Origin: Cellulophaga sp. BC115SP
GTDB lineage: Bacteria > Bacteroidota > Bacteroidia > Cytophagales > Spirosomataceae
DNA length: 64,000 nucleotides
Direction of reading: 5' to 3'
Assembly: GCF_009905545.1 (NCBI RefSeq)
Contig: NZ_JAAALB010000017.1
Location: 1-64,000, forward strand
Each line of letters starts with the position of its first letter. The first letter of the stretch is position 1. This document shows, in pieces, positions 1-64,000 of this stretch. A model generated the notes under the pieces. It was not told where the DNA came from, did no database searches, and saw only the letters and a list, made by a program, of their open reading frames with translations. The position numbers and the translations under genes were made by a program.

Positions 1-29
1 GGTTAGGGGTTAGGGGTTAGGGGTTAGGG
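1..29. repeat. Telomere-like 7-bp tandem repeat (GGTTAGG)n
   Basis: Four full copies of the heptamer GGTTAGG plus one base run from the window edge, so the array may continue to the left. The G-rich strand has runs of three to four G separated by TTA, a pattern able to form a G-quadruplex. It lies downstream of the secreted-protein gene that ends at 133. In a bacterial chromosome it is best read as a simple-sequence repeat. A C-rich stretch at about 93-125 is loosely similar but not a clean repeat. Confidence 0.8.
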
Positions 30-132
30 AAAAACGCTCCCACATCCTATCTACTCACATTTAACCTATTTTCTCCCACTTTTTTCGAAAAAAACTAAAC
101 CCTATATCCTCACCCCTATACCCTCCAAAAAC

Positions 133-780
133 CTAATCCGAAATCATACGTTCATCACTCTTCACGGTAAACTTAAACTGTCTTTCGCCTCCAGGAGAAC
201 GGAGTTTGACGATATAACTTCCAGAATTTAAAGGGTATAGCGACTTCAACACAACACTATTAGCATCAGAACTAGCTTCTTGTTCACAAGGAACGCCCAA
301 ACCAGACTCTGTACCTACTAATGCCGTAACGTTGGTATTACTTTCTACGGTAACTGTAATCACATTGCGATCATTTTGTCTAGCAACAATAACAGGCGAT
401 GTAATTTTGGCTGCAATCGAGGTATAAACATTAAACTGCCCGTCTTGTTCATATTCTACAATACGATAATATTCTGAATAACGAAGGATTTTGGAGTCAG
501 TAAACGTAAACTGTAACCTTTCATCGGCCATGTTTTCTTTTACTGGAATTTCACGAATGTCAAAGAAAGTGTCGTTGTCTTTACTTCGTTGTACGATGAA
601 TCTTGCAGGACGATGCCCCTCTGTACTCACCCAGCTGAGTACGGCTCGACTATCATCATTTACTTTTACATCAAATAGAACATCGCGACTCGAACGAGCT
701 TTGATTTGAGACTGTGCACAAAAGGAAAATCCCATGACAAGGAGACCCATCATAGCAAAAGCTAAGGAAAACTGTTTCAT
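133..780 (-). CDS. Secreted protein with beta-sandwich domains, function unknown
   Basis: A 215-residue protein that I cannot assign to a named family. Residues 1-25 are a Sec signal peptide (hydrophobic core ending near CAQSQ). Residues about 35-125 read like a fibronectin type III-like beta sandwich, with LSW near the start, a central FIVQRSKDN strand and a YYRIVEYEQDG strand. Residues about 130-207 form a second beta-rich part ending SGSYIVKLRSPGGERQFKF. That ending is in the style of Bacteroidota type IX secretion C-terminal domains, but it is not a clear match. The product is probably exported to the periplasm or surface. It stands alone, reading toward the window edge, with about 255 bp of AT-rich DNA upstream where I see no motif. 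Confidence 0.8.
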   Translation of the reverse strand: MKQFSLAFAMMGLLVMGFSFCAQSQIKARSSRDVLFDVKVNDDSRAVLSWVSTEGHRPARFIVQRSKDNDTFFDIREIPVKENMADERLQFTFTDSKILRYSEYYRIVEYEQDGQFNVYTSIAAKITSPVIVARQNDRNVITVTVESNTNVTALVGTESGLGVPCEQEASSDANSVVLKSLYPLNSGSYIVKLRSPGGERQFKFTVKSDERMISD

Positions 781-1035
781 AGAGGTTGTTTAGGAAATAA
801 AGTTTGGGTTCAATAAAGATAGGCATCTGCTACAAATGGCGGGATAGCAAATATTATTTCAAATTTAGCACTATTTTAATAATATTCTTACATAAAATTA
901 TAAAATTTCAATATTTAGTTGCAAAAAAAGGCTTTAATTCAAAAGTGTCTAAACTCCAAAAAAGTTTATAACTAAAGAATTAAAGCCTTAACAGAAAAGC
1001 TATTTTACTGAAAATCAAGTATTTTACTAAAAATA

Positions 1036-1458
1036 TTATTTCTTAGCTCTTTGCATTTTTACCATAGCAGGAGTAATAGCGTTTGCTTTATTACCAAAAC
1101 TTTTACGAATGTACGTAAGCACATTAGCAATGTCTTTATCACTTAAAAAATCATGAGAAGGCATTTCATTTGAATAACTTTCTCCTGCTACCTCTACGCC
1201 TTTCAAGCCATTTAAAACAACTTTAATCAGTCGTACTGAATCACCCAAAACCCATTCATTTTGAATCAGTGGAGGATTCAGATTAGGTACTCCACTCCCA
1301 TCTTCTTGGTGACAAGCTAGACAATAGTTTTCATAAACTAGCTGACCTGAGTCTGCCTGTATGGCTTTATGTATTGTATTTTTTTGACCGTATCTTGCTG
1401 AAACTGCCGAACCTAACATTCCTACCAACAACAGACCAGTAACAATATATTTGAACAT
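1036..1458 (-). CDS. Class I cytochrome c, periplasmic
   Basis: A 140-residue c-type cytochrome. An N-terminal hydrophobic segment (residues 4-20) exports it. CLACH at residues 46-50 binds haem covalently, and Met99 in NEMPSH is the likely sixth ligand. The rest follows the usual single-haem fold, with DKDIANVLTYIRKSFG forming the C-terminal helix. The gene reads in the same direction as the sugar dehydrogenase at 1719-3017, but 260 bp containing a palindromic repeat separate them. Soluble PQQ dehydrogenases commonly pass electrons to such cytochromes, so a functional pairing is reasonable but inferred. The size is normal for the family. Confidence 0.9.
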   Translation of the reverse strand: MFKYIVTGLLLVGMLGSAVSARYGQKNTIHKAIQADSGQLVYENYCLACHQEDGSGVPNLNPPLIQNEWVLGDSVRLIKVVLNGLKGVEVAGESYSNEMPSHDFLSDKDIANVLTYIRKSFGNKANAITPAMVKMQRAKK

Positions 1459-1515
1459 GAGATGATGTTTAGAATATGTTTAAAAATTTTATTTAGCACG
1501 TATCGGAAAAACAAA

Positions 1516-1673
1516 ATTTCCCTTCGCTACACCTTACTTTTCTTCACTAGGCGTGCCCGTCTAACACAAGAAAAGTAACCGCGCGGCGGCCGCAAAAGAA
1601 AGTCAAGAAATCCTAATCGGAGTGGCGACCCACCTCGCCTGCGGCTCAAACAACAGGATTTCAGAAAAATAAA
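1516..1673. repeat. Dispersed palindromic repeat R1, copy 1
   Basis: About 158 bp shared with 13808-13938. Both copies run from ATTTCCCTTCGC through an ACTTTTCTT / AAGAAAAGT inverted pair, a GCGGCGGCCGC core, CAAAAGAAAGTCAAG, and an AAATCCT ... AGGATTT inverted pair around CTCGCCTGCGGCTC. This copy carries two extra short stretches compared with the second. It is GC-rich against AT-rich surroundings and sits between the cytochrome c and sugar dehydrogenase genes. It looks like a REP/MITE-type non-coding element. Confidence 0.8.
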
Positions 1674-1718
1674 TACAAATTTTTTATTTTTAATGACTTA
1701 TAAAATTTAATCATACTC

Positions 1719-3017
1719 TTAGTTTTTGATAACTCTCCAAACTTTTCCTTTTACCGAATCACTGATATACAATGAACCATCAGGACCTTGTGCCAAGCCC
1801 ATCGGGCGCGCCTTTGCTTCGTTAGGATTTTTGATTTCGCTACCACCAGCAAAACCTTCTGCAAATACTTCATATTCTCCTGATGGTTTTCCATTTTTGC
1901 CAAAAGGAACAAAAGCCACAAAATAGCCTCCTTGTTTTAATGGAGCGCGGTTCCACGAGCCATGAAAACAAATAAATGCGCCATTTTTATATTTAGCTGG
2001 CAATAGATTTCCTGTATAAAACAACAAGGCGTTTGGTGCCCAGTGAGCAGGAAAAGCCATAATAGGCTGGTCTTTGCCTTCACAACGTTCTTGAATTTTA
2101 CCATCACCACCATATTCTGGCGCTAACATTTTTTTGTTTTGGAAACGATCATGGTAACAATATGGCCAACCGAAATCAGAGCCTTTTTTCACTAAACAAA
2201 ACTCTTCAGAAGGTAATTCTGCATTTTGTTCGGCATTGTACAAAGTCGAGAACATGGTATTCAATTGGTCACGACCGTGTTGCATTGCATACAATTCACC
2301 TTGTTGTTTGTTCCAATCCAAGCCTACTACGTTACGTAAACCCGTTGCATAACGCACGCCATCAGCTTGTTTTTGGTTTTTCTTGTTGGCATCAAATTGC
2401 CAAATACCACCATGCCATTCCAAAATAGGACAAGGATCCATTCCTTTAGAACCTTTTTGGCGGTTTTTCTCCTGACAAGCGTTTGATGGTGCACCAAAAG
2501 TTACATACAAATGTCCTTTGTCATCCAACTCGATAGACTTCGAACCGTGTTCGCTGTAGTGTTCCAATCCAGTTACGATTGTTTCTCCAGCAGCCTCGTC
2601 GATCTTTCCGTCTTTCATTGGATAGCGCACTACCGATGTGTCAGACGAAGCATATAAATAGCCGTTACCAATGACGATACCTGTACCCAAAAAATTGCCA
2701 AAAGAAGTATTTTGGTCTGCCTTTCCGTCGCCATCAGTATCTTTCAACACAACAGTACCTTTGCCGTTTACCAATTTGTTCAAACGAACATATACATCGC
2801 CGTTAGGAGCTACAGCCAAGTGACGAGCTTTACCCAAACCATCGGCTACTACTAGGGCGCCAATACCTTTTGGGAGTGTCAAACCTCCGTTATCAACATC
2901 AGCTTTTAACTTAATGGATTTCTGTGCTTTAGAAGATTTCTTTGGAGCTGTGTTGGCCAACAAGGAAGTGTTTACTAATAGCCCAAACAAAGCGGAGAGA
3001 ATAATGCTTTTTTTCAT
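1719..3017 (-). CDS. PQQ-dependent sugar dehydrogenase-like beta-propeller (sorbosone dehydrogenase family)
   Basis: A 432-residue secreted beta-propeller. Residues 1-21 are a signal peptide. The mature part shows six-bladed quinoprotein glucose/sorbosone dehydrogenase hallmarks: LGKARHLAVAPNGDVYVRLN in the first blade, DTDGDGKAD as a calcium-binding-like loop, YATGLRNVVGLDW in the middle, HGRDQLN, and CFHGSWNRAPLKQGG near the end, closing with GPDGSLYISDSVKGKVWRV. Such enzymes oxidise sugars in the periplasm with PQQ. No PQQ-biosynthesis genes lie in this window, so the cofactor is assumed from the family. Electrons could go to the downstream cytochrome c. The substrate is unknown. Confidence 0.85.
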   Translation of the reverse strand: MKKSIILSALFGLLVNTSLLANTAPKKSSKAQKSIKLKADVDNGGLTLPKGIGALVVADGLGKARHLAVAPNGDVYVRLNKLVNGKGTVVLKDTDGDGKADQNTSFGNFLGTGIVIGNGYLYASSDTSVVRYPMKDGKIDEAAGETIVTGLEHYSEHGSKSIELDDKGHLYVTFGAPSNACQEKNRQKGSKGMDPCPILEWHGGIWQFDANKKNQKQADGVRYATGLRNVVGLDWNKQQGELYAMQHGRDQLNTMFSTLYNAEQNAELPSEEFCLVKKGSDFGWPYCYHDRFQNKKMLAPEYGGDGKIQERCEGKDQPIMAFPAHWAPNALLFYTGNLLPAKYKNGAFICFHGSWNRAPLKQGGYFVAFVPFGKNGKPSGEYEVFAEGFAGGSEIKNPNEAKARPMGLAQGPDGSLYISDSVKGKVWRVIKN

Positions 3018-3138
3018 TGGAAAATGATTTTAATGCTGATTTTTAGTCTTTACTTATGGACATACGCCATAAGCTTGGTTAATGATGTTTTAACCAAAAC
3101 TACAAAATTCGGTAAAATGTTCTATTGGGCTTTATTGG

Positions 3139-3669
3139 TTATGATTTAGTATTGGGAAATACCTCATTTTCCAAAGCAATAAAATTGACTAATTCATACG
3201 ATTTATTGAACATTGGAATAATCTGCACTTTACACAAATAAGGCTCTCCATCAGGTCGATAATTCGTCAAAACACCTTCTACAGGAATTCGCTTTTGGAT
3301 ATGCTCACGTATCAAAGCTCGAACTTCAGCCTCGGTATCTTTGCCTTGTAAAAACTTGGGCTTTTTACCTCTGGCAAATTTAGGCGTATAACCTGTCATA
3401 CGCTCAAATCCAGTACTGGCTAACAGAATAGTTTGTTGAGGGTCAGTAATCACAACGGCATGAGAAGGATTTTTAAGGTGTAAATGAAAATCTGCCCAGC
3501 GAATCCAACCTTGTTTGATGGCATAACGGCAAATTAGTTCATAATCATTTTGTGCCTCTTCGGACAAGGCAATAGGAGGTGTCATAAATTCATTGCCAAT
3601 CAGTAGTGGATGAATTAATCGGATGTTCATAAAAGCATCCGAACTACTGTCTGAGGACAAATCAAACAT
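3139..3669 (-). CDS. LOV-like PAS domain protein lacking the photoactive cysteine
   Basis: A 176-residue stand-alone PAS protein. Residues about 70-165 align by eye to LOV domains: VVITDP, ASTGFERMTGY, then GKKPKFLQG (101-109), and NYRPDGEPYLC (136-146). In true LOV photoreceptors the third motif is GRNCRFLQG; here proline 104 takes the place of the flavin-adduct cysteine, and the usual flavin-contacting asparagine beside it is lysine. Gln108 and Asn136 are kept. The family suggests a flavin- or ligand-binding sensor; photochemistry by adduct formation should be impossible. Residues 1-65 form a helical N-cap with no known domain, and there is no output domain, so it may act through partners. 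Confidence 0.85.
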   Translation of the reverse strand: MFDLSSDSSSDAFMNIRLIHPLLIGNEFMTPPIALSEEAQNDYELICRYAIKQGWIRWADFHLHLKNPSHAVVITDPQQTILLASTGFERMTGYTPKFARGKKPKFLQGKDTEAEVRALIREHIQKRIPVEGVLTNYRPDGEPYLCKVQIIPMFNKSYELVNFIALENEVFPNTKS

Positions 3670-4100
3670 ACAAGTTTTGTTTAAGGTCTATCAATATTTT
3701 TAGTAAAGAATAAAGAATGAATGTCTAAAAAAGGTCGATTTTGTTTGAGCTTTTTGTAAAACAGTCAAACAAAATACAAAACTAATACATTGATTATCAA
3801 TTACTTAATTTTAAATATACATGAAAACTTGCTATTTGATTCTCATTAGACCAAAGAAATTTTTTAGAGCAATACTCTAAACTTCTTTATATCTATTTGA
3901 AAGTCAGAGTGGTTATGGGAGGGGTTAGTATAAATTGTAGAGATATGAATCAGGACTATACAAAAGTTTTTATTTCGCTCATAAGAAGTCTGATTTATTG
4001 GTATTTTCTATCGTAGTGTCAACCTTTTAGATCAATTAAAACCTTTTTGTTACGGGCGAATAAATTCACCCACTAAGTGGAATCACATATTCACAATACA
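3670..4100. other. Intergenic region, no gene seen
   Basis: AT-rich gap upstream of the PAS gene and downstream of aroA. It holds a weak hairpin, TTTAGAG (3863-3869) with CTCTAAA (3875-3881), flanked by complementary AAAGAA/TTCTTT. A minus-strand TAGTTTTG at 3777-3784 fits the Bacteroidota -7 motif TAnnTTTG, but no TTTG lies at the right -33 distance. No coding signal was seen on either strand. Confidence 0.5.
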
Positions 4101-4142
4101 AAAAAAGAGTCCGTAAAACCTTAGTTCCACGGACTCTTTTTT
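4101..4142 (-). terminator. Rho-independent terminator of aroA
   Basis: The 14-bp perfect stem AAAAAAGAGTCCGT (4101-4114) pairs with ACGGACTCTTTTTT (4129-4142) around a 14-nt loop. It gives a U-run on both strands and begins 24 bp past the aroA stop codon, so it should end aroA transcription. Confidence 0.85.
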
Positions 4143-4165
4143 ATTGAAAAATCATTTATTCACCA

Positions 4166-5443
4166 TTATTCAATCGTTACGATTTTAGATAAGTGATTCC
4201 AGAAACTTGGATATGATTTTACGACCACGTCTGGTTCTTCGATTACTACATCTTCTACCAATGCCAACGGAGCAAAAGCCATCGCCATACGGTGGTCGTC
4301 ATAAGTGTGCACCGATACAGGCACCACTTGACGCTCAGCCGCAGCAGGAGTCAATTGGTATTTATGATTGGTTTCGACTTCTTTCAAGGCTGCGCCAAAT
4401 TTGATTAACTCATTTTGAAGCGCCATAATACGGTCTGTTTCTTTCACTTTCAAAGACTCAATTCCTGTCAGGGTCAACGGAATATTTTTAGCAGCAGCCA
4501 CCACACAAATCGTTTGCGCTAAATCTGGACAGTTCGTAAAATCCCATTCTAATGAAGTGGCAGGCTCGATTTTAGTCAATTTAAACCCACGACCCGTGTA
4601 CTCTGATTTCACGCCCAAGTGACTCATAATGTCAGTAACTACTGAGTCGCCTTGTAAAGAGTTTTCTTTTAATCCTAACAATTCCAAAGATGCATCAGCC
4701 TTATCTGACAAAGCCACTACCGAGAACCAATAACTCGCCCCAGACCAGTCTGATTCTACGGCATACTGGATAGGATTATAGGCTTGTGGTGCTACAGTGA
4801 TCGTTTTTGCGTCCCAATCTGCCTGAGCTTGTACGCCAAATGCTTCCATTTGTTTCAAGGTCATTTCGATATAGGGTTTTGAACCCAACTCTCCTGTAAT
4901 TTCCAAAGTTAAGCCTTCTGGCAACAAAGGCGCTACCATCAACAATGCCGAAATATATTGTGAACTTACATCGCCACGAATCGCCAAACGATTGTTTCCT
5001 TTAAAATCAAAACCATTTAATTGTAATGGAGGATAGCCTTCAGTTTTTACATAGTCAATTTGAGCACCTAACTCGCGCAAGGCATCTACCAAAATACCAA
5101 TAGGGCGCTCGCACATACGAGGTGTACCTGTCATGGTTTTGATTTGACCAGTTACCGCATAATAGGCTGTTAAAAAACGCATGGTTGTACCAGCATCAAT
5201 AACGTCAGCAATAGGGTCATTGGACGCTAATAAACGCATCATGGTTTGCGTATCACGAGCCTCTGCCAAGTTTGACAAATTATCATGCCCTTTGGCAAGT
5301 GCGTTGATAATCAAAGCACGGTTAGATTCTGATTTTGAAGACGGTAAAGGAATTTCCGTTTGGAAAGACTGTTGTACTTTGTGTAATAATAACTTTTTCA
5401 AGGTCAATGTCGGATTGTGGATGTCAAAGTCGAACCTTGGCAT
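4166..5443 (-). CDS. aroA: 3-phosphoshikimate 1-carboxyvinyltransferase (EPSP synthase)
   Basis: Sixth step of the shikimate pathway: joins phosphoenolpyruvate to shikimate-3-phosphate, in the cytoplasm. At 425 residues it has the normal length. Landmarks are LPSSKSESNRALI near residue 33 (substrate-binding Lys/Ser), DAGTTMRFLTA, GTPRMCERPIG, GDVSSQYISALLM, SDWSGASYWF, KVKETDRIMALQNEL and YDDHRMAMAFAPLAL near the C-terminus. The GTPRMCERPIG segment diverges from the usual GNAGTAMRPL-type loop, as in other Bacteroidota enzymes. It is followed by a strong terminator and preceded by a hypothetical gene 110 bp away. A small hairpin (CAAACG/CGTTTG, 5481-5496) lies in that gap. Confidence 0.95.
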   Translation of the reverse strand: MPRFDFDIHNPTLTLKKLLLHKVQQSFQTEIPLPSSKSESNRALIINALAKGHDNLSNLAEARDTQTMMRLLASNDPIADVIDAGTTMRFLTAYYAVTGQIKTMTGTPRMCERPIGILVDALRELGAQIDYVKTEGYPPLQLNGFDFKGNNRLAIRGDVSSQYISALLMVAPLLPEGLTLEITGELGSKPYIEMTLKQMEAFGVQAQADWDAKTITVAPQAYNPIQYAVESDWSGASYWFSVVALSDKADASLELLGLKENSLQGDSVVTDIMSHLGVKSEYTGRGFKLTKIEPATSLEWDFTNCPDLAQTICVVAAAKNIPLTLTGIESLKVKETDRIMALQNELIKFGAALKEVETNHKYQLTPAAAERQVVPVSVHTYDDHRMAMAFAPLALVEDVVIEEPDVVVKSYPSFWNHLSKIVTIE

Positions 5444-5552
5444 CGTTTATTTGGTTAATTAGAATCTTCCAAAGCATTAGCAAACGCCAGCGTTTGGATT
5501 CTTTTCAGAAGAATAACAAAATTAATCCATGAACCTAATCTTTCCTAATTTG

Positions 5553-6113
5553 TTACATGAATCGCACGACCAAGCGTCGTTTCTGGCTGATTTTGTATTG
5601 AGGATAAGATAGAGGTTTGGCAATAAGACCGATTCCAATACATACCCCGCTAAACGCCAATAACCCAGGACTAAGTTTAATGGGTTGGTTGCGCTGTACT
5701 TGGTTAAGCACATCAATTAGTGAAAACATTATCCCTCCTGCTGCGATAGTCCCCGCTCCTTTGGATACAAAAGGAATATGACGATAGGGTGAAAATATCA
5801 TTGCGATATTCTTCAAGGCTATTTCGGAAGTAACATGACTTTCTTCATCTGTAAAGAAAAAAGTACTATCAGCAATCTGTTCAATACGACCAGTATAGCG
5901 GGTTTTGTTTCCATTCAATTGGAACGATATATCGCTTTCCTCAAAGAATCTTAGCTTTCGAGCATAGCCTTTAGCATACTCTATTGCCAAATATTTGATC
6001 GGAGTGTATTTACCCGTACTATCCACTGCTTTCCGAATACGCCCCAGACGAGTATTTTGGCTCAAAACACTCCAACTTATTAAACTCAATAATAATACAA
6101 GCAAAAATCTCAT
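5553..6113 (-). CDS. Exported or membrane protein, function unknown
   Basis: A 186-residue protein with a signal peptide (residues 1-18, ending VLSQ). Residues about 40-110 are beta-rich and charged (DISFQLNGNKTRYTGRIEQIADSTFFFTD). Residues about 118-165 contain two glycine-rich hydrophobic stretches (GAGTIAAGGIMFSLIDVL and LLAFSGVCIGIGLIA) that could be a helical hairpin in the membrane. It ends with KRRLVVRFM. I do not recognise a named family; the layout recalls small Bacteroidota envelope proteins. It shares its direction with aroA but is probably not co-transcribed with the amidohydrolase upstream, because a MITE-like repeat lies between them. Confidence 0.75.
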   Translation of the reverse strand: MRFLLVLLLSLISWSVLSQNTRLGRIRKAVDSTGKYTPIKYLAIEYAKGYARKLRFFEESDISFQLNGNKTRYTGRIEQIADSTFFFTDEESHVTSEIALKNIAMIFSPYRHIPFVSKGAGTIAAGGIMFSLIDVLNQVQRNQPIKLSPGLLAFSGVCIGIGLIAKPLSYPQYKISQKRRLVVRFM

Positions 6114-6130
6114 GGTGTAATGTTAAAGAT

Positions 6131-6295
6131 GTTATCAGTTAATGGTATATCTGTTACAAAATCAAAAAAGTATCTTGTCGCTTGCCTAAGGGATATTGCC
6201 ATTGGAAGTTACGGCTTGGAAGCCTTAGCATTTGCTAGTACTGGTTTGGAAGCCAGCACTAGCATAGCAAGACAGATATACCAATAACAGATAAC
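6131..6295. mobile_element. MITE-like element with 24-bp terminal inverted repeats
   Basis: The ends are imperfect inverted repeats matching at 22 of 24 positions. The left one (6131-6154) starts GTTATCAGTTA and ends TATATCTGT; the right one (6272-6295) is its complement. Inside is a perfect 12-bp hairpin, TGCTAGTACTGG (6233-6244) with CCAGCACTAGCA (6253-6264). At 165 bp it has no coding capacity. It fills the gap between the genes at 5553 and 6304. No clear target-site duplication was found. Confidence 0.65.
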
Positions 6296-6303
6296 GATTC
6301 ATC

Positions 6304-7431
6304 CTATTCAGGAAATTGACTTTTATCTAGTCCTGGAATAAGTTTTAAGGCATTTTTATAATAAACTTTTTTCAAAATTCCATCCGAAAGACCTAAGCCA
6401 TACATTCTCCAGAATGCGTGATATTTTTTATGATAAGGAAAATACTCGTCGTTGGTTTCTAATACCCTAAAATAAGTAGCATACTCAGAAGGAACCCATG
6501 AGTCTTTTCCAAACAGGATTCGGTCTTGACGTTTTTCAAAAAATCTTTTAGCCGTATGTGGCTGACGACCCAACTCCGCTATCACTGCTCCAATTTCGAC
6601 ATACATATTGGGCATTTCGTCCATCAAGCTATCCAATTTGGGTAAGTTATTCGGATACCAACCCATGTGCGCTGCTATAAAATTAGTTTTAGGGTTTTTC
6701 TTGAAAACATTATGTTGTTGCTCAATAAGCTGCTCCCATGTAAAGTCATTAGACTTTTCGCCTGCATTTCGCTTTCTGTCTGGGTGCAATTTGAGTTCGA
6801 GCCAACGCTCATTAAAACGGTCGACAGGTTGCCAAAAACGCTCTGGGTCAGCCGTATGAATTAGTACAGGGATGCCTAATTCACCTGCTTTTTTCCAAAT
6901 TGGATCTAGTCGTGGATCATCGACACGTACCAATTTATCTCCATCTTTTACCGAAAACCCAAGGTTTTTATAAATTTTCAACCCTTTAGCACCACGCAGC
7001 TTTACATCTTCTTCTAAAGTTTTAACCGCTTTTTCAGTCCAGCCTTTGGTATTGATATTGGCAAAATCAATATTCGTAAATACCGCAAAACGACTTGGAT
7101 AATACTGTTTTATCTGCTCGATTTGCTTGGTTAGAGTTTGAGTACTTTTGGCTTCGTCGCTTGTCCAACCTCTACCGCTCAAATTGACCATCAACTTCAT
7201 ATTGAGAGCATTCATATCGGTAATTAACTTGTCCAAATTTTCTTTTTCTTCATGCAAATTCCATTGATGATTATGAACGTCGATAAAAGGAAATTTGGCT
7301 TTTGTGGTAATATGCTCGGGTACCACTAAGGTAGATTTGGGCTCGTACTCTTCAAAATTTACCGTGATTTGTTGGGCATAAGAGCTCATACTCAGTAGTA
7401 AAGCAGACAATAGTAAATAATTAGATTTCAT
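6304..7431 (-). CDS. Secreted amidohydrolase-family metal-dependent hydrolase (Amidohydrolase_2)
   Basis: A 375-residue TIM-barrel hydrolase with a signal peptide (residues 1-19, ending SYAQQ). Metal-binding landmarks of the amidohydrolase 2 family are present in order: DVHNHQWN (the HxH metal motif near residue 53), LKIYKNLGF (the barrel-strand lysine region), PVLIHTADPERFW, FIAAHMGWYPNNL, and FGKDSWVPSEY carrying the late aspartate. Family members include 2-pyrone-4,6-dicarboxylate-type hydrolases and ACMSD-like decarboxylases; the substrate here cannot be told. An exported location is unusual for that branch but common for Bacteroidota members. It is a single gene, facing the same way as its neighbours. 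Confidence 0.85.
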   Translation of the reverse strand: MKSNYLLLSALLLSMSSYAQQITVNFEEYEPKSTLVVPEHITTKAKFPFIDVHNHQWNLHEEKENLDKLITDMNALNMKLMVNLSGRGWTSDEAKSTQTLTKQIEQIKQYYPSRFAVFTNIDFANINTKGWTEKAVKTLEEDVKLRGAKGLKIYKNLGFSVKDGDKLVRVDDPRLDPIWKKAGELGIPVLIHTADPERFWQPVDRFNERWLELKLHPDRKRNAGEKSNDFTWEQLIEQQHNVFKKNPKTNFIAAHMGWYPNNLPKLDSLMDEMPNMYVEIGAVIAELGRQPHTAKRFFEKRQDRILFGKDSWVPSEYATYFRVLETNDEYFPYHKKYHAFWRMYGLGLSDGILKKVYYKNALKLIPGLDKSQFPE

Positions 7432-7488
7432 ACAATTGGAGGAATTAATTCAGGTAGTTATGAAGGGGAAATATGATACAGACTATAG

Positions 7489-8004
7489 TTATTCAAGGGA
7501 TAATTGAGGTTTTTCTTCATCGTCGGGCAAAATCGTAACGGAGCCATAACGGAAACGACCTTGATATATTTCGAGCAAATGCTCTAATCGCCACGAAGAA
7601 ATATCGAGTTGGCTGATGGGTATTTCTTGAATTCGTCCGTTATTGACAAAAATCAGGTTTTCGGTATATACATTTTTCTTTACCTCTGGCTTGATATGTA
7701 ACCCGTGCACCAAAGCCCACGAAACAAAAGGTTGACCAAGCAATTGTATGCCTTCTTGCGAAAGAATAATCTTAGGTTGTGGTTTATTATGTTTCACATA
7801 AATCCAACCCAAATAAGAAGATAGTGTCAACATGCAAAGCCCTGACCATAGTTCTGCTTGATTCAAAAAATACACCATATATAGCAGCGCCCCCAAAGCT
7901 CCAACTAATAACATATAGCGGTCTTGTGCTTTGGTAAAAATTGTGGTAAGCTCTGGAATATCTGGGTCATCTTCAAATACAGATAGTTCGTTGGGGTCGG
8001 TCAT
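7489..8004 (-). CDS. Membrane protein with two TM helices and a PH-like tail, function unknown
   Basis: 171 residues. An acidic N-terminus (residues 1-25) precedes two hydrophobic helices at about 31-47 and 52-69 (YMLLVGALGALLYMVYFL, LCMLTLSSYLGWIYV). The rest, about 75-160, is a beta-rich cytosolic-looking domain (IILSQEGIQLLGQPFVSW, LIFVNNGRIQEIPISQLDI) similar in style to bacterial PH/YcxB-type domains. I cannot name the family. It begins 57 bp upstream of the amidohydrolase and may be co-transcribed with it. Confidence 0.75.
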   Translation of the reverse strand: MTDPNELSVFEDDPDIPELTTIFTKAQDRYMLLVGALGALLYMVYFLNQAELWSGLCMLTLSSYLGWIYVKHNKPQPKIILSQEGIQLLGQPFVSWALVHGLHIKPEVKKNVYTENLIFVNNGRIQEIPISQLDISSWRLEHLLEIYQGRFRYGSVTILPDDEEKPQLSLE

Positions 8005-8316
8005 ACTTGATTAATTATGAATTTTTTAACCTAATTCGGATTTGGGATTTGGGATTTCGGAAATATTGCTAGTTCAAGACTTAGTCTTGGACTTACTTTT
8101 TTTAACAGTTTACAACTGAACTAATCTCTTCTTTTACTTATTCTGAATTAATGCTCTAAATAAAACATTTTCTTGCCAGAATCATTCCATTTTTAGATAC
8201 TTTAACATTTGTCTATAAAAATAGGGCAGCCAACAAGCCTATTTGTCAGCTGCCCTATACTATGTCAAAAGTCTATTTCGAAAACACACAACTTAGGGTG
8301 TTACATTCCTTCAATA
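8005..8316 (-). terminator. Intergenic region with an algH terminator hairpin
   Basis: The perfect 10-bp stem ATAGGGCAGC (8221-8230) pairs with GCTGCCCTAT (8249-8258). On the minus strand it is followed by a T run, so it should terminate the algH transcript, whose stop is at 8317. The same gap holds a short fragment (about 8040-8078) with the GGATTTGGGATTTCGGAAAT words of the R3 repeat family. Otherwise it is non-coding. Confidence 0.6.
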
Positions 8317-8877
8317 TTAATTTAGTCGCGGATCTGTAGGATAATTGGCCATTACCTTAAAATCACCGCCCATTCCTTTAAGAACAGTTCGCCAAAAAGA
8401 ATCTGAAGGTGTATCAAATACAATTTCGGAGGTAGCTGAAGCGACAATCCAAGAATCTTGTTCAAGTTCATTTTTGAGTTGCTCACCACTCCAACCCGAA
8501 TAGCCCAAAAAGCAACGAATATCTTCGGGGTGAAGTACTCCATTGTTCAAAAGACGTTTGACTTGTTCGAAATTTCCACCCCAAACAACGCCTTTGAGTA
8601 ACTCTTGCCCACCATCTATCAAATCAGGTCGACGATGCACAAAATGTAGGGTATTTTGTTGGACAGGTCCTCCGATAAACAAAGGAACGTCAGGATATAC
8701 ATTTTCTTCTAGGACATCGGCTAGTACTAGATTAGAAGTTTGATTGAGCACCAAACCAAAAGACCCGTAGGAATTATGATGCTCACAAATTAACACTACG
8801 CTTCGCTCAAAATTAGGGTCGCCCAAGAAAGGCTCTGAAATAAGCAAGTTGCCCCTATTTACATTCCTGTTCTTCAT
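8317..8877 (-). CDS. YqgE/AlgH family protein (UPF0301)
   Basis: A 186-residue member of the YqgE/AlgH family, recognised from GNLLISEPFLGDPNFERSVV at the N-terminus, YGSFGLVLNQ, PLFIGGPVQQNTLHFVHR, and FLGYSGWSGEQLKNELEQDSW toward the C-terminus. It matches the usual length. The name AlgH comes from a proposed regulatory link to alginate in Pseudomonas; the biochemical role is still unclear, and crystal structures show a compact soluble fold. It is divergently oriented to folK with about 130 bp between the starts, and is terminated by the hairpin at 8221-8258. Confidence 0.93.
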   Translation of the reverse strand: MKNRNVNRGNLLISEPFLGDPNFERSVVLICEHHNSYGSFGLVLNQTSNLVLADVLEENVYPDVPLFIGGPVQQNTLHFVHRRPDLIDGGQELLKGVVWGGNFEQVKRLLNNGVLHPEDIRCFLGYSGWSGEQLKNELEQDSWIVASATSEIVFDTPSDSFWRTVLKGMGGDFKVMANYPTDPRLN

Positions 8878-9009
8878 AATATTCCACGTTTGAGTGTTAA
8901 ACTAGTACTACAAAAACTAACTTTGTACTGCTTTCTGGCAATAGAGTAAGCATCCAAAAATTAATTGCTGATAGGTTTATCAGCGTATATCGTTTATATT
9001 AAAAATACA

Positions 9010-9516
9010 ATGCAAGCGCCAAAACTCCAAACGCTTTTTCTGTCTCTGGGCTCAAATTTGGGTAATCGTGAAGAGAATTTGAATCAAGCAATACAACTTA
9101 TTAGACAAAACATAAGTACAAATCTTTCTATTTCAAATATTTATGAAACAGAGCCTTGGGGCAACTTAAATCAAGCAGGTTTTTTGAATTTGATATTAAA
9201 AATTGAAAATTCTTCTTTACTTCCGCATGAGGTTTTAGAAAAAATCCAAAAAATAGAAATTGAACTAGGGAGAGTGCGTGTAGAAAAATGGGGCGAACGC
9301 TGTATTGATATTGATATTATTTATTTCAACGACTTAGTTCTTGACGATACTCAACTGGTAATTCCTCATCCATTTGTACAAGAACGCAAATTTGTGTTAG
9401 TGCCTCTTGCCGATGTTGCCCCTGATTGGGTTCATCCTGTTTTGCAAAAAACAACCTTACAAATGCTACAAGATTGCCCTGATAGCGGTTGGATTAAAGT
9501 ATATGAAGGATTCTAA
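9010..9516 (+). CDS. folK: 2-amino-4-hydroxy-6-hydroxymethyldihydropteridine diphosphokinase
   Basis: Transfers pyrophosphate from ATP to the pterin alcohol in folate synthesis. The kinase signature is clear: FLSLGSNLGNREENLNQAI at the start, ISNIYETEPWGNLNQAGFLN, then RVEKWGERCIDIDIIYF (the PPPK signature RWGPRTLDIDI-like) and IPHPFVQERKFVLVPLADVAP. I chose the ATG at 9010 (168 residues), because the upstream in-frame ATG at 8965 adds only a non-conserved hydrophobic leader. That leader region instead forms a small hairpin, GCTGATA (8967-8973) with TATCAGC (8978-8984), in the 5' untranslated region. It stands alone, converging on the hydroxylase gene. Confidence 0.93.
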   Translation: MQAPKLQTLFLSLGSNLGNREENLNQAIQLIRQNISTNLSISNIYETEPWGNLNQAGFLNLILKIENSSLLPHEVLEKIQKIEIELGRVRVEKWGERCIDIDIIYFNDLVLDDTQLVIPHPFVQERKFVLVPLADVAPDWVHPVLQKTTLQMLQDCPDSGWIKVYEGF

Positions 9517-9522
9517 AACCGT

Positions 9523-9607
9523 CTATTTCGGATATCGGATGTTGGATTTCGGAAGTGTAATCTTGTATGTTTTGTAAAAAATAGAGGTATTTTACTTTAT
9601 TTCCGAA
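9523..9607. repeat. Partial copy of dispersed repeat R3
   Basis: This stretch, from TATTTCGGATATCGGATG to about TATTTCCGAA, matches the inner part of the element at 63529-63678 almost base for base over roughly 75 bp, in the same orientation. It lacks the GTACGAAGGATT termini. It follows the folK stop directly. Confidence 0.7.
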
Positions 9608-9700
9608 GTGACCTCACTTCATTAGGTAGATGGTTAAAACTAATCTATTATACCATAAAGAAAAGTTTGTTTGCAAGGAAAAATATCAAGAACGAATCAT

Positions 9701-9831
9701 AAAAAAAGGCGGTCGAAATGAGTTTTTCGACCGCCTTTTTTTATGCTAAAACTTATGATGACAAACCTTTAAACGCAAATATTGCATCTCTACGGATGAA
9801 GTACATATTAAAAAATAATCACTCAGTTCAT
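9701..9831. repeat. Terminator-bearing palindromic repeat R2, copy A
   Basis: A hairpin with stem AAAAAAAGGCGGTCGAAA (9701-9718) and its complement ending at 9742 forms a bidirectional terminator between convergent folK and the fatty-acid-hydroxylase gene. To its right come degenerate versions of the family's second part (ACGCAAATATTGCATCTCTACGG) and the terminal AATAATCACTCA word. The hairpin has T runs on both strands. See copies at 30423, 32268, 36464, 38268, 47324 and 58580. Confidence 0.8.
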
Positions 9832-9840
9832 CTATATTTC

Positions 9841-10491
9841 TTACAAGTTTTCTGAAACTTTTGATTTGTCCATAGTATCCATTGTACCAAAAACATAATC
9901 CCAAAGTGGAGAAGAAACCCCAAATACAGCATTACCATCTTTGTAATGGTGTACTGCGTGGTTAATCCACAATTGCTTCAAGAAATTTTTTGGTGGTGCA
10001 TACGCATGAACAGCATAATGAACCAACAAATAACTAGCATATCCCCAAATAAAGCCAGGAAAAAATGCATAAGCAGCCTCGCCCATCAATACAAAAAATA
10101 ATGAAAACAAGGTTACAGCCACTACTATAGCTAATACAGGAGGCATAGCCAAACGAGTTTTATCTTTTGGATATTCGTGGTGTACGCCATGTGCTACATA
10201 TTGGAATTTGGCACGAGCCTCAGTAGTTGGGTCAATATGATAAACACTTCTATGAACCCAGTATTCGATAAAAGTAAATGTGATAGCACCAACACCAAAC
10301 AGCGTACCTATCAAAGCGTTTGAAAGGTCTGTATAAGTAAAGGCATACCATCCTAAAACCGCTCCAGATACAAAGAACATCGTTACAGGAACAGCAATGT
10401 GAGTTCTAGACAGTTTCTCTAAAATTGGGTTTTCAAACAATTGTTTGGTTCCACTGTTTTTGGGTCTCATTTTTTTCTGATTCGCTTCCAT
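9841..10491 (-). CDS. Fatty acid hydroxylase / sterol desaturase superfamily protein
   Basis: A 216-residue integral membrane di-iron enzyme. Histidine clusters of the superfamily appear in order: HRSVYH (about 84-89), HGVHHEYP (about 106-113), HYAVHAY (about 163-169) and NHAVHHYKD (about 181-189). Hydrophobic helices lie at about 35-55, 60-80, 125-148 and 150-165. The pattern is nearest to fatty acid 2-hydroxylases of the FAH1/Scs7 type without the cytochrome b5 domain. It probably hydroxylates an acyl chain of membrane lipids, in keeping with the hydroxylated sphingolipids or lipids of this phylum; the exact substrate is inferred. A nearby downstream ATG (MRPKNSG) is an alternative start. 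Confidence 0.88.
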   Translation of the reverse strand: MEANQKKMRPKNSGTKQLFENPILEKLSRTHIAVPVTMFFVSGAVLGWYAFTYTDLSNALIGTLFGVGAITFTFIEYWVHRSVYHIDPTTEARAKFQYVAHGVHHEYPKDKTRLAMPPVLAIVVAVTLFSLFFVLMGEAAYAFFPGFIWGYASYLLVHYAVHAYAPPKNFLKQLWINHAVHHYKDGNAVFGVSSPLWDYVFGTMDTMDKSKVSENL

Positions 10492-10683
10492 ATCGTGATA
10501 TACGTGATGAGTAGTCCTTCTATTAAAATTGCACTAAAACAATAATTTTAATAGGAATGAGGTCTTATTATTGAATTATAACAACAAAGATACAAACTTT
10601 TAAAGTTCCTATTTCCTAATTTTTATTGATTTTTGTCACAATTCACTTTTTTTTCCTACTGTTCTAATCTGTTTTATTCTTCA

Positions 10684-12012
10684 TCAATCATCTACTTTGG
10701 GCGATTTTTGTTTGATGATTAGTCGCAAAGACTGATCATAGGTAACATAATTCCAAAGCCAGTTGATGAAGATTAAAAGACGATTTTTGACACCTACAAT
10801 CGACATAAGGTGTACAAACATCCATGTCAACCATGCAAAGAACCCCTGAAATCTCCAGAAGGGTAAATCCACTACAGCCAAGTTACGCCCAACTGTAGCC
10901 ATCGAACCCAAATCTTTGTAGGTAAATTCTTCCAATGGATTGCCTCTTAAAAGTCTTGGAAGGTTTTTAGACAATAACTTTCCTTGTTGAATGGCTGGCT
11001 GTGCCACTTGCGGGTGACCGTTTGGATAGGCATCCTCGGTCATAAAGGCAACATCGCCAATGGCAAAAATGTTTTGATAACCTTCTATTTGGTTGTATCT
11101 ATTGACCTTAATTCGTCCTCCGCGAGCTAGTATTTCTGGGTTTAGTCCTTCGATAAAATTAGCTTTAATTCCTGCCGCCCAAACCAAATTATTGGTACGG
11201 ATTTTTTCACCATTATTCAAATACGCATACTTGCCATCAAAATCGGTTACACGGGTATTTAGGTAAACGTTAACACCCAACTGCTCCAAATATTCCTTCG
11301 ATTTGATTTGTGCATTTTTTGACATCGGTCCCAACAATTCCCCTCCTGACTCAACGATATATACTTTCATTAAATCAAAATCTAATTCAGGGTAGTCCTT
11401 CGGCAATACATGGCGTTTCATTTCAGCCAAAGTACCTGACACTTCCACACCCGTAGGTCCTCCTCCCACAACTACCACTGTCATCAATCCTTGACGGACA
11501 TCGTCACTATCGGAAACCAATGCATTCTCAAAGTTTTCTAACAACCTGTTTCTCAAACCTAAAGCCTCTCCCACTGATTTCATCGGTAGCGCCTTTTCCT
11601 GGATATTTTTTTGTCCAAAAAAATTGGTATCTGCCCCTATCGCCAAAATTAGATAGTCATAGCGAATAGCACCCAATTGCGTGATAATCTCCTGCGAGTC
11701 GGTACGCAATTCGGTTACTTCGGTAATACGGACATGAACGTCTTTGTAATGATGAAAGGCCAAGCGAAGCGGAAATGAAATGGCCGATGGTTCTAAGCCT
11801 GCGGTAGCTACTTGGTAAAAAAGAGGTTGGAACTGATGATAGTTGTTTTTATCGATCAACACTATCTGAAAGTCTTCGCTATCGGCTAGGTCTCTGGCAA
11901 TTTTTAAACCACCAAAACCTGCGCCAATGATTACCACACGCTTTTTGGTAGTTTCAGGAATATTGGGTGTCATAGGCATCAATGGAAGTGCTGAAAGTTT
12001 TCTATACAACAC
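10684..12012 (-). CDS. NAD(P)/FAD-dependent oxidoreductase, type II NADH dehydrogenase
   Basis: A 442-residue NDH-2-like flavoprotein that would oxidise NADH and reduce quinone without pumping protons. The N-terminal FAD dinucleotide fold is VVIIGAGFGGLKIARDL, followed by NNYHQFQPLFYQVATAGLEPS, which is typical of NDH-2. The NADH fold is VVVVGGGPTGVEVSGTLAEM, and the second FAD-contact motif is YQNIFAIGDVAF. The C-terminal part (FFAWLTWMFVHLMSIVGVKNRLLIFINWLWNY) is hydrophobic and should anchor it to the inner membrane. The start at 12012 may be too far upstream; ATG at 11973 (MTPNIPETTKK) fits better with family starts. It appears to be a single-gene unit. Confidence 0.9.
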   Translation of the reverse strand: MLYRKLSALPLMPMTPNIPETTKKRVVIIGAGFGGLKIARDLADSEDFQIVLIDKNNYHQFQPLFYQVATAGLEPSAISFPLRLAFHHYKDVHVRITEVTELRTDSQEIITQLGAIRYDYLILAIGADTNFFGQKNIQEKALPMKSVGEALGLRNRLLENFENALVSDSDDVRQGLMTVVVVGGGPTGVEVSGTLAEMKRHVLPKDYPELDFDLMKVYIVESGGELLGPMSKNAQIKSKEYLEQLGVNVYLNTRVTDFDGKYAYLNNGEKIRTNNLVWAAGIKANFIEGLNPEILARGGRIKVNRYNQIEGYQNIFAIGDVAFMTEDAYPNGHPQVAQPAIQQGKLLSKNLPRLLRGNPLEEFTYKDLGSMATVGRNLAVVDLPFWRFQGFFAWLTWMFVHLMSIVGVKNRLLIFINWLWNYVTYDQSLRLIIKQKSPKVDD

Positions 12013-12224
12013 TCACGGTCTAGTTGTTAATGGATAACGAATCTTGTTAATATTAAATCGGATTTTTGACATCAAACTACAAGCCTAAATCTGATTTTTT
12101 TAGCATCCTTTTACTTTAAAATAGAATGTAGAGTGACCCAGTAGTCCCTCTACACTCATCTATACACTTTGTGCCTATTGTACATTTAAGTTTTTGCTAT
12201 TTTAGTTGCTAGCATAAACAGATT

Positions 12225-13382
12225 TTAGTCTACAAACATTTTTTCGGGAAATTTCCAGCTCTTTGCTGTAATCTGTTCGTAATACTGTTCGTACAAAGGT
12301 AAAATATTAGCAATGTCAAATTCTTTAGCTCGGTCGAGGGCATTTCTCTTGAAGGTTTGCAAACGTTCTTCATCTTCAAGAATGTAAATAGTGTTTTTGG
12401 CCATATCTTCTACATCGCCAATTTCACTGATAAACCCAGTTACACCATGAACATTTACTTCAGGAATACCACCAGCATTTGACGAAATCACAGGCACTTC
12501 GCAGGCCATGGCTTCGAGCGCAGCCAAACCAAAACTTTCTTTTTCTGACAATAGTAAAAAAATATCTGCTAGTGACAAAACTTCCTCAATAACATCGAGT
12601 TTACCCAAAAAGCGTACATCGTTTTGCACCCCTAACTCACGACAAAGCATTTCGATAGAAGTACGCTCTGGACCATCACCAACTAATAGCAATTTGCTTG
12701 GTATTTTCTGATTTACCAAATGAAAAACTCTCACGACGTCTTCAATACGTTTTACTTTTCTAAAGTTGGACGTGTGCATGAGCAGTTTTTCGCCATGTGG
12801 ACATATCGCAATTTTGAAATGGTCTTTTCTGAGTTTTTTAAAGCGCTCTAAATCGATAAAATTGGGAATCACTTGAATATTACTGATAATTTCAAACTCC
12901 TCATAAGTATCATTTTTGAGACTTTCAGACACGGCAGTCACTCCATCAGACTCATTAATTGAAAAAGTTACCACAGGCTCGAAAGAAGGGTCTTTTCCCA
13001 CCAAGGTAATATCAGTACCATGAAGCGTAGTAATAAAAGGAATATGTACCCCTTTGGATTTCAGAATTTGCTTTGCCAAATACGTTGCCGAAGCATGTGG
13101 AATCGCATAGTGTACGTGCAACAAATCAAGCTTTTCGGTCAGTACCACATGGACAATTTTACTCGCCAAAGCCGACTCATACGGCAAGTATTGAAACAAA
13201 GGGTAGCTTGATACACTTACTTCGTGGTAATAAATATTTTCATTAAAAAAATCTAAACGCGACGGTTGACTGTAGGTAATAAAATGTACTTCATGCCCTG
13301 CTTTGGCAAGTGCTTTTCCAAGCTCTGTGGCTACAACACCACTACCGCCATAAGTGGGATAACATACTATTCCGATTTTCAT
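12225..13382 (-). CDS. bshA: N-acetyl-alpha-D-glucosaminyl L-malate synthase (bacillithiol synthesis)
   Basis: A 385-residue GT4-family glycosyltransferase that joins GlcNAc from UDP-GlcNAc to L-malate, the first step of bacillithiol synthesis. The BshA signature start MKIGIVCYPTYGGSGVVATELG is complete. Other markers are HVHYAIPHASATYLAK, TLHGTDITLVGKDPSF, GVTAVSESLKNDTY, VIPNFIDLERF, and the nucleotide-binding ESFGLAALEAMACEVPVI. BshB and BshC are not in this window, so the pathway is inferred from this enzyme alone. A hairpin (TGTAGAG/CTCTACA, 12127-12154) in the downstream gap may end the transcript. Confidence 0.95.
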   Translation of the reverse strand: MKIGIVCYPTYGGSGVVATELGKALAKAGHEVHFITYSQPSRLDFFNENIYYHEVSVSSYPLFQYLPYESALASKIVHVVLTEKLDLLHVHYAIPHASATYLAKQILKSKGVHIPFITTLHGTDITLVGKDPSFEPVVTFSINESDGVTAVSESLKNDTYEEFEIISNIQVIPNFIDLERFKKLRKDHFKIAICPHGEKLLMHTSNFRKVKRIEDVVRVFHLVNQKIPSKLLLVGDGPERTSIEMLCRELGVQNDVRFLGKLDVIEEVLSLADIFLLLSEKESFGLAALEAMACEVPVISSNAGGIPEVNVHGVTGFISEIGDVEDMAKNTIYILEDEERLQTFKRNALDRAKEFDIANILPLYEQYYEQITAKSWKFPEKMFVD

Positions 13383-13807
13383 TGAATTACTTGAGATTGA
13401 GTGTTTGATGGTAGTCTGATGTACTTCACATTAGATAGTCGAGATAACGAACAAGCTAATGGGGATCGATTTTTATTACTCGTTACTGTTTAAAACTACA
13501 AAATAGAATAATATTTATGGAACAGTTACCATTTGGTATCATCATTTAGCCAAGAGTCTTAATCTCTGGGCTGTAATCATTTGGGAATAAGCCAAAAGGA
13601 TAACGGATATATCATGAATCCTGAAAATCTTTTTGCTTAACAAACGTAATTTATAATTTTCCTCCTTCTTTATTAAAACATGATTTGAGAATACAACACC
13701 GAAAAATCAAAATTTTCTCCCGAATCAATAGAATTTCTTCAAGGGTATTCATGTTAGGTAGATAAGAGCATATTAAAAACTTTATTTGGTATTTGTCAAA
13801 AAAACGA
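13383..13807. other. Intergenic region upstream of bshA, no gene seen
   Basis: AT-rich DNA between the bshA start and repeat R1. I see no conserved reading frame. A possible minus-strand frame crossing into the R1 repeat (13651-13887) takes about a third of its length from repeat sequence and is not credible as a gene. Confidence 0.45.
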
Positions 13808-13938
13808 CATTTCCCTTCGCAACTCCTTACTTTTCTTGTCTTGACACAAGAAAAGTAACCGCAGCGGCGGCCGCAAAAGAAAGTCAAGAAATCCTAAACT
13901 CGCCTGCGGCTCAAACAACAGGATTTCAGAAAATAAAA
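13808..13938. repeat. Dispersed palindromic repeat R1, copy 2
   Basis: The second copy of the element at 1516-1673, shorter by about 27 bp. The first stem is better preserved here, with TTACTTTTCTTGT facing ACAAGAAAAGTAA, followed by GCAGCGGCGGCCGC, CAAAAGAAAGTCAAG and the GAAATCCT/AGGATTTC pair. It lies upstream of the divergent bshA and UbiA genes and has no coding signal. Confidence 0.8.
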
Positions 13939-14124
13939 CACTTAACATCATAAAGTTTTCATTTGGGAGACTTTATGAAATTAAAGAATACTATAATTGA
14001 CCATATTGCTGATAGCTAATAAATCTATTTTGTAAAAAACATTAGATTTATTCTAGATTAGCTTTTAACAGATACCTCGTTAACTCATAACAACAAATAG
14101 AACAAAGCGTGTAATTTTGTTTTC

Positions 14125-15015
14125 ATGGAAAATACTTCTCATAAAGTCACTTTGGGTCAATCTATCTTGGCATTTGTTCGGCTTATTCGATGGCCTAATT
14201 TGCTGATTATTGCTTTCACCCAATACTTCACTCGAATCTTCTTGATCCTAGAAGCCGATTTGACGTGGAGCAATGTAATCGAGGTATTGTTAGACTACAA
14301 GCTTGCTCTGATTGTGTTATCAACGCTTTTTATTGCGGCATCTGGCTATATCATCAACGACTATTATGATATAAAAATAGACTTGGTTAACAAACCTCAT
14401 CGGGTTGTTATTGGACGATATATCAAACGCCGTTGGGCTATGGTTATCAACCAAATCTTTAATGTAGCAGGACTTCTTTTAGGTTTATTAGTGGGCAAAA
14501 AAGTCTTCTTAGTCAATCTCTTAGCCGTATTTTGCTTGTGGTTATATTCCAATCAATTGAAACGTTTGCCGTTTTGGGGTAACTTAATGATTGCAATTCT
14601 CACAGGATTTTCGTTGTTGGTATTGGCAGTACACTATCCTGGGCATCAGCGCGAGGTGTGGATTTATGCAATATTCTCTTTTGAAATTACTCTAATTAGA
14701 GAGATTATCAAAGACATGGAAGACCTCAAAGGTGACGAAAAACACGGTTGTAAAACTCTGCCTATCATCTGGGGAATCGCCCGCACCAAATTACTCCTTT
14801 ATGGCCTTATCGCCATCTTCACTGCTTTACTTTTCATTTTGGCAACCCAGCTCCCACATAGCCGTATTGGATATGTTTTTATGGCATTGATGCTTCCTTT
14901 AGGCTTTTTGACCTACCGCTTGGTATATGCAGACAAATCAAAAGATTTTGCTTTTTTGAGTGATGCCTGCAAAATTCTTATGATACTTGGCGTGCTAAGT
15001 ATGATGCTGGCTTAG
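14125..15015 (+). CDS. UbiA-family prenyltransferase
   Basis: A 296-residue polytopic membrane enzyme with about eight or nine hydrophobic helices. The first aspartate-rich motif, NDYYDIKIDLVNKPHR, binds the prenyl diphosphate through Mg; the second is REIIKDMEDLKGDEKHG. The family transfers polyprenyl groups to aromatic or glycerol-phosphate acceptors. Bacteroidota members of this type are commonly annotated as geranylgeranylglycerol-phosphate geranylgeranyltransferase-like, but the acceptor cannot be read from sequence. It lies 220 bp upstream of rsmH in the same direction, in the position where mraZ often stands; the gap contains a long inverted repeat, so joint transcription is uncertain. 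Confidence 0.9.
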   Translation: MENTSHKVTLGQSILAFVRLIRWPNLLIIAFTQYFTRIFLILEADLTWSNVIEVLLDYKLALIVLSTLFIAASGYIINDYYDIKIDLVNKPHRVVIGRYIKRRWAMVINQIFNVAGLLLGLLVGKKVFLVNLLAVFCLWLYSNQLKRLPFWGNLMIAILTGFSLLVLAVHYPGHQREVWIYAIFSFEITLIREIIKDMEDLKGDEKHGCKTLPIIWGIARTKLLLYGLIAIFTALLFILATQLPHSRIGYVFMALMLPLGFLTYRLVYADKSKDFAFLSDACKILMILGVLSMMLA

Positions 15016-15104
15016 GAAAGAAAAAAGGTTTCTCAAATTGCACTAGAATGCTGATAAGTTTTTCTGTATTTTTGTGGGAATTGAGCTTGTGCATGATAAG
15101 GCAC

Positions 15105-15196
15105 TAGGCAAAAAGGCACTAGGCACTAGAAATTTTTACTCGTTACTATTCCTTAGTAATACTCTCTTTTAATGGATACTAATGCCTTTTTGCCTA
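15105..15196. repeat. Long-looped 14-bp inverted repeat with internal direct repeats upstream of rsmH
   Basis: TAGGCAAAAAGGCA at 15105-15118 is exactly complementary to TGCCTTTTTGCCTA at 15183-15196, with a 64-nt loop. The left arm is nested in direct repeats of GGCACTAGGCA. It lies in the rsmH leader between the UbiA gene and the division cluster; whether it is a transposition scar or an RNA structure is unknown. Confidence 0.6.
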
Positions 15197-15238
15197 TCCC
15201 CTCAAAACTCGCTTTAATCACTTCATACCCTAAAAATC

Positions 15239-16150
15239 ATGTATCACGAATCTGTAATGCTTCATGAGTGCGTAGAAGGACTCAATATACGCCCCGATGG
15301 CGTGTATGTTGACGTCACTTTTGGTGGAGGCGGGCACTCTAAAGCAATTTTGGAAAAACTTGGCGAAAAAGGCAAACTTTATGCTTTTGATCAAGACCCA
15401 GATGCTAAAAAGAATGCCAATCTTATTGAGGATAAACGCTTAGTTTTTATTGAAGCCAACTTTAGATATATCAAAAAATATCTTCGCCTACACGGTGTCA
15501 AACAGGTAGATGGGATATTGGCTGACTTTGGTATTTCATCGCACCAAATCGACGAGCCAACTCGTGGATTTTCAACTCGTTTTGACGGCGAGCTAGATAT
15601 GCGTATGAATCAAAAAGCAGAAGTATCGGCCTATACTGTTATTAATAAGTATCCTGAAGAGCAATTGCATAAAATTTTTGGTATGTACGGCGAAATCAAA
15701 AACGCTCGTACACTTGCTGGTGCTATCTGCTCTGAACGAATGAATCAGCCTATCAATACTACTGGTGAGCTCAAAGCAATTTTGGAAAAATATGCCCCAA
15801 AATTTAAGGAGTTCCGCTATTTTGCACAGGTATTCCAAGCTATTCGTATTGAAGTAAATCAGGAATTGGATGTCATTCAGGAGTTCCTCGAACAAACACC
15901 AGAATTATTGCGCGATACCGACAGCCGTTTGTGTATTATGACTTTCCACTCGTTAGAAGACCGTCTTGTGAAAAACTATATCAAATCAGGCAACTTCTAT
16001 GGCGAACTTCAAAAAGACATCGTTTACGGAACTGTTGACAAACCGCTCGAAGCTGTGTCTCGCAAACCTATTGAGGCCTCTGCTGATGAATTAGCTCGCA
16101 ACAACCGCTCTCGTAGTGCCAAACTTCGTATTGCAACATTGTCTAAGTAA
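15239..16150 (+). CDS. rsmH: 16S rRNA (cytosine(1402)-N(4))-methyltransferase
   Basis: Also called MraW. It methylates N4 of C1402 in the 30S decoding site using SAM, and is normally the first or second gene of the division and cell-wall cluster. The 303-residue protein starts YHESVMLHECVEGL. The SAM loop is YVDVTFGGGGHSKAIL (about 23-38). Further motifs are LADFGISSHQIDEPTRGFS, FRYFAQVFQAIRIEVNQEL and MTFHSLEDRLVKNY. Length and order are typical. It opens the rsmH-ftsL-ftsI unit, with ftsL starting 22 bp after its stop. Confidence 0.96.
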   Translation: MYHESVMLHECVEGLNIRPDGVYVDVTFGGGGHSKAILEKLGEKGKLYAFDQDPDAKKNANLIEDKRLVFIEANFRYIKKYLRLHGVKQVDGILADFGISSHQIDEPTRGFSTRFDGELDMRMNQKAEVSAYTVINKYPEEQLHKIFGMYGEIKNARTLAGAICSERMNQPINTTGELKAILEKYAPKFKEFRYFAQVFQAIRIEVNQELDVIQEFLEQTPELLRDTDSRLCIMTFHSLEDRLVKNYIKSGNFYGELQKDIVYGTVDKPLEAVSRKPIEASADELARNNRSRSAKLRIATLSK

Positions 16151-16172
16151 CGACTCTCAACCTTCTCCTACA

Positions 16173-16559
16173 ATGGCAAGAAACGTTTCGAAGAATGTAA
16201 CACCCAAATCTAGCTCAACTCGCAAGAGTAATGGCAAGGGACTATTTTCGATTATTGATGCAATTTTCAATATGGATCGCCTCCTTGGGGGGGAGTTCCC
16301 TGCTTATCAATTGCGCTATTTGCTTTGGCTATCTTTTTTGATTGTACTCTACATTGCGTCGTCGCTACACTCTGAGAGTTTGATTCACCAAATAGACAAA
16401 ACCAAAGCTGAAGTAGAAGAGCTACGTGCTGACTATACCACTCAACAAGCTGATTTTATGAAAGCAGGAAAACAGTCTGAAATCATCAAAAGAGTGGAGT
16501 CTATGGGCATTGAGGAAAACAAAACCCCTCCTACCAAAATCATTGTTAAAGATTGGTAA
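16173..16559 (+). CDS. ftsL: FtsL-like cell division protein
   Basis: A small bitopic membrane protein of 128 residues from the ATG at 16173 (an upstream in-frame ATG overlaps rsmH and adds no conserved sequence). A basic, Ser-rich N-terminus of about 50 residues is followed by one TM helix (YLLWLSFLIVLYIASSLHS) and a heptad-patterned periplasmic coiled coil (IDKTKAEVEELRADYTTQQ). It ends ENKTPPTKIIVKDW, as in Bacteroidota FtsL-like proteins. Sequence identity to E. coli FtsL is low; the call rests on topology, size and its position between rsmH and ftsI. FtsL helps recruit and activate the septal synthase FtsWI. Confidence 0.88.
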   Translation: MARNVSKNVTPKSSSTRKSNGKGLFSIIDAIFNMDRLLGGEFPAYQLRYLLWLSFLIVLYIASSLHSESLIHQIDKTKAEVEELRADYTTQQADFMKAGKQSEIIKRVESMGIEENKTPPTKIIVKDW

Positions 16560-16560
16560 G

Positions 16561-16588
16561 CTTTAAGCCTAATTCCTATGGCTTAAAG
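16561..16588. repeat. 9-bp stem hairpin after ftsL (R4-like fragment)
   Basis: CTTTAAGCC (16561-16569) pairs exactly with GGCTTAAAG (16580-16588) immediately after the ftsL stop. The words resemble the R4 repeat family. There is no U run, so it is more likely a repeat remnant or an RNA-stabilising hairpin than a terminator. Confidence 0.55.
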
Positions 16589-16666
16589 TCCAAAACGTAA
16601 TAAGGCACTCAACCAATAGAAGTTTGTATCTATCAAGCATTTTGTAATCTCGTCGAGCCCGTATTA

Positions 16667-18820
16667 ATGGGTTCTTCAATCAATAATCCCTTTGTTATGA
16701 ATATCAAGAAAGACATCGTCATACGTATTCGTGCTATGTTTTTGTTTATGCTCTTATTGGCTGCGGGTATTATCTGGAAGATATTTTTTCTACAAACTAT
16801 CGAGGGTAATAAATGGCGTGAAAAAGCAAAAATGTCTTATGTAGAAGAGCGTACGATTGAGGCTGTTCGTGGAAATATATTTGCCGATGATGGTAGTTTA
16901 TTAGCTACTTCTCTTCCCAAATACAAATTGGGTTTTGACCCTTTGGTAAGTAGAAGGAATAAGAAAAATGCTAAAATCTATGACGATGGTATAGACTCAC
17001 TTTGTCATTCTTTAGCCAATTTTTATCATGATAAAACTGCCGAAGAATATTACTCTCAAATCGACCTAGCAAGACGTCGTAAAATCACCTATATCGTCCT
17101 CAACAATGACTTAATTTCTTATCAGGATGTTAAGAAAATGAGAAAATGGCCAGTGTTTCGAGCGGGTAAGTATAAGGGAGGCGTTGTATTTGAGAAAGTA
17201 AATGTGCGCTATAATCCATTTGAAAAAATGGGTGTAAGAACCATTGGCTATAAAAAAGATAAAGAAAAAGTAGGTATCGAAAATGCTTTCGATGTTGAGC
17301 TTTCGGGAACATCTGGCAAAGGTGTCTTCGAAAAAATTGTCGGAGGAAGTTGGCGACCTGTAGAAGGTGGCGAAAAAAGTATTCCTGTTCAGGGGCTAGA
17401 TGTTCACAGTACGCTCAATGTCAATATTCAGGACGTTGCCGAAACATCGCTCATGAATGCACTTCGCAAGTACCGTGCAGACAAAGGATGTGTGATTGTG
17501 ATGGAAGTAGCCACTGGCGAAATCAAGGCAATGACCAATCTCTCAAAAGTTGGCAAAGATAGCTCTTATTATTCCGAAACTTATAACCACGCCGTACTCA
17601 ACCGTACCGACCCTGGCTCGGTATTCAAACTTCCATCAATGATTGCTATTATGGAAGAAGGAGGCTTAGAAAATACTGAATTAGTCAATACGGGCGACGG
17701 TACTATCAAAATCGGAACACTCACCACCGAAGATTCAAAAAAGGGTGGTCACGGGACGATTCCTGCGCAAGAGGTTTTTGAAGTATCCTCCAACGTAGGG
17801 ATTATGCGCTTGATGCAGAAATATTTTGGTGATGCAAAGCAAAAAAAATATTATGAGTATCTGAAAAAGTTTCACTTAAATGAACCACTCAAATTTCAGC
17901 TCAAACCAGATGTTTCTCCCGTAATCAACGAGCCAAAAGCTGGTGACAAAACAGCCATGTATTGGAACTCCATTGGTTATGGCGAACTTATCACGCCATT
18001 ACAAATGCTTACTTTTTACAATGCCGTGGCCAATAATGGCAAATGGATTCAACCTATCATTGTGAAAAGCACCAAAATTGCGGACGCAGTTGTGCAAGAT
18101 TTTCATGTTGGGCAAACAGTTTATCCAGACCCAATATGTTCAGAAAAAACTTTAGAAAAAGTTCGTAAGATGTTAGAAGGTGTTGTTGAGCATGGCACTG
18201 CCAAAAACATCAACAATCCTATGTATAAAATTGCTGGAAAAACGGGTACTTCTCAAAAACTCATCAATGGCAAATACCGAGAAGGAATGTATTATACCTC
18301 ATTTATGGGTTTTTTCCCTGCCGAATCACCCAAATATAGTATTGCCGTAGTGATTGACAACCCTCGTGGCGTTAAGTTAGAAGCCCTATATGCCAGTGAT
18401 GCCTGTGCTCCTGTATTTAAAGAGATTGCGGATAAAATTTATGCCAATGATATTCAAATGCATAAGCTCTTGATTAAGGAAGACGGCTCAAAACTAAATT
18501 TTGCTAAACAAAAAGTCATTGCACATTCGTCAGATATTAAGGTATTTAATGATGAAATGTCGATCGATAAAAGCCCTCAAACTGAAGGCTGGACTGCTGT
18601 AAAACAAGACAGTCAAAACTCGTTCAATTACGAAATCAAATACAATAAGAAGAACCGTGTACCCGACACTCGTGGTATGTCATTGCGCGATGCCATGTAT
18701 GTATTAGAAAATAAGGGGTTGAAAGTACGAGTAAAAGGAATTGGGAAAGTCACAAGTCAGAGTATCCCTCCTGGCGCAAACTTTACCTCAGGGCGTACCA
18801 TCGAGCTTATTCTTCAGTAA
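16667..18820 (+). CDS. ftsI: Septal peptidoglycan transpeptidase (PBP2B/FtsI type) with PASTA domain
   Basis: A class B penicillin-binding protein that cross-links septal peptidoglycan. Its 717 residues contain one N-terminal TM helix (about 20-43), a dimerisation/pedestal domain (about 50-235), and a transpeptidase domain with S318VFK321 as the acylated serine motif, S374-S-N376, and K525TG527. A single PASTA domain ends the protein (about 659-717, from RVPDTRGMSLRDAMYVLENKG). PASTA tails are common in Bacteroidota FtsI and absent from E. coli FtsI. A second start at 16697 (MNIKKDIVIR) is equally plausible and would remove a non-conserved leader. It follows ftsL by about 110 bp in the same unit. 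Confidence 0.95.
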   Translation: MGSSINNPFVMNIKKDIVIRIRAMFLFMLLLAAGIIWKIFFLQTIEGNKWREKAKMSYVEERTIEAVRGNIFADDGSLLATSLPKYKLGFDPLVSRRNKKNAKIYDDGIDSLCHSLANFYHDKTAEEYYSQIDLARRRKITYIVLNNDLISYQDVKKMRKWPVFRAGKYKGGVVFEKVNVRYNPFEKMGVRTIGYKKDKEKVGIENAFDVELSGTSGKGVFEKIVGGSWRPVEGGEKSIPVQGLDVHSTLNVNIQDVAETSLMNALRKYRADKGCVIVMEVATGEIKAMTNLSKVGKDSSYYSETYNHAVLNRTDPGSVFKLPSMIAIMEEGGLENTELVNTGDGTIKIGTLTTEDSKKGGHGTIPAQEVFEVSSNVGIMRLMQKYFGDAKQKKYYEYLKKFHLNEPLKFQLKPDVSPVINEPKAGDKTAMYWNSIGYGELITPLQMLTFYNAVANNGKWIQPIIVKSTKIADAVVQDFHVGQTVYPDPICSEKTLEKVRKMLEGVVEHGTAKNINNPMYKIAGKTGTSQKLINGKYREGMYYTSFMGFFPAESPKYSIAVVIDNPRGVKLEALYASDACAPVFKEIADKIYANDIQMHKLLIKEDGSKLNFAKQKVIAHSSDIKVFNDEMSIDKSPQTEGWTAVKQDSQNSFNYEIKYNKKNRVPDTRGMSLRDAMYVLENKGLKVRVKGIGKVTSQSIPPGANFTSGRTIELILQ

Positions 18821-18894
18821 ACAAGAGACGTTATTAGTTAATAGTAATTCGTTATTTGAAGACAGAAATAATAGGAGCTTCAGCCAGCATCTAT

Positions 18895-18960
18895 ATGCCA
18901 TAGGCTAAAAATTGTGCTTGCCTAACGCCTACGGCTTATAGCCTAGAACGTATTAATGCA
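18895..18960. repeat. Dispersed repeat R4, short copy
   Basis: Contains ATGCCATAGGCTA facing TGCCTAACGCCTACGGCTTATAGCCTA, the inverted words seen also at 45924, 49537 and 60424. It sits in the 234-bp gap between ftsI and the coiled-coil gene. Confidence 0.6.
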
Positions 18961-19054
18961 TTTTTTGCTATTTTTTCAATGTATGTAGGTAAATATTCGT
19001 ATTTTTAGTTTCCCGTATTAAAAATCACAAGCTATTTATCAAGCCATTAATCGC

Positions 19055-20050
19055 ATGACATCTTTTGTGCCGAACCCACAATCAACCGAACCACCACAAA
19101 AAAATAAGACCATACGAAACAGCGTTATAGTTGGAGCAGGTCTACTCCTAGGATACTTTCTCTATCATCAATATATCCAAGCACAACTCCAAGTGAGTCA
19201 GATGCAAATGAATACTGAGGAAATCAAAACCATCAATACCGATATGGGACGACTCAGGGAAGATATTCAGGATAACAGAGATGGAATTCAAGAAAAACAA
19301 CGTAAAATCGATGAGCTAAAACAACAACTTGAGACAGTTCAAAAAGAAAGTAAGGAGCAAAGCGAAGAACAACGTAGAGAAATGGTTCAAATGCTCCAAC
19401 GCCAAATCAATCAGCTTTCAAAAGAGAAAGATGAATTGCAGGTTCGGTTGAATAAAACAATAGGTGAATACGAAACTAAAATCACCAGTTTCCAGAAAAT
19501 TATCAAGCAAAAAGATAGCATTATTTCAGGGCAAAATACTACCATTCATCAGTTAGAAGATGTACTTGCTCAAAAGCAAAATGAGGTAAAAAAGCTTGAA
19601 TTTGAACTGAAAGAAACCAATGATGTCATAGAGTCTCTCGACGATAAACTTCACGTAACTATTACCAACGTGAGTTTTTATGCCAACGGTTTTGATGATG
19701 CCGACGACGACCTGAGCAATAGCAATAACAAATCGAAAATTACCGAAGTTGGGGTATTTTATTCGCTCAGTCGTGAAATCCGTAGCGCTGAGCATATTCT
19801 CGTAGAGCTATCCCTTGGTAATCAACGCATTATAGGCAAGAAAGAATTTTCGAGTAAAGATATTGAAGAAATCCAGAAACAATCAAAGCAAAACGGTATA
19901 GAACGTCCTCTGAGTATCAAAATTCAGAAAGGCTCTTTTGATGTTCCACTCAAAATCAACTTCTATGTCAAGGTAGGTAGCCACAAGCAACGACTATTCT
20001 TGATTGACTCGAAAGTGATTCCTGCGATTAAAAGTAAAAAGTTTATATAA
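19055..20050 (+). CDS. Membrane-anchored coiled-coil protein inside the cell-wall cluster, function unknown
   Basis: 331 residues. A short polar N-terminus with PQ-rich sequence precedes one TM helix (about 24-42, VIVGAGLLLGYFLYHQYI). A long Gln/Glu/Lys coiled coil follows (about 45-195; for example IDELKQQLETVQKESKEQ), and then a compact beta-rich C-terminal domain (about 200-325) beginning LHVTITNVSFYANG. The layout TM, coiled coil, beta domain matches the proteins at 46339 and 60915, but the C-terminal domains differ. I know no named family. Its place between ftsI and murE suggests, without proof, a periplasmic role in division or wall assembly. A terminator follows 7 bp after its stop. 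Confidence 0.85.
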   Translation: MTSFVPNPQSTEPPQKNKTIRNSVIVGAGLLLGYFLYHQYIQAQLQVSQMQMNTEEIKTINTDMGRLREDIQDNRDGIQEKQRKIDELKQQLETVQKESKEQSEEQRREMVQMLQRQINQLSKEKDELQVRLNKTIGEYETKITSFQKIIKQKDSIISGQNTTIHQLEDVLAQKQNEVKKLEFELKETNDVIESLDDKLHVTITNVSFYANGFDDADDDLSNSNNKSKITEVGVFYSLSREIRSAEHILVELSLGNQRIIGKKEFSSKDIEEIQKQSKQNGIERPLSIKIQKGSFDVPLKINFYVKVGSHKQRLFLIDSKVIPAIKSKKFI

Positions 20051-20056
20051 TTCCTG

Positions 20057-20080
20057 AAAAGCGCTCACAAAGCGCTTTTT
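20057..20080 (+). terminator. Rho-independent terminator between the coiled-coil gene and murE
   Basis: Stem AAAAGCGCT (20057-20065), loop CACAA, stem AGCGCTTTT (20071-20079), then T. It starts 7 bp after the upstream stop and only 11 bp before the murE ATG, so it should end the rsmH-ftsL-ftsI-coiled-coil transcript or act as an attenuator in front of murE. Confidence 0.75.
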
Positions 20081-20090
20081 ATGTTACCTT

Positions 20091-21551
20091 ATGAAAACAG
20101 TTACACAAATTTTCCAACAAGTAAAAACAATCTCTGTTTTGGGTAATCCCGAAGTAGAGATTTCTCAACTCACCATCGACTCTCGTCAGGTTGGTCCACA
20201 AACGCTTTTTGCTGCCCTAAAAGGCACTCAAACCGATGGTCATTCGTACATCGAAAAAGCCATAGAATTAGGTGCTAGCGCGATTCTATGTCAGGACTTA
20301 CCAGAAGTGATTCATCCTAATGTAACCTATATTCAAGTAAGCGATTCGGCCGAATCGTTGGGTTATGCTTCATCCAACTTTTATGATAATCCTTCTAGCA
20401 AACTTAAGCTAGTAGGGATTACTGGCACAAACGGCAAAACGACCACGGTTACATTACTGTTTAGACTTTTCAGAAAATTAGGATACCGCTGCGGTTTGAT
20501 TTCGACAGTTCAAAACCAAATCGACGATACCATAATTCCTTCTACGCATACCACTCCCGATTCTATCAATTTGAATAAGCTTTTGGCAGAAATGGCAGAG
20601 GCGGGTTGTACCTATGCATTCATGGAGGTGAGCTCACACTCGGTTGTTCAGCACCGTATTACGGGCTTATCATTTACAGGAGCCATTTTCTCAAACATTA
20701 CCCACGACCATTTAGATTTTCACAAAACTTTTGACAATTATATCAAAGCCAAAAAAGGATTTTTTGATATGTTGCCAAAAACAGCCTTTGCCTTAGTCAA
20801 TATCGACGACCGTCGTGGCTCAGTGATGGTACAAAACACCAAAGCAAGCATTAGCACTTACTCGCTCGAAACGCTTGCTACCGTAAAAGGTCGTATTGTT
20901 TCAGATAGTATTTATGGGTTGGAAATGGAAATTGATAACAAAGAAGTTCATTTTCAATTAATTGGTACTTTCAATGCCTACAACCTTATGGCTATTTATG
21001 GTGCAGCTATACTTTTGGGTGAAGACAAAGACGAAGTACTCATCAATATGTCGAGCCTACAAACTGCACCAGGACGTTTTGAACAAATTGTTTCGCCTGA
21101 TACTCGCAAAGTTGGTATTGTAGATTATGCACACACACCAGATGCACTCGAAAATGTTCTGAAGACCATCAAGCAAATCAAAGATGGGAATCAGCAAGTA
21201 ATTACGATTGTAGGCTGTGGAGGAAATCGTGATGCGACTAAGCGCCCAATTATGGCAAAAATAGCCTGTGAACTCAGTGATAAAGTTATTCTGACTTCGG
21301 ACAATCCTCGTTTTGAAGACCCTGAGGAGATTTTGGCACAAATGCAAAAAGGTGTCCCTCCTATCGACTTCAAAAAAACTAAAACTATTATCGACAGAAA
21401 AGAAGCGATTCATTTTGCCATTAATGAGCTATCTGAAAATGGAGATATTATTTTGGTAGCAGGTAAAGGACACGAAACCTATCAAGATATTCAAGGAGTA
21501 AAGCACGATTTTGACGATAGAGTTATCATCCGAGAAGCTTTTGGTATATAG
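20091..21551 (+). CDS. murE: UDP-N-acetylmuramoyl-L-alanyl-D-glutamate--2,6-diaminopimelate ligase
   Basis: Cytoplasmic Mur ligase adding meso-diaminopimelate to the peptidoglycan precursor. The 486 residues are a standard length. The ATP loop is GTNGKTT (112-118), the N-terminal uridine-binding part starts ISQLTIDSRQVGPQTLF, and the central domain has THTTPDSINLNKLLAEM and MEVSSHSV. DNPR in LTSDNPRFEDPEEIL is the signature that selects meso-DAP over lysine. It ends with LVAGKGHETYQDIQG and FDDRVIIREA. It is preceded by a terminator and followed 168 bp later by mraY. Confidence 0.97.
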   Translation: MKTVTQIFQQVKTISVLGNPEVEISQLTIDSRQVGPQTLFAALKGTQTDGHSYIEKAIELGASAILCQDLPEVIHPNVTYIQVSDSAESLGYASSNFYDNPSSKLKLVGITGTNGKTTTVTLLFRLFRKLGYRCGLISTVQNQIDDTIIPSTHTTPDSINLNKLLAEMAEAGCTYAFMEVSSHSVVQHRITGLSFTGAIFSNITHDHLDFHKTFDNYIKAKKGFFDMLPKTAFALVNIDDRRGSVMVQNTKASISTYSLETLATVKGRIVSDSIYGLEMEIDNKEVHFQLIGTFNAYNLMAIYGAAILLGEDKDEVLINMSSLQTAPGRFEQIVSPDTRKVGIVDYAHTPDALENVLKTIKQIKDGNQQVITIVGCGGNRDATKRPIMAKIACELSDKVILTSDNPRFEDPEEILAQMQKGVPPIDFKKTKTIIDRKEAIHFAINELSENGDIILVAGKGHETYQDIQGVKHDFDDRVIIREAFGI

Positions 21552-21719
21552 TCTAGACTTGAGACGATCAAAATATTTAGAGGCAAATTGTCTTATAGAT
21601 AGCTCAATGCTCCTATTTAGGCAAAACTTTTCCATTTTTTAACAGAGTTTATTCAACAAAAAAGTAGAAATTTGACAAATCAAACATCCCTTTTTCATCA
21701 AATTTCTATCCACTGAACC

Positions 21720-22928
21720 ATGCTTTATTATCTTTTTGATTATTTAGATAAACATTTTGACTTCCCAGGTGCAGGGGTATTTCAATATATCACCTTCCGT
21801 GCCATTGCTGCCACGATAACCTCATTGGGTATTGCAGCAATCTGGGGCAAAACGGTTATTAACATGCTCCGTAAACTTCAAATCGGTGAGGATATCCGCG
21901 ATTTGGGTCTTGAGGGACAAATGCAAAAAAAAGGTACGCCTACGATGGGTGGCTTTATTATCTTGTTATCATTGTTGGTACCAACCTTGCTTTTTGCTAA
22001 GCTTCACAACGTCTATATTATTTTGTTGATTACAACAGCCGTATGGTTAGGCGCAGTAGGCTTTTTAGATGATTATATTAAGGTATTTCGTAAAAATAAA
22101 GAAGGGCTTTCAGGACGATTTAAAATAGTTGGACAAGTTGGGCTTGGACTAATTGTTGGACTTACAATGTGGTTTAACGACGATATCAAAGTACGTACTT
22201 ACGAAAAAGCCACTATTGCTGCCAATATTGGAGAAGTTCAAAAGTTCACCGATTCCAAAGACTTAATCACGACGGTTCCTTTCTTGAAAAATAACCAGTT
22301 TGATTATAGTTATTTGTTGCCCGATTCGATGGACCAATACACATGGATCCTATATGTTCTTGTAGTTATTATCATCATTACGGCTATTTCAAACGGTGCT
22401 AACATTACTGACGGTATCGATGGACTAGCTGCAGGTACTTCGGTTATTATCGGTATAGGTTTAGCGATTTTGGCTTATGTGTCTGGGAATAAGGTTATTT
22501 CACAATACCTCAACATCATGTTTATTCCAAACAGTGGAGAGCTGGCCGTCTTTTGTGCCGCCTTTGTGGGAGCATGTGTTGGATTTTTGTGGTATAATGC
22601 CTATCCTGCACAAGTATTTATGGGCGACACGGGTAGTTTAATGCTGGGTGGTGTAATTGCTACATTGGCCATCGTAATCCGTAAAGAGCTATTGATTCCT
22701 GTATTGTGTGGTATTTTTGTGGTCGAAAACTTATCCGTAATCATTCAGGTAAGTTATTTTAAATACACCAAGAAAAAATATGGCGAAGGACGTCGTGTTT
22801 TCTTAATGTCACCTCTCCACCACCACTACCAGAAAAAAGGCTATAACGAATCCAAAATCGTCACCCGCTTCTGGATTGTATGTATTATCTTGGTTGTGGT
22901 ATCATTGGTAACCTTAAAATTACGTTAG
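21720..22928 (+). CDS. mraY: Phospho-N-acetylmuramoyl-pentapeptide-transferase
   Basis: Polytopic inner-membrane enzyme that makes lipid I from UDP-MurNAc-pentapeptide and undecaprenyl phosphate. Landmarks are [32 protein letters not shown] (the DD pair binding Mg), [31 protein letters not shown], and [22 protein letters not shown] near the C-terminus. At 402 residues it is about 40 longer than E. coli MraY because of a polar loop at about 155-205 ([20 protein letters not shown]). I believe Bacteroidota members share this loop. In most genomes murD, ftsW, murG and murC follow; here a terminator follows instead. Confidence 0.97.
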
Positions 22929-23002
22929 AAATAAAGGATAGACTATCTTTAGTCCCAAGAAATAGAGACATTTGTTATTCGGTTGTGACAAATTTCTCAC
23001 CT

Positions 23003-23037
23003 AAAAAGGAGTTAACGCACAACGTTAACTCCTTTTT
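23003..23037 (+). terminator. Rho-independent terminator after mraY
   Basis: The 15-bp perfect stem AAAAAGGAGTTAACG (23003-23017) pairs with CGTTAACTCCTTTTT (23023-23037) around a 5-nt loop, about 75 bp after the mraY stop. It closes the cell-wall cluster. The rest of the 320-bp gap shows no gene. Confidence 0.9.
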
Positions 23038-23248
23038 TTATGTCCATAATTATGGAGGTTCACCTCCGAATACAAAATCATTCGGCATTGATACCTTTGT
23101 TTATGCCTGTGGTCTAATCAAACAACCGTTTATAAAAACTTGTTAATTAGCCATAAAGTCAACTAAACATTTGATTAACTTTGATGTCAAAAGCCCAAGA
23201 AACCATTAATGGGAATTTATCGGTCATTTATCAAAACTGTTTATTGAA

Positions 23249-23509
23249 ATGCTCAAATTCGTTCTTATAGTAGTGCTCATTTTCTTTGTATTTCCAAAAT
23301 TATTGAAATGGGTATTGAGAGGCTTTGTGGTTTCACAAATCAACAAAGCCCAACAGGAATTTCAACAACAATATAATCCCAATACAAACACCAACCGTCC
23401 TAAAAAACGTGATGGTCAAGTAGATGTGGATTTTGTACCACCAAAGTCAGGTAAAAACTCAGATGACTTTAATGGCGGCGAATATATCGATTACGAAGAA
23501 GTAAAATAA
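23249..23509 (+). CDS. DUF4834 family small membrane protein
   Basis: 86 residues. One N-terminal TM helix (about 3-22, VLIVVLIFFVFPKLLKWVLR) is followed by a polar tail with QINKAQQEFQQQYNPN, then VDVDFVPPKSGK and a tyrosine/acidic end (GGEYIDYEEVK). This is the typical layout of the DUF4834 family, found in Bacteroidota; the function is unknown. It stands alone after the mraY terminator. Confidence 0.85.
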   Translation: MLKFVLIVVLIFFVFPKLLKWVLRGFVVSQINKAQQEFQQQYNPNTNTNRPKKRDGQVDVDFVPPKSGKNSDDFNGGEYIDYEEVK

Positions 23510-23842
23510 TAGTATTAGCGATTGGTAGTCAGCTTTCAGCAATATCCAAAGCATATTCCTTACAAGGTATCTGCTTTTTCATTTCTAGTTTTATAGAATG
23601 TTGTTATTTATCTGATAGCTGACTGTCCAAATCATTTTACTTAAAGACTAGCAAGTACTTGATTAATTGGATAATTCAAATATTACCCAACCACGATTTA
23701 AATATCTATTTTATCAATGAACATCATTTTTCATCTATAAAAATAGGCTTTTCAAATCCTATTTTTATTCATTTATCTAAAAAATCACACAAACATCGAC
23801 TTTTATCAACTATAAAATCGTATTTTTGTAAAAATCAGTAGA
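23510..23842 (+). promoter_or_regulatory. Intergenic region with a probable promoter just before the secreted-protein gene
   Basis: The stretch is AT-rich and non-coding. TATTTTTG at 23821-23828 matches the Bacteroidota -7 motif TAnnTTTG, 15 bp before the ATG at 23843; the -33 side has only a TTTT run (23801-23804), so the match is partial. An AT-rich frame at 23659-23841 shows no protein-like composition. Confidence 0.35.
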
Positions 23843-24226
23843 ATGATTAAGTGTAAACCACATATAATATTTTCTATTTTCATTCTATTATTGATGTTCA
23901 TACACATTAATTCAGTTGTAGCTCACAATAGTCAAAATTGTACAAAAGAAAGATTTTATACGCCAAAACGATTATACAAGTCTTTTCAATTGGCTCCTCT
24001 TAGCTCACAACAAACACAACATCCATCGGATGATTTTGACCTAACGACTTCTGATTCAAATCAAGAAGACGAAAATCAAGATTTTTCATCCAATTCAAAT
24101 CTGTGTTTGTTAGAAGAACCAAATCATTGGTTAGGAGTATCAATATTGACACGAATCACAACTGGGTATTTCTTAAACTATTATGGTGTAGAACTAAAGC
24201 AGTTTACACCCCCTCCTCGGTTATAA
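23843..24226 (+). CDS. Small exported protein upstream of the efflux operon, function unknown
   Basis: 127 residues with a signal peptide (about 5-28, HIIFSIFILLLMFIHINSVVA). The mature part has a lysine/tyrosine-rich start (RFYTPKRLYKSFQLAP), a low-complexity Asp/Ser/Gln/Asn stretch (about 58-90) and a short C-terminal end, YYGVELKQFTPPPRL. I do not recognise the family. Small secreted proteins ending in PPP-type tails are found next to efflux genes in Bacteroidota, so a link to the RND operon 414 bp downstream is possible but unproven. Two hairpins follow it (24273-24296 and 24353-24382). Confidence 0.6.
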   Translation: MIKCKPHIIFSIFILLLMFIHINSVVAHNSQNCTKERFYTPKRLYKSFQLAPLSSQQTQHPSDDFDLTTSDSNQEDENQDFSSNSNLCLLEEPNHWLGVSILTRITTGYFLNYYGVELKQFTPPPRL

Positions 24227-24272
24227 CATATTATCTTTCCACTAGAATACCTACTAGATTCAAAAAACAGCC

Positions 24273-24382
24273 TCTGTTTCAGAGATTTGAAACAGAAAAT
24301 GATACTTTTTGAATTATACTTCATCCAATTAATCAACAAACAAAAAACAACTGTTGGAGATGCTTGTCGGAGCATCTCCAAC
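24273..24382 (+). terminator. Two hairpins between the small exported protein and the RND operon
   Basis: First hairpin: TCTGTTTCA (24273-24281) with TGAAACAGA (24288-24296), followed by AAATGATACTTTTT. Second: the 12-bp perfect stem GTTGGAGATGCT (24353-24364) with AGCATCTCCAAC (24371-24382), whose T run lies on the minus strand. Together they probably separate the small gene from the efflux operon. The remainder of the 413-bp gap (24383-24639) shows no gene. Confidence 0.55.
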
Positions 24383-24639
24383 TACTTTCCTATTCAATAC
24401 AGTAGGCTATAGCTCATAATTTCTCCTTTCCATAATTTTTGAATTTATAAAATTGTTACAGTTTGTTAGTAATAACGTAGCATTGAAAATCCACATAATC
24501 AATGGTTTAGCTCAATAGATACCTTAACTCAACTAAAGCAATAAGCACTTTGATTCAATATATTGATAAGCTCAAAAGACAGGAGGAGTACATCCTTTTG
24601 TCACTTGAAGATTATCTCATTCAGACAAATAGAAAAATT

Positions 24640-25770
24640 ATGAAGAGAATTCTGTTCGCAGCCAGCCTTTGCGTACTATTGGCATCCTGCAACAAAAAGG
24701 AAGAAAAAGCTGACATCACGCTTGAAAACTTTACAGTAACCTCGCCAATTGTGGTGGATACTTTTTTGCACAATGATTACGTAGCCGAAATCAATGCGGT
24801 ACAAAATGTAGAAATCAGAGCTCGCATTAAAGGCTATCTAGAGAAAATTTACATCGATGAAGGTAAATATGTACAACAAGGTCAGTTGTTATTTACCATC
24901 AACAACCCCGAATTGAAAGAAGAGTACATGCGTACCAAGGCAGTAGTCAGAAGTACCATGACAGAACTCAAAGCCGCTGAACTCGACTTTAGTAATGTAA
25001 AAAAACTAGTTGATAAAAACGTAGTTTCGAAAACTGAACTTGAACTTGCTCAAAACAAAGTAGAGCTTGCTAGCGCCAAAGTGGAAGAAGCGCAAGCCAA
25101 TGAGTCTTTTGCCAAAATCAAACTCACTTATCTTCAAATAAAAGCACCCTTTAATGGGATTGTCAACCGTATTCCAAACAAACCTGGGAGTTTGATGGAA
25201 GACGGAACTTTATTGACAACCATTTCTAAAAACGATGAAGTTTTTGCCTATTTTGATGTTTCTGAAAAAGAATATTTAGACATTGCTGATAATGCTCGAA
25301 AGCAAAAAGACACAGCGCCACAAGTAACGCTCCTACTAGCCAACGGTGAAGAACATGATTACAAAGGTCATGTAGAAACTAGTGAAGGGGAATTTGACAA
25401 AAGCACTGGTAATATTGCCTTTCGTGCACGCTTTCCAAACCCTCAAAAAGTCTTAAAACATGGTGCAACGGGTAAAGTTCGCATTTTACAACGCTACCGC
25501 AATGCAATGATTATTCCTCAAAAAGCTACTTTTGAGATTCAAGACCGCATGTATGTGTATGTAGTCGATAACAAAAACAAAGTAAAATCTAGGGCTATTA
25601 AAACCTCCAAACGTTTACCACATTTCTATATCATAGATTCAGGACTAAACACAGACGACCGAGTGGTATATGATGGTATTCAAAACTTAAAAGAAGGTTC
25701 GGAAATCAAACCGAAGTTTGTGGCACTCAAAACGATTGCCAAAGAGCTTTCTAAAACAGATTCCAATTAG
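24640..25770 (+). CDS. RND efflux periplasmic adaptor (AcrA/MexA family) lipoprotein
   Basis: Membrane fusion protein linking the inner-membrane pump with the outer-membrane channel. I chose the ATG at 24640 (376 residues), because it gives a perfect lipoprotein signal (MKRILFAASLCVLLASC, lipid on Cys17); the longer frame adds 30 unrelated residues. The lipoyl half-motifs flank an alpha-hairpin: IRARIKGYLEKIYIDEGKYVQQGQLLFTI and IKAPFNGIVNRIPNKPGSLMEDGTLL. The beta-barrel and membrane-proximal domains follow (EDGTLL to the end, with GATGKVRILQRYRNAMIIPQKA). It is the first gene of a three-gene operon, 23 bp before the pump. Confidence 0.94.
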   Translation: MKRILFAASLCVLLASCNKKEEKADITLENFTVTSPIVVDTFLHNDYVAEINAVQNVEIRARIKGYLEKIYIDEGKYVQQGQLLFTINNPELKEEYMRTKAVVRSTMTELKAAELDFSNVKKLVDKNVVSKTELELAQNKVELASAKVEEAQANESFAKIKLTYLQIKAPFNGIVNRIPNKPGSLMEDGTLLTTISKNDEVFAYFDVSEKEYLDIADNARKQKDTAPQVTLLLANGEEHDYKGHVETSEGEFDKSTGNIAFRARFPNPQKVLKHGATGKVRILQRYRNAMIIPQKATFEIQDRMYVYVVDNKNKVKSRAIKTSKRLPHFYIIDSGLNTDDRVVYDGIQNLKEGSEIKPKFVALKTIAKELSKTDSN

Positions 25771-25793
25771 TAGAGACCCTAAGATTTTTCACT

Positions 25794-28700
25794 ATGTTTA
25801 GTAATTTCATCAATAGACCCGTGCTATCGTTGGTAATATCCATCTTCATTGTGATTTTGGGCTTATTATCAATGACTAGCCTCCCTGTGACGCAATATCC
25901 AGATATTGCTCCTCCAGCCGTAACTGTTACAACCAAGTATACAGGTGCCAACGCCGAAGTTTGTGCCAAAGCTGTAGTGACTCCTCTCGAACGAGCCATT
26001 AATGGTGTACCTGGCATGACCTATATGACTTCGGTATCGGGTAACGACGGTACAAGTATTATTCAAGTGTATTTTGAAGTAGGTACCGATCCCGACGTAG
26101 CAGCGGTAAACGTACAGAACCGTGCGACTACCGTGCTTGATGAATTACCTGAAGAAGTAATCAAAGCTGGGGTTGTAACCGAAAAAGAAGTCAATAGTAT
26201 GCTTCTTTACATCAACTTGATTAGTGAAGATACTACGCTCGACGAAAAATTCATTTACAACTTTGCAGACATCAACGTATTGGCAGAATTAAAGCGTATC
26301 AATGGTGTAGGCTTTGTCGACATCATGGGTTCGCGAGAATATGCTATGCGTGTATGGCTTAAGCCAGGGCGTTTGGATGCCTATCAACTTTCGGCAGAAG
26401 ATGTTATCAAAGCACTTCGTGAACAAAACGTAGAAGCAGCCCCAGGTAAAATCGGTGAAAGTTCTGGTCGTCAGGCTCAATCACTACAATATGTATTGCG
26501 CTACACGGGTAAAATGACCCAAAAAGAACAGTATGAAAATGTAGTGATCAAAGTAACTGATAGTGGCGAAATGCTCCGTTTAAAAGATGTGGCTGATATT
26601 GAATTTGGCTCATTGGATTATGATGTACTATCAAAAGAAAATGGAAAGCCATCAGCTGCTATTGTACTTAAACAGCGCCCAGGCTCGAATGCAAGTCAGG
26701 TTATTGCAGATATTAAAGCTCGTCTGGAATTTTTGAAGGAAACTTCTTTTCCTCCAGGAATGACTTATACGCTAAGTTATGACGTATCCAGATTCCTAGA
26801 TGCCTCGATTCATGAAGTAGTCAAAACTTTGTTTGAAGCATTTATCTTGGTAGCTATTGTGGTATTCTTATTCTTGCAAGATGTCCGTTCTACCTTGATT
26901 CCTGTGTTTGCCGTACCTGTATCCTTGATTGGTACGTTTGCTTTTATGCAATTGTTTGGGTTTTCGATTAACCTACTTACTTTGTTCGCATTGGTTTTGG
27001 CGATTGGTATTGTAGTCGATGATGCCATTGTTGTGGTAGAGTCTGTCCATGCCAAAATGGAAGAAAAGCATCTGAGCGCTAAACTTGCCACTATCGAATC
27101 TATCAACGAAATCAGTAGCGCTATTATCGCTATTACGTTAGTGATGTCGGCAGTATTTATTCCTGTAGCATTTTTGGATGGTCCTGTTGGGGTATTCTAT
27201 CGACAATTTTCAGTGACTATGGCGATTGCGATTGTAATTTCGGGGGTCAATGCTCTTACGCTCACACCTGCTTTGTGTGCCCTAATTTTACAGAATCCTC
27301 ATCATGGTGAGAAAAAGCAAACGATTGTAACTCGTTTCTTTGATGCTTTCAACCATCAATTCAACCGACTGACTGGTCGCTATGGCTCATTACTCAAAGC
27401 GATTGTCAATCGTAAATTAGTGACGTTGGGAGTACTAATCGCATTTAGTATCGGCTCGTGGGGTGTAGCTAGTATCTTACCTACCAGCTTTATTCCTACT
27501 GAAGACCAAGGAACGATCTATGCTAGTGTAACCACACCTGTAGGTGCTACGCTTGAGCGAACAGAAGAGGTCATGAACCAAATTGATAAGATAGCTCAAA
27601 CCTTACCAGAGGTATCTTCTATATCAAGTTTATCAGGTTTTAGTATGATGACCGACGGTGTGGGTGCCTCATTTGGTATGAGTACCATCAACCTAAAACC
27701 TTGGGAAGAAAGAAAAGCTACCGCAAACAAATTGATTGATGAGTTAATTACTAAAACAAAACATATCAAAGGTGCCGATATTCAATTTTTCCCTCCTCCT
27801 GCTGTACCTGGATTTGGTAATGCCAGTGGTTTCGAAATGCGTTTATTGGATAAAACAGGGACAGGTAATCTTCAAAATATTGCCAAGGTGGCGGATGATT
27901 TTATGGAAGAACTCCAAAAGCGTCCTGAAATCAAAAATGTGTTTTCGAGCTTTAACCCTAACTTTCCTCAGTATCTCATTCATGTTGACCAAGATTTAGC
28001 CGCCAAAAAAGGTATCTCGGTAGACAACGCCATGAGTAACCTTCAATCTCTGATTGGTAGTTTTTATGCAACCAACTTTATTACTTATGGACAAATGTAC
28101 AAAGTAATGGTTCAGTCTGACCCTAAATTTAGAGCACAGCCTGAGGATATTATGAAGTTGCGTATCAAAAACAAAAATGGAGAAATGGTTCCTTACGCCA
28201 TTTTTAGTAGAATCGAGCGCGTGTATGGACCAGAGCAATTGACACGATATAATATGTATTTTTCGGCAATGCTCAATGGTGAGCCTGCCCCAGGCTATAG
28301 TACAGGTGACGCCATCAAAGCTATCAAAGAAGTGGCAAAAGCTAAACTTCCTCGTGGTTATACCTACGAATGGTCGGGCATGACACGTGAAGAAGTTTTA
28401 TCTGGCAACCAAGTAGTTTATGTCTTCTTAATTTGTTTGTTGTTTGTCTATTTATTGCTTTCTGCACAATACGAAAGCTTTATTCTACCTCTAGCTGTAT
28501 TGATTTCATTACCTATTGGGATTTTCGGTTCTTTGTTTTTCTTGTACATCTTCGGTCTGGAAAACAATATTTACGCCCAAGTTGCCATGGTTATGTTGAT
28601 CGGGTTGTTGGGTAAAAATGCCATTTTGATTGTAGAGTTTGCTATGCACGAGCAATCTCAGGGACGAACCATAGTCCGAGCAGCAATTTCAGGGGCTATA

Positions 28701-28943
28701 GCTCGTTTCCGCCCAATTTTGATGACCTCTTTTGCTTTTATTGCTGGATTACTACCCCTTATGTCAGCGTCAGGTGCTGGGGCTATTGGTAACCGAACCA
28801 TCGGTACAGCTGCGGCAGGCGGAATGTTATTTGGTACTGTTTTCGGTATTGTCATTATCCCTGGGCTTTATGTACTTTTTGCAAGCCTAGCTGGTAAAAA
28901 GAAATCCAAAAACAATAAAAAAATTGAAGAAGCTTATGTTTAG
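25794..28943 (+). CDS. RND multidrug efflux pump, HAE1 (AcrB) family
   Basis: A 1049-residue proton-driven transporter of the inner membrane. The first TM helix, FINRPVLSLVISIFIVILGL, is followed by the canonical LPVTQYPDIAPPAVTV. TM4 carries GIVVDDAIVVVESVHAKME with the two proton-relay aspartates. Helix sets before and after the two large periplasmic loops, plus GKNAILIVEFA in TM10 and RFRPILMTSFAFIAGLLPL at the end, complete the AcrB fold. Substrates are likely hydrophobic drugs, bile-like compounds or solvents, inferred from the family. Its stop overlaps the channel gene by 8 bp. Confidence 0.97.
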   Translation: MFSNFINRPVLSLVISIFIVILGLLSMTSLPVTQYPDIAPPAVTVTTKYTGANAEVCAKAVVTPLERAINGVPGMTYMTSVSGNDGTSIIQVYFEVGTDPDVAAVNVQNRATTVLDELPEEVIKAGVVTEKEVNSMLLYINLISEDTTLDEKFIYNFADINVLAELKRINGVGFVDIMGSREYAMRVWLKPGRLDAYQLSAEDVIKALREQNVEAAPGKIGESSGRQAQSLQYVLRYTGKMTQKEQYENVVIKVTDSGEMLRLKDVADIEFGSLDYDVLSKENGKPSAAIVLKQRPGSNASQVIADIKARLEFLKETSFPPGMTYTLSYDVSRFLDASIHEVVKTLFEAFILVAIVVFLFLQDVRSTLIPVFAVPVSLIGTFAFMQLFGFSINLLTLFALVLAIGIVVDDAIVVVESVHAKMEEKHLSAKLATIESINEISSAIIAITLVMSAVFIPVAFLDGPVGVFYRQFSVTMAIAIVISGVNALTLTPALCALILQNPHHGEKKQTIVTRFFDAFNHQFNRLTGRYGSLLKAIVNRKLVTLGVLIAFSIGSWGVASILPTSFIPTEDQGTIYASVTTPVGATLERTEEVMNQIDKIAQTLPEVSSISSLSGFSMMTDGVGASFGMSTINLKPWEERKATANKLIDELITKTKHIKGADIQFFPPPAVPGFGNASGFEMRLLDKTGTGNLQNIAKVADDFMEELQKRPEIKNVFSSFNPNFPQYLIHVDQDLAAKKGISVDNAMSNLQSLIGSFYATNFITYGQMYKVMVQSDPKFRAQPEDIMKLRIKNKNGEMVPYAIFSRIERVYGPEQLTRYNMYFSAMLNGEPAPGYSTGDAIKAIKEVAKAKLPRGYTYEWSGMTREEVLSGNQVVYVFLICLLFVYLLLSAQYESFILPLAVLISLPIGIFGSLFFLYIFGLENNIYAQVAMVMLIGLLGKNAILIVEFAMHEQSQGRTIVRAAISGAIARFRPILMTSFAFIAGLLPLMSASGAGAIGNRTIGTAAAGGMLFGTVFGIVIIPGLYVLFASLAGKKKSKNNKKIEEAYV

Positions 28944-30378
28944 ATATAAAAAAGGTCTTTTATTCGCCCTTGTAATGCTTGGATTCAGTGCTTGCAAAAT
29001 CAAGCCTGAAATTCCACAAAACAAGCCTTTACTGGTAGCTTCTAGTACTTTTACCAGTTACTCTGACTCAACACAAAAAGAGATACCCAATATTGGGACA
29101 TTTTTTGCTGATACTACGCTATCTGCGCTAATTGATACGGCTTTGCAAAACAATTTTGATTTGCAAGTGGCTGTTCAACGAGTAGAAATAGCTCGTGCAG
29201 GGATTCGTTTTAGTCGAGGTTTGGGTATTCCAGAAGTTAGTGCTGGCGTCATTGCAGGTGGAAAAAAGTTTGGAGATTATACCATCGATGGAGTTGGAAA
29301 TTATGACACGCAATTTTCGACTAACCTAAATGACAAACAAAGCATCCCACAACCTTTCATTCCAGATTATATGCTTGGATTGCAGTCTTCATGGGAAATT
29401 GATATATGGGGAAAACTCAAAAGTCAAAAGAAAGCAGCTTTGGCTCGATTTCTTTCTTCAGAATTTGGGAAAAATTTAGTGCAAACTCAGCTAGTAGCCG
29501 AAATTGCAGATGCCTATTTTGAGCTTTTGATTTTAGATAATGAGTTAGACTTTTTAGAAGAAAACATTAAACTACAGCAGTTTTCGCTCGACATTGTCAG
29601 AGTAATGAAGCAAGCAGGTGAAGCCAATCAGCTAGGGGTAGAACTACTGAAAGCTCAATTATTGAGCTCAGCTGCTATGAAAGTGGAAGTAAATCAACAA
29701 ATTATCCAGAATGAAAGTCGAATCAACTTTTTGATGGGTCGTTATCCACAGCCTATCAAGCGACCAAAATTTGCTTGGGAGAAAGTTATTCCACCAACAC
29801 TTTCGGCTGGAGTACCATCTGGATTACTCAAAAACAGACCCGATATTCGTCAAGCAGAGTTGGAATTGCAGGCACGAAATGCCGATTTATTTACGGCTAA
29901 AGCGGCATTCTATCCTTCTTTTAACATCAATGCCAACTTAGGCTTACAGTCTTTCAAGGCATTGCTTTTACTAAATCCAGCTTCAGCTGCATACGGTCTT
30001 GCAGGGAGTCTAATGGCTCCTATTGCCAATAGAAGAGCCTTGGCCGCAGATTTGATGGCGTCACGTGCCGAACAAAAAACCGCTTATATTGGCTATCAGA
30101 AAAGTATTGTAAATGCCTTTACTGAAGTTTACAATTACCTTTATTTGATAAAAACCAACGCTGATATTTATAAATTAAAATCAGAAGAAGTTAACACGCT
30201 GAAAAATTCGATTGGGATTTCGACAGACCTTTTCCGTTCGGGTCGTGCTACGTATTTGGAAGTAATTACTGCTCAAAAAAATGCACTACAGTCACAAATT
30301 GAGCTAATTAACGTGAAGAAAAAGCAATACAATGCCGTAGTGGGATTATACCGAGCACTGGGAGGTGGCTGGAAGTAA
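28936..30378 (+). CDS. Outer-membrane efflux channel lipoprotein (TolC/OprM family)
   Basis: NodT-type channel completing the tripartite pump. The start is taken at the ATG at 28936, overlapping the pump stop by 8 bp (translational coupling). It gives a lipoprotein signal, MFRYKKGLLFALVMLGFSAC, with Cys20 lipidated. An in-frame TTG 12 bp earlier (28924) is less likely. The two repeats of the family are visible as helical stretches: ALQNNFDLQVAVQRVEIA with SSWEIDIWGKLKSQKKAALA, and GLLKNRPDIRQAELELQARN with FRSGRATYLEVITAQKNALQ. It is followed by copy B of the terminator repeat. Confidence 0.95.
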   Translation: MFRYKKGLLFALVMLGFSACKIKPEIPQNKPLLVASSTFTSYSDSTQKEIPNIGTFFADTTLSALIDTALQNNFDLQVAVQRVEIARAGIRFSRGLGIPEVSAGVIAGGKKFGDYTIDGVGNYDTQFSTNLNDKQSIPQPFIPDYMLGLQSSWEIDIWGKLKSQKKAALARFLSSEFGKNLVQTQLVAEIADAYFELLILDNELDFLEENIKLQQFSLDIVRVMKQAGEANQLGVELLKAQLLSSAAMKVEVNQQIIQNESRINFLMGRYPQPIKRPKFAWEKVIPPTLSAGVPSGLLKNRPDIRQAELELQARNADLFTAKAAFYPSFNINANLGLQSFKALLLLNPASAAYGLAGSLMAPIANRRALAADLMASRAEQKTAYIGYQKSIVNAFTEVYNYLYLIKTNADIYKLKSEEVNTLKNSIGISTDLFRSGRATYLEVITAQKNALQSQIELINVKKKQYNAVVGLYRALGGGWK

Positions 30379-30422
30379 AGTTAGTTATGAATTTTAGAAT
30401 TGAGATTATTCTCTAAATTTTC

Positions 30423-30575
30423 ATCAAAAAAGCGGTTGGAAAATATTTTCCGACCGCTTTTTTGATAATATGACTCGGCTTAAGACGCAATCATTGCGTC
30501 TCTACCGCTAGAATACAAATTTTAAAATAATCACTCATTCGCTCAATCTCAATTCACTCAATAATTAAGAATGGC
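30423..30575. repeat. Terminator-bearing palindromic repeat R2, copy B
   Basis: The hairpin 30423-30466 (ATCAAAAAAGCGG... with complement) ends transcription from both the efflux operon and convergent purN. Its stem reads GCGGTTGG/CCGACCGC, differing from the family's GCGGTCG. To the right come ACTCGGCTTAAGACGCAATC, its hairpin partner ATTGCGTCTCTAC, and AATAATCACTCATTCGCTCA. Confidence 0.85.
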
Positions 30576-30597
30576 TCATGATTAAAAGTCGCTTATC

Positions 30598-31167
30598 TTA
30601 AATCTCTTCTTTCAACAATTTTTCTACGACTTCAGGAAAGTGTTTATGTTCTAATACCTGTCCTTTTTTAGCTACATCTTCAGGGGTATCAGTAGGTGTT
30701 ACAGGATACGATGCTTGAAAAATGATAGCACCTTCATCATAACGCTCATTCACATAGTGAATTGTAATACCTGATTCGGTTTCTTTATTTTCTACCACCG
30801 CTTCGTGTACAAAATGTCCATACATACCTTTCCCTCCAAATTTTGGTAATAATGCGGGATGAATATTGATGATTTTGTTAGGAAATGCCGCTACCAAATT
30901 CGAAGGAATCAGCCACAAGAAACCTGCTAAAACTACCCAATCAATTTCGTTTTCTTTCAATAAGTCTACAATCTTATCTGACTTAAATTCGCTTCTATTA
31001 AACAATACCAAAGGAATATTTAAACGTTCTGCACGTTGGATTACACCAGCAGAAGGATTGTTACAAAGAATCAGTTTGACTTGAGCCAAATCTGAATCTT
31101 TGAAATATTCTACCAAACGCTCAGCGTTCGAGCCTGATCCAGAGGCAAATACGGCAAGATTTTTCAA
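30598..31167 (-). CDS. purN: Phosphoribosylglycinamide formyltransferase
   Basis: Third step of purine synthesis: formyl transfer from 10-formyl-THF to GAR. The 189 residues match the usual length. Markers are LAVFASGSGSNAERLVEYF at the start, the catalytic region IINIHPALLPKFGGKGMYG (Asn-His) and ESGITIHYVNERYDEGAII with the catalytic Asp. It ends with EHKHFPEVVEKLL. It converges with the efflux operon across repeat copy B. Other pur genes are not adjacent; purH is 10 kb away. Confidence 0.96.
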   Translation of the reverse strand: MKNLAVFASGSGSNAERLVEYFKDSDLAQVKLILCNNPSAGVIQRAERLNIPLVLFNRSEFKSDKIVDLLKENEIDWVVLAGFLWLIPSNLVAAFPNKIINIHPALLPKFGGKGMYGHFVHEAVVENKETESGITIHYVNERYDEGAIIFQASYPVTPTDTPEDVAKKGQVLEHKHFPEVVEKLLKEEI

Positions 31168-31293
31168 GATTTTTGAGGGAGTTTTATTCTACATTTTTTT
31201 ACAAATTTATAGGATACGTTCCAACCATACTACTGCAATTGTACTCTTTATTCAAAAATGAAAAAGATTCTAAACGCATTAACTTCAAAAATC

Positions 31294-31830
31294 ATGAAAA
31301 TTAGGCTTCTATTTTTGCTTATTATGATTGGAGCAAGTGCTTGTCATCCAATAGAGAATGATGCCACTGCTAAGGGAAGTATCAGTAATTTGGATAGCCT
31401 AAAAGGCACTTGGACACTCAAATATGTTTTTCTAGGTGATGTTATTGATCAACCATGTTCATCTAGCAAAATGCCACATGATATAACACTCAACATTACC
31501 AGCCAATTGGTCGAAAACACTTCTGACACCTATGTTATAAATGGTCAATCTGCTGTCAATTCGATTTTTGGCGGACTGAAAATCCTATCGTTTGATGAGA
31601 ATACTCAGACTGGGAAAGCAACTGTAACACAATTAGGAAGTACTAAAATGGCAGGACCAGAAGATTTAATGAATTGTGAGTTGAGATATTTCACTCTCTT
31701 AAATGCCACCAAAGATTTTAAGATATTTAAAGATACTGATGGGAAAACTTACTTACACCTTGGCGACTTCAAGACTGATAATCAGCCCTCTAGGAATGGA
31801 GGAATGTATTTAGTTTACACCAAAAATTAG
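31294..31830 (+). CDS. META-domain-like lipoprotein
   Basis: A 178-residue lipoprotein from the ATG at 31294, chosen because MKIRLLFLLIMIGASAC is a clean lipobox with Cys17; an upstream ATG at 31258 adds 12 residues. The mature part reads like the META/HslJ fold of heat-shock and META-like proteins: LKGTWTLKYVFLGD, HDITLNITSQ, INGQSAVNSIFGG, ATVTQLGSTKMAGPEDLMNCEL, and YLHLGD. Its role is unknown; META proteins are often exported and stress-related. It lies alone, divergent from purN. Confidence 0.72.
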   Translation: MKIRLLFLLIMIGASACHPIENDATAKGSISNLDSLKGTWTLKYVFLGDVIDQPCSSSKMPHDITLNITSQLVENTSDTYVINGQSAVNSIFGGLKILSFDENTQTGKATVTQLGSTKMAGPEDLMNCELRYFTLLNATKDFKIFKDTDGKTYLHLGDFKTDNQPSRNGGMYLVYTKN

Positions 31831-32267
31831 GATAGACGTTTTAAACCTTTTTTGAAAAAGTTGTCTTACTAATTAAATTTTGAAATTACATCGATTGAGA
31901 TACCAAGATATTACACCTAAAGAGGTACTGACACACACATTATGCACCTCCGTTAAAGTTAATATTGAATACGGCAAACACAGGGATAGATTTGCTTTGT
32001 GGAAAAGCTCCAATTATCTTATTTAGATAGTGTACTAGCAAGAATTCCTGCCTTTCCTATTCATTTTCAGACATTACACCGCTTAATGTATAAAAAATTG
32101 CTTACTTCTAACCTATCGATGGGGGCTACTTTGGTAGCCCTTTATTTTTGTCATCCTGAATTTTAGTATTATGTCACTAAGTGGAATCGTCAGTCAAGAG
32201 CTAGTCATATTGTTAATTTTAACAATAAATCCGTGTTACGCTTTAACCCAAGTATTTTTTTCCTTCA
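31831..32267 (+). terminator. Gap with a strong terminator, possible gene remnant
   Basis: The hairpin GGGCTAC (32123-32129) with GTAGCCC (32134-32140), followed by TTTATTTTT, is a typical rho-independent terminator, but it lies about 290 bp after the META-lipoprotein stop. Between them a TTG-started frame of 48 codons (31880-32026; ...YGKHRDRFALWKSSNYLI) may be a remnant or a tiny gene; support is weak. No other signal was seen. Confidence 0.45.
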
Positions 32268-32405
32268 ATCAAAAAAAGCGGTCGAAAAATAATTTTCGAC
32301 CGCTTTTTTTGATACTATATTTCGGAAGGAGACCTATTTAGACGCAAAGCATTGCGTCTCTACTCATGAAATGTAGATTTAAAGAATAATCACTCATTCG
32401 CCAAA
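32268..32405. repeat. Terminator-bearing palindromic repeat R2, copy C
   Basis: The hairpin at 32268-32313 has stem AAAAAAAGCGGTCGAAAA and its complement. On its right are AGACGCAAAGCATTGCGTCT and ATAATCACTCATTCGCCAAA. It lies between two genes pointing the same way, unlike the copies placed between convergent genes. Confidence 0.82.
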
Positions 32406-32539
32406 TCGCCATACAAAACATAGTCCAAATACCCATGATTTCTATGCCAAACTAAAACTCTAATAACTTTCTAAAATTTAGTATTGAAAAAATTCCTCTA
32501 ATCACTATAACTTGCAATAAAAATACCACTTAACCATTT

Positions 32540-32917
32540 ATGAGACCTCTGTTTATATTATACTTCATCAGTTGTACTGCATTTCTGACGGGCTGTGTCG
32601 TTGAGGAAAATCTCAATGTAAGTCCACACGAGTTTGCAGACATAGTTAAGAATAATCCCGACATACAAATTATTGATGTGCGCACTCCTCAAGAATGGAA
32701 AGAAGGGAAAGTAACATCAGCCAAATGTATCGATTATTTTGACCCAGATATATTAGAGAAAATTGAGTCATTAGATAGAGACAAGCCTGTATTACTATAT
32801 TGTGCTACAGGTGGAAGAAGCTCTGAGATAGCCGAGCTTCTGAAGGAATATGGCTTCAAAAAAATTTATAACCTTAGAGGTGGTTACAAAGATTTGCTGA
32901 AAGAAGGTCTACATTAA
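32540..32917 (+). CDS. Rhodanese-domain lipoprotein
   Basis: 125 residues with a lipobox ending FLTGC (Cys19). The single rhodanese domain covers about 25-122: IIDVRTPQEWKEGKV is the conserved first motif, LLYCATGGRSSEIAELL holds the catalytic Cys88 in its active-site loop, and YNLRGGYKDLLKEG closes the fold. It could move sulfane sulfur or sense thiols in the periplasm. Single-domain rhodaneses of this size are common; the lipid anchor makes it extracytoplasmic. The acceptor is unknown. Confidence 0.9.
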   Translation: MRPLFILYFISCTAFLTGCVVEENLNVSPHEFADIVKNNPDIQIIDVRTPQEWKEGKVTSAKCIDYFDPDILEKIESLDRDKPVLLYCATGGRSSEIAELLKEYGFKKIYNLRGGYKDLLKEGLH

Positions 32918-32961
32918 GACCTGAATCATACGATAGTACATACCACGTACTTACTCTAAAT

Positions 32962-33498
32962 CTATTTTTTTTCAAAAATAAATACCTTTAAATAGCTTTC
33001 TTTTTCTACTATCTTATCCAATCTAAATTGATTTGCTTCTAGTAAATCTACGAGTTGAGTTTCTGAAAAAAGAGGTAACCCACAGCCTTCATGTATTTGT
33101 CCTTGGGTCAAGGCTATTTCTTCTTCAATAATAAGTTTTCCTACTGGCTTGAGAATTTGTGATACTTCATGCAACATTTCTTCCAGATATTGAAATTCGT
33201 GGAAGGCATTGATGATTAATACCTTATCGAAAGTATTCTTAGGCAAATTTGTTTTTTGTGGGGTTCCTAATATTGCGTAAAATGTCCCGTCTATTGCTCG
33301 CCCAAGTTGACGTTCCCAATACGCTTTTGCATAAGCGACTTCTTCTTCATTACAACTGTATTCATCAATATCTTGGATATAAAATGTTAAGCCTGATTGC
33401 ATGCTGGCTAAGCCTATTTCCCACACCCCAGATGCCGCTCCTATCGAGGCGATGACATCGCCTGTATGTAACTGATATGCTTCAAATGATTTTTTCAT
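32962..33498 (-). CDS. Class I SAM-dependent methyltransferase
   Basis: 178 residues. The SAM-binding motif I is VIASIGAASGVWEIGLA, the second acidic strand ends ITFYIQDIDEYS, and motif IV is DKVLIINAFHEFQYLEEMLHEVSQIL, followed by KPVGKLIIEEEIAL. This is the Rossmann methyltransferase pattern. The N-terminus is short and there is no substrate domain, so the target is unknown. A terminator of ppk lies in the gap toward 33564. It is not obviously in an operon with its neighbours. Confidence 0.8.
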   Translation of the reverse strand: MKKSFEAYQLHTGDVIASIGAASGVWEIGLASMQSGLTFYIQDIDEYSCNEEEVAYAKAYWERQLGRAIDGTFYAILGTPQKTNLPKNTFDKVLIINAFHEFQYLEEMLHEVSQILKPVGKLIIEEEIALTQGQIHEGCGLPLFSETQLVDLLEANQFRLDKIVEKESYLKVFIFEKK

Positions 33499-33511
33499 TG
33501 GTCATAAAAAC

Positions 33512-33541
33512 ACAAAACCCTCACCGAAATGAGGGCTTTGT
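33512..33541 (-). terminator. Terminator of ppk1
   Basis: ACAAAACCCTCA (33512-33523) pairs with TGAGGGCTTTGT (33530-33541) apart from one central mismatch. On the minus strand the stem is followed by TTTTG and a T-rich stretch. It lies just downstream of the ppk1 stop at 33564. Confidence 0.65.
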
Positions 33542-33563
33542 TAGTTTCTTTCTGAAAATTAGA

Positions 33564-35876
33564 CTAAATACTTTCTAATTCAATATGCTCTGGCTCTGCT
33601 GTTTCTGCAAACAAACGAGCTTTCATTACATCTTCTAGTTTTACATTAAAGAATACCTTATGAATGTCAAAAGGTTCAATTCCTAAATCTTCTGGATTAG
33701 CCAAATGCTTGTATGACCCATCCTCTTGCATTTCATACGTATTGACGTTGTCACGCAAATTACATTGTAAAATATGAATTGCCTGTTGACGTACTTGGTT
33801 GGTCACCAACTCAAATAGCGACTCAATACGACGGTCAAAGCTACGCACCATAACGTCGGCAGAACCACCATATACTCTAGGACTTCCATTGTTGTGGAAA
33901 TAATATACACGAGTATGTTCCAAGAAATCTCCTACGATTGAGCGTACTTTGATATTGTCTGATAAACCTTTGCGTCCTGGACGAATACAACAAATCCCAC
34001 GCACAATTAACTGGATTGGCACACCAGCTTGAGAAGCTTTGTACAGCTCATCGATGGTGATTTTATCCTGCAATGAGTTTATTTTGATACAAATACCGCT
34101 AGGCAAACCCGCTTGAGCATTTTTGGCCTCATTACGAATCATATCTACCAATTTGTTACGCATCTCACGAGGAGCCGTAATCAAGTATTTATAACTATGT
34201 GGCTGCGAATGCCCTGTGATTACATTGAAAAATTCTGAAATATCACGTGTAATTACCTCATTGGTTGTCAACAAACCAATATCAGTATAAAGTTTTGCTG
34301 TATCTTCATTATAATTTCCTGACGACAAGTGAGCATAACTTACCACTTGATTACCTTCAGAACGAATCACCTGCAAAAGCTTCGTATGTGTTTTTAGACC
34401 TGGAATACCATAAATTACAAAACAACCTGCATTTTGAAGACGCAAGGCTTCACGGATATTGTTTTCTTCATCAAAACGAGCTTTCACTTCAAACAATACC
34501 GAAACGTGTTTACCATTTTCGGCAGCGTGAAGGAGTGCATCTGCAATACGAGAATTTTTAGAAATACGATACAACGTAATCTTGATTGCCAAAACCTGAG
34601 GGTCGTCGGCAGCTTGTTCAAGCAATTGTAAGACAGGTTCAAAATTGTTATAAGGGTGATGCAATAGAATATCTCCTTGTCTTACTGTCTCAAAAATATC
34701 GGCCTGTTTTACCGTTGATAAGCCCAATGGAGGTACCGCAGGATGCTGCTGAACCAAGCGGCTTTTAAACTCTGGATATTTAATGATTTGCCAAAAAGCC
34801 GTAAAATCGATAAGGTTTCCATTGTAGAAAACACCATCTTTTTCCAGCTTCCAACGTTTCATCATCATTTCGAGCATCCACGGCGAACAATCAGGTTCGA
34901 TTTCGATACGCGTTACACGACCCAAACGACGGTCTTTGATTTTCTTCTTGATTTCGTCGATAAAATCTGTTTCTGAATCTTCATGCTCTACCACATCAAA
35001 ATCACCATTACGTGTGATACGGAAAAGGGCAATCGATTCAATTTCTACATTTTTGTAGAGTTTCCACATTTCATGACGAATAATCTCTTCGATTGGGAAG
35101 AAGACAATTTCATCCTCGCGCTCAAAAACAAAAAAACGTTTAAGGTTTTGTGGAATTTGTACGAAACTAATTTTACTATTTTCACCACCTTTAAGAGGTT
35201 CGTTTTTAATAAAATCAATTTCGCCAGAAGGTATGCGAGTAACCACCCCAAAAATTAGCGTTTTTGCCAGCAAACTTGGGAAAGTATGCGTTTGGTCAAA
35301 CACCATTGGGGTAAGCATTGGATATATCGTGCGATTGAAGTAATCGGTTACTTTCTCAAGTTCTTCAGAATACAAATCACCAATCTTAATAATTCTAAAG
35401 CCGTTTTCAGTACATAGTGGTACGATTTCTTCTTTATAAAGGCGTTGTTTTTCTTGGACAAAAGCCTGAGTAGCAGCCATCAAAGTTTTTTTAAATGGAA
35501 TTTCTCTCAAACCAGAATAGTCGCTACGCTCCTTACCAAAGTCGATGTAGTTATATAAAGAACCAACTCTAATCGAAAAAAACTCATCAAGATTTGAAGC
35601 CGTAATCGCCAAAAATTTCAGTCGGTCAAATACATTTCTTCGAGAGTCACGTGCTTGGTCTAATACCCTCTCATCGAATTTTAACCAACTCAAATCTCGA
35701 CTGATATAATCCGACTTCTCTATAACGTCATAAGAGCGATTTATGACTTTTTCAAGACGACGTTTTTCCTCTGGTGTTTGTTTCGTATTCATAAAATTAC
35801 CCAAAAATGAAAAAAGATTCTCGACTAGAGAACCTATTTCACCGCGTTTACGATATTTTCTTCTTAGTCGTTGCAT
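33564..35876 (-). CDS. ppk1: Polyphosphate kinase 1
   Basis: Makes and degrades inorganic polyphosphate from ATP. At 770 residues it is slightly long for the family (about 690-720). Landmarks are ISRDLSWLKFDERVLDQA, FFSIRVGSLYNYID, HHPYNNFEPVLQLLEQAA, EVKARFDEENNIREA, GLKTHTKLLQVIRSEG with the phosphorylated histidine, and YAHLSSGNYNEDTAKLYTDIGL. The extra length is a basic leader (MQRLRRKYRKRGEIG) before MNTKQTPEEKRR; a start at 35792 is a good alternative. The gene lies 48 bp after a small gene in the same direction, so they may be co-transcribed. Confidence 0.95.
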   Translation of the reverse strand: MQRLRRKYRKRGEIGSLVENLFSFLGNFMNTKQTPEEKRRLEKVINRSYDVIEKSDYISRDLSWLKFDERVLDQARDSRRNVFDRLKFLAITASNLDEFFSIRVGSLYNYIDFGKERSDYSGLREIPFKKTLMAATQAFVQEKQRLYKEEIVPLCTENGFRIIKIGDLYSEELEKVTDYFNRTIYPMLTPMVFDQTHTFPSLLAKTLIFGVVTRIPSGEIDFIKNEPLKGGENSKISFVQIPQNLKRFFVFEREDEIVFFPIEEIIRHEMWKLYKNVEIESIALFRITRNGDFDVVEHEDSETDFIDEIKKKIKDRRLGRVTRIEIEPDCSPWMLEMMMKRWKLEKDGVFYNGNLIDFTAFWQIIKYPEFKSRLVQQHPAVPPLGLSTVKQADIFETVRQGDILLHHPYNNFEPVLQLLEQAADDPQVLAIKITLYRISKNSRIADALLHAAENGKHVSVLFEVKARFDEENNIREALRLQNAGCFVIYGIPGLKTHTKLLQVIRSEGNQVVSYAHLSSGNYNEDTAKLYTDIGLLTTNEVITRDISEFFNVITGHSQPHSYKYLITAPREMRNKLVDMIRNEAKNAQAGLPSGICIKINSLQDKITIDELYKASQAGVPIQLIVRGICCIRPGRKGLSDNIKVRSIVGDFLEHTRVYYFHNNGSPRVYGGSADVMVRSFDRRIESLFELVTNQVRQQAIHILQCNLRDNVNTYEMQEDGSYKHLANPEDLGIEPFDIHKVFFNVKLEDVMKARLFAETAEPEHIELESI

Positions 35877-35924
35877 AAATTTTCAGAGGTTATACTATAA
35901 AACCTTAACGAAAACCTTGCTATT

Positions 35925-36164
35925 TTATTCTTGCATTCCACCCTTAATTGCTTCATAATCAGAACGTAAACGACCCATTTCTTTTACCAAAAAGGTTTGT
36001 AATTGTGCATTAAATTCCTTTTGATCTTCTGGAGATAAAGAAGCGTATAAATTCTTCAATTCTTGGTTTATTGTGGCTCTTTCCTCAGCAGAAGAGGCAT
36101 TCATTGAACGAATGTGAAACTGTTTAAAATTAAATTCTGACATTGTAAATGGTGGAATAGACAA
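35925..36164 (-). CDS. Small helical protein upstream of ppk1, function unknown
   Basis: 79 residues, or 72 if the ATG at 36143 (MSEFNFKQF) is used. It is rich in Glu, Lys and Gln and almost entirely helical (AEERATINQELKNLYASL, DQKEFNAQLQTFLVKEM). There is no signal peptide and no cysteine. I do not recognise it. Position and codon use look real, and the 48-bp spacing to ppk1 suggests an operon. It might modulate polyphosphate metabolism, but that is speculation. Confidence 0.6.
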   Translation of the reverse strand: MSIPPFTMSEFNFKQFHIRSMNASSAEERATINQELKNLYASLSPEDQKEFNAQLQTFLVKEMGRLRSDYEAIKGGMQE

Positions 36165-36463
36165 ATTTAAGGTTTATCATTCATTGTAATATTAACAAAA
36201 CGTTAAATTAACAAATGCCAAGCCTTTTAAAAAATTTATGGAGCGAAATGTTTACCCTATTATAGAAAAAATATGATTCTATCATCAATAGAAAGGTATA
36301 ACGGATATAGATAAGGCTCTTGCGACTCATTTTTTTAAAGTCAGTCTCCTACTCTTGCTAAAACTATAACTTGTTACTGGCTTACTTTATTTCAAAATTG
36401 TATTTAAAAAAGATTACTCCTCACTTTGTCTCTCATCAACATCAAAGTTATGTGTCTTTCCTG

Positions 36464-36607
36464 ATTGAGTGAATGGTGGTTGAGTGATTATGTAAAAATT
36501 TGTATTCTAGCAGTAGAGACGCAATGATTGCGTCTTAAGCCAAGTCATATCTAGCATAGTAGCATCAAAAAAGCGGTCGAAAAATATTTTTCGACCGCTT
36601 TTTTGAT
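36464..36607. repeat. Terminator-bearing palindromic repeat R2, copy D
   Basis: Reading left to right: GAGTGAATGG and GAGTGATTATG, AGTAGAGACGCAATGATTG pairing with CGTCTTAAGCC, then the terminator hairpin at 36564-36607 with stem AAAAAAGCGGTCGAAAAAT. It is the mirror orientation of copy B. It occupies the 542-bp gap between the small helical gene and the PEBP-like gene; the rest of that gap (36165-36463) is AT-rich and empty. Confidence 0.85.
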
Positions 36608-36706
36608 AAAAACTTGGAGAATAACCCTATTCTAAAAATTCGGGATGACTCATGTTTGATAAACTGTCAAGATAAATCTGTTGATTTTCTCGTTTGCGAA
36701 GCTTTA

Positions 36707-37258
36707 TTATCTTTTGTAGTAAGATACGATAGACGCTTTCGCCAAGGTATTTTGCCACAAATAGAATCCTACAATCTCAGGATTTGTATTTTCGTCTAAG
36801 CCCAATTTATCTGTTTTCAAAGCATGAATTGTAAAAATATATTGGTGAATACCATGTCCTACTGGTGGACAAGCTCCTCCAAATCCTTTGGCACCATACG
36901 AAGTAACACTCTGGATAGCACCTTTTGGAGCTAATCCTTTTGTCAAGTCACCTGCACCTGATTTTAATTCTTTAACATTAGCAGGAATATCAAAAACTAC
37001 CCAATGCCAAAAACCACTTCCTGTTGGTGCATCTGGGTCATATACCGTAATGGCAAAGCTCTTTGTTCCTTCTGGAGCATTTTCCCACAACAATTGAGGT
37101 GAAATATTTTCACCACTACATCCGAAACCATTAAACTCTTGTTTTTTGGTAAACTGTCCACCAATATCGTTACTTTTTAAAGTAAAAGTTTGTGCATAAG
37201 TACCTGCAAAAGCTGTTAAAACAAAAGCTACAATAAGTAATAATTTTGAGCGTAACAT
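36707..37258 (-). CDS. YbhB/YbcL family (Raf kinase inhibitor-like, PEBP) protein, secreted
   Basis: 183 residues with a signal peptide (1-22, LTAFAGTYAQ). The PEBP fold is recognised by FTLKSNDIGGQFTKKQEF, ISPQLLWENAPEGTKSFAITVYDPDAPTGSGFWHWVVFDIP (the DPDAP...HW ligand site) and YGAKGFGGACPPVGHGIHQYIFTIHAL. Bacterial members bind small anionic or phospholipid-like ligands; a kinase role is unlikely here. The fold is complete and the length normal. It is followed by repeat copy D and preceded by the AraC regulator gene in the same direction. Confidence 0.92.
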   Translation of the reverse strand: MLRSKLLLIVAFVLTAFAGTYAQTFTLKSNDIGGQFTKKQEFNGFGCSGENISPQLLWENAPEGTKSFAITVYDPDAPTGSGFWHWVVFDIPANVKELKSGAGDLTKGLAPKGAIQSVTSYGAKGFGGACPPVGHGIHQYIFTIHALKTDKLGLDENTNPEIVGFYLWQNTLAKASIVSYYKR

Positions 37259-37409
37259 ATTAATAAGGTTTTAATTGATAAGAATAAAGGTTTTTCAGCT
37301 AGTAAGATTATTCTTTCTGCTAATATCCTTTTGTACACTACAAAATTACAGGATTGAAATCTAATAGGGGTATTGCTTTCGGTTTAATTACTTATGAAAA
37401 AAGGTCAAA

Positions 37410-38255
37410 CTAAGCAATCTGTCTTGGACTTACGCCAAACTGATGCTTAAAGGCAGCGCTGAAATTAGATAAATTCTCATAGCCAAATAACTGGTATATC
37501 TCCGAAGCTTTCATTTCTCCTTGGCTTAACATTTCCTTGGCTCGTGCGAGGCGCTTGGCTTGTAACCATTTACCGGGGCTTTCATGGTAGATACTCATAA
37601 AATGACGTTTGAAGGTAGACAAACTCATATTACACAAAAAAGCAAGCTCTTCTAAATTAAGATTGGTGTAAAGATTATCCTCTATGACTTTTCTAAAGGA
37701 AACTTCTTGCTGATTGAGTAACAGTCCTTGTAGAAACACCACAAACGAGTCGCCATATTTGTCTATCAAATAAAGCATAATTTCTTCCCATTTTAAGGTC
37801 AATATAGCCGAATTGAGTAACTGAGGCTTTTGAAGATACAACCTCAGCGACGCAACCAAATGCTGAATGTAGTTATCTTGTTCTAAGACAAAAAAAGCAT
37901 TTTGTCCTTCTGCTTTCGCTCGAACAAATTGAGGGTATTTCAGAAAAAAGTTAGATACATTTTCTGGCGAAAAGAATAACAACACACTCTGATAAGAATT
38001 ACTATCGCCCAAACATTCGGACATCAAACAATTGCCTGATGCCATCACTACAGCATATTGCTTATCAACCTGTACAGTATCATTCGAAAAATGTATTTTC
38101 TTTTGTCCATGTACCAAAAAACTAATCACATGCTGACGCAAAGTCACTTTGCTATTAAGATGATCTTCGGCAGCATGATAATCAAAGACATTCAATTCAG
38201 GTAAATCTCCCGTCTGAAATAAATCTTGTGGTATGGTATGCGTGGTAGCCTGCAT
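37410..38255 (-). CDS. AraC-family transcriptional regulator
   Basis: 281 residues. The C-terminal AraC/XylS DNA-binding domain (about 180-281) carries two helix-turn-helix units: LEELAFLCNMSLSTFKRHF and ASEIYQLFGYENLSNFSAAFKHQFGVSPRQ. The N-terminal half (about 1-165) is a cupin-like sensor (HVISFLVHGQKKIHFSNDTV). The sensor resembles those of ExsA-type or arabinose-like regulators, but its ligand cannot be told. Its target could be the PEBP gene downstream, which is a guess from order only. Confidence 0.92.
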   Translation of the reverse strand: MQATTHTIPQDLFQTGDLPELNVFDYHAAEDHLNSKVTLRQHVISFLVHGQKKIHFSNDTVQVDKQYAVVMASGNCLMSECLGDSNSYQSVLLFFSPENVSNFFLKYPQFVRAKAEGQNAFFVLEQDNYIQHLVASLRLYLQKPQLLNSAILTLKWEEIMLYLIDKYGDSFVVFLQGLLLNQQEVSFRKVIEDNLYTNLNLEELAFLCNMSLSTFKRHFMSIYHESPGKWLQAKRLARAKEMLSQGEMKASEIYQLFGYENLSNFSAAFKHQFGVSPRQIA

Positions 38256-38267
38256 GGATAATAGCTG

Positions 38268-38515
38268 ATTGAGTGGGTGAGTGATTTAGTGATTTTTTAA
38301 ATCTGTATTCCAACAGTAGAGACGCAATGTTTTGCGTCTTAAGCCGATTCATTTCTAGTGTATATTAAAAAGGCGGTCGAAAAACCAATTCCGACCGCCT
38401 TTTTAATAGAATATTTTAGCAAATAGTTCATGAGCTTTAGACACAAAATATGGCATCTCCACTAGTAAAATTTATGAAAAACAATCACTCATTCACTCAA
38501 TCACAACTTACTAAA
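38268..38515. repeat. Terminator-bearing palindromic repeat R2, copy E
   Basis: The left half has GAGTGGGTGAGTG, AGTAGAGACGCAATGTTTTG and CGTCTTAAGCC; the hairpin is at 38364-38407 (stem ATTAAAAAGGCGGTCG with its complement); the right half carries degenerate GACACAAAATATGGCATCTCC and AATCACTCATTCACTCAATC. It ends gyrB transcription and separates gyrB from the regulator. Confidence 0.83.
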
Positions 38516-38526
38516 TAGCAAGATGA

Positions 38527-40942
<2,416 letters not shown>

Positions 40943-40971
40943 ACGCCTCAATCTGGCTGATTGAGGCGTTG
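40943..40971 (-). terminator. Terminator of purH
   Basis: The 12-bp perfect stem AACGCCTCAATC (40943-40954) pairs with GATTGAGGCGTT (40960-40971) around a 5-nt loop. On the minus strand the stem is followed by TTTTT-like sequence. It is 9 bp past the purH stop codon at 40980. Confidence 0.85.
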
Positions 40972-40979
40972 TATATTTT

Positions 40980-42500
40980 CTAGTGTTTGAAGTGTCTCAC
41001 ACCAGTCATTACCATTGCTAAGCCATTGGCATCGCAATAAGCAACAGAATCTTTATCTTTAATAGAACCACCAGGTTGTACAACCGCCGTAATTCCTGCT
41101 TTGTGAGCAATTTCAACACAGTCTGGGAATGGGAAGAACGCATCCGATGCCATTACTGAACCAGTTAAATCAAAACCAAACTCATTTGCTTTTTCGATGG
41201 CTTGTTTCAAGGCATCCACACGTGAAGTTTGACCTACACCTGAGGCGATTAATTGACCGTCTTTTGCCAATACAATTGTGTTAGATTTTGTATGCTTACA
41301 AACTTTCAACGCAAATTCTAAAGCTTTCAATTCTGCTTCAGTAGGAGCTTTTTCAGTTACAGTACGCATTTGAGGTGCTGTTTCTGTAGCTAAATCTTTA
41401 TCTTGCTCTAAAACACCATTCAACAAAGTTTTGAACATTTTCTTACCAAATGCCACTTCATTGCGTCTCAATAAGATACGGTTTTTCTTCGTTTTCAAAA
41501 TCTCAAGTGCTTCTGGCGTGAACGAAGGAGCAATCAAAATTTCGAAGAACAATGAGTTCATTGCCTCAGCTGCTTCAGCATCTACTTCGCCATTAGTCGC
41601 CAACACACCACCAAACGCTGAAATAGTATCACAAGCAAATGCATTCAAGTACGCCTGTTTTACCGTTTCGGCAGAAGCCACACCACAAGCATTAGTATGC
41701 TTGATGATCACAAATGAAGTTTGAGTAAACTCATCCAACAATGTAATACAAGCATCTACGTCAACCAAGTTGTTATAAGAAAGTTCTTTACCATTTAATT
41801 TCTCGAAAAGCGCTTCCAAATCGCCATAGAATGTAGCAGTTTGGTGAGGGTTTTCACCATAACGCAACGAGTGGTTTGGTAAAGCTTTGAAATCATAAAT
41901 ATCTGTTGTGTTGCCAGAGAAATACGCATGAATAGCCGTATCATAATGAGATGACACGCCAAATGCCAACATGGCAAAACGCTTACGGTCTGCTAAGTCA
42001 GTTCCACCATTTTTAGCTTCCAACAATGCTAATACTTCTGCATACTGTGTACGAGAAGAAACAATCAATACGTCATTGAAGTTTTTAGCAGCACCACGAA
42101 TCAATGAGATACCACCGATGTCGATTTTCTCGATGATGTCGTCTTCAGAAGCACCACCTGCTACAGTTTCTTCAAATGGATAAAGGTCCACAATTACCAA
42201 GTCAATCGAAGGGATTTCGAATTGAGCTGCTGTTTGCACATCGCCTTCATTGTCACGACGGTATAAAATTCCACCAAATACTTTTGGGTGCAAAGTTTTT
42301 ACACGACCACCAAAAATAGAAGGATAGCTAGTAAGATCTTCTACGGCAGTTACAGGAATACCCATTTCTTCGATGAAAGTTTGAGTACCACCTGTTGAGT
42401 AAATTTTTACCCCGTTCTTGTGGAGGAGTTCAACAATTGGAGCGAGTCCGTCTTTGTAATAAACCGAAATGAGGGCTGATTGGATTTTTTTGGATGACAT
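40980..42500 (-). CDS. purH: Bifunctional AICAR formyltransferase / IMP cyclohydrolase
   Basis: Last two steps of IMP synthesis. 506 residues. The N-terminal cyclohydrolase domain (MGS-like) has IYSTGGTQTFIEEMGIPVTAVEDLTSYPSIFGGRVKTLHP. The C-terminal formyltransferase has LRYGENPHQTATFYG, FVIIKHTNACGVASAETV, KVCKHTKSNTIVLAKDGQLIASGVGQTSRVDA and the end SDAFFPFPDCVEIAHKAGITAVVQPGGSIKD. All the expected motifs are intact. It stands alone with its terminator 9 bp downstream. Confidence 0.98.
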   Translation of the reverse strand: MSSKKIQSALISVYYKDGLAPIVELLHKNGVKIYSTGGTQTFIEEMGIPVTAVEDLTSYPSIFGGRVKTLHPKVFGGILYRRDNEGDVQTAAQFEIPSIDLVIVDLYPFEETVAGGASEDDIIEKIDIGGISLIRGAAKNFNDVLIVSSRTQYAEVLALLEAKNGGTDLADRKRFAMLAFGVSSHYDTAIHAYFSGNTTDIYDFKALPNHSLRYGENPHQTATFYGDLEALFEKLNGKELSYNNLVDVDACITLLDEFTQTSFVIIKHTNACGVASAETVKQAYLNAFACDTISAFGGVLATNGEVDAEAAEAMNSLFFEILIAPSFTPEALEILKTKKNRILLRRNEVAFGKKMFKTLLNGVLEQDKDLATETAPQMRTVTEKAPTEAELKALEFALKVCKHTKSNTIVLAKDGQLIASGVGQTSRVDALKQAIEKANEFGFDLTGSVMASDAFFPFPDCVEIAHKAGITAVVQPGGSIKDKDSVAYCDANGLAMVMTGVRHFKH

Positions 42501-42861
42501 TGTTTTGATACATTTTCGGCTAGTTGCTCGTTAGGGCTTTAGTTTATGTGTGTTACCCTACAACTAACCTCGTCAGAATGAAAGTGCAAAAATAAGCAAT
42601 TTTGTATTTTTCGTAGTGCTTTAAGGCAATTTTATCTAAAACAAATAACTATTTATAGGTCATTTAGATAAATCGTCTATCCTATCTACACAAGAGTTCG
42701 TGTAAAATTGACACAGCCAGCCCTTTTGTTTAAAGTCTTTTGGCTATATTTGAATGATGCTGTAACCTTCAAGGTGGTTAGCAAATGGCTTTATGCTGTT
42801 TTGCTTTCTGAGAGTCAACAGTCCACACCCAAATATCATAACCCTGTTATCCATTAAAGTC
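42501..42861 (+). promoter_or_regulatory. Intergenic region with a candidate promoter of the SGNH hydrolase gene
   Basis: TATATTTG at 42745-42752 matches TAnnTTTG, with TTTG at 42725-42728 as the -33 element. The spacer is 16 bp, a little short of the usual 19. This would give a leader of about 100 nt before the ATG at 42862. The remainder of the gap (divergent purH upstream region) shows no gene. Confidence 0.45.
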
Positions 42862-43470
42862 ATGTTTTGGTACGAAGAAGAAGTTAAACGATTAGAGAAA
42901 TTACAAAAAACCTTAGAATATCAACCCCAAACGGCTTTTTATGGAAGTTCGACTTTTACGCTTTGGCAATCGCTTTACCAAGACTTTGTACCTTTCCAAC
43001 CTGTAAACTTAGGCTTTGGTGGCTCTACACTAGCAGCCTGTACTTGGTATTTTGATAGAGTATTCAAATACCAAAAGTCTCTCGATAATATTATCGTGTA
43101 TGCGGGAGACAATGACTTGAGCAATAATCGCCATCCAGAGGAAATTTATATCTTTCTTTTTCAGCTTTTTGAAAAAGTCAAAGAACGCTATGGCGATATT
43201 CATTGCTCTTATGTTTCGATTAAGCCCAGTCCGATTCGTTGGTATCTCAACGACCAAGTAAAATATACTAATATGATTATCAAAAACGAGATTGAAGCTC
43301 GTCAGAATCCCTATTGGCATTTTGTAAATATTTATGATAATTATTTAGGATACGACAATCGTCCCAATCCACAATACTACGAAAACGACGGATTGCATTT
43401 CAATACACAAGGACATACTATTTTGAAGGAAATTTTATTGAAACATTTATCTCAAATTAAACAAGTTTAA
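42862..43470 (+). CDS. SGNH/GDSL-family hydrolase
   Basis: 202 residues from the ATG at 42862 (an upstream ATG at 42793 adds a non-conserved leader). The four SGNH blocks can be read: block I TAFYGSSTFTLWQSL (Ser in GSS), block II LGFGGSTLAACT (Gly), block III VYAGDNDLSN (Asn in GDND) and block V DGLHFNTQGH (Asp-x-x-His). It has no signal peptide and is likely cytoplasmic. It belongs to the lipase/acylhydrolase superfamily; the ester substrate is unknown. It is followed 53 bp later by an esterase gene, probably in one unit. Confidence 0.85.
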   Translation: MFWYEEEVKRLEKLQKTLEYQPQTAFYGSSTFTLWQSLYQDFVPFQPVNLGFGGSTLAACTWYFDRVFKYQKSLDNIIVYAGDNDLSNNRHPEEIYIFLFQLFEKVKERYGDIHCSYVSIKPSPIRWYLNDQVKYTNMIIKNEIEARQNPYWHFVNIYDNYLGYDNRPNPQYYENDGLHFNTQGHTILKEILLKHLSQIKQV

Positions 43471-43523
43471 AAGATTTCCTATTAAATTTCTGACCTATCA
43501 ATCCCTTTTAAAATTCCGCTATC

Positions 43524-44252
43524 ATGACCCGCTCATACCACCAATGGTTTAGTCCAAACCTTCAAAAAAACATGGAGTTACTGGTATTTGGGCATACTGG
43601 AACACGTGTACTATTTTTTCCTACAAGGGCTGCAAGGTTTTATGACTATGAAGACTGGGGAGTAATTGCTGCCATTCAAGACAAAATCGAAGCTGGATAT
43701 TTACAGGTCTTTTGTGTAGATAGCGTAGATGCCGAAAGTTTATACAACGAATATATCACTCCTCGCGAACGCATTGTACGTCATATTGCTTACGAACAGT
43801 ATATTATACAGGAGGTGATTCCGTTTATGCATCAAATCAATCCTTTTAGTGATATGATTTCGGCAGGTTGTAGCTTGGGGGCTTACCATGCTATCAATGT
43901 AGCAATGAAATATCCTCATTATTTCTGTAAAGCGGTAGGCATGAGTGGACGCTATGACTTGACTTGGGCGACAGGATATTTTAGGGATTTGTTTAGTGGC
44001 TACCACGATGAGGATATTTATTTCAACACGCCTATTCAATTTATTCCGAATCTTCAGGACGAGCAAACACTTGCCGATTTACGCAAAATGGATATTATTT
44101 TAGCCATCGGACAAGAAGATGCGTTTTTGGAAAATAACATTCATTTTAGCGAAATTCTTAACCATAAAGATATTCACCATCATTTGTACGTCTGGGACGA
44201 AGAAGCTCACAAAGCTCGCTATTGGCGCAAAATGGTACAGATATATCTTTAA
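43524..44252 (+). CDS. Esterase-family alpha/beta hydrolase
   Basis: 242 residues. The nucleophile elbow is GCSLGAYHA (in MISAGCSLGAYHAINVAMKYP), preceded by YIIQEVIPFMHQINPF. The late acidic and histidine residues are in ILAIGQEDAFLENN and VWDEEAHKARYWRK. It is nearest to the putative esterase / Fes-like group (esterase D type), without a signal peptide. It pairs with the SGNH hydrolase upstream (53-bp spacing) and the P450 gene 250 bp downstream; a shared pathway is an open possibility. Confidence 0.85.
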   Translation: MTRSYHQWFSPNLQKNMELLVFGHTGTRVLFFPTRAARFYDYEDWGVIAAIQDKIEAGYLQVFCVDSVDAESLYNEYITPRERIVRHIAYEQYIIQEVIPFMHQINPFSDMISAGCSLGAYHAINVAMKYPHYFCKAVGMSGRYDLTWATGYFRDLFSGYHDEDIYFNTPIQFIPNLQDEQTLADLRKMDIILAIGQEDAFLENNIHFSEILNHKDIHHHLYVWDEEAHKARYWRKMVQIYL

Positions 44253-44337
44253 ATTGAGTGAATTGATATTGAGTGATTGAGTGTTTTACATTTACACAAT
44301 CATTTATTTTACAGATAGTTATTCATCCATATAGGAT

Positions 44338-44463
44338 TATACGAAGGATTTTAAACTATTGCAGATTTGGGATTTCTGATTTCGAAAATACTGAAAAGTA
44401 GGTTACGCTTTCGCAATCCAACATCCGATATCTGAAATGGGTAATTTTTAAAATCATTCATAA
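44338..44463. repeat. Dispersed repeat R3, degenerate copy in reverse orientation
   Basis: The left part ATACGAAGGATT, ACTATTGCAGATTTGGGATTTC and the right part CAACATCCGATATCTGAAAT are the reverse complement of the two ends of the element at 63529-63678. The right terminus has decayed (AAAATCATTCA). It lies between the esterase and P450 genes. Confidence 0.7.
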
Positions 44464-44502
44464 AGCACCAATACTCAACTCCTTTTATTTTACGGACAAT
44501 CT

Positions 44503-45879
44503 ATGTTTCTTAAAAAAGCTCCAGTGGTCAAGGGTGTGTTTTTCTTTGGACACGCATTAGAATTTGGACGGGATCCGCTTACTTTTTTGCTTAAACTTCA
44601 AGATAACTACGAGCGTATTGCACAATTACGGATTGTGTATCTCAAAGTCAACTTGCTGCTCAACGCAGAGGACATCAAATATGTGTTACAAGAAAACAGC
44701 AAAGCCTTCGTCAAAGGACGTGCTTACAGAGTTCTTGGACAGGTGCTAGGAAATGGTATTTTGACGAGTCATGGTGAATTTTGGCATCGCCAACGTAAGC
44801 TAGCACAGCCTGCTTTTTATAAGCAGCGTTTGGCCTTGTTAGTCGATATCATGAACGACGAGACGATGACTTTGATTAAACGCTGGGAAGCTAGCCTCCA
44901 ACAAGAAAATGGTTCTTCTATCCTACCTATGACCAAAGAAATGATGGCGACTACCTTAGTAATTGTCACCAAATCGTTGTTTGGCACGGGTATAGACGCC
45001 AATAAAATCGCTCATATTTCTCAGGATATTGATACCCTCAATGAAATTTTGAGCTTACAGATGCGTACCCCTGTAAGATTCCCGATGTGGGTTCCCACCA
45101 CAATCAATCAGCGATTCAAAGCTTCGTCTCAGCGGTTAGATGCTGTCATTCAAGAAATTATTAGTACTCGCAGAAATGCCCTTGAATCTAATCCAGAGGC
45201 ACAATTTGATGATTTATTGCAAATGCTTATCACTGCCAAGGACGAAGAAACGGGCGAACAAATGACCGACAAGCAACTACGAGACGAGATAGTTACGCTG
45301 TTTATTGCTGGTCATGAAACCACCGCCATGGCAATGTCTTGGGCCATGTATCTGTTGGCGCAACATCCTGATATAGTCCAAAAAATGCGTCGTGAATCGA
45401 ATGAGGTATTAGGAGAGAATTTACCCAATTTTGAGAATATCCGACAACTAACTTACACCGCACAAGTAGTGAACGAGGTGCTAAGGCTATATCCTCCAGC
45501 ATGGGCAATTAGCAGGCAAGTGATGAATGACCAAGCACTTGGGGAGTATTTGATTCCTGCTAAAGAACAAGTGTTTTTTTGTCCGTATTTGCTACACCGC
45601 AACAAAGCCTATTGGACAAATCCAGAGGAATTTAATCCTGACAATTTTTTACCAGAGCGAATAAAACAACGCCCAAGTTATGCGTATTTACCATTTGGGG
45701 GCGGACCTAGACTTTGTATTGGAAACAATTTTGCCTTGATGGAAATGCAAATTATGTTAGCCCTATTAGTCAAACATTTTGATTTTGAAAAAATGGAAAA
45801 TGTGATTCCTGACCCACAAATTACCCTCAAACCAAAAGGTAATATGCCCATCAAAGTAAGAATGAGTAGTGAGTTTTGA
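44503..45879 (+). CDS. Cytochrome P450
   Basis: A 458-residue haem monooxygenase. The I-helix motif is AGHETT (269-274), ExxR is E325VLR328, and the haem loop is FGGGPRLCIGNNF with the cysteine ligand at 405. WTNPEEFNPDNFLPER precedes the loop, as in CYP102/CYP4-like bacterial enzymes. There is no fused reductase, so it needs separate redox partners, none of which I see nearby. The I-helix and the F/G-helix region (RWEASLQQENG) are intact, so it should be active. Likely substrates are fatty acids or hydrophobic metabolites. Confidence 0.95.
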   Translation: MFLKKAPVVKGVFFFGHALEFGRDPLTFLLKLQDNYERIAQLRIVYLKVNLLLNAEDIKYVLQENSKAFVKGRAYRVLGQVLGNGILTSHGEFWHRQRKLAQPAFYKQRLALLVDIMNDETMTLIKRWEASLQQENGSSILPMTKEMMATTLVIVTKSLFGTGIDANKIAHISQDIDTLNEILSLQMRTPVRFPMWVPTTINQRFKASSQRLDAVIQEIISTRRNALESNPEAQFDDLLQMLITAKDEETGEQMTDKQLRDEIVTLFIAGHETTAMAMSWAMYLLAQHPDIVQKMRRESNEVLGENLPNFENIRQLTYTAQVVNEVLRLYPPAWAISRQVMNDQALGEYLIPAKEQVFFCPYLLHRNKAYWTNPEEFNPDNFLPERIKQRPSYAYLPFGGGPRLCIGNNFALMEMQIMLALLVKHFDFEKMENVIPDPQITLKPKGNMPIKVRMSSEF

Positions 45880-45923
45880 GTCTATTTTTTGATTACTAAT
45901 ATTTTACCAACTTAATTCTACAC

Positions 45924-46014
45924 GATGGCTTAAAGCGGTAGGATAAAAGTGAAATAGTATTTCTCATGAAGTAATAGAAACTTCTTTGCCTAATGCCTAC
46001 AGCTTATTGCTAAA
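45924..46014. repeat. Dispersed repeat R4 copy
   Basis: GATGGCTTAAAGCGGTAGG on the left and GCCTAATGCCTACAGCTTATTGC on the right are inverted forms of the words shared with 18895, 49537 and 60424. It lies in the 459-bp gap between the P450 and coiled-coil genes. The rest (46015-46338) is AT-rich and empty. Confidence 0.6.
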
Positions 46015-46338
46015 AGCAAACATTATAATAATCCAGTAAATGGTATCACTTACATGATGCTTATATGCTTAGAAAAACGTACATTAGTAAAGCTTTCTGA
46101 GTTATAAGCCTTATCCTTGTTTCTGCTAACTTTCAATTTGTCCATCTATATCTACGTTTGGACAGCTTTGCAACACACACCATTACATTGAATTTCAATC
46201 GATAATCCTTTATTTTCATCAATACACACAAAATATTGATATTTCAAATGAAAATTTATTTCGGTTCAAAACTTTATCTATTATTGCAACCGTAATTTAT
46301 GGTAAAATATATCTTTTCATTTTTAGTACTTTATTATT

Positions 46339-47304
46339 ATGAATAATCAAAATTCGCCTAACTCAAGCAACAATAGCCTTCTCAAAATTCTTTTGGGACT
46401 TGCGGCTGTTGTTATTTTGGTTTTAGGCTATATGCTATTTAATGCAAATCAAAAAACTGAAAGTCAGGAATCTATCATTAATCAAAAAATTGAAGAACTG
46501 ACCACGGTACGTACTCGTTTGGATTCTATTTCAACACAACTAGATGCCAAAATCGCTGAAATTAAGGAGCTTGGCGGCAAAGTTGAAGAACTGGAACACC
46601 TGAAAGCTCGCTTAAATCATGACAAAGCCGAACTAAAAAATACCAGTAAGTTTGACAAAAATACCTACGAAGAGAAAATCCAAGAATACATTGCTTTACT
46701 ATCTGAAAAAGACCAACAAATCAATAAGCTTCGTTCAGAGAATGAAAGTTTGGTGAAGGAAAAAGGTATTCTTACACAAGAGAAGGAAGGCGTTGTACGT
46801 GAAAATACAGGCTTACGTGCCGAGCGTGAAGTCCTGACTCAATCTGTTACTGAAGAACGTAGTAAAAACGAAGAACTAAGCAAAAAAGTTAGAATTGGTG
46901 CTCAATTAAAAGCCATCAATATTCAGGCACTGGCAGTGAGTTCTCGAGGAAAGGTACAAGATGGAGGCAATTATAAATCAAAGAAAATGAATCAGTTATT
47001 GATTATTTTCACGCTTCCTTCTAACCCTTTAACAGAGCAAAATGAAAAGGAAATCATTCTTCGTATTCTAGATCCAACGGGTGCTGTGATTTCGGATAGT
47101 GCATTAGGCTCGGGAATTTTCCAATTTAATGGCATCGAAACAGCTTACACTTCCAAAAAAGTCATAGAATATACGAGTAATGACCAACGTGTTGAAATGC
47201 TTTTTAGTCGTGGCGAAAACTCAAGGTACAATGCTGGTAATTATACAATAGAATTGTATGCTGAAGGATTTAAAATTGGACAAGGCGTATTTAGCGTAAA
47301 ATAA
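46339..47304 (+). CDS. Membrane-anchored coiled-coil protein with conserved C-terminal beta domain (paralogue 1)
   Basis: 321 residues. A polar Asn/Ser N-terminus precedes one TM helix (about 14-34, LLKILLGLAAVVILVLGYML). A long coiled coil follows (about 40-190; LDSISTQLDAKIAEIKELGG). The C-terminal domain (about 195-321) includes INIQALAVSSRGKVQDGGNY, LRILDPTGAVISDS and YNAGNYTIELYAEGF. It is clearly paralogous to 60915-61868 along its length. I know no named family. It ends at full-length repeat copy F. The domain order suggests an inner-membrane protein with a periplasmic rod and a terminal binding domain. Confidence 0.85.
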   Translation: MNNQNSPNSSNNSLLKILLGLAAVVILVLGYMLFNANQKTESQESIINQKIEELTTVRTRLDSISTQLDAKIAEIKELGGKVEELEHLKARLNHDKAELKNTSKFDKNTYEEKIQEYIALLSEKDQQINKLRSENESLVKEKGILTQEKEGVVRENTGLRAEREVLTQSVTEERSKNEELSKKVRIGAQLKAINIQALAVSSRGKVQDGGNYKSKKMNQLLIIFTLPSNPLTEQNEKEIILRILDPTGAVISDSALGSGIFQFNGIETAYTSKKVIEYTSNDQRVEMLFSRGENSRYNAGNYTIELYAEGFKIGQGVFSVK

Positions 47305-47323
47305 GTTGAGTTATTTATATTCA

Positions 47324-47600
47324 ATTGAGTGAATGGAGATTGAGTGAATTAGTGATTATGTTAAAATTGGTATATCAACCGTAGAGACGTAATACTTTAC
47401 GTCTAAAACTGAGTTCTATCTAGCATCAAAAAAAGCGTTCGAAAAACAATTTTCGAACGCTTTTTTTGATAAAAATTATTGAATCATGTTTGTTTCAAAA
47501 TTCAGGATGACTCATGTTTTGATACTACTACGCTATCTCTGACTCGGCTTAAGACGTAAAATATTACGTCTCTACGAATTCAAATAATCACTCATTCACT
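47324..47600. repeat. Terminator-bearing palindromic repeat R2, full-length symmetrical copy F
   Basis: Outer arms GAGTGAATTAGTGATTAT (left) and AATCACTCATTCACT (right) are inverted. Inside each arm sits a hairpin with GACGTAA and TTACGTC (left about 47386-47404, right about 47552-47570). In the centre the terminator stem at 47425-47470 reads AAAAAAAGCGTTCGAAAA with its complement. It fills the 301-bp gap between convergent genes. Both stems differ from other copies by paired changes. Confidence 0.87.
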
Positions 47601-47605
47601 AAATA

Positions 47606-49390
47606 CTACAGCGCAATCTCTAAACCAGCTACAAAGTTGTGCTGTGCTTGGCATGTTGATAAGATTGTGGATAAGTCGATTTCTTCCACAGTTCCAACCA
47701 ATTTACCCGTAAAATGTAGTGTAATTGCCTCCGCATTGATTCGAGTCTGAGTAATCAATGGATGAACTGAACCATCTAATGCCTTCACAATATCTTCAGC
47801 AAATTCCTTAAACATGATGTTCGTAGAAAGTTTGTAATATTTGGCTGAAGAAGCGTCATTTCCTGTCACAAAAATAGGAACAGGTAGCAAGTCAGCACTA
47901 GCTGCCAAACGACCATACGCCTTTTTTGCTTCGGCAAAAGATGCCTCTTGCGCTTCTGCATCAAACCCACCAAACAAAAAGGCTACTTGCTTGCGAGAAG
48001 CCAAACCTGCAATACGTGTGGCAATAGCTGCATCTAATTTTTCCAATAATAACTGAAACTTGATGGTATTTTTTCCTGTACGAATACGCTCACGAATTGA
48101 TTGACGAATGAAATAAGTAATCGCATCGGTCACATTCAAACCGATTTCAGCCATTTGTTTAAAAATCAAGGACGTTGGCGACATACCAGGAATAGTATTT
48201 GGGTCGTGCAATAGCACTTCGCCTTCTGGTGTCAAGAAGCCATCGATACGTGTACAAACGCCAAATTTTAAGGAGTCAAAAGCTTTCTTGACATCTGCTT
48301 GTACCTTATGTAGATTATCTAATGTAGTTTCAATAGGAATACGTTTGCGTGTTGCAGAAGATTGATATTTTGCTTTAAAATCAAATACCTCTACACCAGC
48401 TATAATTTCGGTTGGCGGCAATGCTACCGACACGCAATCTGGCGTTTGGATTACCCCGCAACTAAATTCTTGTCCTTTTACAAAACTTTCAAATAAAACA
48501 GCATCTTCGGCATTACTCGAAATCAACTCAGCTTTGGTATTTGCCTGTGCAAAATGTGCATCAAGTTTCGTCAATAATTCAGCAGGATGATATACTAATT
48601 CGTTGTTCAATGCCACTGGCAAACCGATCCCTTCATCAAGATTCGCCATTTTCTGAACATATTCTTTCTTGTCAGAGGTATTCCATTCTTCAGCACTTAC
48701 TTCTCTAATAAAGAAGCACTGTTTTACCGCTTTTACAAAATCACTTACCTCATCTTTTTTCACAAAAGCTACCCCAATAGATGACCCTTGGTGTGGAGCT
48801 TTCACCACAAATGGTAAGCCAACTTGTGCTTTGATTTGTTCGAACAAAATACTAGCCTCTTCTTGCTCAAAAGATTGGCGAGTCAATGTTGCTGTTCTTT
48901 TGTTAAGACCTACTGCCAAGCGAATCAAGTCATTTTGGGCAATTTTATCAATCCCAATCGAAGAGCCCATCACACTTGGACCTGAATATGGAATACCGTA
49001 CCATTCCAACAAACCTTGAATACTGCCATCCTCGCAACCAGGACCGTGCATAGCAATAAAGGCAAAATCGAAGTGAGACTTAAACTTGTCGGGTGAAATA
49101 CGTGTACCAATGGTTTGAAGCATGGTATCAAGTTCTTCATCAGACAATTGCCCTAACGATTCTGAGTATATCGTGTAGTCGCCTTGATAAGATTTTGGGG
49201 GATAAAAATCACGAATAGCGCTAGAATATACCAGCGACTCATTGAGAATGATGAAGTTTCCTGTGCCGTCTACAAAAATTGGAACAGGCGTAAAAAGTGA
49301 TTTGTCGATGTTTTCCATCGCCGTTTTACCACCTGCAAAACTAATTTCACGTTCACGAGCGGGCCCGCCAAAGAAGATACCTATATTCAT
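47606..49390 (-). CDS. Enlarged D-alanine--D-alanine-ligase-like ATP-grasp protein with partial C-terminal duplication
   Basis: 594 residues, against about 310-370 for Ddl. Residues 1-150 match the Ddl N-domain (IFFGGPAREREISFAGGKTA, YSGPSVMGSSIGIDK). The ATP-grasp core has VVKAPHQGSSIGVAFV (195-210), GQEFSCGV, RIDGF (381-385) and HDPNTIPGMSPTSL (395-408). In the last motif an Asp (D396) stands where the Mg-binding Glu of Ddl lies, followed by N398. About 60 residues (231-290) are inserted in the central domain. From residue 467 a second N-domain begins (KQVAFLFGGFDAEAQEASFA), mirrors the first including LPVPIFVTG (502-510), and stops. Ligase activity is likely; the exact substrate is unsure. 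Confidence 0.85.
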   Translation of the reverse strand: MNIGIFFGGPAREREISFAGGKTAMENIDKSLFTPVPIFVDGTGNFIILNESLVYSSAIRDFYPPKSYQGDYTIYSESLGQLSDEELDTMLQTIGTRISPDKFKSHFDFAFIAMHGPGCEDGSIQGLLEWYGIPYSGPSVMGSSIGIDKIAQNDLIRLAVGLNKRTATLTRQSFEQEEASILFEQIKAQVGLPFVVKAPHQGSSIGVAFVKKDEVSDFVKAVKQCFFIREVSAEEWNTSDKKEYVQKMANLDEGIGLPVALNNELVYHPAELLTKLDAHFAQANTKAELISSNAEDAVLFESFVKGQEFSCGVIQTPDCVSVALPPTEIIAGVEVFDFKAKYQSSATRKRIPIETTLDNLHKVQADVKKAFDSLKFGVCTRIDGFLTPEGEVLLHDPNTIPGMSPTSLIFKQMAEIGLNVTDAITYFIRQSIRERIRTGKNTIKFQLLLEKLDAAIATRIAGLASRKQVAFLFGGFDAEAQEASFAEAKKAYGRLAASADLLPVPIFVTGNDASSAKYYKLSTNIMFKEFAEDIVKALDGSVHPLITQTRINAEAITLHFTGKLVGTVEEIDLSTILSTCQAQHNFVAGLEIAL

Positions 49391-49536
49391 GCTTGAAACG
49401 CCCGATTAAGCAATCGGGATTAAACGTTGAAGAGAATGCTATTTTTGGCGTGCAATATAGCAAATTTAGACGAGACAGCAGGGTTTTGAAGAAGTTGAGG
49501 CAATAAAAATGAAATAGAAGCAAACTTGTAATATAT

Positions 49537-49672
49537 ATGCAATAGGCATTAGGCTTTAAGCGGTAGGTAAAAGCATAAAAGTATTTCTAATAAAATCATG
49601 AATACATTTTCTGCCTAACGCCTACGGCTTATAGCCCATAGCCTATTAATGCAAAATGCAATTGCATTAATA
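49537..49672. repeat. Dispersed repeat R4, best copy
   Basis: The left arm GCATTAGGCTTTAAGCGGTAGG is roughly complementary to the right arm CCTAACGCCTACGGCTTATAG; the outer ATGCAATAGG and CCTATTAATGCA also pair. It could form one long imperfect hairpin. It lies between the Ddl-like gene and the thioredoxin-fold gene. Confidence 0.65.
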
Positions 49673-49681
49673 CGCTCTACT

Positions 49682-50719
49682 CTACTTCTTCTTGAAAATC
49701 CAGTCTAGTTTTTCAAGTGCTGCAGGATTAGTTGTTTTTGTTTTGACAAAATTCTCGATAAATGCTGCATCTTTCTTATCGATTTGCTTTACATTTTTAC
49801 AAAAAGCATCTATCAAGTTAGCTGCTTCTATGTCTTTGCCTGCCTTGAAAAGGATAGTCGATTCGGTCCATACAAAACGCCCACGAATGGATTGCTCGTC
49901 GATACCCAAACGACGAAGATATTCTTTCATTTGAGTGAATCGTTCAGGCGAATATTGTTGTGCTCGGCTACAATACAAACTATACATCACGATATTTTCG
50001 GCTGTAACTTTGACATTTTGTGCACCAAATTTTTTATTAAATTCCTCCAAATGATTCATCATGTTGACAAACAAAGGGTTTTCGTCGTCCATGATGATTT
50101 TCTGTAAAACCACAAAATTGGTTGGACTAGACAGCATCTCTGGTTTTTGCTTTTGTGCATACGTGCGCATTGCCGCAAGATTGTCGGTTGTATCACATAG
50201 CAAACGGCAAGTGTAGGCATATTCAATCAAGAAATTATCATCATTCATTCCCTGTTTGAAATAGCTTTTCCAAATGGCCGATTGCATTTGTGGATTAATA
50301 GCACGCTCGCCCATATTGATGATATAAGCTTCGTTGTTTTGCTCATCACCAGCCGACTGGATATGCAGTAATTTTTCGTCTTTATCCCAAAAACTCATCA
50401 GGGGTGTTGACAATACATAAATATTATGTTTTTGACGAAAAGCTCTTGCCTCAGGAGAGTTTACCTCCAATTGATAATTGATAAAGGTTTTATTGTAAAA
50501 AGCCCCTACTTTGGCATTAGCATCAAAAGTCTTTTTGAAATTTTCACAGTGAGGACAACCAATCGCATAAATTTCAACAAAAAGTGGTTTGTTTTGAGCT
50601 TGAGCCAGAGCAAAGGCACTTTTGAGTGTTCCTTTAAAGAAATTAATACCTCCTCGTACCTGTGCTTGCGTCTGTACCAAACCTACTACAAAGGCAAATA
50701 GTAAAGCAATTTTTTTCAT
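49682..50719 (-). CDS. Exported thioredoxin-fold protein
   Basis: 345 residues from the ATG at 50719, chosen because it starts a clean signal peptide (MKKIALLFAFVVGLVQTQAQ); an upstream ATG at 50797 adds 26 unlikely residues. A thioredoxin-like domain (about 25-140) contains the redox motif CPHC in PLFVEIYAIGCPHCENFKKTFD. The remaining 200 residues are helical and contain tetratricopeptide-like pairs (KYLR.. style, FVVLQKIIMDDENPLFVNMMNH), but no clear TPR match. It probably reduces or senses periplasmic disulfides. It stands alone. Confidence 0.82.
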   Translation of the reverse strand: MKKIALLFAFVVGLVQTQAQVRGGINFFKGTLKSAFALAQAQNKPLFVEIYAIGCPHCENFKKTFDANAKVGAFYNKTFINYQLEVNSPEARAFRQKHNIYVLSTPLMSFWDKDEKLLHIQSAGDEQNNEAYIINMGERAINPQMQSAIWKSYFKQGMNDDNFLIEYAYTCRLLCDTTDNLAAMRTYAQKQKPEMLSSPTNFVVLQKIIMDDENPLFVNMMNHLEEFNKKFGAQNVKVTAENIVMYSLYCSRAQQYSPERFTQMKEYLRRLGIDEQSIRGRFVWTESTILFKAGKDIEAANLIDAFCKNVKQIDKKDAAFIENFVKTKTTNPAALEKLDWIFKKK

Positions 50720-50751
50720 ACGGTTATTATTGAGTGAATGATTAAGTATTG

Positions 50752-50842
50752 TGGATTTTGGATATTTGATTTCGGAAGTATCTATTATTATAAACAAGTA
50801 CTATTATTAAAATCCGAAATCTGAAATCCCCAATCCGAAATT
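50752..50842. repeat. Inverted pair of R3-type words
   Basis: TGATTTCGGAA at the left and TTAAAATCCGAAATCTGAAATCC at the right share words with the R3 family in opposite orientation. The fragment lacks the terminal GTACGAAGGATT. It occupies the promoter side of the thioredoxin-fold gene, so it might influence that gene's leader. Confidence 0.55.
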
Positions 50843-50864
50843 GATTATTGCTCCTACACAACGA

Positions 50865-50896
50865 ATAGCCCCTGCAAAATAATTTGCAAGGGCTAT
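50865..50896 (-). terminator. Hairpin downstream of the nfu gene
   Basis: ATAGCCCCTGCAAA (50865-50878) pairs with TTTGCAAGGGCTAT (50883-50896) with one mismatch. It lies 29 bp past the nfu stop. It resembles a terminator, but on the minus strand there is only a weak T run. Confidence 0.5.
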
Positions 50897-50924
50897 ATAT
50901 ATTTTGGACAAAGCTTCAAGTGAA

Positions 50925-51176
50925 TTAAGCCACAACAGCTTCGACACGAGCAATTTCAGGAACTTCACGACGGATGGTTTCCTCTATACCAGCTTTGAAA
51001 GTCATGGCAGACATTGAACACGAACTGCATGCGCCCACAAATTGTAATCGAAGAACCAAATCGTTTGTGATTTCGATAACTTCCACATTGCCACCATCAG
51101 CTACCAAATAAGGACGAATCTTATTCAAGGCCGATTCTACTTTTTCTGCTAGAGAATTCTCAAACGTTGTTTCCAT
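50925..51176 (-). CDS. NifU C-terminal-type Fe-S scaffold (Nfu)
   Basis: 83 residues, matching a stand-alone Nfu domain. The CxxC motif in VGACSSCSMSAMTFKAGIEE coordinates an Fe-S cluster between two subunits; the preceding IRPYLVADGGNVEVIEI is characteristic. It should deliver clusters to target proteins. It lies just downstream of the Mrp/ApbC gene in the same direction (about 165 bp), consistent with joint work in Fe-S assembly. Confidence 0.93.
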   Translation of the reverse strand: METTFENSLAEKVESALNKIRPYLVADGGNVEVIEITNDLVLRLQFVGACSSCSMSAMTFKAGIEETIRREVPEIARVEAVVA

Positions 51177-51342
51177 GCTTTATAACAAGTTGGTTGTATG
51201 GTCTTTTAGCAAGATCCATAAATATATTTAAGCTAGAATTTTGCTTCTGCCCTATTCGATTTTGCTAGTAATACAAATATCGTAATTATTTGATACTAAA
51301 GCCGACAGATGGCTAGGAAATTTAGCTATATGTATTTATCGT

Positions 51343-52449
51343 CTACACTTTCAACTGCACTGGCGTAGTTTTGTCTATCGTTGCATTACGAATAGCTACT
51401 TGTTGTGCTACGTTTTCGGCAAGATCTTTAAAGGCTTGTGTCATAATCGAATCACCCATTACTACAGGTTTACCTTCATCACCACCTTCACGGATTCCTT
51501 GTACCAATGGAATTGAGCCTAATAATTCGGTTTCGTATTTTTCAGCCAATGCTTTACCGCCATCTTTTCCGAAGATATAATACTTATTATTAGGTAATTC
51601 TTCTGGTGTGAAATAAGCCATATTTTCCACAACACCCAATACAGGAACGTTGATTTGCGCTTGACGGAAGAACATCAAACCTTTAGTAGCATCGGCCAAA
51701 GCTACTTTTTGTGGAGTTGTTACTACCACGGCACCTGTTACAGGCACAAGCTGTACCAACGACAAGTGAATATCTGAAGTACCTGGAGGAAGGTCAATCA
51801 ATAAGTAATCTAATTCTCCCCAGTGTGTATCACCAAAGAACTGACGCAAAGCTTGTGTAGCCATCGGACCACGCCAAGGCACAGGGTTGTCTTGAGGTGC
51901 CAAAAAGCCCATCGAAATCATCTTGATGCCGTACTGCATGATTGGCTGAATCATGTTTTTGCCGTCTATCTGCTGTACCATTGGTTGCAAATCTTCAGCG
52001 CCAAACATCACAGGAATCGAAGGACCAGAAATATCGGCATCGATAATACCAACCTTAGCACCAGACAATTTAAGCGCCATGGCTAAATTAGCTGTTACTG
52101 TAGACTTACCCACACCACCTTTACCTGAAGCCACTGCGATAATATTTTTGACATCAGGCAACAAAGTAGAATTACCAAAACGAGTCGTAGTTACGTCAGC
52201 AGTCATATTAATAACCACTCTCAGATTGGGGTCTACGTGTTCGTGGATAGCGTTTTCGCAGTCTTTTCTGATTTTTTCTTTCAAAGGACACGCTGGTGTA
52301 GTAAGTACAACGGTAAAACGTACCTCTCCAACACCCAGCTCAATATCCTTAATCATATTGAGGGTAACAAGGTCTTTTTTCAAATCTGGTTCAGGAACCG
52401 TAGATAAAGCCTTGAGAATTTCTTCTTTATTGATTTTTAAATCGCCCAT
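51343..52449 (-). CDS. apbC: Mrp/ApbC-family Fe-S cluster carrier ATPase
   Basis: 368 residues. The N-terminal MIP18/DUF59-like domain (about 1-90, ILKALSTVPEPDLKKDLVTLNM) precedes a P-loop ATPase (about 95-350) with the deviant Walker A ASGKGGVGKSTVTANLAMAL, DADISGPSIPVMFG and YLLIDLPPGTSDIHLSL. The family carries Fe-S clusters and uses ATP to transfer them. Canonical Mrp has a CxxC in ENMSYF.C..C; here that place reads ENMAYFTPEELPNN with no cysteine. I believe this is usual in Bacteroidota, but it removes the standard cluster ligands. It is followed by nfu. Confidence 0.93.
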   Translation of the reverse strand: MGDLKINKEEILKALSTVPEPDLKKDLVTLNMIKDIELGVGEVRFTVVLTTPACPLKEKIRKDCENAIHEHVDPNLRVVINMTADVTTTRFGNSTLLPDVKNIIAVASGKGGVGKSTVTANLAMALKLSGAKVGIIDADISGPSIPVMFGAEDLQPMVQQIDGKNMIQPIMQYGIKMISMGFLAPQDNPVPWRGPMATQALRQFFGDTHWGELDYLLIDLPPGTSDIHLSLVQLVPVTGAVVVTTPQKVALADATKGLMFFRQAQINVPVLGVVENMAYFTPEELPNNKYYIFGKDGGKALAEKYETELLGSIPLVQGIREGGDEGKPVVMGDSIMTQAFKDLAENVAQQVAIRNATIDKTTPVQLKV

Positions 52450-52886
52450 GATTGTTTTTCGAAATTAGTGGCAAATAACATTTATGCCATTTAGATAAGA
52501 ATTGGTATCTTATCACTATCGTTTATTAAACTTAACCGCAAAGATAGCTTGTAAGTTTCTTTAAGCGATAGGAAGTAAAGAGGAAATTGCCAAATTGGAG
52601 ATAGCTATAAATTACAAAGGACTCAACAAGTGAGTCCTTTGAAGGGAAAATAGGAGTAGAGACTATTAACTTTAAATGCTTTTGAGGTGTACTCATACCA
52701 AATATTATTTGGAAATCAAATTTCAATATTAATACACAATTCTAAAAATTATTTACGTAGACAGGTATATAAAGAGGGTCAACAAGTCAGATTTCTGTGT
52801 GAAGCTATTCTCAAAATAGGGCTAAATAAATGTTTCTCTTAACTTAGGTTATGAAATTCATAAAATGATGTTTTTTTTGATGGTAA
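52450..52886. other. Divergent intergenic region between apbC and the LytS kinase
   Basis: AT-rich divergent promoter region of 437 bp. It contains a perfect hairpin, CAAAGGACTCA (52615-52625) with TGAGTCCTTTG (52631-52641), loop ACAAG, that could be a small-RNA terminator or a regulatory hairpin. A minus-strand frame at 52532-52726 overlaps it and has no protein-like features. Confidence 0.45.
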
Positions 52887-53951
52887 GTGCGTTTCTTCAT
52901 GGTAAATTTGGGAATGAATAACAAATTGAGGCTTATCTGGATATATCTTTTGGTATGGTTGTTATACATGTTTTGTGAAGTAGCAGTGTACTATGGGCTA
53001 ATAGAAGTACCCTTCAGCTTCAAGACGATTGTACCAATCATATTACACGGTGTTTGTAAGCTTTGTGTCTTTATATTAGTTACCCAATATGTACTCCCTC
53101 GCCAAGCCCAACCAAGCTCAGCAGGAATTTTAGTACCACGATTGGGGCTCAGCATTGGAATGGTTGTTGTATGGACGTTAACGGTTCATTTTGTCTTTAT
53201 CCCACAATGGTTTGACCCCTCTCAATATTCGCACTGGCGCAAAGACCTTTGGTTTCAAGCTAGTACTTATACAGTTATTATTTCTTGGGCACTAGCCTTT
53301 TGGTATGCTCAAAGCTTTTTTGAACAAGCACAACAACAGCAAATTGAAAAACTAGAAAAAGAACGCTTGAACGACGCCATCAAACAAGCTGAGTTAACTA
53401 ATCTAAAAAAACAAATCAGTCCACACTTTTTTTACAATACGCTTAATTTCTTTTATGCGCAATCGGTGCAATATTCAGAAAATCTCTCACGAGGTATTTT
53501 ATTATTATCTGAAATTATGCGTTATGCGATAAAAGATGACGACGAAGAAGGAAAAGTTCACTTGAATAAGGAGGTTGCTCAAATTCAGAATTATGTCGAA
53601 CTCAACCAACTTCGATTCGATAATCAGTTGCATGTTCAGTTAGAAATAAAAGGCAATTTAGAGTATCGTCGCATTGTGCCTTTGATTCTATTAACCTTTG
53701 TAGAAAATGCTTTCAAATTTGGAGATTTATCGAACCCAACTCACCCACTTTTGATAGAAATTTCGGTCAAAGAAAACCACTTAACATTTAAAACTTATAA
53801 TAAAAAGTGTTCCGAAGCTAAAAAACAATCAGGAGGTATTGGCTTGAGCAATACCCGCCGCCGTCTACTACTAGCCTATCCTAACAGGCACAAACTAACC
53901 ACCAGTGACGAAGGCGATTTCTTTAGCTTGACGCTGCACTTAGTACTTTAA
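52887..53951 (+). CDS. LytS-type sensor histidine kinase
   Basis: 354 residues. Four hydrophobic helices fill residues about 14-140 (LRLIWIYLLVWLLYMFC through YTVIISWALAFWYAQSF). The His_kinase domain has QISPHFFYNTLNFFYAQS with the phosphorylated H180, followed by the ATP-binding N-box FVENAFKFGD and G-box GGIGLSNTRRRLLLAYP. This short LytS/YehU-like form lacks a GAF domain. It is the sensor for the response regulator that starts 13 bp after its stop. Alternative starts (52899, 52914) exist within the first ten residues. Confidence 0.93.
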   Translation: MRFFMVNLGMNNKLRLIWIYLLVWLLYMFCEVAVYYGLIEVPFSFKTIVPIILHGVCKLCVFILVTQYVLPRQAQPSSAGILVPRLGLSIGMVVVWTLTVHFVFIPQWFDPSQYSHWRKDLWFQASTYTVIISWALAFWYAQSFFEQAQQQQIEKLEKERLNDAIKQAELTNLKKQISPHFFYNTLNFFYAQSVQYSENLSRGILLLSEIMRYAIKDDDEEGKVHLNKEVAQIQNYVELNQLRFDNQLHVQLEIKGNLEYRRIVPLILLTFVENAFKFGDLSNPTHPLLIEISVKENHLTFKTYNKKCSEAKKQSGGIGLSNTRRRLLLAYPNRHKLTTSDEGDFFSLTLHLVL

Positions 53952-53964
53952 ATACTTTATTAGA

Positions 53965-54684
53965 ATGTTGAATTGTATCGTTATAGATGATGAACGCGCC
54001 GCCATTGATGTATTAAGCAACTATGTCAATCGTTTGCCTCAACTAAACTTACTAGCCACCTTTACAAGTCCCGTTGAAGCACTAGAATTAATCAGAACCC
54101 AGGCCGTTGATTTAGCTTTTGTAGATATAAGAATGCCTGAACTATCGGGCATTGAACTCATGAAATTGGCGGGCAGTCGCTGCCGATTCATTATTACTAC
54201 TGCCTATGAAGAATATGCGCTTGAAGGATACCAATATCATAATATCGACTATCTGGTAAAGCCTGTTCCGTTCGAACGATTTGTACGTGCCATCGATAAA
54301 ACTCAGTCTATTTTGAGAAGAAGCACAGAAAGCGAGCGCCCGGGTACAGCAGATGACTATGTTTTTATCAAAACTGAAAGTAGAATCCAGAAAATTGAAC
54401 TCAATGACATACTCTTTGTAGAAGGCTTAGGAAATTATGTAACAGTGCATACCACCCGTGGAAAATTCGTATCACTGCTCAATGTAAAAGACTTAGAGGA
54501 AGCACTTTCGCCAGACTTATTTTTGAGGGTTCATCGCTCTTATATTATTTCTTTGGGTAAAATAGATTTTGTGGAAGGCAACCAAATTTTCTTGGATAAC
54601 GAAACTTCTATTCCTCTCGGAGATACCTATCGCAACCAACTTTGGACAGCTTTAGATAAGAAAATTATTACTGGACGAAAATAA
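53965..54684 (+). CDS. LytTR-family response regulator
   Basis: 239 residues. The receiver domain (1-115) has D8, D9, the phosphorylated D54 in AFVDIRMPELSG, T-A switch residues in ITTAYEEYALEGY, and K99 in DYLVKPV. The LytTR DNA-binding domain (about 135-239) has DDYVFIKTESRIQKIELNDILFVEGLGNYVTVHT, LRVHRSYIISLGKIDFVEGN and the end IPLGDTYRNQLW. With the LytS kinase 13 bp upstream it forms a two-component system. Targets are unknown; LytTR boxes could not be searched here. Confidence 0.95.
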   Translation: MLNCIVIDDERAAIDVLSNYVNRLPQLNLLATFTSPVEALELIRTQAVDLAFVDIRMPELSGIELMKLAGSRCRFIITTAYEEYALEGYQYHNIDYLVKPVPFERFVRAIDKTQSILRRSTESERPGTADDYVFIKTESRIQKIELNDILFVEGLGNYVTVHTTRGKFVSLLNVKDLEEALSPDLFLRVHRSYIISLGKIDFVEGNQIFLDNETSIPLGDTYRNQLWTALDKKIITGRK

Positions 54685-54903
54685 AGTCGTGAATCTTTCC
54701 GAACTTTGCTGAAATATACAATAGTCTAAATCGAAAGTGGATGTTGAATTCTTCACTCCTCTCTCTTGATTCAGCGCTATTAAGAATTCCCCCATTCAAA
54801 GAAACTATTCTATCGGCTGGGGGAGTTTATGTGTATAAGCATAGTTCATTGCCCGTTTGGGTAGAATTCTAGTAGTAAAATTTCTTTAACATTAATCCAA
54901 TCA

Positions 54904-55533
54904 ATGGCTATTCCCCAACGACCGTATCTCGTAGGTATTACTGGTGGCAGTGCTTCGGGCAAAACTTTGTTCCTGAAGCGATTGCTTGAGGCTTTTCCAG
55001 AAAATAAAATTTGTTTGATTTCTCAAGACAATTATTATCGCCCACGTCATCTTCAATTGAAAGATGAAAATGGTGTTGAAAATTTTGACCTTCCCGAATC
55101 AATTGATGGAGAGGCTTTTGCCCACGATGTTGAGCTGTTGAAAAAAGGATTGGAAGTACACAAAGAAGAATACACTTTCAATAATAAAGCAGTAACTCCT
55201 AAAATGTTATGCTTTAAGCCAGCTCCAATTGTAGTTGTTGAAGGTATCTTTGTATTCCATTACCCTGAAGTAGCCAACCAGTTGGATTTGAAGGTATTTA
55301 TTGATGCCACCAACAAAATCAAACTTAATCGCCGTATCAAACGCGACGCCGAAGAAAGAGGATATGATTTGATGGACGTGATGTATCGTTGGAAAAATCA
55401 CGTAAATCCTACCTATAAGAGATTTATTAAGCCTTATAGAAAAGTAGCCGACATCGTAATCCCAAACAATCATAGCTTCGACCTTGGTTTGGATGTGCTG
55501 ATTAATTTCTTGAAAGCAAAAATTCATCAGTAA
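54904..55533 (+). CDS. udk: Uridine kinase
   Basis: 209 residues. Salvages uridine and cytidine by phosphorylation. The P-loop is VGITGGSASGKTLFLKRLLEAF (about 10-31). CLISQDNYYRPRHLQ provides the substrate aspartate, and VVEGIFVFHYPEVANQLDLKVFIDA and LNRRIKRDAEERGYD complete the family pattern. The size is normal. It is followed by a bidirectional hairpin before the TonB receptor gene. Confidence 0.95.
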   Translation: MAIPQRPYLVGITGGSASGKTLFLKRLLEAFPENKICLISQDNYYRPRHLQLKDENGVENFDLPESIDGEAFAHDVELLKKGLEVHKEEYTFNNKAVTPKMLCFKPAPIVVVEGIFVFHYPEVANQLDLKVFIDATNKIKLNRRIKRDAEERGYDLMDVMYRWKNHVNPTYKRFIKPYRKVADIVIPNNHSFDLGLDVLINFLKAKIHQ

Positions 55534-55551
55534 GCTTTAAGACATTTACAA

Positions 55552-55596
55552 GAAAAGGGTAGAATATAGACTAACGGTTTATATCCTACCCTTTTC
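55552..55596. terminator. Bidirectional terminator between udk and the TonB receptor
   Basis: GAAAAGGGTAG with ATATA (55552-55568) pairs with TATATCCTACCCTTTTC (55580-55596) at 16 of 17 positions, followed by ATTTTTT on the plus strand. It lies between convergent genes, so it should stop both. Confidence 0.75.
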
Positions 55597-55615
55597 ATTT
55601 TTTCTAGCTCTTATT

Positions 55616-57856
55616 CTAAAATGATATACCTACCGACAGCTTGGCAAAAAATGGTGTTCCTGCCGTAAAATGGATTTCATTTACGGGTTCTGTCTCATTT
55701 TTCAGCTGACTTTCGGTGGCAAACTGCGTTTCTTTCCAACGAACATTAGCAAGGTTTTGGATAGATAAGCCAAAGTTGTATGCCTTGTATTGATAATTGA
55801 CCTGCATATCATTGACAAAATATCCTTTGGCAATAATGGTATTATCGTCATTGGCTGGTCGGTCGGCCATGTATCTGTATCGCAACGAACCACTCCAGCC
55901 ATTCTGTGTTCTTACATTCAAGCCTCCTGTTGAAGTTCGGGTTGGAGCCAAAGGCAAAAATGCTTGTAGTTCATTTACACCTAACGCTCTTGGTTTGGCT
56001 ATGTTCCAATCCATATCAGCATACAACCAATCTGTAATTTGATAACGCAACGAAAAATCTAGTCCCATACGGCGGGTTTTGCCACTTGGTTCTACGACGG
56101 CTTCGTCACCCACATATACAAACTCTTGGTCGAGCCATAAATACCATGCCGACATATTGAGCAACAATTTAGAAAACGGTTTCCAAACAACTCCCAAATC
56201 AGAACCGTAAGCTGCTGGCAATATCTCACGCCCCTGGGTAGCTACCACTACACGTGTATCGTTTGAGTGAAAACCTTTACCCGTATTCAAATACAATTGC
56301 AGGCGATTGTTTGGTGTGTAATATAGGTTGAATTTAGGGCTCAATATCGAAGCATTGGCTTTCAAAGTATATTTACTCGAATCACTCAAAAAGTTGTTAT
56401 AACGATTCCAGAACATATCATATCGCAAACCTACATTGGCTGTCAATCGCTCTGATAGTCGCATGGTGTAGTCGTAATAAAAGCCTAAGTTTTGTTCCAT
56501 GACTTTGCCGTATTTCAATGAATCACTGACAAAAGTGCGGTTTACAGTTCGTGATAGTTCGAGGTTATTGACAAAATCTTGTCGATAATCTATACCAATA
56601 TTTGAACTAGCGCCATTACCATGTTCCAACGAATAGCTGGTGTTTCCTCCCCAAAGATTACGGTTTTCATGCTGCTTTATCTGGTCTCCTTTTACAGGAT
56701 CTTCTTTGAAAAAGGTAAAGTTAGAAAATAACAAAAAGTTGTAGTTGGAGTAAAATAATTGGTTTTTCAACACGCCATTGCCTAATTGTGTTACCAATTG
56801 CGCATTGAGATTTGTTCTACTGGTTTCGCCCCCTTCGGTGTCATCGATGGCTCCATAAAATGAAATTTGCCCAGCATCTACCGCACGATCGGGGATTTGT
56901 CCTGAGTGATTCCATTTACTCCAGAAGGTAGAAGCAGTCAAAGTTAGTTGTGATTTACTCGAAAATTGTCGATTGTATTTGGTAACAGCATTGACACGAC
57001 GAAAATGCTGAGGCGAGTCAAAATAACTATCAGAATAACTATACTCCCCTCCTACATACATTGATTCATTGCGCTCTTTGGCTTTTTGTCCTAAAAGATT
57101 AAAAGCACCTACAGCACGGTAAGTATTGAATTGCCCTGCTTCAACCTTTACAAAGTTTTTGTCCAAGACATTTCTTGTTCTAAAATCTACCCAACCTGCT
57201 GTCGTAAAATTACCTTTATCGGCATAATATGGTCCTTTTTTGAAATCTACTCTTTCTATCAATTCAGGAATCACGAAGTGCAAATCGGCATATCCTTGTC
57301 CGTGTGCATGCGATACCATATTTACGGGCATACCATCCACTGTCAAGCGAATATCTGTGCCATGATCAAGGTCAAATCCTCGCAAAAAAATCTGTTCGGC
57401 TTTGCCGCCTCCTGCGTGTTGACCAATAAATAATCCCGGCACCGAACGCAATACTTCTTGTGAGTTATTAATAGGACGCAATTGCAAATCTATACTGCTG
57501 ATTGTTTGTTGTTGGTGCGCGTTTTCGGGATGTACCTCTACCTCATCGAGCTGAACCATCGCTACGGGCAAAGCAATTTTAAGCGTTTGATTAGCTTTTA
57601 CTTTGGCTTCGTATTTCTGATAACCAATATGCGAAACTTGCACCTGCACTTCAGCAGAAGTCAGTTTTGATATAGAAAATTCTCCCAAAGAATTGGTAAT
57701 CGCATAACCATTGGGTGTAGTTCGAACAATTGCCCCTTCGATAGGCAACTGCGTAGTTTGATTGATAATTTGTCCTTTTAGGGTAAAATTTTGCGCAATA
57801 GTACCAAAAGACAATAGCCATAATAGCCCCACTAAGGTTGTAAAAAGTTTTTGCAT
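55616..57856 (-). CDS. TonB-dependent outer-membrane receptor
   Basis: 746 residues. Signal peptide (1-21), then a carboxypeptidase-regulatory-like beta domain (about 23-100; LKGQIINQTTQLPIEGAIV, LGEFSISKL). The plug domain (about 110-240) contains SQEVLRSVPGLFIGQHAGGGKAEQIFLRGFDLDHGTDI and VDGMPVNMVSHAHGQGYADLH. The 22-strand barrel ends in a typical aromatic C-terminus, FFAKLSVGISF. There is no SusD partner, so it is probably a siderophore, vitamin or metal receptor. The plug is rich in histidine around HAHGQGYADLH, which hints at a metal-linked substrate; this is inference. Confidence 0.93.
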   Translation of the reverse strand: MQKLFTTLVGLLWLLSFGTIAQNFTLKGQIINQTTQLPIEGAIVRTTPNGYAITNSLGEFSISKLTSAEVQVQVSHIGYQKYEAKVKANQTLKIALPVAMVQLDEVEVHPENAHQQQTISSIDLQLRPINNSQEVLRSVPGLFIGQHAGGGKAEQIFLRGFDLDHGTDIRLTVDGMPVNMVSHAHGQGYADLHFVIPELIERVDFKKGPYYADKGNFTTAGWVDFRTRNVLDKNFVKVEAGQFNTYRAVGAFNLLGQKAKERNESMYVGGEYSYSDSYFDSPQHFRRVNAVTKYNRQFSSKSQLTLTASTFWSKWNHSGQIPDRAVDAGQISFYGAIDDTEGGETSRTNLNAQLVTQLGNGVLKNQLFYSNYNFLLFSNFTFFKEDPVKGDQIKQHENRNLWGGNTSYSLEHGNGASSNIGIDYRQDFVNNLELSRTVNRTFVSDSLKYGKVMEQNLGFYYDYTMRLSERLTANVGLRYDMFWNRYNNFLSDSSKYTLKANASILSPKFNLYYTPNNRLQLYLNTGKGFHSNDTRVVVATQGREILPAAYGSDLGVVWKPFSKLLLNMSAWYLWLDQEFVYVGDEAVVEPSGKTRRMGLDFSLRYQITDWLYADMDWNIAKPRALGVNELQAFLPLAPTRTSTGGLNVRTQNGWSGSLRYRYMADRPANDDNTIIAKGYFVNDMQVNYQYKAYNFGLSIQNLANVRWKETQFATESQLKNETEPVNEIHFTAGTPFFAKLSVGISF

Positions 57857-58082
57857 GTGATAAACATCGCTTTGTCTGAGCGAAAATAGGATTTAGTCTG
57901 TTATGAATGTTGGTTACTTATTCACAAAGATACTATCTGAATGCTCAAATATGTGGTTGGATTTACTATGAAATATTGACTGATATATAGGAAGTTTCGT
58001 TACCAAGAAGTCCTAATATACTGGTGAACAGGAAATTATTAGCCCTGAATAGGTTTTCTGAAGTGTTTTGAAATATATTTTT
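57857..58082. other. Divergent intergenic region, TonB receptor side
   Basis: A minus-strand TATCTTTG (complement at 57925-57932) fits the -7 consensus for the receptor, but the nearest TTTG is only 13 bp upstream. No gene and no other motif. Confidence 0.35.
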
Positions 58083-58143
58083 GCGAAAATATATATTTTA
58101 GCGAAATTTCGCTTGTATTTAATTTTTACATTTATTAGATTTG
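58083..58143 (+). promoter_or_regulatory. Promoter of the SCP2-like gene with two palindromic operator candidates
   Basis: TAGATTTG (58136-58143) matches TAnnTTTG, with TTG at 58113-58115 and a 20-bp spacer, a good Bacteroidota promoter. Immediately upstream is the perfect palindrome GCGAAATTTCGC (58101-58112), and before it the imperfect palindrome GCGAAAATATATATTTTAGC (58083-58102), sharing the GCGAAA word. Two adjacent palindromes abutting the -33 element suggest a dimeric regulator site. Confidence 0.55.
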
Positions 58144-58176
58144 ATATAAGAACTCAAACAAGTAAAAAATACGACT

Positions 58177-58458
58177 ATGGAAAGATTAATGTATCAAATC
58201 GCACAACATCAAGAAAAATTAATGCAAATGGGTGGCACAGTTCGTTTTGACTTGCCAGAAGGAAGTATCATGATTTGTACAAAGGGTCATGTAAGCGACG
58301 ACTACCAAACAGCAGATTGTTCATTTAGAACAACCACTACAGTATTACAAAGCCTTATCAATGGTCATATTGACCCAATGAGTGCAGTAATCACAGGAAA
58401 ATTAAAATTTGCAGGAAATGTTATGGTTGCCCTTAAACTAAAAGAATTGTTTAGCTAA
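58177..58458 (+). CDS. SCP2-like sterol-carrier-type mini-protein
   Basis: 93 residues and cytoplasmic, with no signal peptide. It covers the core of the SCP2 fold: VRFDLPEGSIMICT as early strands, ADCSFRTTTTVLQSLINGHIDPMSAVITGKLKFAGNVMVALKLKEL as the family-conserved end. The N-terminal helix is short, so it is a truncated version of the about 105-residue domain. SCP2 proteins bind lipids or acyl-CoA in a hydrophobic pocket. In bacteria they often accompany acyl or terpenoid metabolism, but neighbours give no hint. The promoter and operator-like palindromes just upstream suggest tight control. Confidence 0.78.
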   Translation: MERLMYQIAQHQEKLMQMGGTVRFDLPEGSIMICTKGHVSDDYQTADCSFRTTTTVLQSLINGHIDPMSAVITGKLKFAGNVMVALKLKELFS

Positions 58459-58537
58459 TGATATGGAGTGATTGTTTTTTAACTGTTCATTAAACATGAG
58501 GCATACCGAATTTGGAGATTCACAGGATAGTCCTCTA

Positions 58538-58585
58538 CTTTTTCCCAATAGGGTGCGACTTAAGTCGCACCCTATTGGGAAAAAG
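58538..58585. repeat. 48-bp perfect palindrome
   Basis: Two 24-nt arms are exact complements with no loop. The left arm begins CTTTTTCCCAATAGGG at 58538 and ends at 58561; the right arm runs 58562-58585. The centre is CTTAAG. It lies 80 bp after the SCP2-like stop and directly abuts copy G of the terminator repeat. Such long perfect palindromes are unstable in many hosts, so its maintenance is notable. Confidence 0.85.
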
Positions 58586-58616
58586 CGCTCGAAAAATATT
58601 TTTCGAGCGCTTTTTT
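58580..58616. terminator. R2 terminator copy G between convergent genes
   Basis: Stem AAAAAGCGCTCGAAAAAT with its complement ends in TTTTTT. The stem reads GCGCTCG/CGAGCGC, where most copies have GCGGTCG/CGACCGC, so both sides have changed together. It separates the SCP2-like gene and nadB. Degenerate outer parts of the family follow to about 58735. Confidence 0.8.
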
Positions 58617-58733
58617 GATACTAATACTACTATGCTATGTTTTACTCTGCTTCAAATGCAAGCATTGTGTATCTACTGATGGAACGTAGATTTAAAGAAT
58701 AATTTTCAAAACTCTTCACTCAAAACTCCTCAC

Positions 58734-60317
58734 TTATCTGATATTATCTAAGTTATAATGCAAGCCTCTATTTTCTTTACGAGCAATGGCGTGTTTAATC
58801 ACCAAATAAGCTGCATTAATCATATTTCTCAATTGACAAATCTGTACTGATAGTTTGGATTCACGATATAACTCTTCATGTTCAATATAAATCAGTTCCA
58901 GACGGTCATACGCACGCTTCAAACGACGGTCAGTTCTTACAATACCAACATAATTACTCATAATAGACTCCAATTCACGAGTCATTTCAGTTACCAAAAT
59001 CAATTCTTCGGGATGTGTCGTACCGTCATCGTTCCAGTCTGGTATATTGTCAGGAATAGTATTTTCCTGATAAATCTCAATCGTTTTTTCGAATGCACGA
59101 TGCGCATAAACAATCGCTTCGAGCAAAGAATTAGACGCCAAACGGTTTGCTCCGTGCAAGCCTGTACACGAACATTCGCCCGCAGCAAAAAGGTAATTAA
59201 TCGTCGTTTGCGAATATTCATTTACCTTAATACCTCCGCACAAATAATGCTGTGCTGGCACCACAGGAATCATGTCATTGCCTGTAATATCCAAACCCAA
59301 ATGATCTTTGCAATAGTTATAAATCATTGGGAAATGATGCTTGAAATCTTCCGCCTCCAAATGACGAGTATCCAAATACACATGGTCGACCCCATTCTTC
59401 TTCATTTCAGAGTCAATTGCTCTTGCAACAATATCACGCGGCGCTAAAGATAAACGAGGGTCATAATTTTCCATGAATGTCTCACCATCCTTATTTTTCA
59501 GAATACCGCCATGCCCACGCACCGCTTCCGAAATCAAAAAAGAAGGCTTTTTGCCAGGCTGATAAAGTGACGTTGGGTGAAACTGGATAAACTCCATATT
59601 GTCTACCAAAGCTTTGGCACGATATGCCATCGAAATACCATCGCCCGTAGCAATTGTAGGGTTGGTAGTACTTTGATATATTTGACCAATACCACCTGTC
59701 GCTAAAAGTGTCGTTTTAGCAAGAAAAGTCTCGGGCTTGCCTGTCAAAGTATTGAATACATAAACGCCATAACATTTTTTGTCAGGTGTATCTTTCGTTA
59801 CTTTTTCACCCAAGTGGTGTTGTGTAATCAAATCAATGGCAAAATAATGGGTAAAAATCTCAACGCTTGGGAAAGATTTTACCTTTGCCAGTAAAGCACG
59901 TTCGATTTCGTTACCTGTAGAATCTTTATGGTGCAAAATACGATGATCCGAGTGTCCGCCTTCTTTTACCAAATCGTAAGAACCATCGGCTTTTTTATCA
60001 AACTCAGTACCATAGTCAATTAACTCTTGTAAACGAGCAGGTGCTTCTTTTACGACAATTTCTACAACCTTTGGATCTGACAAAAAATCACCCGCAATCA
60101 TGGTATCTTCGATATGTTTTTCGAAAGAATCCTCATTATTCCAAACAGCTGCAATACCTCCTTGCGCATATTTGGTATTGGTTTCTTCGGCCACCGTTTT
60201 AGTGATGACTGCGATTTTGACATCTTGCTTTTTATCAGCAAAATGCGATGCAAGTTTGGCGGTGTAGGAAAGTCCTGCAATACCAGAGCCTATGACTAAA
60301 AAATCGTATTTGGGCAT
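58734..60317 (-). CDS. nadB: L-aspartate oxidase
   Basis: First step of NAD synthesis from aspartate, an FAD enzyme. 527 residues. The FAD fold is YDFLVIGSGIAGLSYTAKLA. Other markers are AQGGIAAVWNNEDSFEKHIEDT, KEGGHSDHRILHHKDSTGNEI (substrate loop), ATGGIGQIYQSTTNPTIATGDGISMAYRA, and CGGIKVNEYSQTTINYLFAAGECSCTGLHGANRLASNSLLEA near the end. The C-terminal helical domain is present. nadA and nadC are not adjacent. Confidence 0.97.
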   Translation of the reverse strand: MPKYDFLVIGSGIAGLSYTAKLASHFADKKQDVKIAVITKTVAEETNTKYAQGGIAAVWNNEDSFEKHIEDTMIAGDFLSDPKVVEIVVKEAPARLQELIDYGTEFDKKADGSYDLVKEGGHSDHRILHHKDSTGNEIERALLAKVKSFPSVEIFTHYFAIDLITQHHLGEKVTKDTPDKKCYGVYVFNTLTGKPETFLAKTTLLATGGIGQIYQSTTNPTIATGDGISMAYRAKALVDNMEFIQFHPTSLYQPGKKPSFLISEAVRGHGGILKNKDGETFMENYDPRLSLAPRDIVARAIDSEMKKNGVDHVYLDTRHLEAEDFKHHFPMIYNYCKDHLGLDITGNDMIPVVPAQHYLCGGIKVNEYSQTTINYLFAAGECSCTGLHGANRLASNSLLEAIVYAHRAFEKTIEIYQENTIPDNIPDWNDDGTTHPEELILVTEMTRELESIMSNYVGIVRTDRRLKRAYDRLELIYIEHEELYRESKLSVQICQLRNMINAAYLVIKHAIARKENRGLHYNLDNIR

Positions 60318-60914
60318 TATTTTGAAATAAGTTTGTGCGAATTATCTAAATATAAATTGGCTACCAGCTTTTAGCAATCAGCTATAGAATTATGTCCTAA
60401 TCTAAGTAAAATATAGAGTAAAATTGCATTAATATGCTTTAGGCGATAAGCTGTAGGCACTAGAATAAAGTCTGTATTACTTCGATAGAAAAAATATGAT
60501 TAAGCTTAAAAGTGTATTTTAATAAAATTATAGAAATATTTTTGCCTAAAGCCTATGGCTCACAGCCTAAAGCCATTTTGAAATGTCGCCAAAGTTACGT
60601 GCAAAGACGACATCATCTTGAGTTAAAAAGAAAATATTTATAAGAAATCTCAAGTTAGTCATACAATCTCTAAAATTAATCACAAATATTAGTACGACAC
60701 TAAGGTATTTTGAAAAACCACCAGAAACAGGATAATAGGCTATCTTCAAAATTCTATATTTGTTTATACAGTTTCGAGAAAGAGATTTCTTGAATCAGGC
60801 TAAATTGTTTAATTTCGGACTTTGAAAAGTGCTTTCAAGTTTTGAAAAAAACGAGTTATTTATCGTTTTCAACAAACATCTTAGCGAAAGTTCTCATATT
60901 TAATCAACTCTTTT
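60318..60914. repeat. Gap with dispersed repeat R4 copy (60424-60575)
   Basis: ATTGCATTAATATGCTTTAGGCGATAAGC on the left and TTGCCTAAAGCCTATGGCTCACAGCC on the right are inverted forms of the R4 words at 49537. A minus-strand frame at 60567-60749 overlaps it and is not gene-like. The rest is AT-rich leader DNA before the coiled-coil gene. Confidence 0.6.
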
Positions 60915-61868
60915 ATGGATGTAAACAAGTCCAACAATAGTCTCTGGAAAGCTGGTACAGGTGCATTTGCTATTTTGTCAGCTGTTTTAGGCTATTTACT
61001 ATTTGAAGCAAAAGGTATTAGTAAAGACCAAAATCGAATGATAGACCAGCGTGTAGCCGAAATTTCGTCGGCACGTATGAGTTTGGACTCGATTGGGATG
61101 CAAATGGATGCCAAAATTGCAGAAATCAAATCTTTGGGTGGACGAGTAGAAGAGTTAGAAGCTGCCAAAAAACAGTTAGAAGCTGATGTTGCTGGACTCA
61201 AATCAGCAGGTGAACTTTCGAAACAACAATATGATGGCAAAATAGCCGAGTATATTAGTCTCCTCAACAACAAGGACGCCGAATTGAATCGCCTTCGTAA
61301 AGAAAATGGCATTTTGGCAGAAAAAAATCGTACACTAACTTCTGAAAATACCGACTTGAGTACCGAAAATGTTTCGTTGAAAGGCATCAAAAAATCTTTG
61401 AGCGATTCAGTCGAAAATGTATCTCGTAAAAACTCTGAGCTTTCGGCAAAAGTGAGTAGAGCCTCCGCCTTGCAAGCGCAAGAAGTGCAAGTATTGGCTA
61501 TATCGGACAGAGGAAAAGAACGTGATGGTGGTACTTACAGGGCATCAAAAGTGAGCAAAATCAAGGTGGCGTTTAGCTTAATGCCCAACCCAATCGCCAA
61601 ACAAGACGAAAAAGCTATCTACCTTCGTGTACTCGACCCTGATGGAGCGGTATTGTTTGACACGGCGGCTGGTTCGGGAAGTTTTACAGTATTTGGAAAA
61701 GAGACAAATTTCACTGCTAAAAAATCTATTTTCTTTCAGAATAATAACCAAAATGTAGAGATTACCTATCAACGTAGTGGTAATATCGCTTATCGTGCGG
61801 GTAACTATAAGGTAGAATTATATGCTGAAGGTTATCAAATCGGTACGGGAGGATTTACGGTGAAATAA
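60915..61868 (+). CDS. Membrane-anchored coiled-coil protein with conserved C-terminal beta domain (paralogue 2)
   Basis: 317 residues. A short polar N-terminus, one TM helix (about 13-31, AGTGAFAILSAVLGYLLF), a long coiled coil (about 35-185) that includes LDSIGMQMDAKIAEIKSLGG, and a C-terminal domain (about 190-317) with VQVLAISDRGKERDGGTYRA, LRVLDPDGAVLFD and YRAGNYKVELYAEGYQIG. The coiled-coil and C-domain words match paralogue 1 at 46339 closely. No named family is known to me. It stands alone, with a TIR-bearing repeat starting 41 bp after its stop. Confidence 0.85.
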   Translation: MDVNKSNNSLWKAGTGAFAILSAVLGYLLFEAKGISKDQNRMIDQRVAEISSARMSLDSIGMQMDAKIAEIKSLGGRVEELEAAKKQLEADVAGLKSAGELSKQQYDGKIAEYISLLNNKDAELNRLRKENGILAEKNRTLTSENTDLSTENVSLKGIKKSLSDSVENVSRKNSELSAKVSRASALQAQEVQVLAISDRGKERDGGTYRASKVSKIKVAFSLMPNPIAKQDEKAIYLRVLDPDGAVLFDTAAGSGSFTVFGKETNFTAKKSIFFQNNNQNVEITYQRSGNIAYRAGNYKVELYAEGYQIGTGGFTVK

Positions 61869-61908
61869 CACTTTTCTATTGGGGATTTGGGATTTTTGAT
61901 TGCGGAGT

Positions 61909-62048
61909 GTACGAAGGATTTTATTTTGTTCAACAGAGTTCTTATTTATTGTTTTTTTTGGGCGTAGCTGCAACCCTTGCGGTTGCCATTTCGAATGCGG
62001 TAACTGCAAGAGTTACCACTACATCAATTTTATTTTAAACCTTCGTAC
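61909..62048. mobile_element. MITE-like element R3 with GTACGAAGG termini, type 2 interior
   Basis: The left end GTACGAAGGATTTTA and the right end TTTTAAACCTTCGTAC form terminal inverted repeats. The interior (with GGGCGTAGCTGCAACC and GAGTTACCACTACATC) differs from the 63529 element although the ends agree, so ends and interiors have been mixed. 140 bp, non-coding. It separates the third coiled-coil gene and the beta-glucosidase gene, which converge. Confidence 0.75.
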
Positions 62049-62071
62049 AGTCCTAACTCACAACTCATCAC

Positions 62072-63475
62072 TTAACAAGTAACCTTTTCCGAAACTAATA
62101 TATCAGCTTGCTTATTCTCTTTTTCGGCTGTTAAAAATTCCTTAAACCATTTTCCAGAGCTTTTTACAATTCTTTCTTGGGTTTCGAAATCTACATATAC
62201 TAAGCCGAACTTGGGTTGATACCCCTCTCTCCATTCGAAATTATCGGTTAATGTCCATGCCAAATATCCTCCCAAATTGATGCCTTCTTGCTTTGCTTTC
62301 AAAATACTCTGTAAATACGTTTGATAAAAAGCTGTTCGCTCGGGGTCATGTATTTCACCGTGGCGAAGGGTATCTTTAAAAGCAGCACCATTTTCGGTAA
62401 TAATCAACTGCTTGATTTGAGGATACGAAGCAAATTTCTTGATAATTTCATACATTCCATCTGGTGACACCTCCCAGCCCAAATCTGTTGTATGATGCAC
62501 CCCACGCTTATGAGGTTTTACTTCCATAGCATTGATATAGGGCATCCACCAAGCACCTTCCATTACCAACTTAAAATAGTTTTGGATACCAATAAAATCA
62601 AAATCAAATACCAAACGCTCCATATCGCCTTCAAAGACATACTTTTTCATCATGGTTTTCAGAAATGGTAAATCTTCGATAGGATATCCCATACCCAATG
62701 CTGGTTCTAAAAACAAACGATTGAGTAAAGCATCAACTTTTCTAGCGGCCTTCAAGTCGGCATAGCGATGCGTATGCGGTTCGATATGCGAACATGAAAA
62801 AGTAGTACCAATCACTGCATCTGGCACATTTCTGCGAATTACTCTTGCCCCTTCAGCTTGACATAGCGCTGTATGGTGTACTGCTGGTAAAAAATTACTC
62901 ATACCCATGCGTCCAGGTGCGTGATAGCCAGTCATATAGCCTAGCCCAGTAAAACCTGCTGGCTCATTGAGTACCATCCAATGTTTTACCTTTGAGCCAA
63001 ATTCTTCGGTCAATATCTCACAGTATTCCACAAACCAATCTACGATGTGGCGGTTGGTCCAGCCACCCATATCCTCCAAAATCTGTGGTAAATCCCAATG
63101 GTAAATGGTTGGCCAAGGCTCCAAACCAAATTCCAAACAAGTATCTATCACTTTATGATAGAAATCAATACCTTCACGATTGACCGTACCAATACCATTG
63201 GGGAGAATCCTTGCCCAAGCAAACGAAAAGCGAAACACTTCAAATCCTAGCTCCTTGGTAAGACGGATATCCTCACGATAACGATGATAAAAATCGGTAG
63301 TTACATCGGCATTCGTTTTATCTAAAATTTTATTCTTTTTATGGCTAAATCTATCCCAAATAGATTCACTTTTATTTCCTTCAGTCCATGCTCCTTCATT
63401 TTGAAAGGCCGACATTGCGATGCCCCACACGAAATCATTTCCAAAATCTTCCTTACGCAACTGTTGATGGTTCAT
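62072..63475 (-). CDS. Beta-glucosidase, glycoside hydrolase family 1
   Basis: 467 residues, normal for GH1. Cleaves terminal beta-linked glucose or related sugars by a retaining mechanism. The acid/base glutamate is in WMVLNEPAGF (E171), and the nucleophile is in IITENGAAF (E361). Other signatures are FVWGIAMSAFQNEGAW, WPTIYHWDLPQILEDMGGW and LTDNFEWREGYQPKFGLVYVDFETQ. There is no signal peptide, so it is cytoplasmic and probably acts on imported disaccharides. No sugar-uptake genes lie beside it in this window. Confidence 0.97.
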   Translation of the reverse strand: MNHQQLRKEDFGNDFVWGIAMSAFQNEGAWTEGNKSESIWDRFSHKKNKILDKTNADVTTDFYHRYREDIRLTKELGFEVFRFSFAWARILPNGIGTVNREGIDFYHKVIDTCLEFGLEPWPTIYHWDLPQILEDMGGWTNRHIVDWFVEYCEILTEEFGSKVKHWMVLNEPAGFTGLGYMTGYHAPGRMGMSNFLPAVHHTALCQAEGARVIRRNVPDAVIGTTFSCSHIEPHTHRYADLKAARKVDALLNRLFLEPALGMGYPIEDLPFLKTMMKKYVFEGDMERLVFDFDFIGIQNYFKLVMEGAWWMPYINAMEVKPHKRGVHHTTDLGWEVSPDGMYEIIKKFASYPQIKQLIITENGAAFKDTLRHGEIHDPERTAFYQTYLQSILKAKQEGINLGGYLAWTLTDNFEWREGYQPKFGLVYVDFETQERIVKSSGKWFKEFLTAEKENKQADILVSEKVTC

Positions 63476-63528
63476 AATTTTATTTTTTTTTGACTGTAAG
63501 TATTAATGCTGAATGATGAGTTAGTACT

Positions 63529-63678
63529 GTACGAAGGATTATAAAAACTATTTATTTCGGATATCGGATGTTGGATTTCGGAAGTATAATCTTCTATATT
63601 TTGCAAGAAACAAAGGTATTTTACTTTATTTCCGAAATCAGAAATCCCAAATCTGCAATAGTTTGAAATCCTTCGTAC
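63529..63678. mobile_element. MITE-like element R3 with 12-bp terminal inverted repeats
   Basis: GTACGAAGGATT (63529-63540) and AATCCTTCGTAC (63667-63678) are exact inverted repeats. Inside are ATTTCGGATATCGGATG, TTGGATTTCGGAAG, TATTTTACTTTATTTCCGAAATC and CAAATCTGCAATAG. The element is 150 bp, without coding capacity. It lies 53 bp upstream of the GH1 gene start, so it may form part of that gene's leader. No target-site duplication is obvious. Confidence 0.8.
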
Positions 63679-63956
63679 ACCAGCAGTTGTGAATTATGAA
63701 TACAAAATTTTAATTATCAACACTTTATATCAAAATCCCTTTCTATCTTATTCTACATGATTAGGCTTTGGATCCTTGGCGTTCAGCCAATATAATATTC
63801 TGGTAGCTTTGGTCTTTATTTGCATGAATTCCACTACAACCCACTCCAACTTCCTGATAATTAACGCCTTTGTATTTCTTTAAAGGGCGACAAAAGTAAA
63901 AAAACTTTATGAATTGTTTATGTTAAATCTTTTTTGATTGCATTTAAGTTCTCTCG
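63679..63956. other. Intergenic stretch, possible structured RNA
   Basis: No gene is supported. GGCGTT (63778-63783) can pair with AACGCC (63863-63868), and the minus strand has TACTTTTG (complement near 63890-63900), which fits the -7 motif TAnnTTTG. A short structured transcript is possible but unproven. Confidence 0.25.
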
Positions 63957-64000
63957 ATGTCTCCAAAATTTGACAAGAAATTCATATTGAGCCTCCTCTT
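63957..64000 (+). CDS. Possible start of a gene running off the window
   Basis: An ATG at 63957 opens a frame (MSPKFDKKFILSLL) that stays open to the window end. The basic-then-hydrophobic start resembles a signal peptide. Only 14 residues are visible, so this is a guess. Confidence 0.25.
   Translation, partial: MSPKFDKKFILSLL

Follow-up and report, generated by a model that had tools for sequence, protein, structure and literature searches.

The seven hairpins which we have analyzed form the core of what is, with clearly better than even chances, a genus-level interspersed repeat of Flectobacillus with a bidirectional terminator at its centre. Its symmetry would be maintained mainly by template switching, with selection probably keeping the repaired forms, and its copies would replace resident hairpins. 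Under this reading, a transcript arriving from either side would form a G+C-rich stem of 7–8 pairs, extended by A:U pairs, and would end in the T run. The core would lie within a composite palindrome, whose arms are GTAG-tagged hairpins of a family-wide type. A mutation in one arm would leave a half-changed stem. A template switch during replication would then copy one arm onto the other, which would restore the pairing and could flip the loop. The repaired forms would probably be retained by selection for termination in both directions, especially between convergent genes. Finally, copies would have replaced the hairpins resident at orthologous gene ends, through some copying step.

The window, that is, the whole stretch of 64,000 nt, belongs to contig C78 of a 7.08-Mb genome in 206 contigs (G000). 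Each of the seven central hairpins has an A run on the 5' side, a near-perfect stem and a T run on the 3' side, so both strands read as intrinsic terminators. They are found at 9698..9745 and 38363..38408 (both with the stem GGCGGTCG/CGACCGCC), 32268..32313 and 36564..36607 (both GCGGTCG/CGACCGC), 30423..30466, 47425..47470 (GCGTTCG/CGAACGC, loop AAAAACAATTTT) and 58576..58619 (GCGCTCG/CGAGCGC). The stem variants at 47425 and 58580 had already been described from the sequence alone and are present as described, but the hairpin at 30423, counted with the common form, is half-changed, with GCGGTTG against CGACCGC. The seven hairpins (all folded on the + strand, two of them also on the - strand) fold 6 to 10 sd better than dinucleotide shuffles of each, and for every one of them 0 of 200 shuffles gave an equally good fold. 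The core pattern, with up to two mismatches, matches five of the seven copies and no other site in the window, with 0.00 matches expected from 100 shuffled windows. Shuffle folding and the core-pattern scan thus show that seven copies with a common central hairpin, as first claimed, are real and far beyond chance. A generic terminator scan of the window finds 15 candidates for 13.3 expected from shuffles, a total which is not above the shuffles. No Rfam family matches the window at its gathering score.

All seven copies are downstream of a predicted stop codon, in agreement with the first description, which placed them just past gene ends. The hairpin centre is 66–143 nt from the stop in six cases and 460 nt for the copy at 32269. 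In 668 kb of G000, 34 sites match the covariance model R1 presented below, weak ones included: 32 are intergenic and have been classified, one is inside a predicted ORF and one, at the end of a stretch, has been left unclassified. Convergent genes surround 21 of the 32 classified sites and tandem genes the other 11, none being between divergent genes. The 346 background gaps of at least 100 bp in the same 668 kb comprise 60 convergent, 211 tandem and 75 divergent ones (Fisher p 1.2e-10 for the convergent excess and 4e-4 for the divergent deficit, with the sites counted as part of the gaps). All 32 classified sites follow at least one predicted stop codon, and the median distance from hairpin centre to nearest stop in these 668 kb is 119 nt. 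A preference for convergent genes and an avoidance of divergent ones is what two-way terminators would show. Bidirectional termination, proposed from the beginning, is well supported by anatomy and gene context, and the hairpins are real and repeated and very probably act as bidirectional terminators.

The core, a near-perfect hairpin of 17–21 bp, lies inside a composite palindrome of roughly 200 bp. From the outside to the centre, its layers are the ends ATGAGTCATCCC / GGGATGACTCAT, GAGTGA words, a GTAG-tagged hairpin (GTAGAGACGCAA..TTGCGTCT) and the terminator. The ends ATGAGTCATCCC / GGGATGACTCAT, or near forms, are terminal inverted repeats found on both sides in copies such as those of loci 19 and 21, and degenerate in other copies. 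With these further end repeats, whole copies exceed the extents first given and reach about 195 to 300 bp. For example, the 36464 copy as a whole (left arm, terminator and right arm) occupies 36463..36657 on the + strand, a span which recurs in congeners, with its GTAG-tagged hairpin at 36513..36535 (+). In many copies a GTAG arm is present on one side and a shorter arm on the other. Five of the seven window copies have a single GTAG-type hairpin. Those to the right of the core are on the - strand, at 9771..9793 (9701 copy, degenerate), 30483..30505 (30423 copy), 32340..32363 (32268 copy) and 58654..58676 (58580 copy, degenerate). Only the 47324 and 38268 copies have two; in the latter, the left one is at 38316..38339 (+) and the right one is degenerate. 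The flanking hairpins attributed to most copies are thus present on one side, but only these two copies have them on both.

In the 47324 copy, the left GTAG-tagged hairpin (GTAGAGACGTAATACTTTACGTCT) is at 47381..47404 on the + strand and the right one, with its GTAG on the - strand, at 47552..47575. Zones of GAGTGA words are found at 47326..47353 (+) and at 47583..47599 (-, AATAATCACTCATTCAC, family D7), and GGATGACTCATGTTT at 47505..47519 (+) resembles the end repeat. The pair GACGTAA/TTACGTC reported for 47386-47570 does occur in both flanking hairpins, but it is also found outside this genome: in two congeners the orthologous sites have GACGTAA on both sides, bar one changed letter in G003. 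A script has detected six GTAG-hairpin doublets, missing the one at 47324. Long-range homogenisation of the two flanking GTAG hairpins was considered and is not supported: the mean number of differences is 4.7 within an element versus 4.3 between elements (n=6), and 4196 of 5000 shuffles give a value at least as small. Another family of palindromes, around GGGTGCGAC, is found at 58538-58585 of the window and at 84046 and 127027 of contig C78. The palindrome at 58538 has a T run before it and an A run after it, and occupies the place of the left arm of the element.

We have built the covariance model R1 from 25 copies. At least 75 sites in the genome match it (at least 150 hits, as one site can give one hit per strand). 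Among the 59 genomes searched, G000 included, at least 106 hits are found in each of G000, G001, G002 and G003, and seven in another congener, G004. Weaker hits are present in 25 of the 54 non-congeners, with 1 to 14 in each and a best E of 3e-8. Such a search had been suggested when the family was first described, with the absence of further copies as the result that would speak against it; further copies are found genome-wide and in congeners. The composite pattern, GTAG hairpin plus terminator, has been scanned for in one genome per species in 84,980 species, where the records of the genome itself or of very near ones may be absent. All 16 stretches detected are from Flectobacillus longus LYT7W or Flectobacillus sp. 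BAB-3569.

The GTAG hairpin has a wider distribution. There are 115 hits in G000 (up to two mismatches, some on both strands of one place) and none for the reversed control. The GTAG arm pattern alone is found in 75 of 200 genomes of the family, the five congeners among them, and in 16 of 36 genera, and the reversed pattern gives 0 throughout. Inverted GTAG pairs about 110 bp apart are present in G030 and G123, from one genus, and in G032, from another. By eye, none of these pairs has an A/T-flanked hairpin; one (L215) has a central hairpin without a T run. As the GTAG hairpin is family-wide and these pairs lack the A/T-flanked hairpin, the version that carries a terminator looks like a variant, proper to Flectobacillus, of a REP-like repeat present across the family. 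In G179, a genome of the family from another genus, the GTAG hairpin has 116 + 107 hits. Among the literature matches listed, none deals with this repeat, with repeats of Flectobacillus in general or with the inversion of spacers in terminators of bacteria.

We have compared orthologous sites in the congeners, most long blocks being about 86 to 96% identical. At eight loci (19, 20, 21, 22, 25, 47, 58 and 65) the element is present in one species, and an unrelated hairpin stands in its place in another. This hairpin is flanked by clear A and T runs at loci 19 (in G001), 20, 25, 47, 58 and 65, and by weaker ones at 21 and 22. The count leaves out rows 46 and 62, which are weak hits on ordinary hairpins, and 8/40, where the other hairpin has only a low score. 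Scoring the hairpins of the alternative alleles is not, on its own, a stringent test: those at loci 20, 22 and 47 score 22 to 25, less than the 95% point of 28.7 for random 340-nt windows, whose median is 12.8. At loci 7, 24 and 41 the inner part differs within an outer GAGTGA palindrome.

Three of these loci bear on the direction of change. The resident hairpin is common to G000 and G003 at locus 47, with the element in G001; to G001 and G003 at locus 19, with the element in G000; and to G000 and G001 at locus 58, with the element in G003. Whichever pair is sister, two of the three patterns put the resident hairpin in non-sisters, so any three-species tree would require, barring interspecies transfer, that the element has replaced the resident hairpin in at least two of them. 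Among the outgroup alleles read, those of G002 are an element at locus 19 and different hairpins at the remaining loci; in G004 they are different hairpins, or no hairpin is clear. At loci 20 and 25 terminator-like hairpins differ among congeners with no element involved, so turnover is general here. We have seen no target-site duplication by eye in ten aligned loci, and the resident hairpin is absent where the element sits. Arms of different type are found at the same orthologous site in the 58580 and 36564 copies and at locus 4. The first description spoke of a mobile or gene-converted set, which is supported by the presence or absence of the element between species and by the exchange of arms and hairpins at fixed sites.

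The element is present in two or more species at 21 loci. The loops are asymmetric and alignable, and can be read, at 13 of them; in the other eight they are symmetric or too different. The loop is inverted at five of the 13 loci, exactly at loci 4, 18, 22 and 32 and with one mismatch at locus 27, and keeps its orientation at loci 2, 6, 8, 9, 20, 23, 26 and 31. The flanks are collinear on both sides at the inverted loci 18, 22, 27 and 32; at locus 4 the left flank is collinear and the right arm is of another type. Locus 32 is the hairpin at 47425: G000 has GCGTTCG with the loop AAAAACAATTTT, and both G001 and G003 have GCGGTCG/CGACCGC with its exact reverse complement, AAAATTGTTTTT. The loop of the hairpin at 9698..9745 is inverted in G003 with one mismatch. 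Locus 41 is a palindrome without a terminator; between these two genomes, G000 and G003, its interior is turned round, and a paired change lies next to the loop.

Of 40 palindromes compared between G000 and G003, 29 have the same orientation, six have been marked as flipped and five are ambiguous. Among the six, only 47425, 137357 and 189854 are exact, while 161498, 105237 and 127027 are weak. The corresponding numbers for 20 palindromes compared between G000 and G001 are 15, three and two. The ordinary palindromes readable between G000 and G003 comprise 26 which keep their orientation and none which is clearly flipped. A possible flip of the ordinary terminator at locus 58 has been ruled out, as the loop is identical in the two species once both are read in the same orientation. 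Inversion is thus seen only in the palindromes of the repeats. Arm homogenisation combined with spacer inversion is the published signature of template switching at inverted repeats (PMC8604942, PMC8794818). The changes between related genomes described here resemble it: an inverted spacer with the flanks in place is found at four loci with both flanks, and also at locus 41. Those reports deal with RNA genes and yeast coding genes, and our case is one of bacterial terminator-like repeats.

Stems, loops and arms may also be rewritten together by ectopic gene conversion among the dispersed copies, or by a template switch to one of them. We give this process slightly less than even chances, and it can act beside the in-place one. 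It would account for the arms of different type at orthologous sites, for stem variants which are common genome-wide and for the lack of flips in ordinary, non-repeat palindromes. At locus 32 the change may equally well have come from other copies by conversion, because the core at 47425 is identical in G000 to a copy elsewhere in the genome (L021); its loop is frequent, being found five times on the + strand and two times inverted in the G000 sequence examined. This does not apply to locus 41, whose palindrome occurs once in each of the whole genomes of G000 and G003 (up to three mismatches), so no donor copy is at hand and conversion cannot explain the flip. Locus 18 is also poorly explained, as its exact core is single-copy in both G000 and G003; relatives with one mismatch number five in G000 and four in G003. 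A further proposal, on which we would not bet, is that these terminators are a self-propagating population: modules would spread by hairpin-for-hairpin exchange at gene ends, through ectopic template switching with no transposase. The same process would keep them symmetric, so that two-way terminators would be maintained by copying rather than by selection.

An unlikely explanation is a REPIN mobilised by a RAYT transposase, with a centre that happens to be a terminator. The repeat resembles the GTAG-tagged REP/REPIN sequences (PMC3733652, PMC3116915) in being a short extragenic GTAG palindrome of high copy number, sometimes in inverted pairs, with two-sided paired changes. It differs from them in its central terminator hairpin, its extra end repeats, its single GTAG hairpin in most window copies and in that no cognate RAYT has been found. 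The GTAG directly before a short hairpin, the wide occurrence of the arm pattern against none for its reverse, the inverted pairs in two other genera and the existence of one Y1_Tnp gene above the cut-off in G000 would agree with such an origin. However, this RAYT-like gene, on contig C35, is flanked by a different GTAG palindrome. The GTAGAGACGCAA arm (up to one mismatch) is absent from about 3.3 kb around all seven Y1_Tnp loci examined, among at least 22 matches. In G002 a search for Y1_Tnp gives nothing at E up to 1, yet this genome has at least 106 terminator-model hits, and the doublet is lacking in five of the seven window copies, where a single arm is present. With no cognate RAYT flanked by the palindrome of the repeat (0 of 7 loci), RAYT mobilisation is not supported. 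As a separate observation, the region of the Y1_Tnp gene at G000:C35:56562-56783 (L031) has three GTAGGTGCTGGAT palindromes within 1 kb and abuts the right half of a repeat copy.

Classical compensatory evolution, that is, point mutations in one arm at a time, with selection for a working terminator on both strands keeping the arms paired, seems quite unlikely to us, although part of the evidence agrees with it. In the alignment of 25 copies, which were chosen with the stem pattern, a choice favouring paired ones, 93.2% of the cells are paired and 11 of 20 pairs have changed on both sides. None of 500 shuffles reaches four of five pairing measures; the remaining one, which concerns further pair types, is attained in 42 of the 500. 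Half-changed stems occur, not only at 30423 in the window but also in G001 at loci 22 and 31, and the placement at gene 3' ends is also as expected. On the other hand, in this alignment neither pair 10-38 nor pair 14-34 has a copy where a change on a single side has given another standard pair. Two-sided base-pair differences between species are found in same-register rows at six loci (6, 20, 28, 30, 32 and 33), and in five of them pair 5 changes as GC/TA or GC/CG, a step for which a G-U pair cannot serve as intermediate. The commonest swaps are of this kind. Inverted loops are not expected from compensatory evolution, and neither is the combination of a paired change and a flip in the terminator-free palindrome of locus 41. 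An automatic stem count gives 28 two-sided changes and 19 one-sided or messy ones in 33 comparisons, but register shifts make it too high: once rows 0/63, 1/61, 5/57, 7/55 and 30/37 are removed, the numbers are 11 and 11 in 28 comparisons. The 73 hairpins of G000 used for comparing arms and stems include a few doubtful ones.

The sequence-only reading concluded from the joint change of both arms that the structure is under selection. This is not a safe inference, as the loops are inverted between species, also in a palindrome without a terminator. Since template switching and gene conversion each alter the two arms in one step, with no selection involved, paired changes are not by themselves proof of selection. 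Selection may still decide which forms persist, but sequences alone do not show it. It is common practice to regard paired changes as the strongest sign of selection on an RNA structure. Here, hairpins with paired changes also show inverted loops, so that part of the pairing can come from DNA copying. With dozens of near-identical hairpins at orthologous gene ends of close species, the origin of pairing becomes directly testable in a bacterium; these hairpins also suggest that a repeat can supplant terminators outright.

The recurrence of a preferred terminator sequence by chance or selection, with no repeat family, can practically be discarded: the weaker model hits in 25 of 54 non-congeners would agree with it, but homology spans about 200 bp, arms and ends are common to the copies, and four of the five congeners have at least 106 hits while no other genome is above 14.

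Two other kinds of repeat may be compared with the Flectobacillus one. Paired DNA uptake sequences reportedly form terminators, so that a dispersed repeat doubles as terminators at gene ends; the Flectobacillus repeat differs from them in being a composite palindrome and in its presence or absence between species. MITE-like repeats, such as ERIC, Correia and RUP, are intergenic sequences of about 100–300 bp with inverted terminal repeats. Unlike these, the Flectobacillus repeat has no parent transposon that we have found, and sites with the element lack the resident hairpin.

The window also contains other repeats. An intergenic family around ATTTCGGATATCGGATGTTGGATTTCGG is found at 8032, 9524, 44357, 50747, 61877 and 63553, and a second family, TGCCTAACGCCTACGGCTTATAGCC, at 16566, 18919, 45994, 49612 and 60543. 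Two repeat blocks, 1583-1676 and 13864-13941, are about 12.3 kb apart and have 34 nt identical and 43 nt at 93%.
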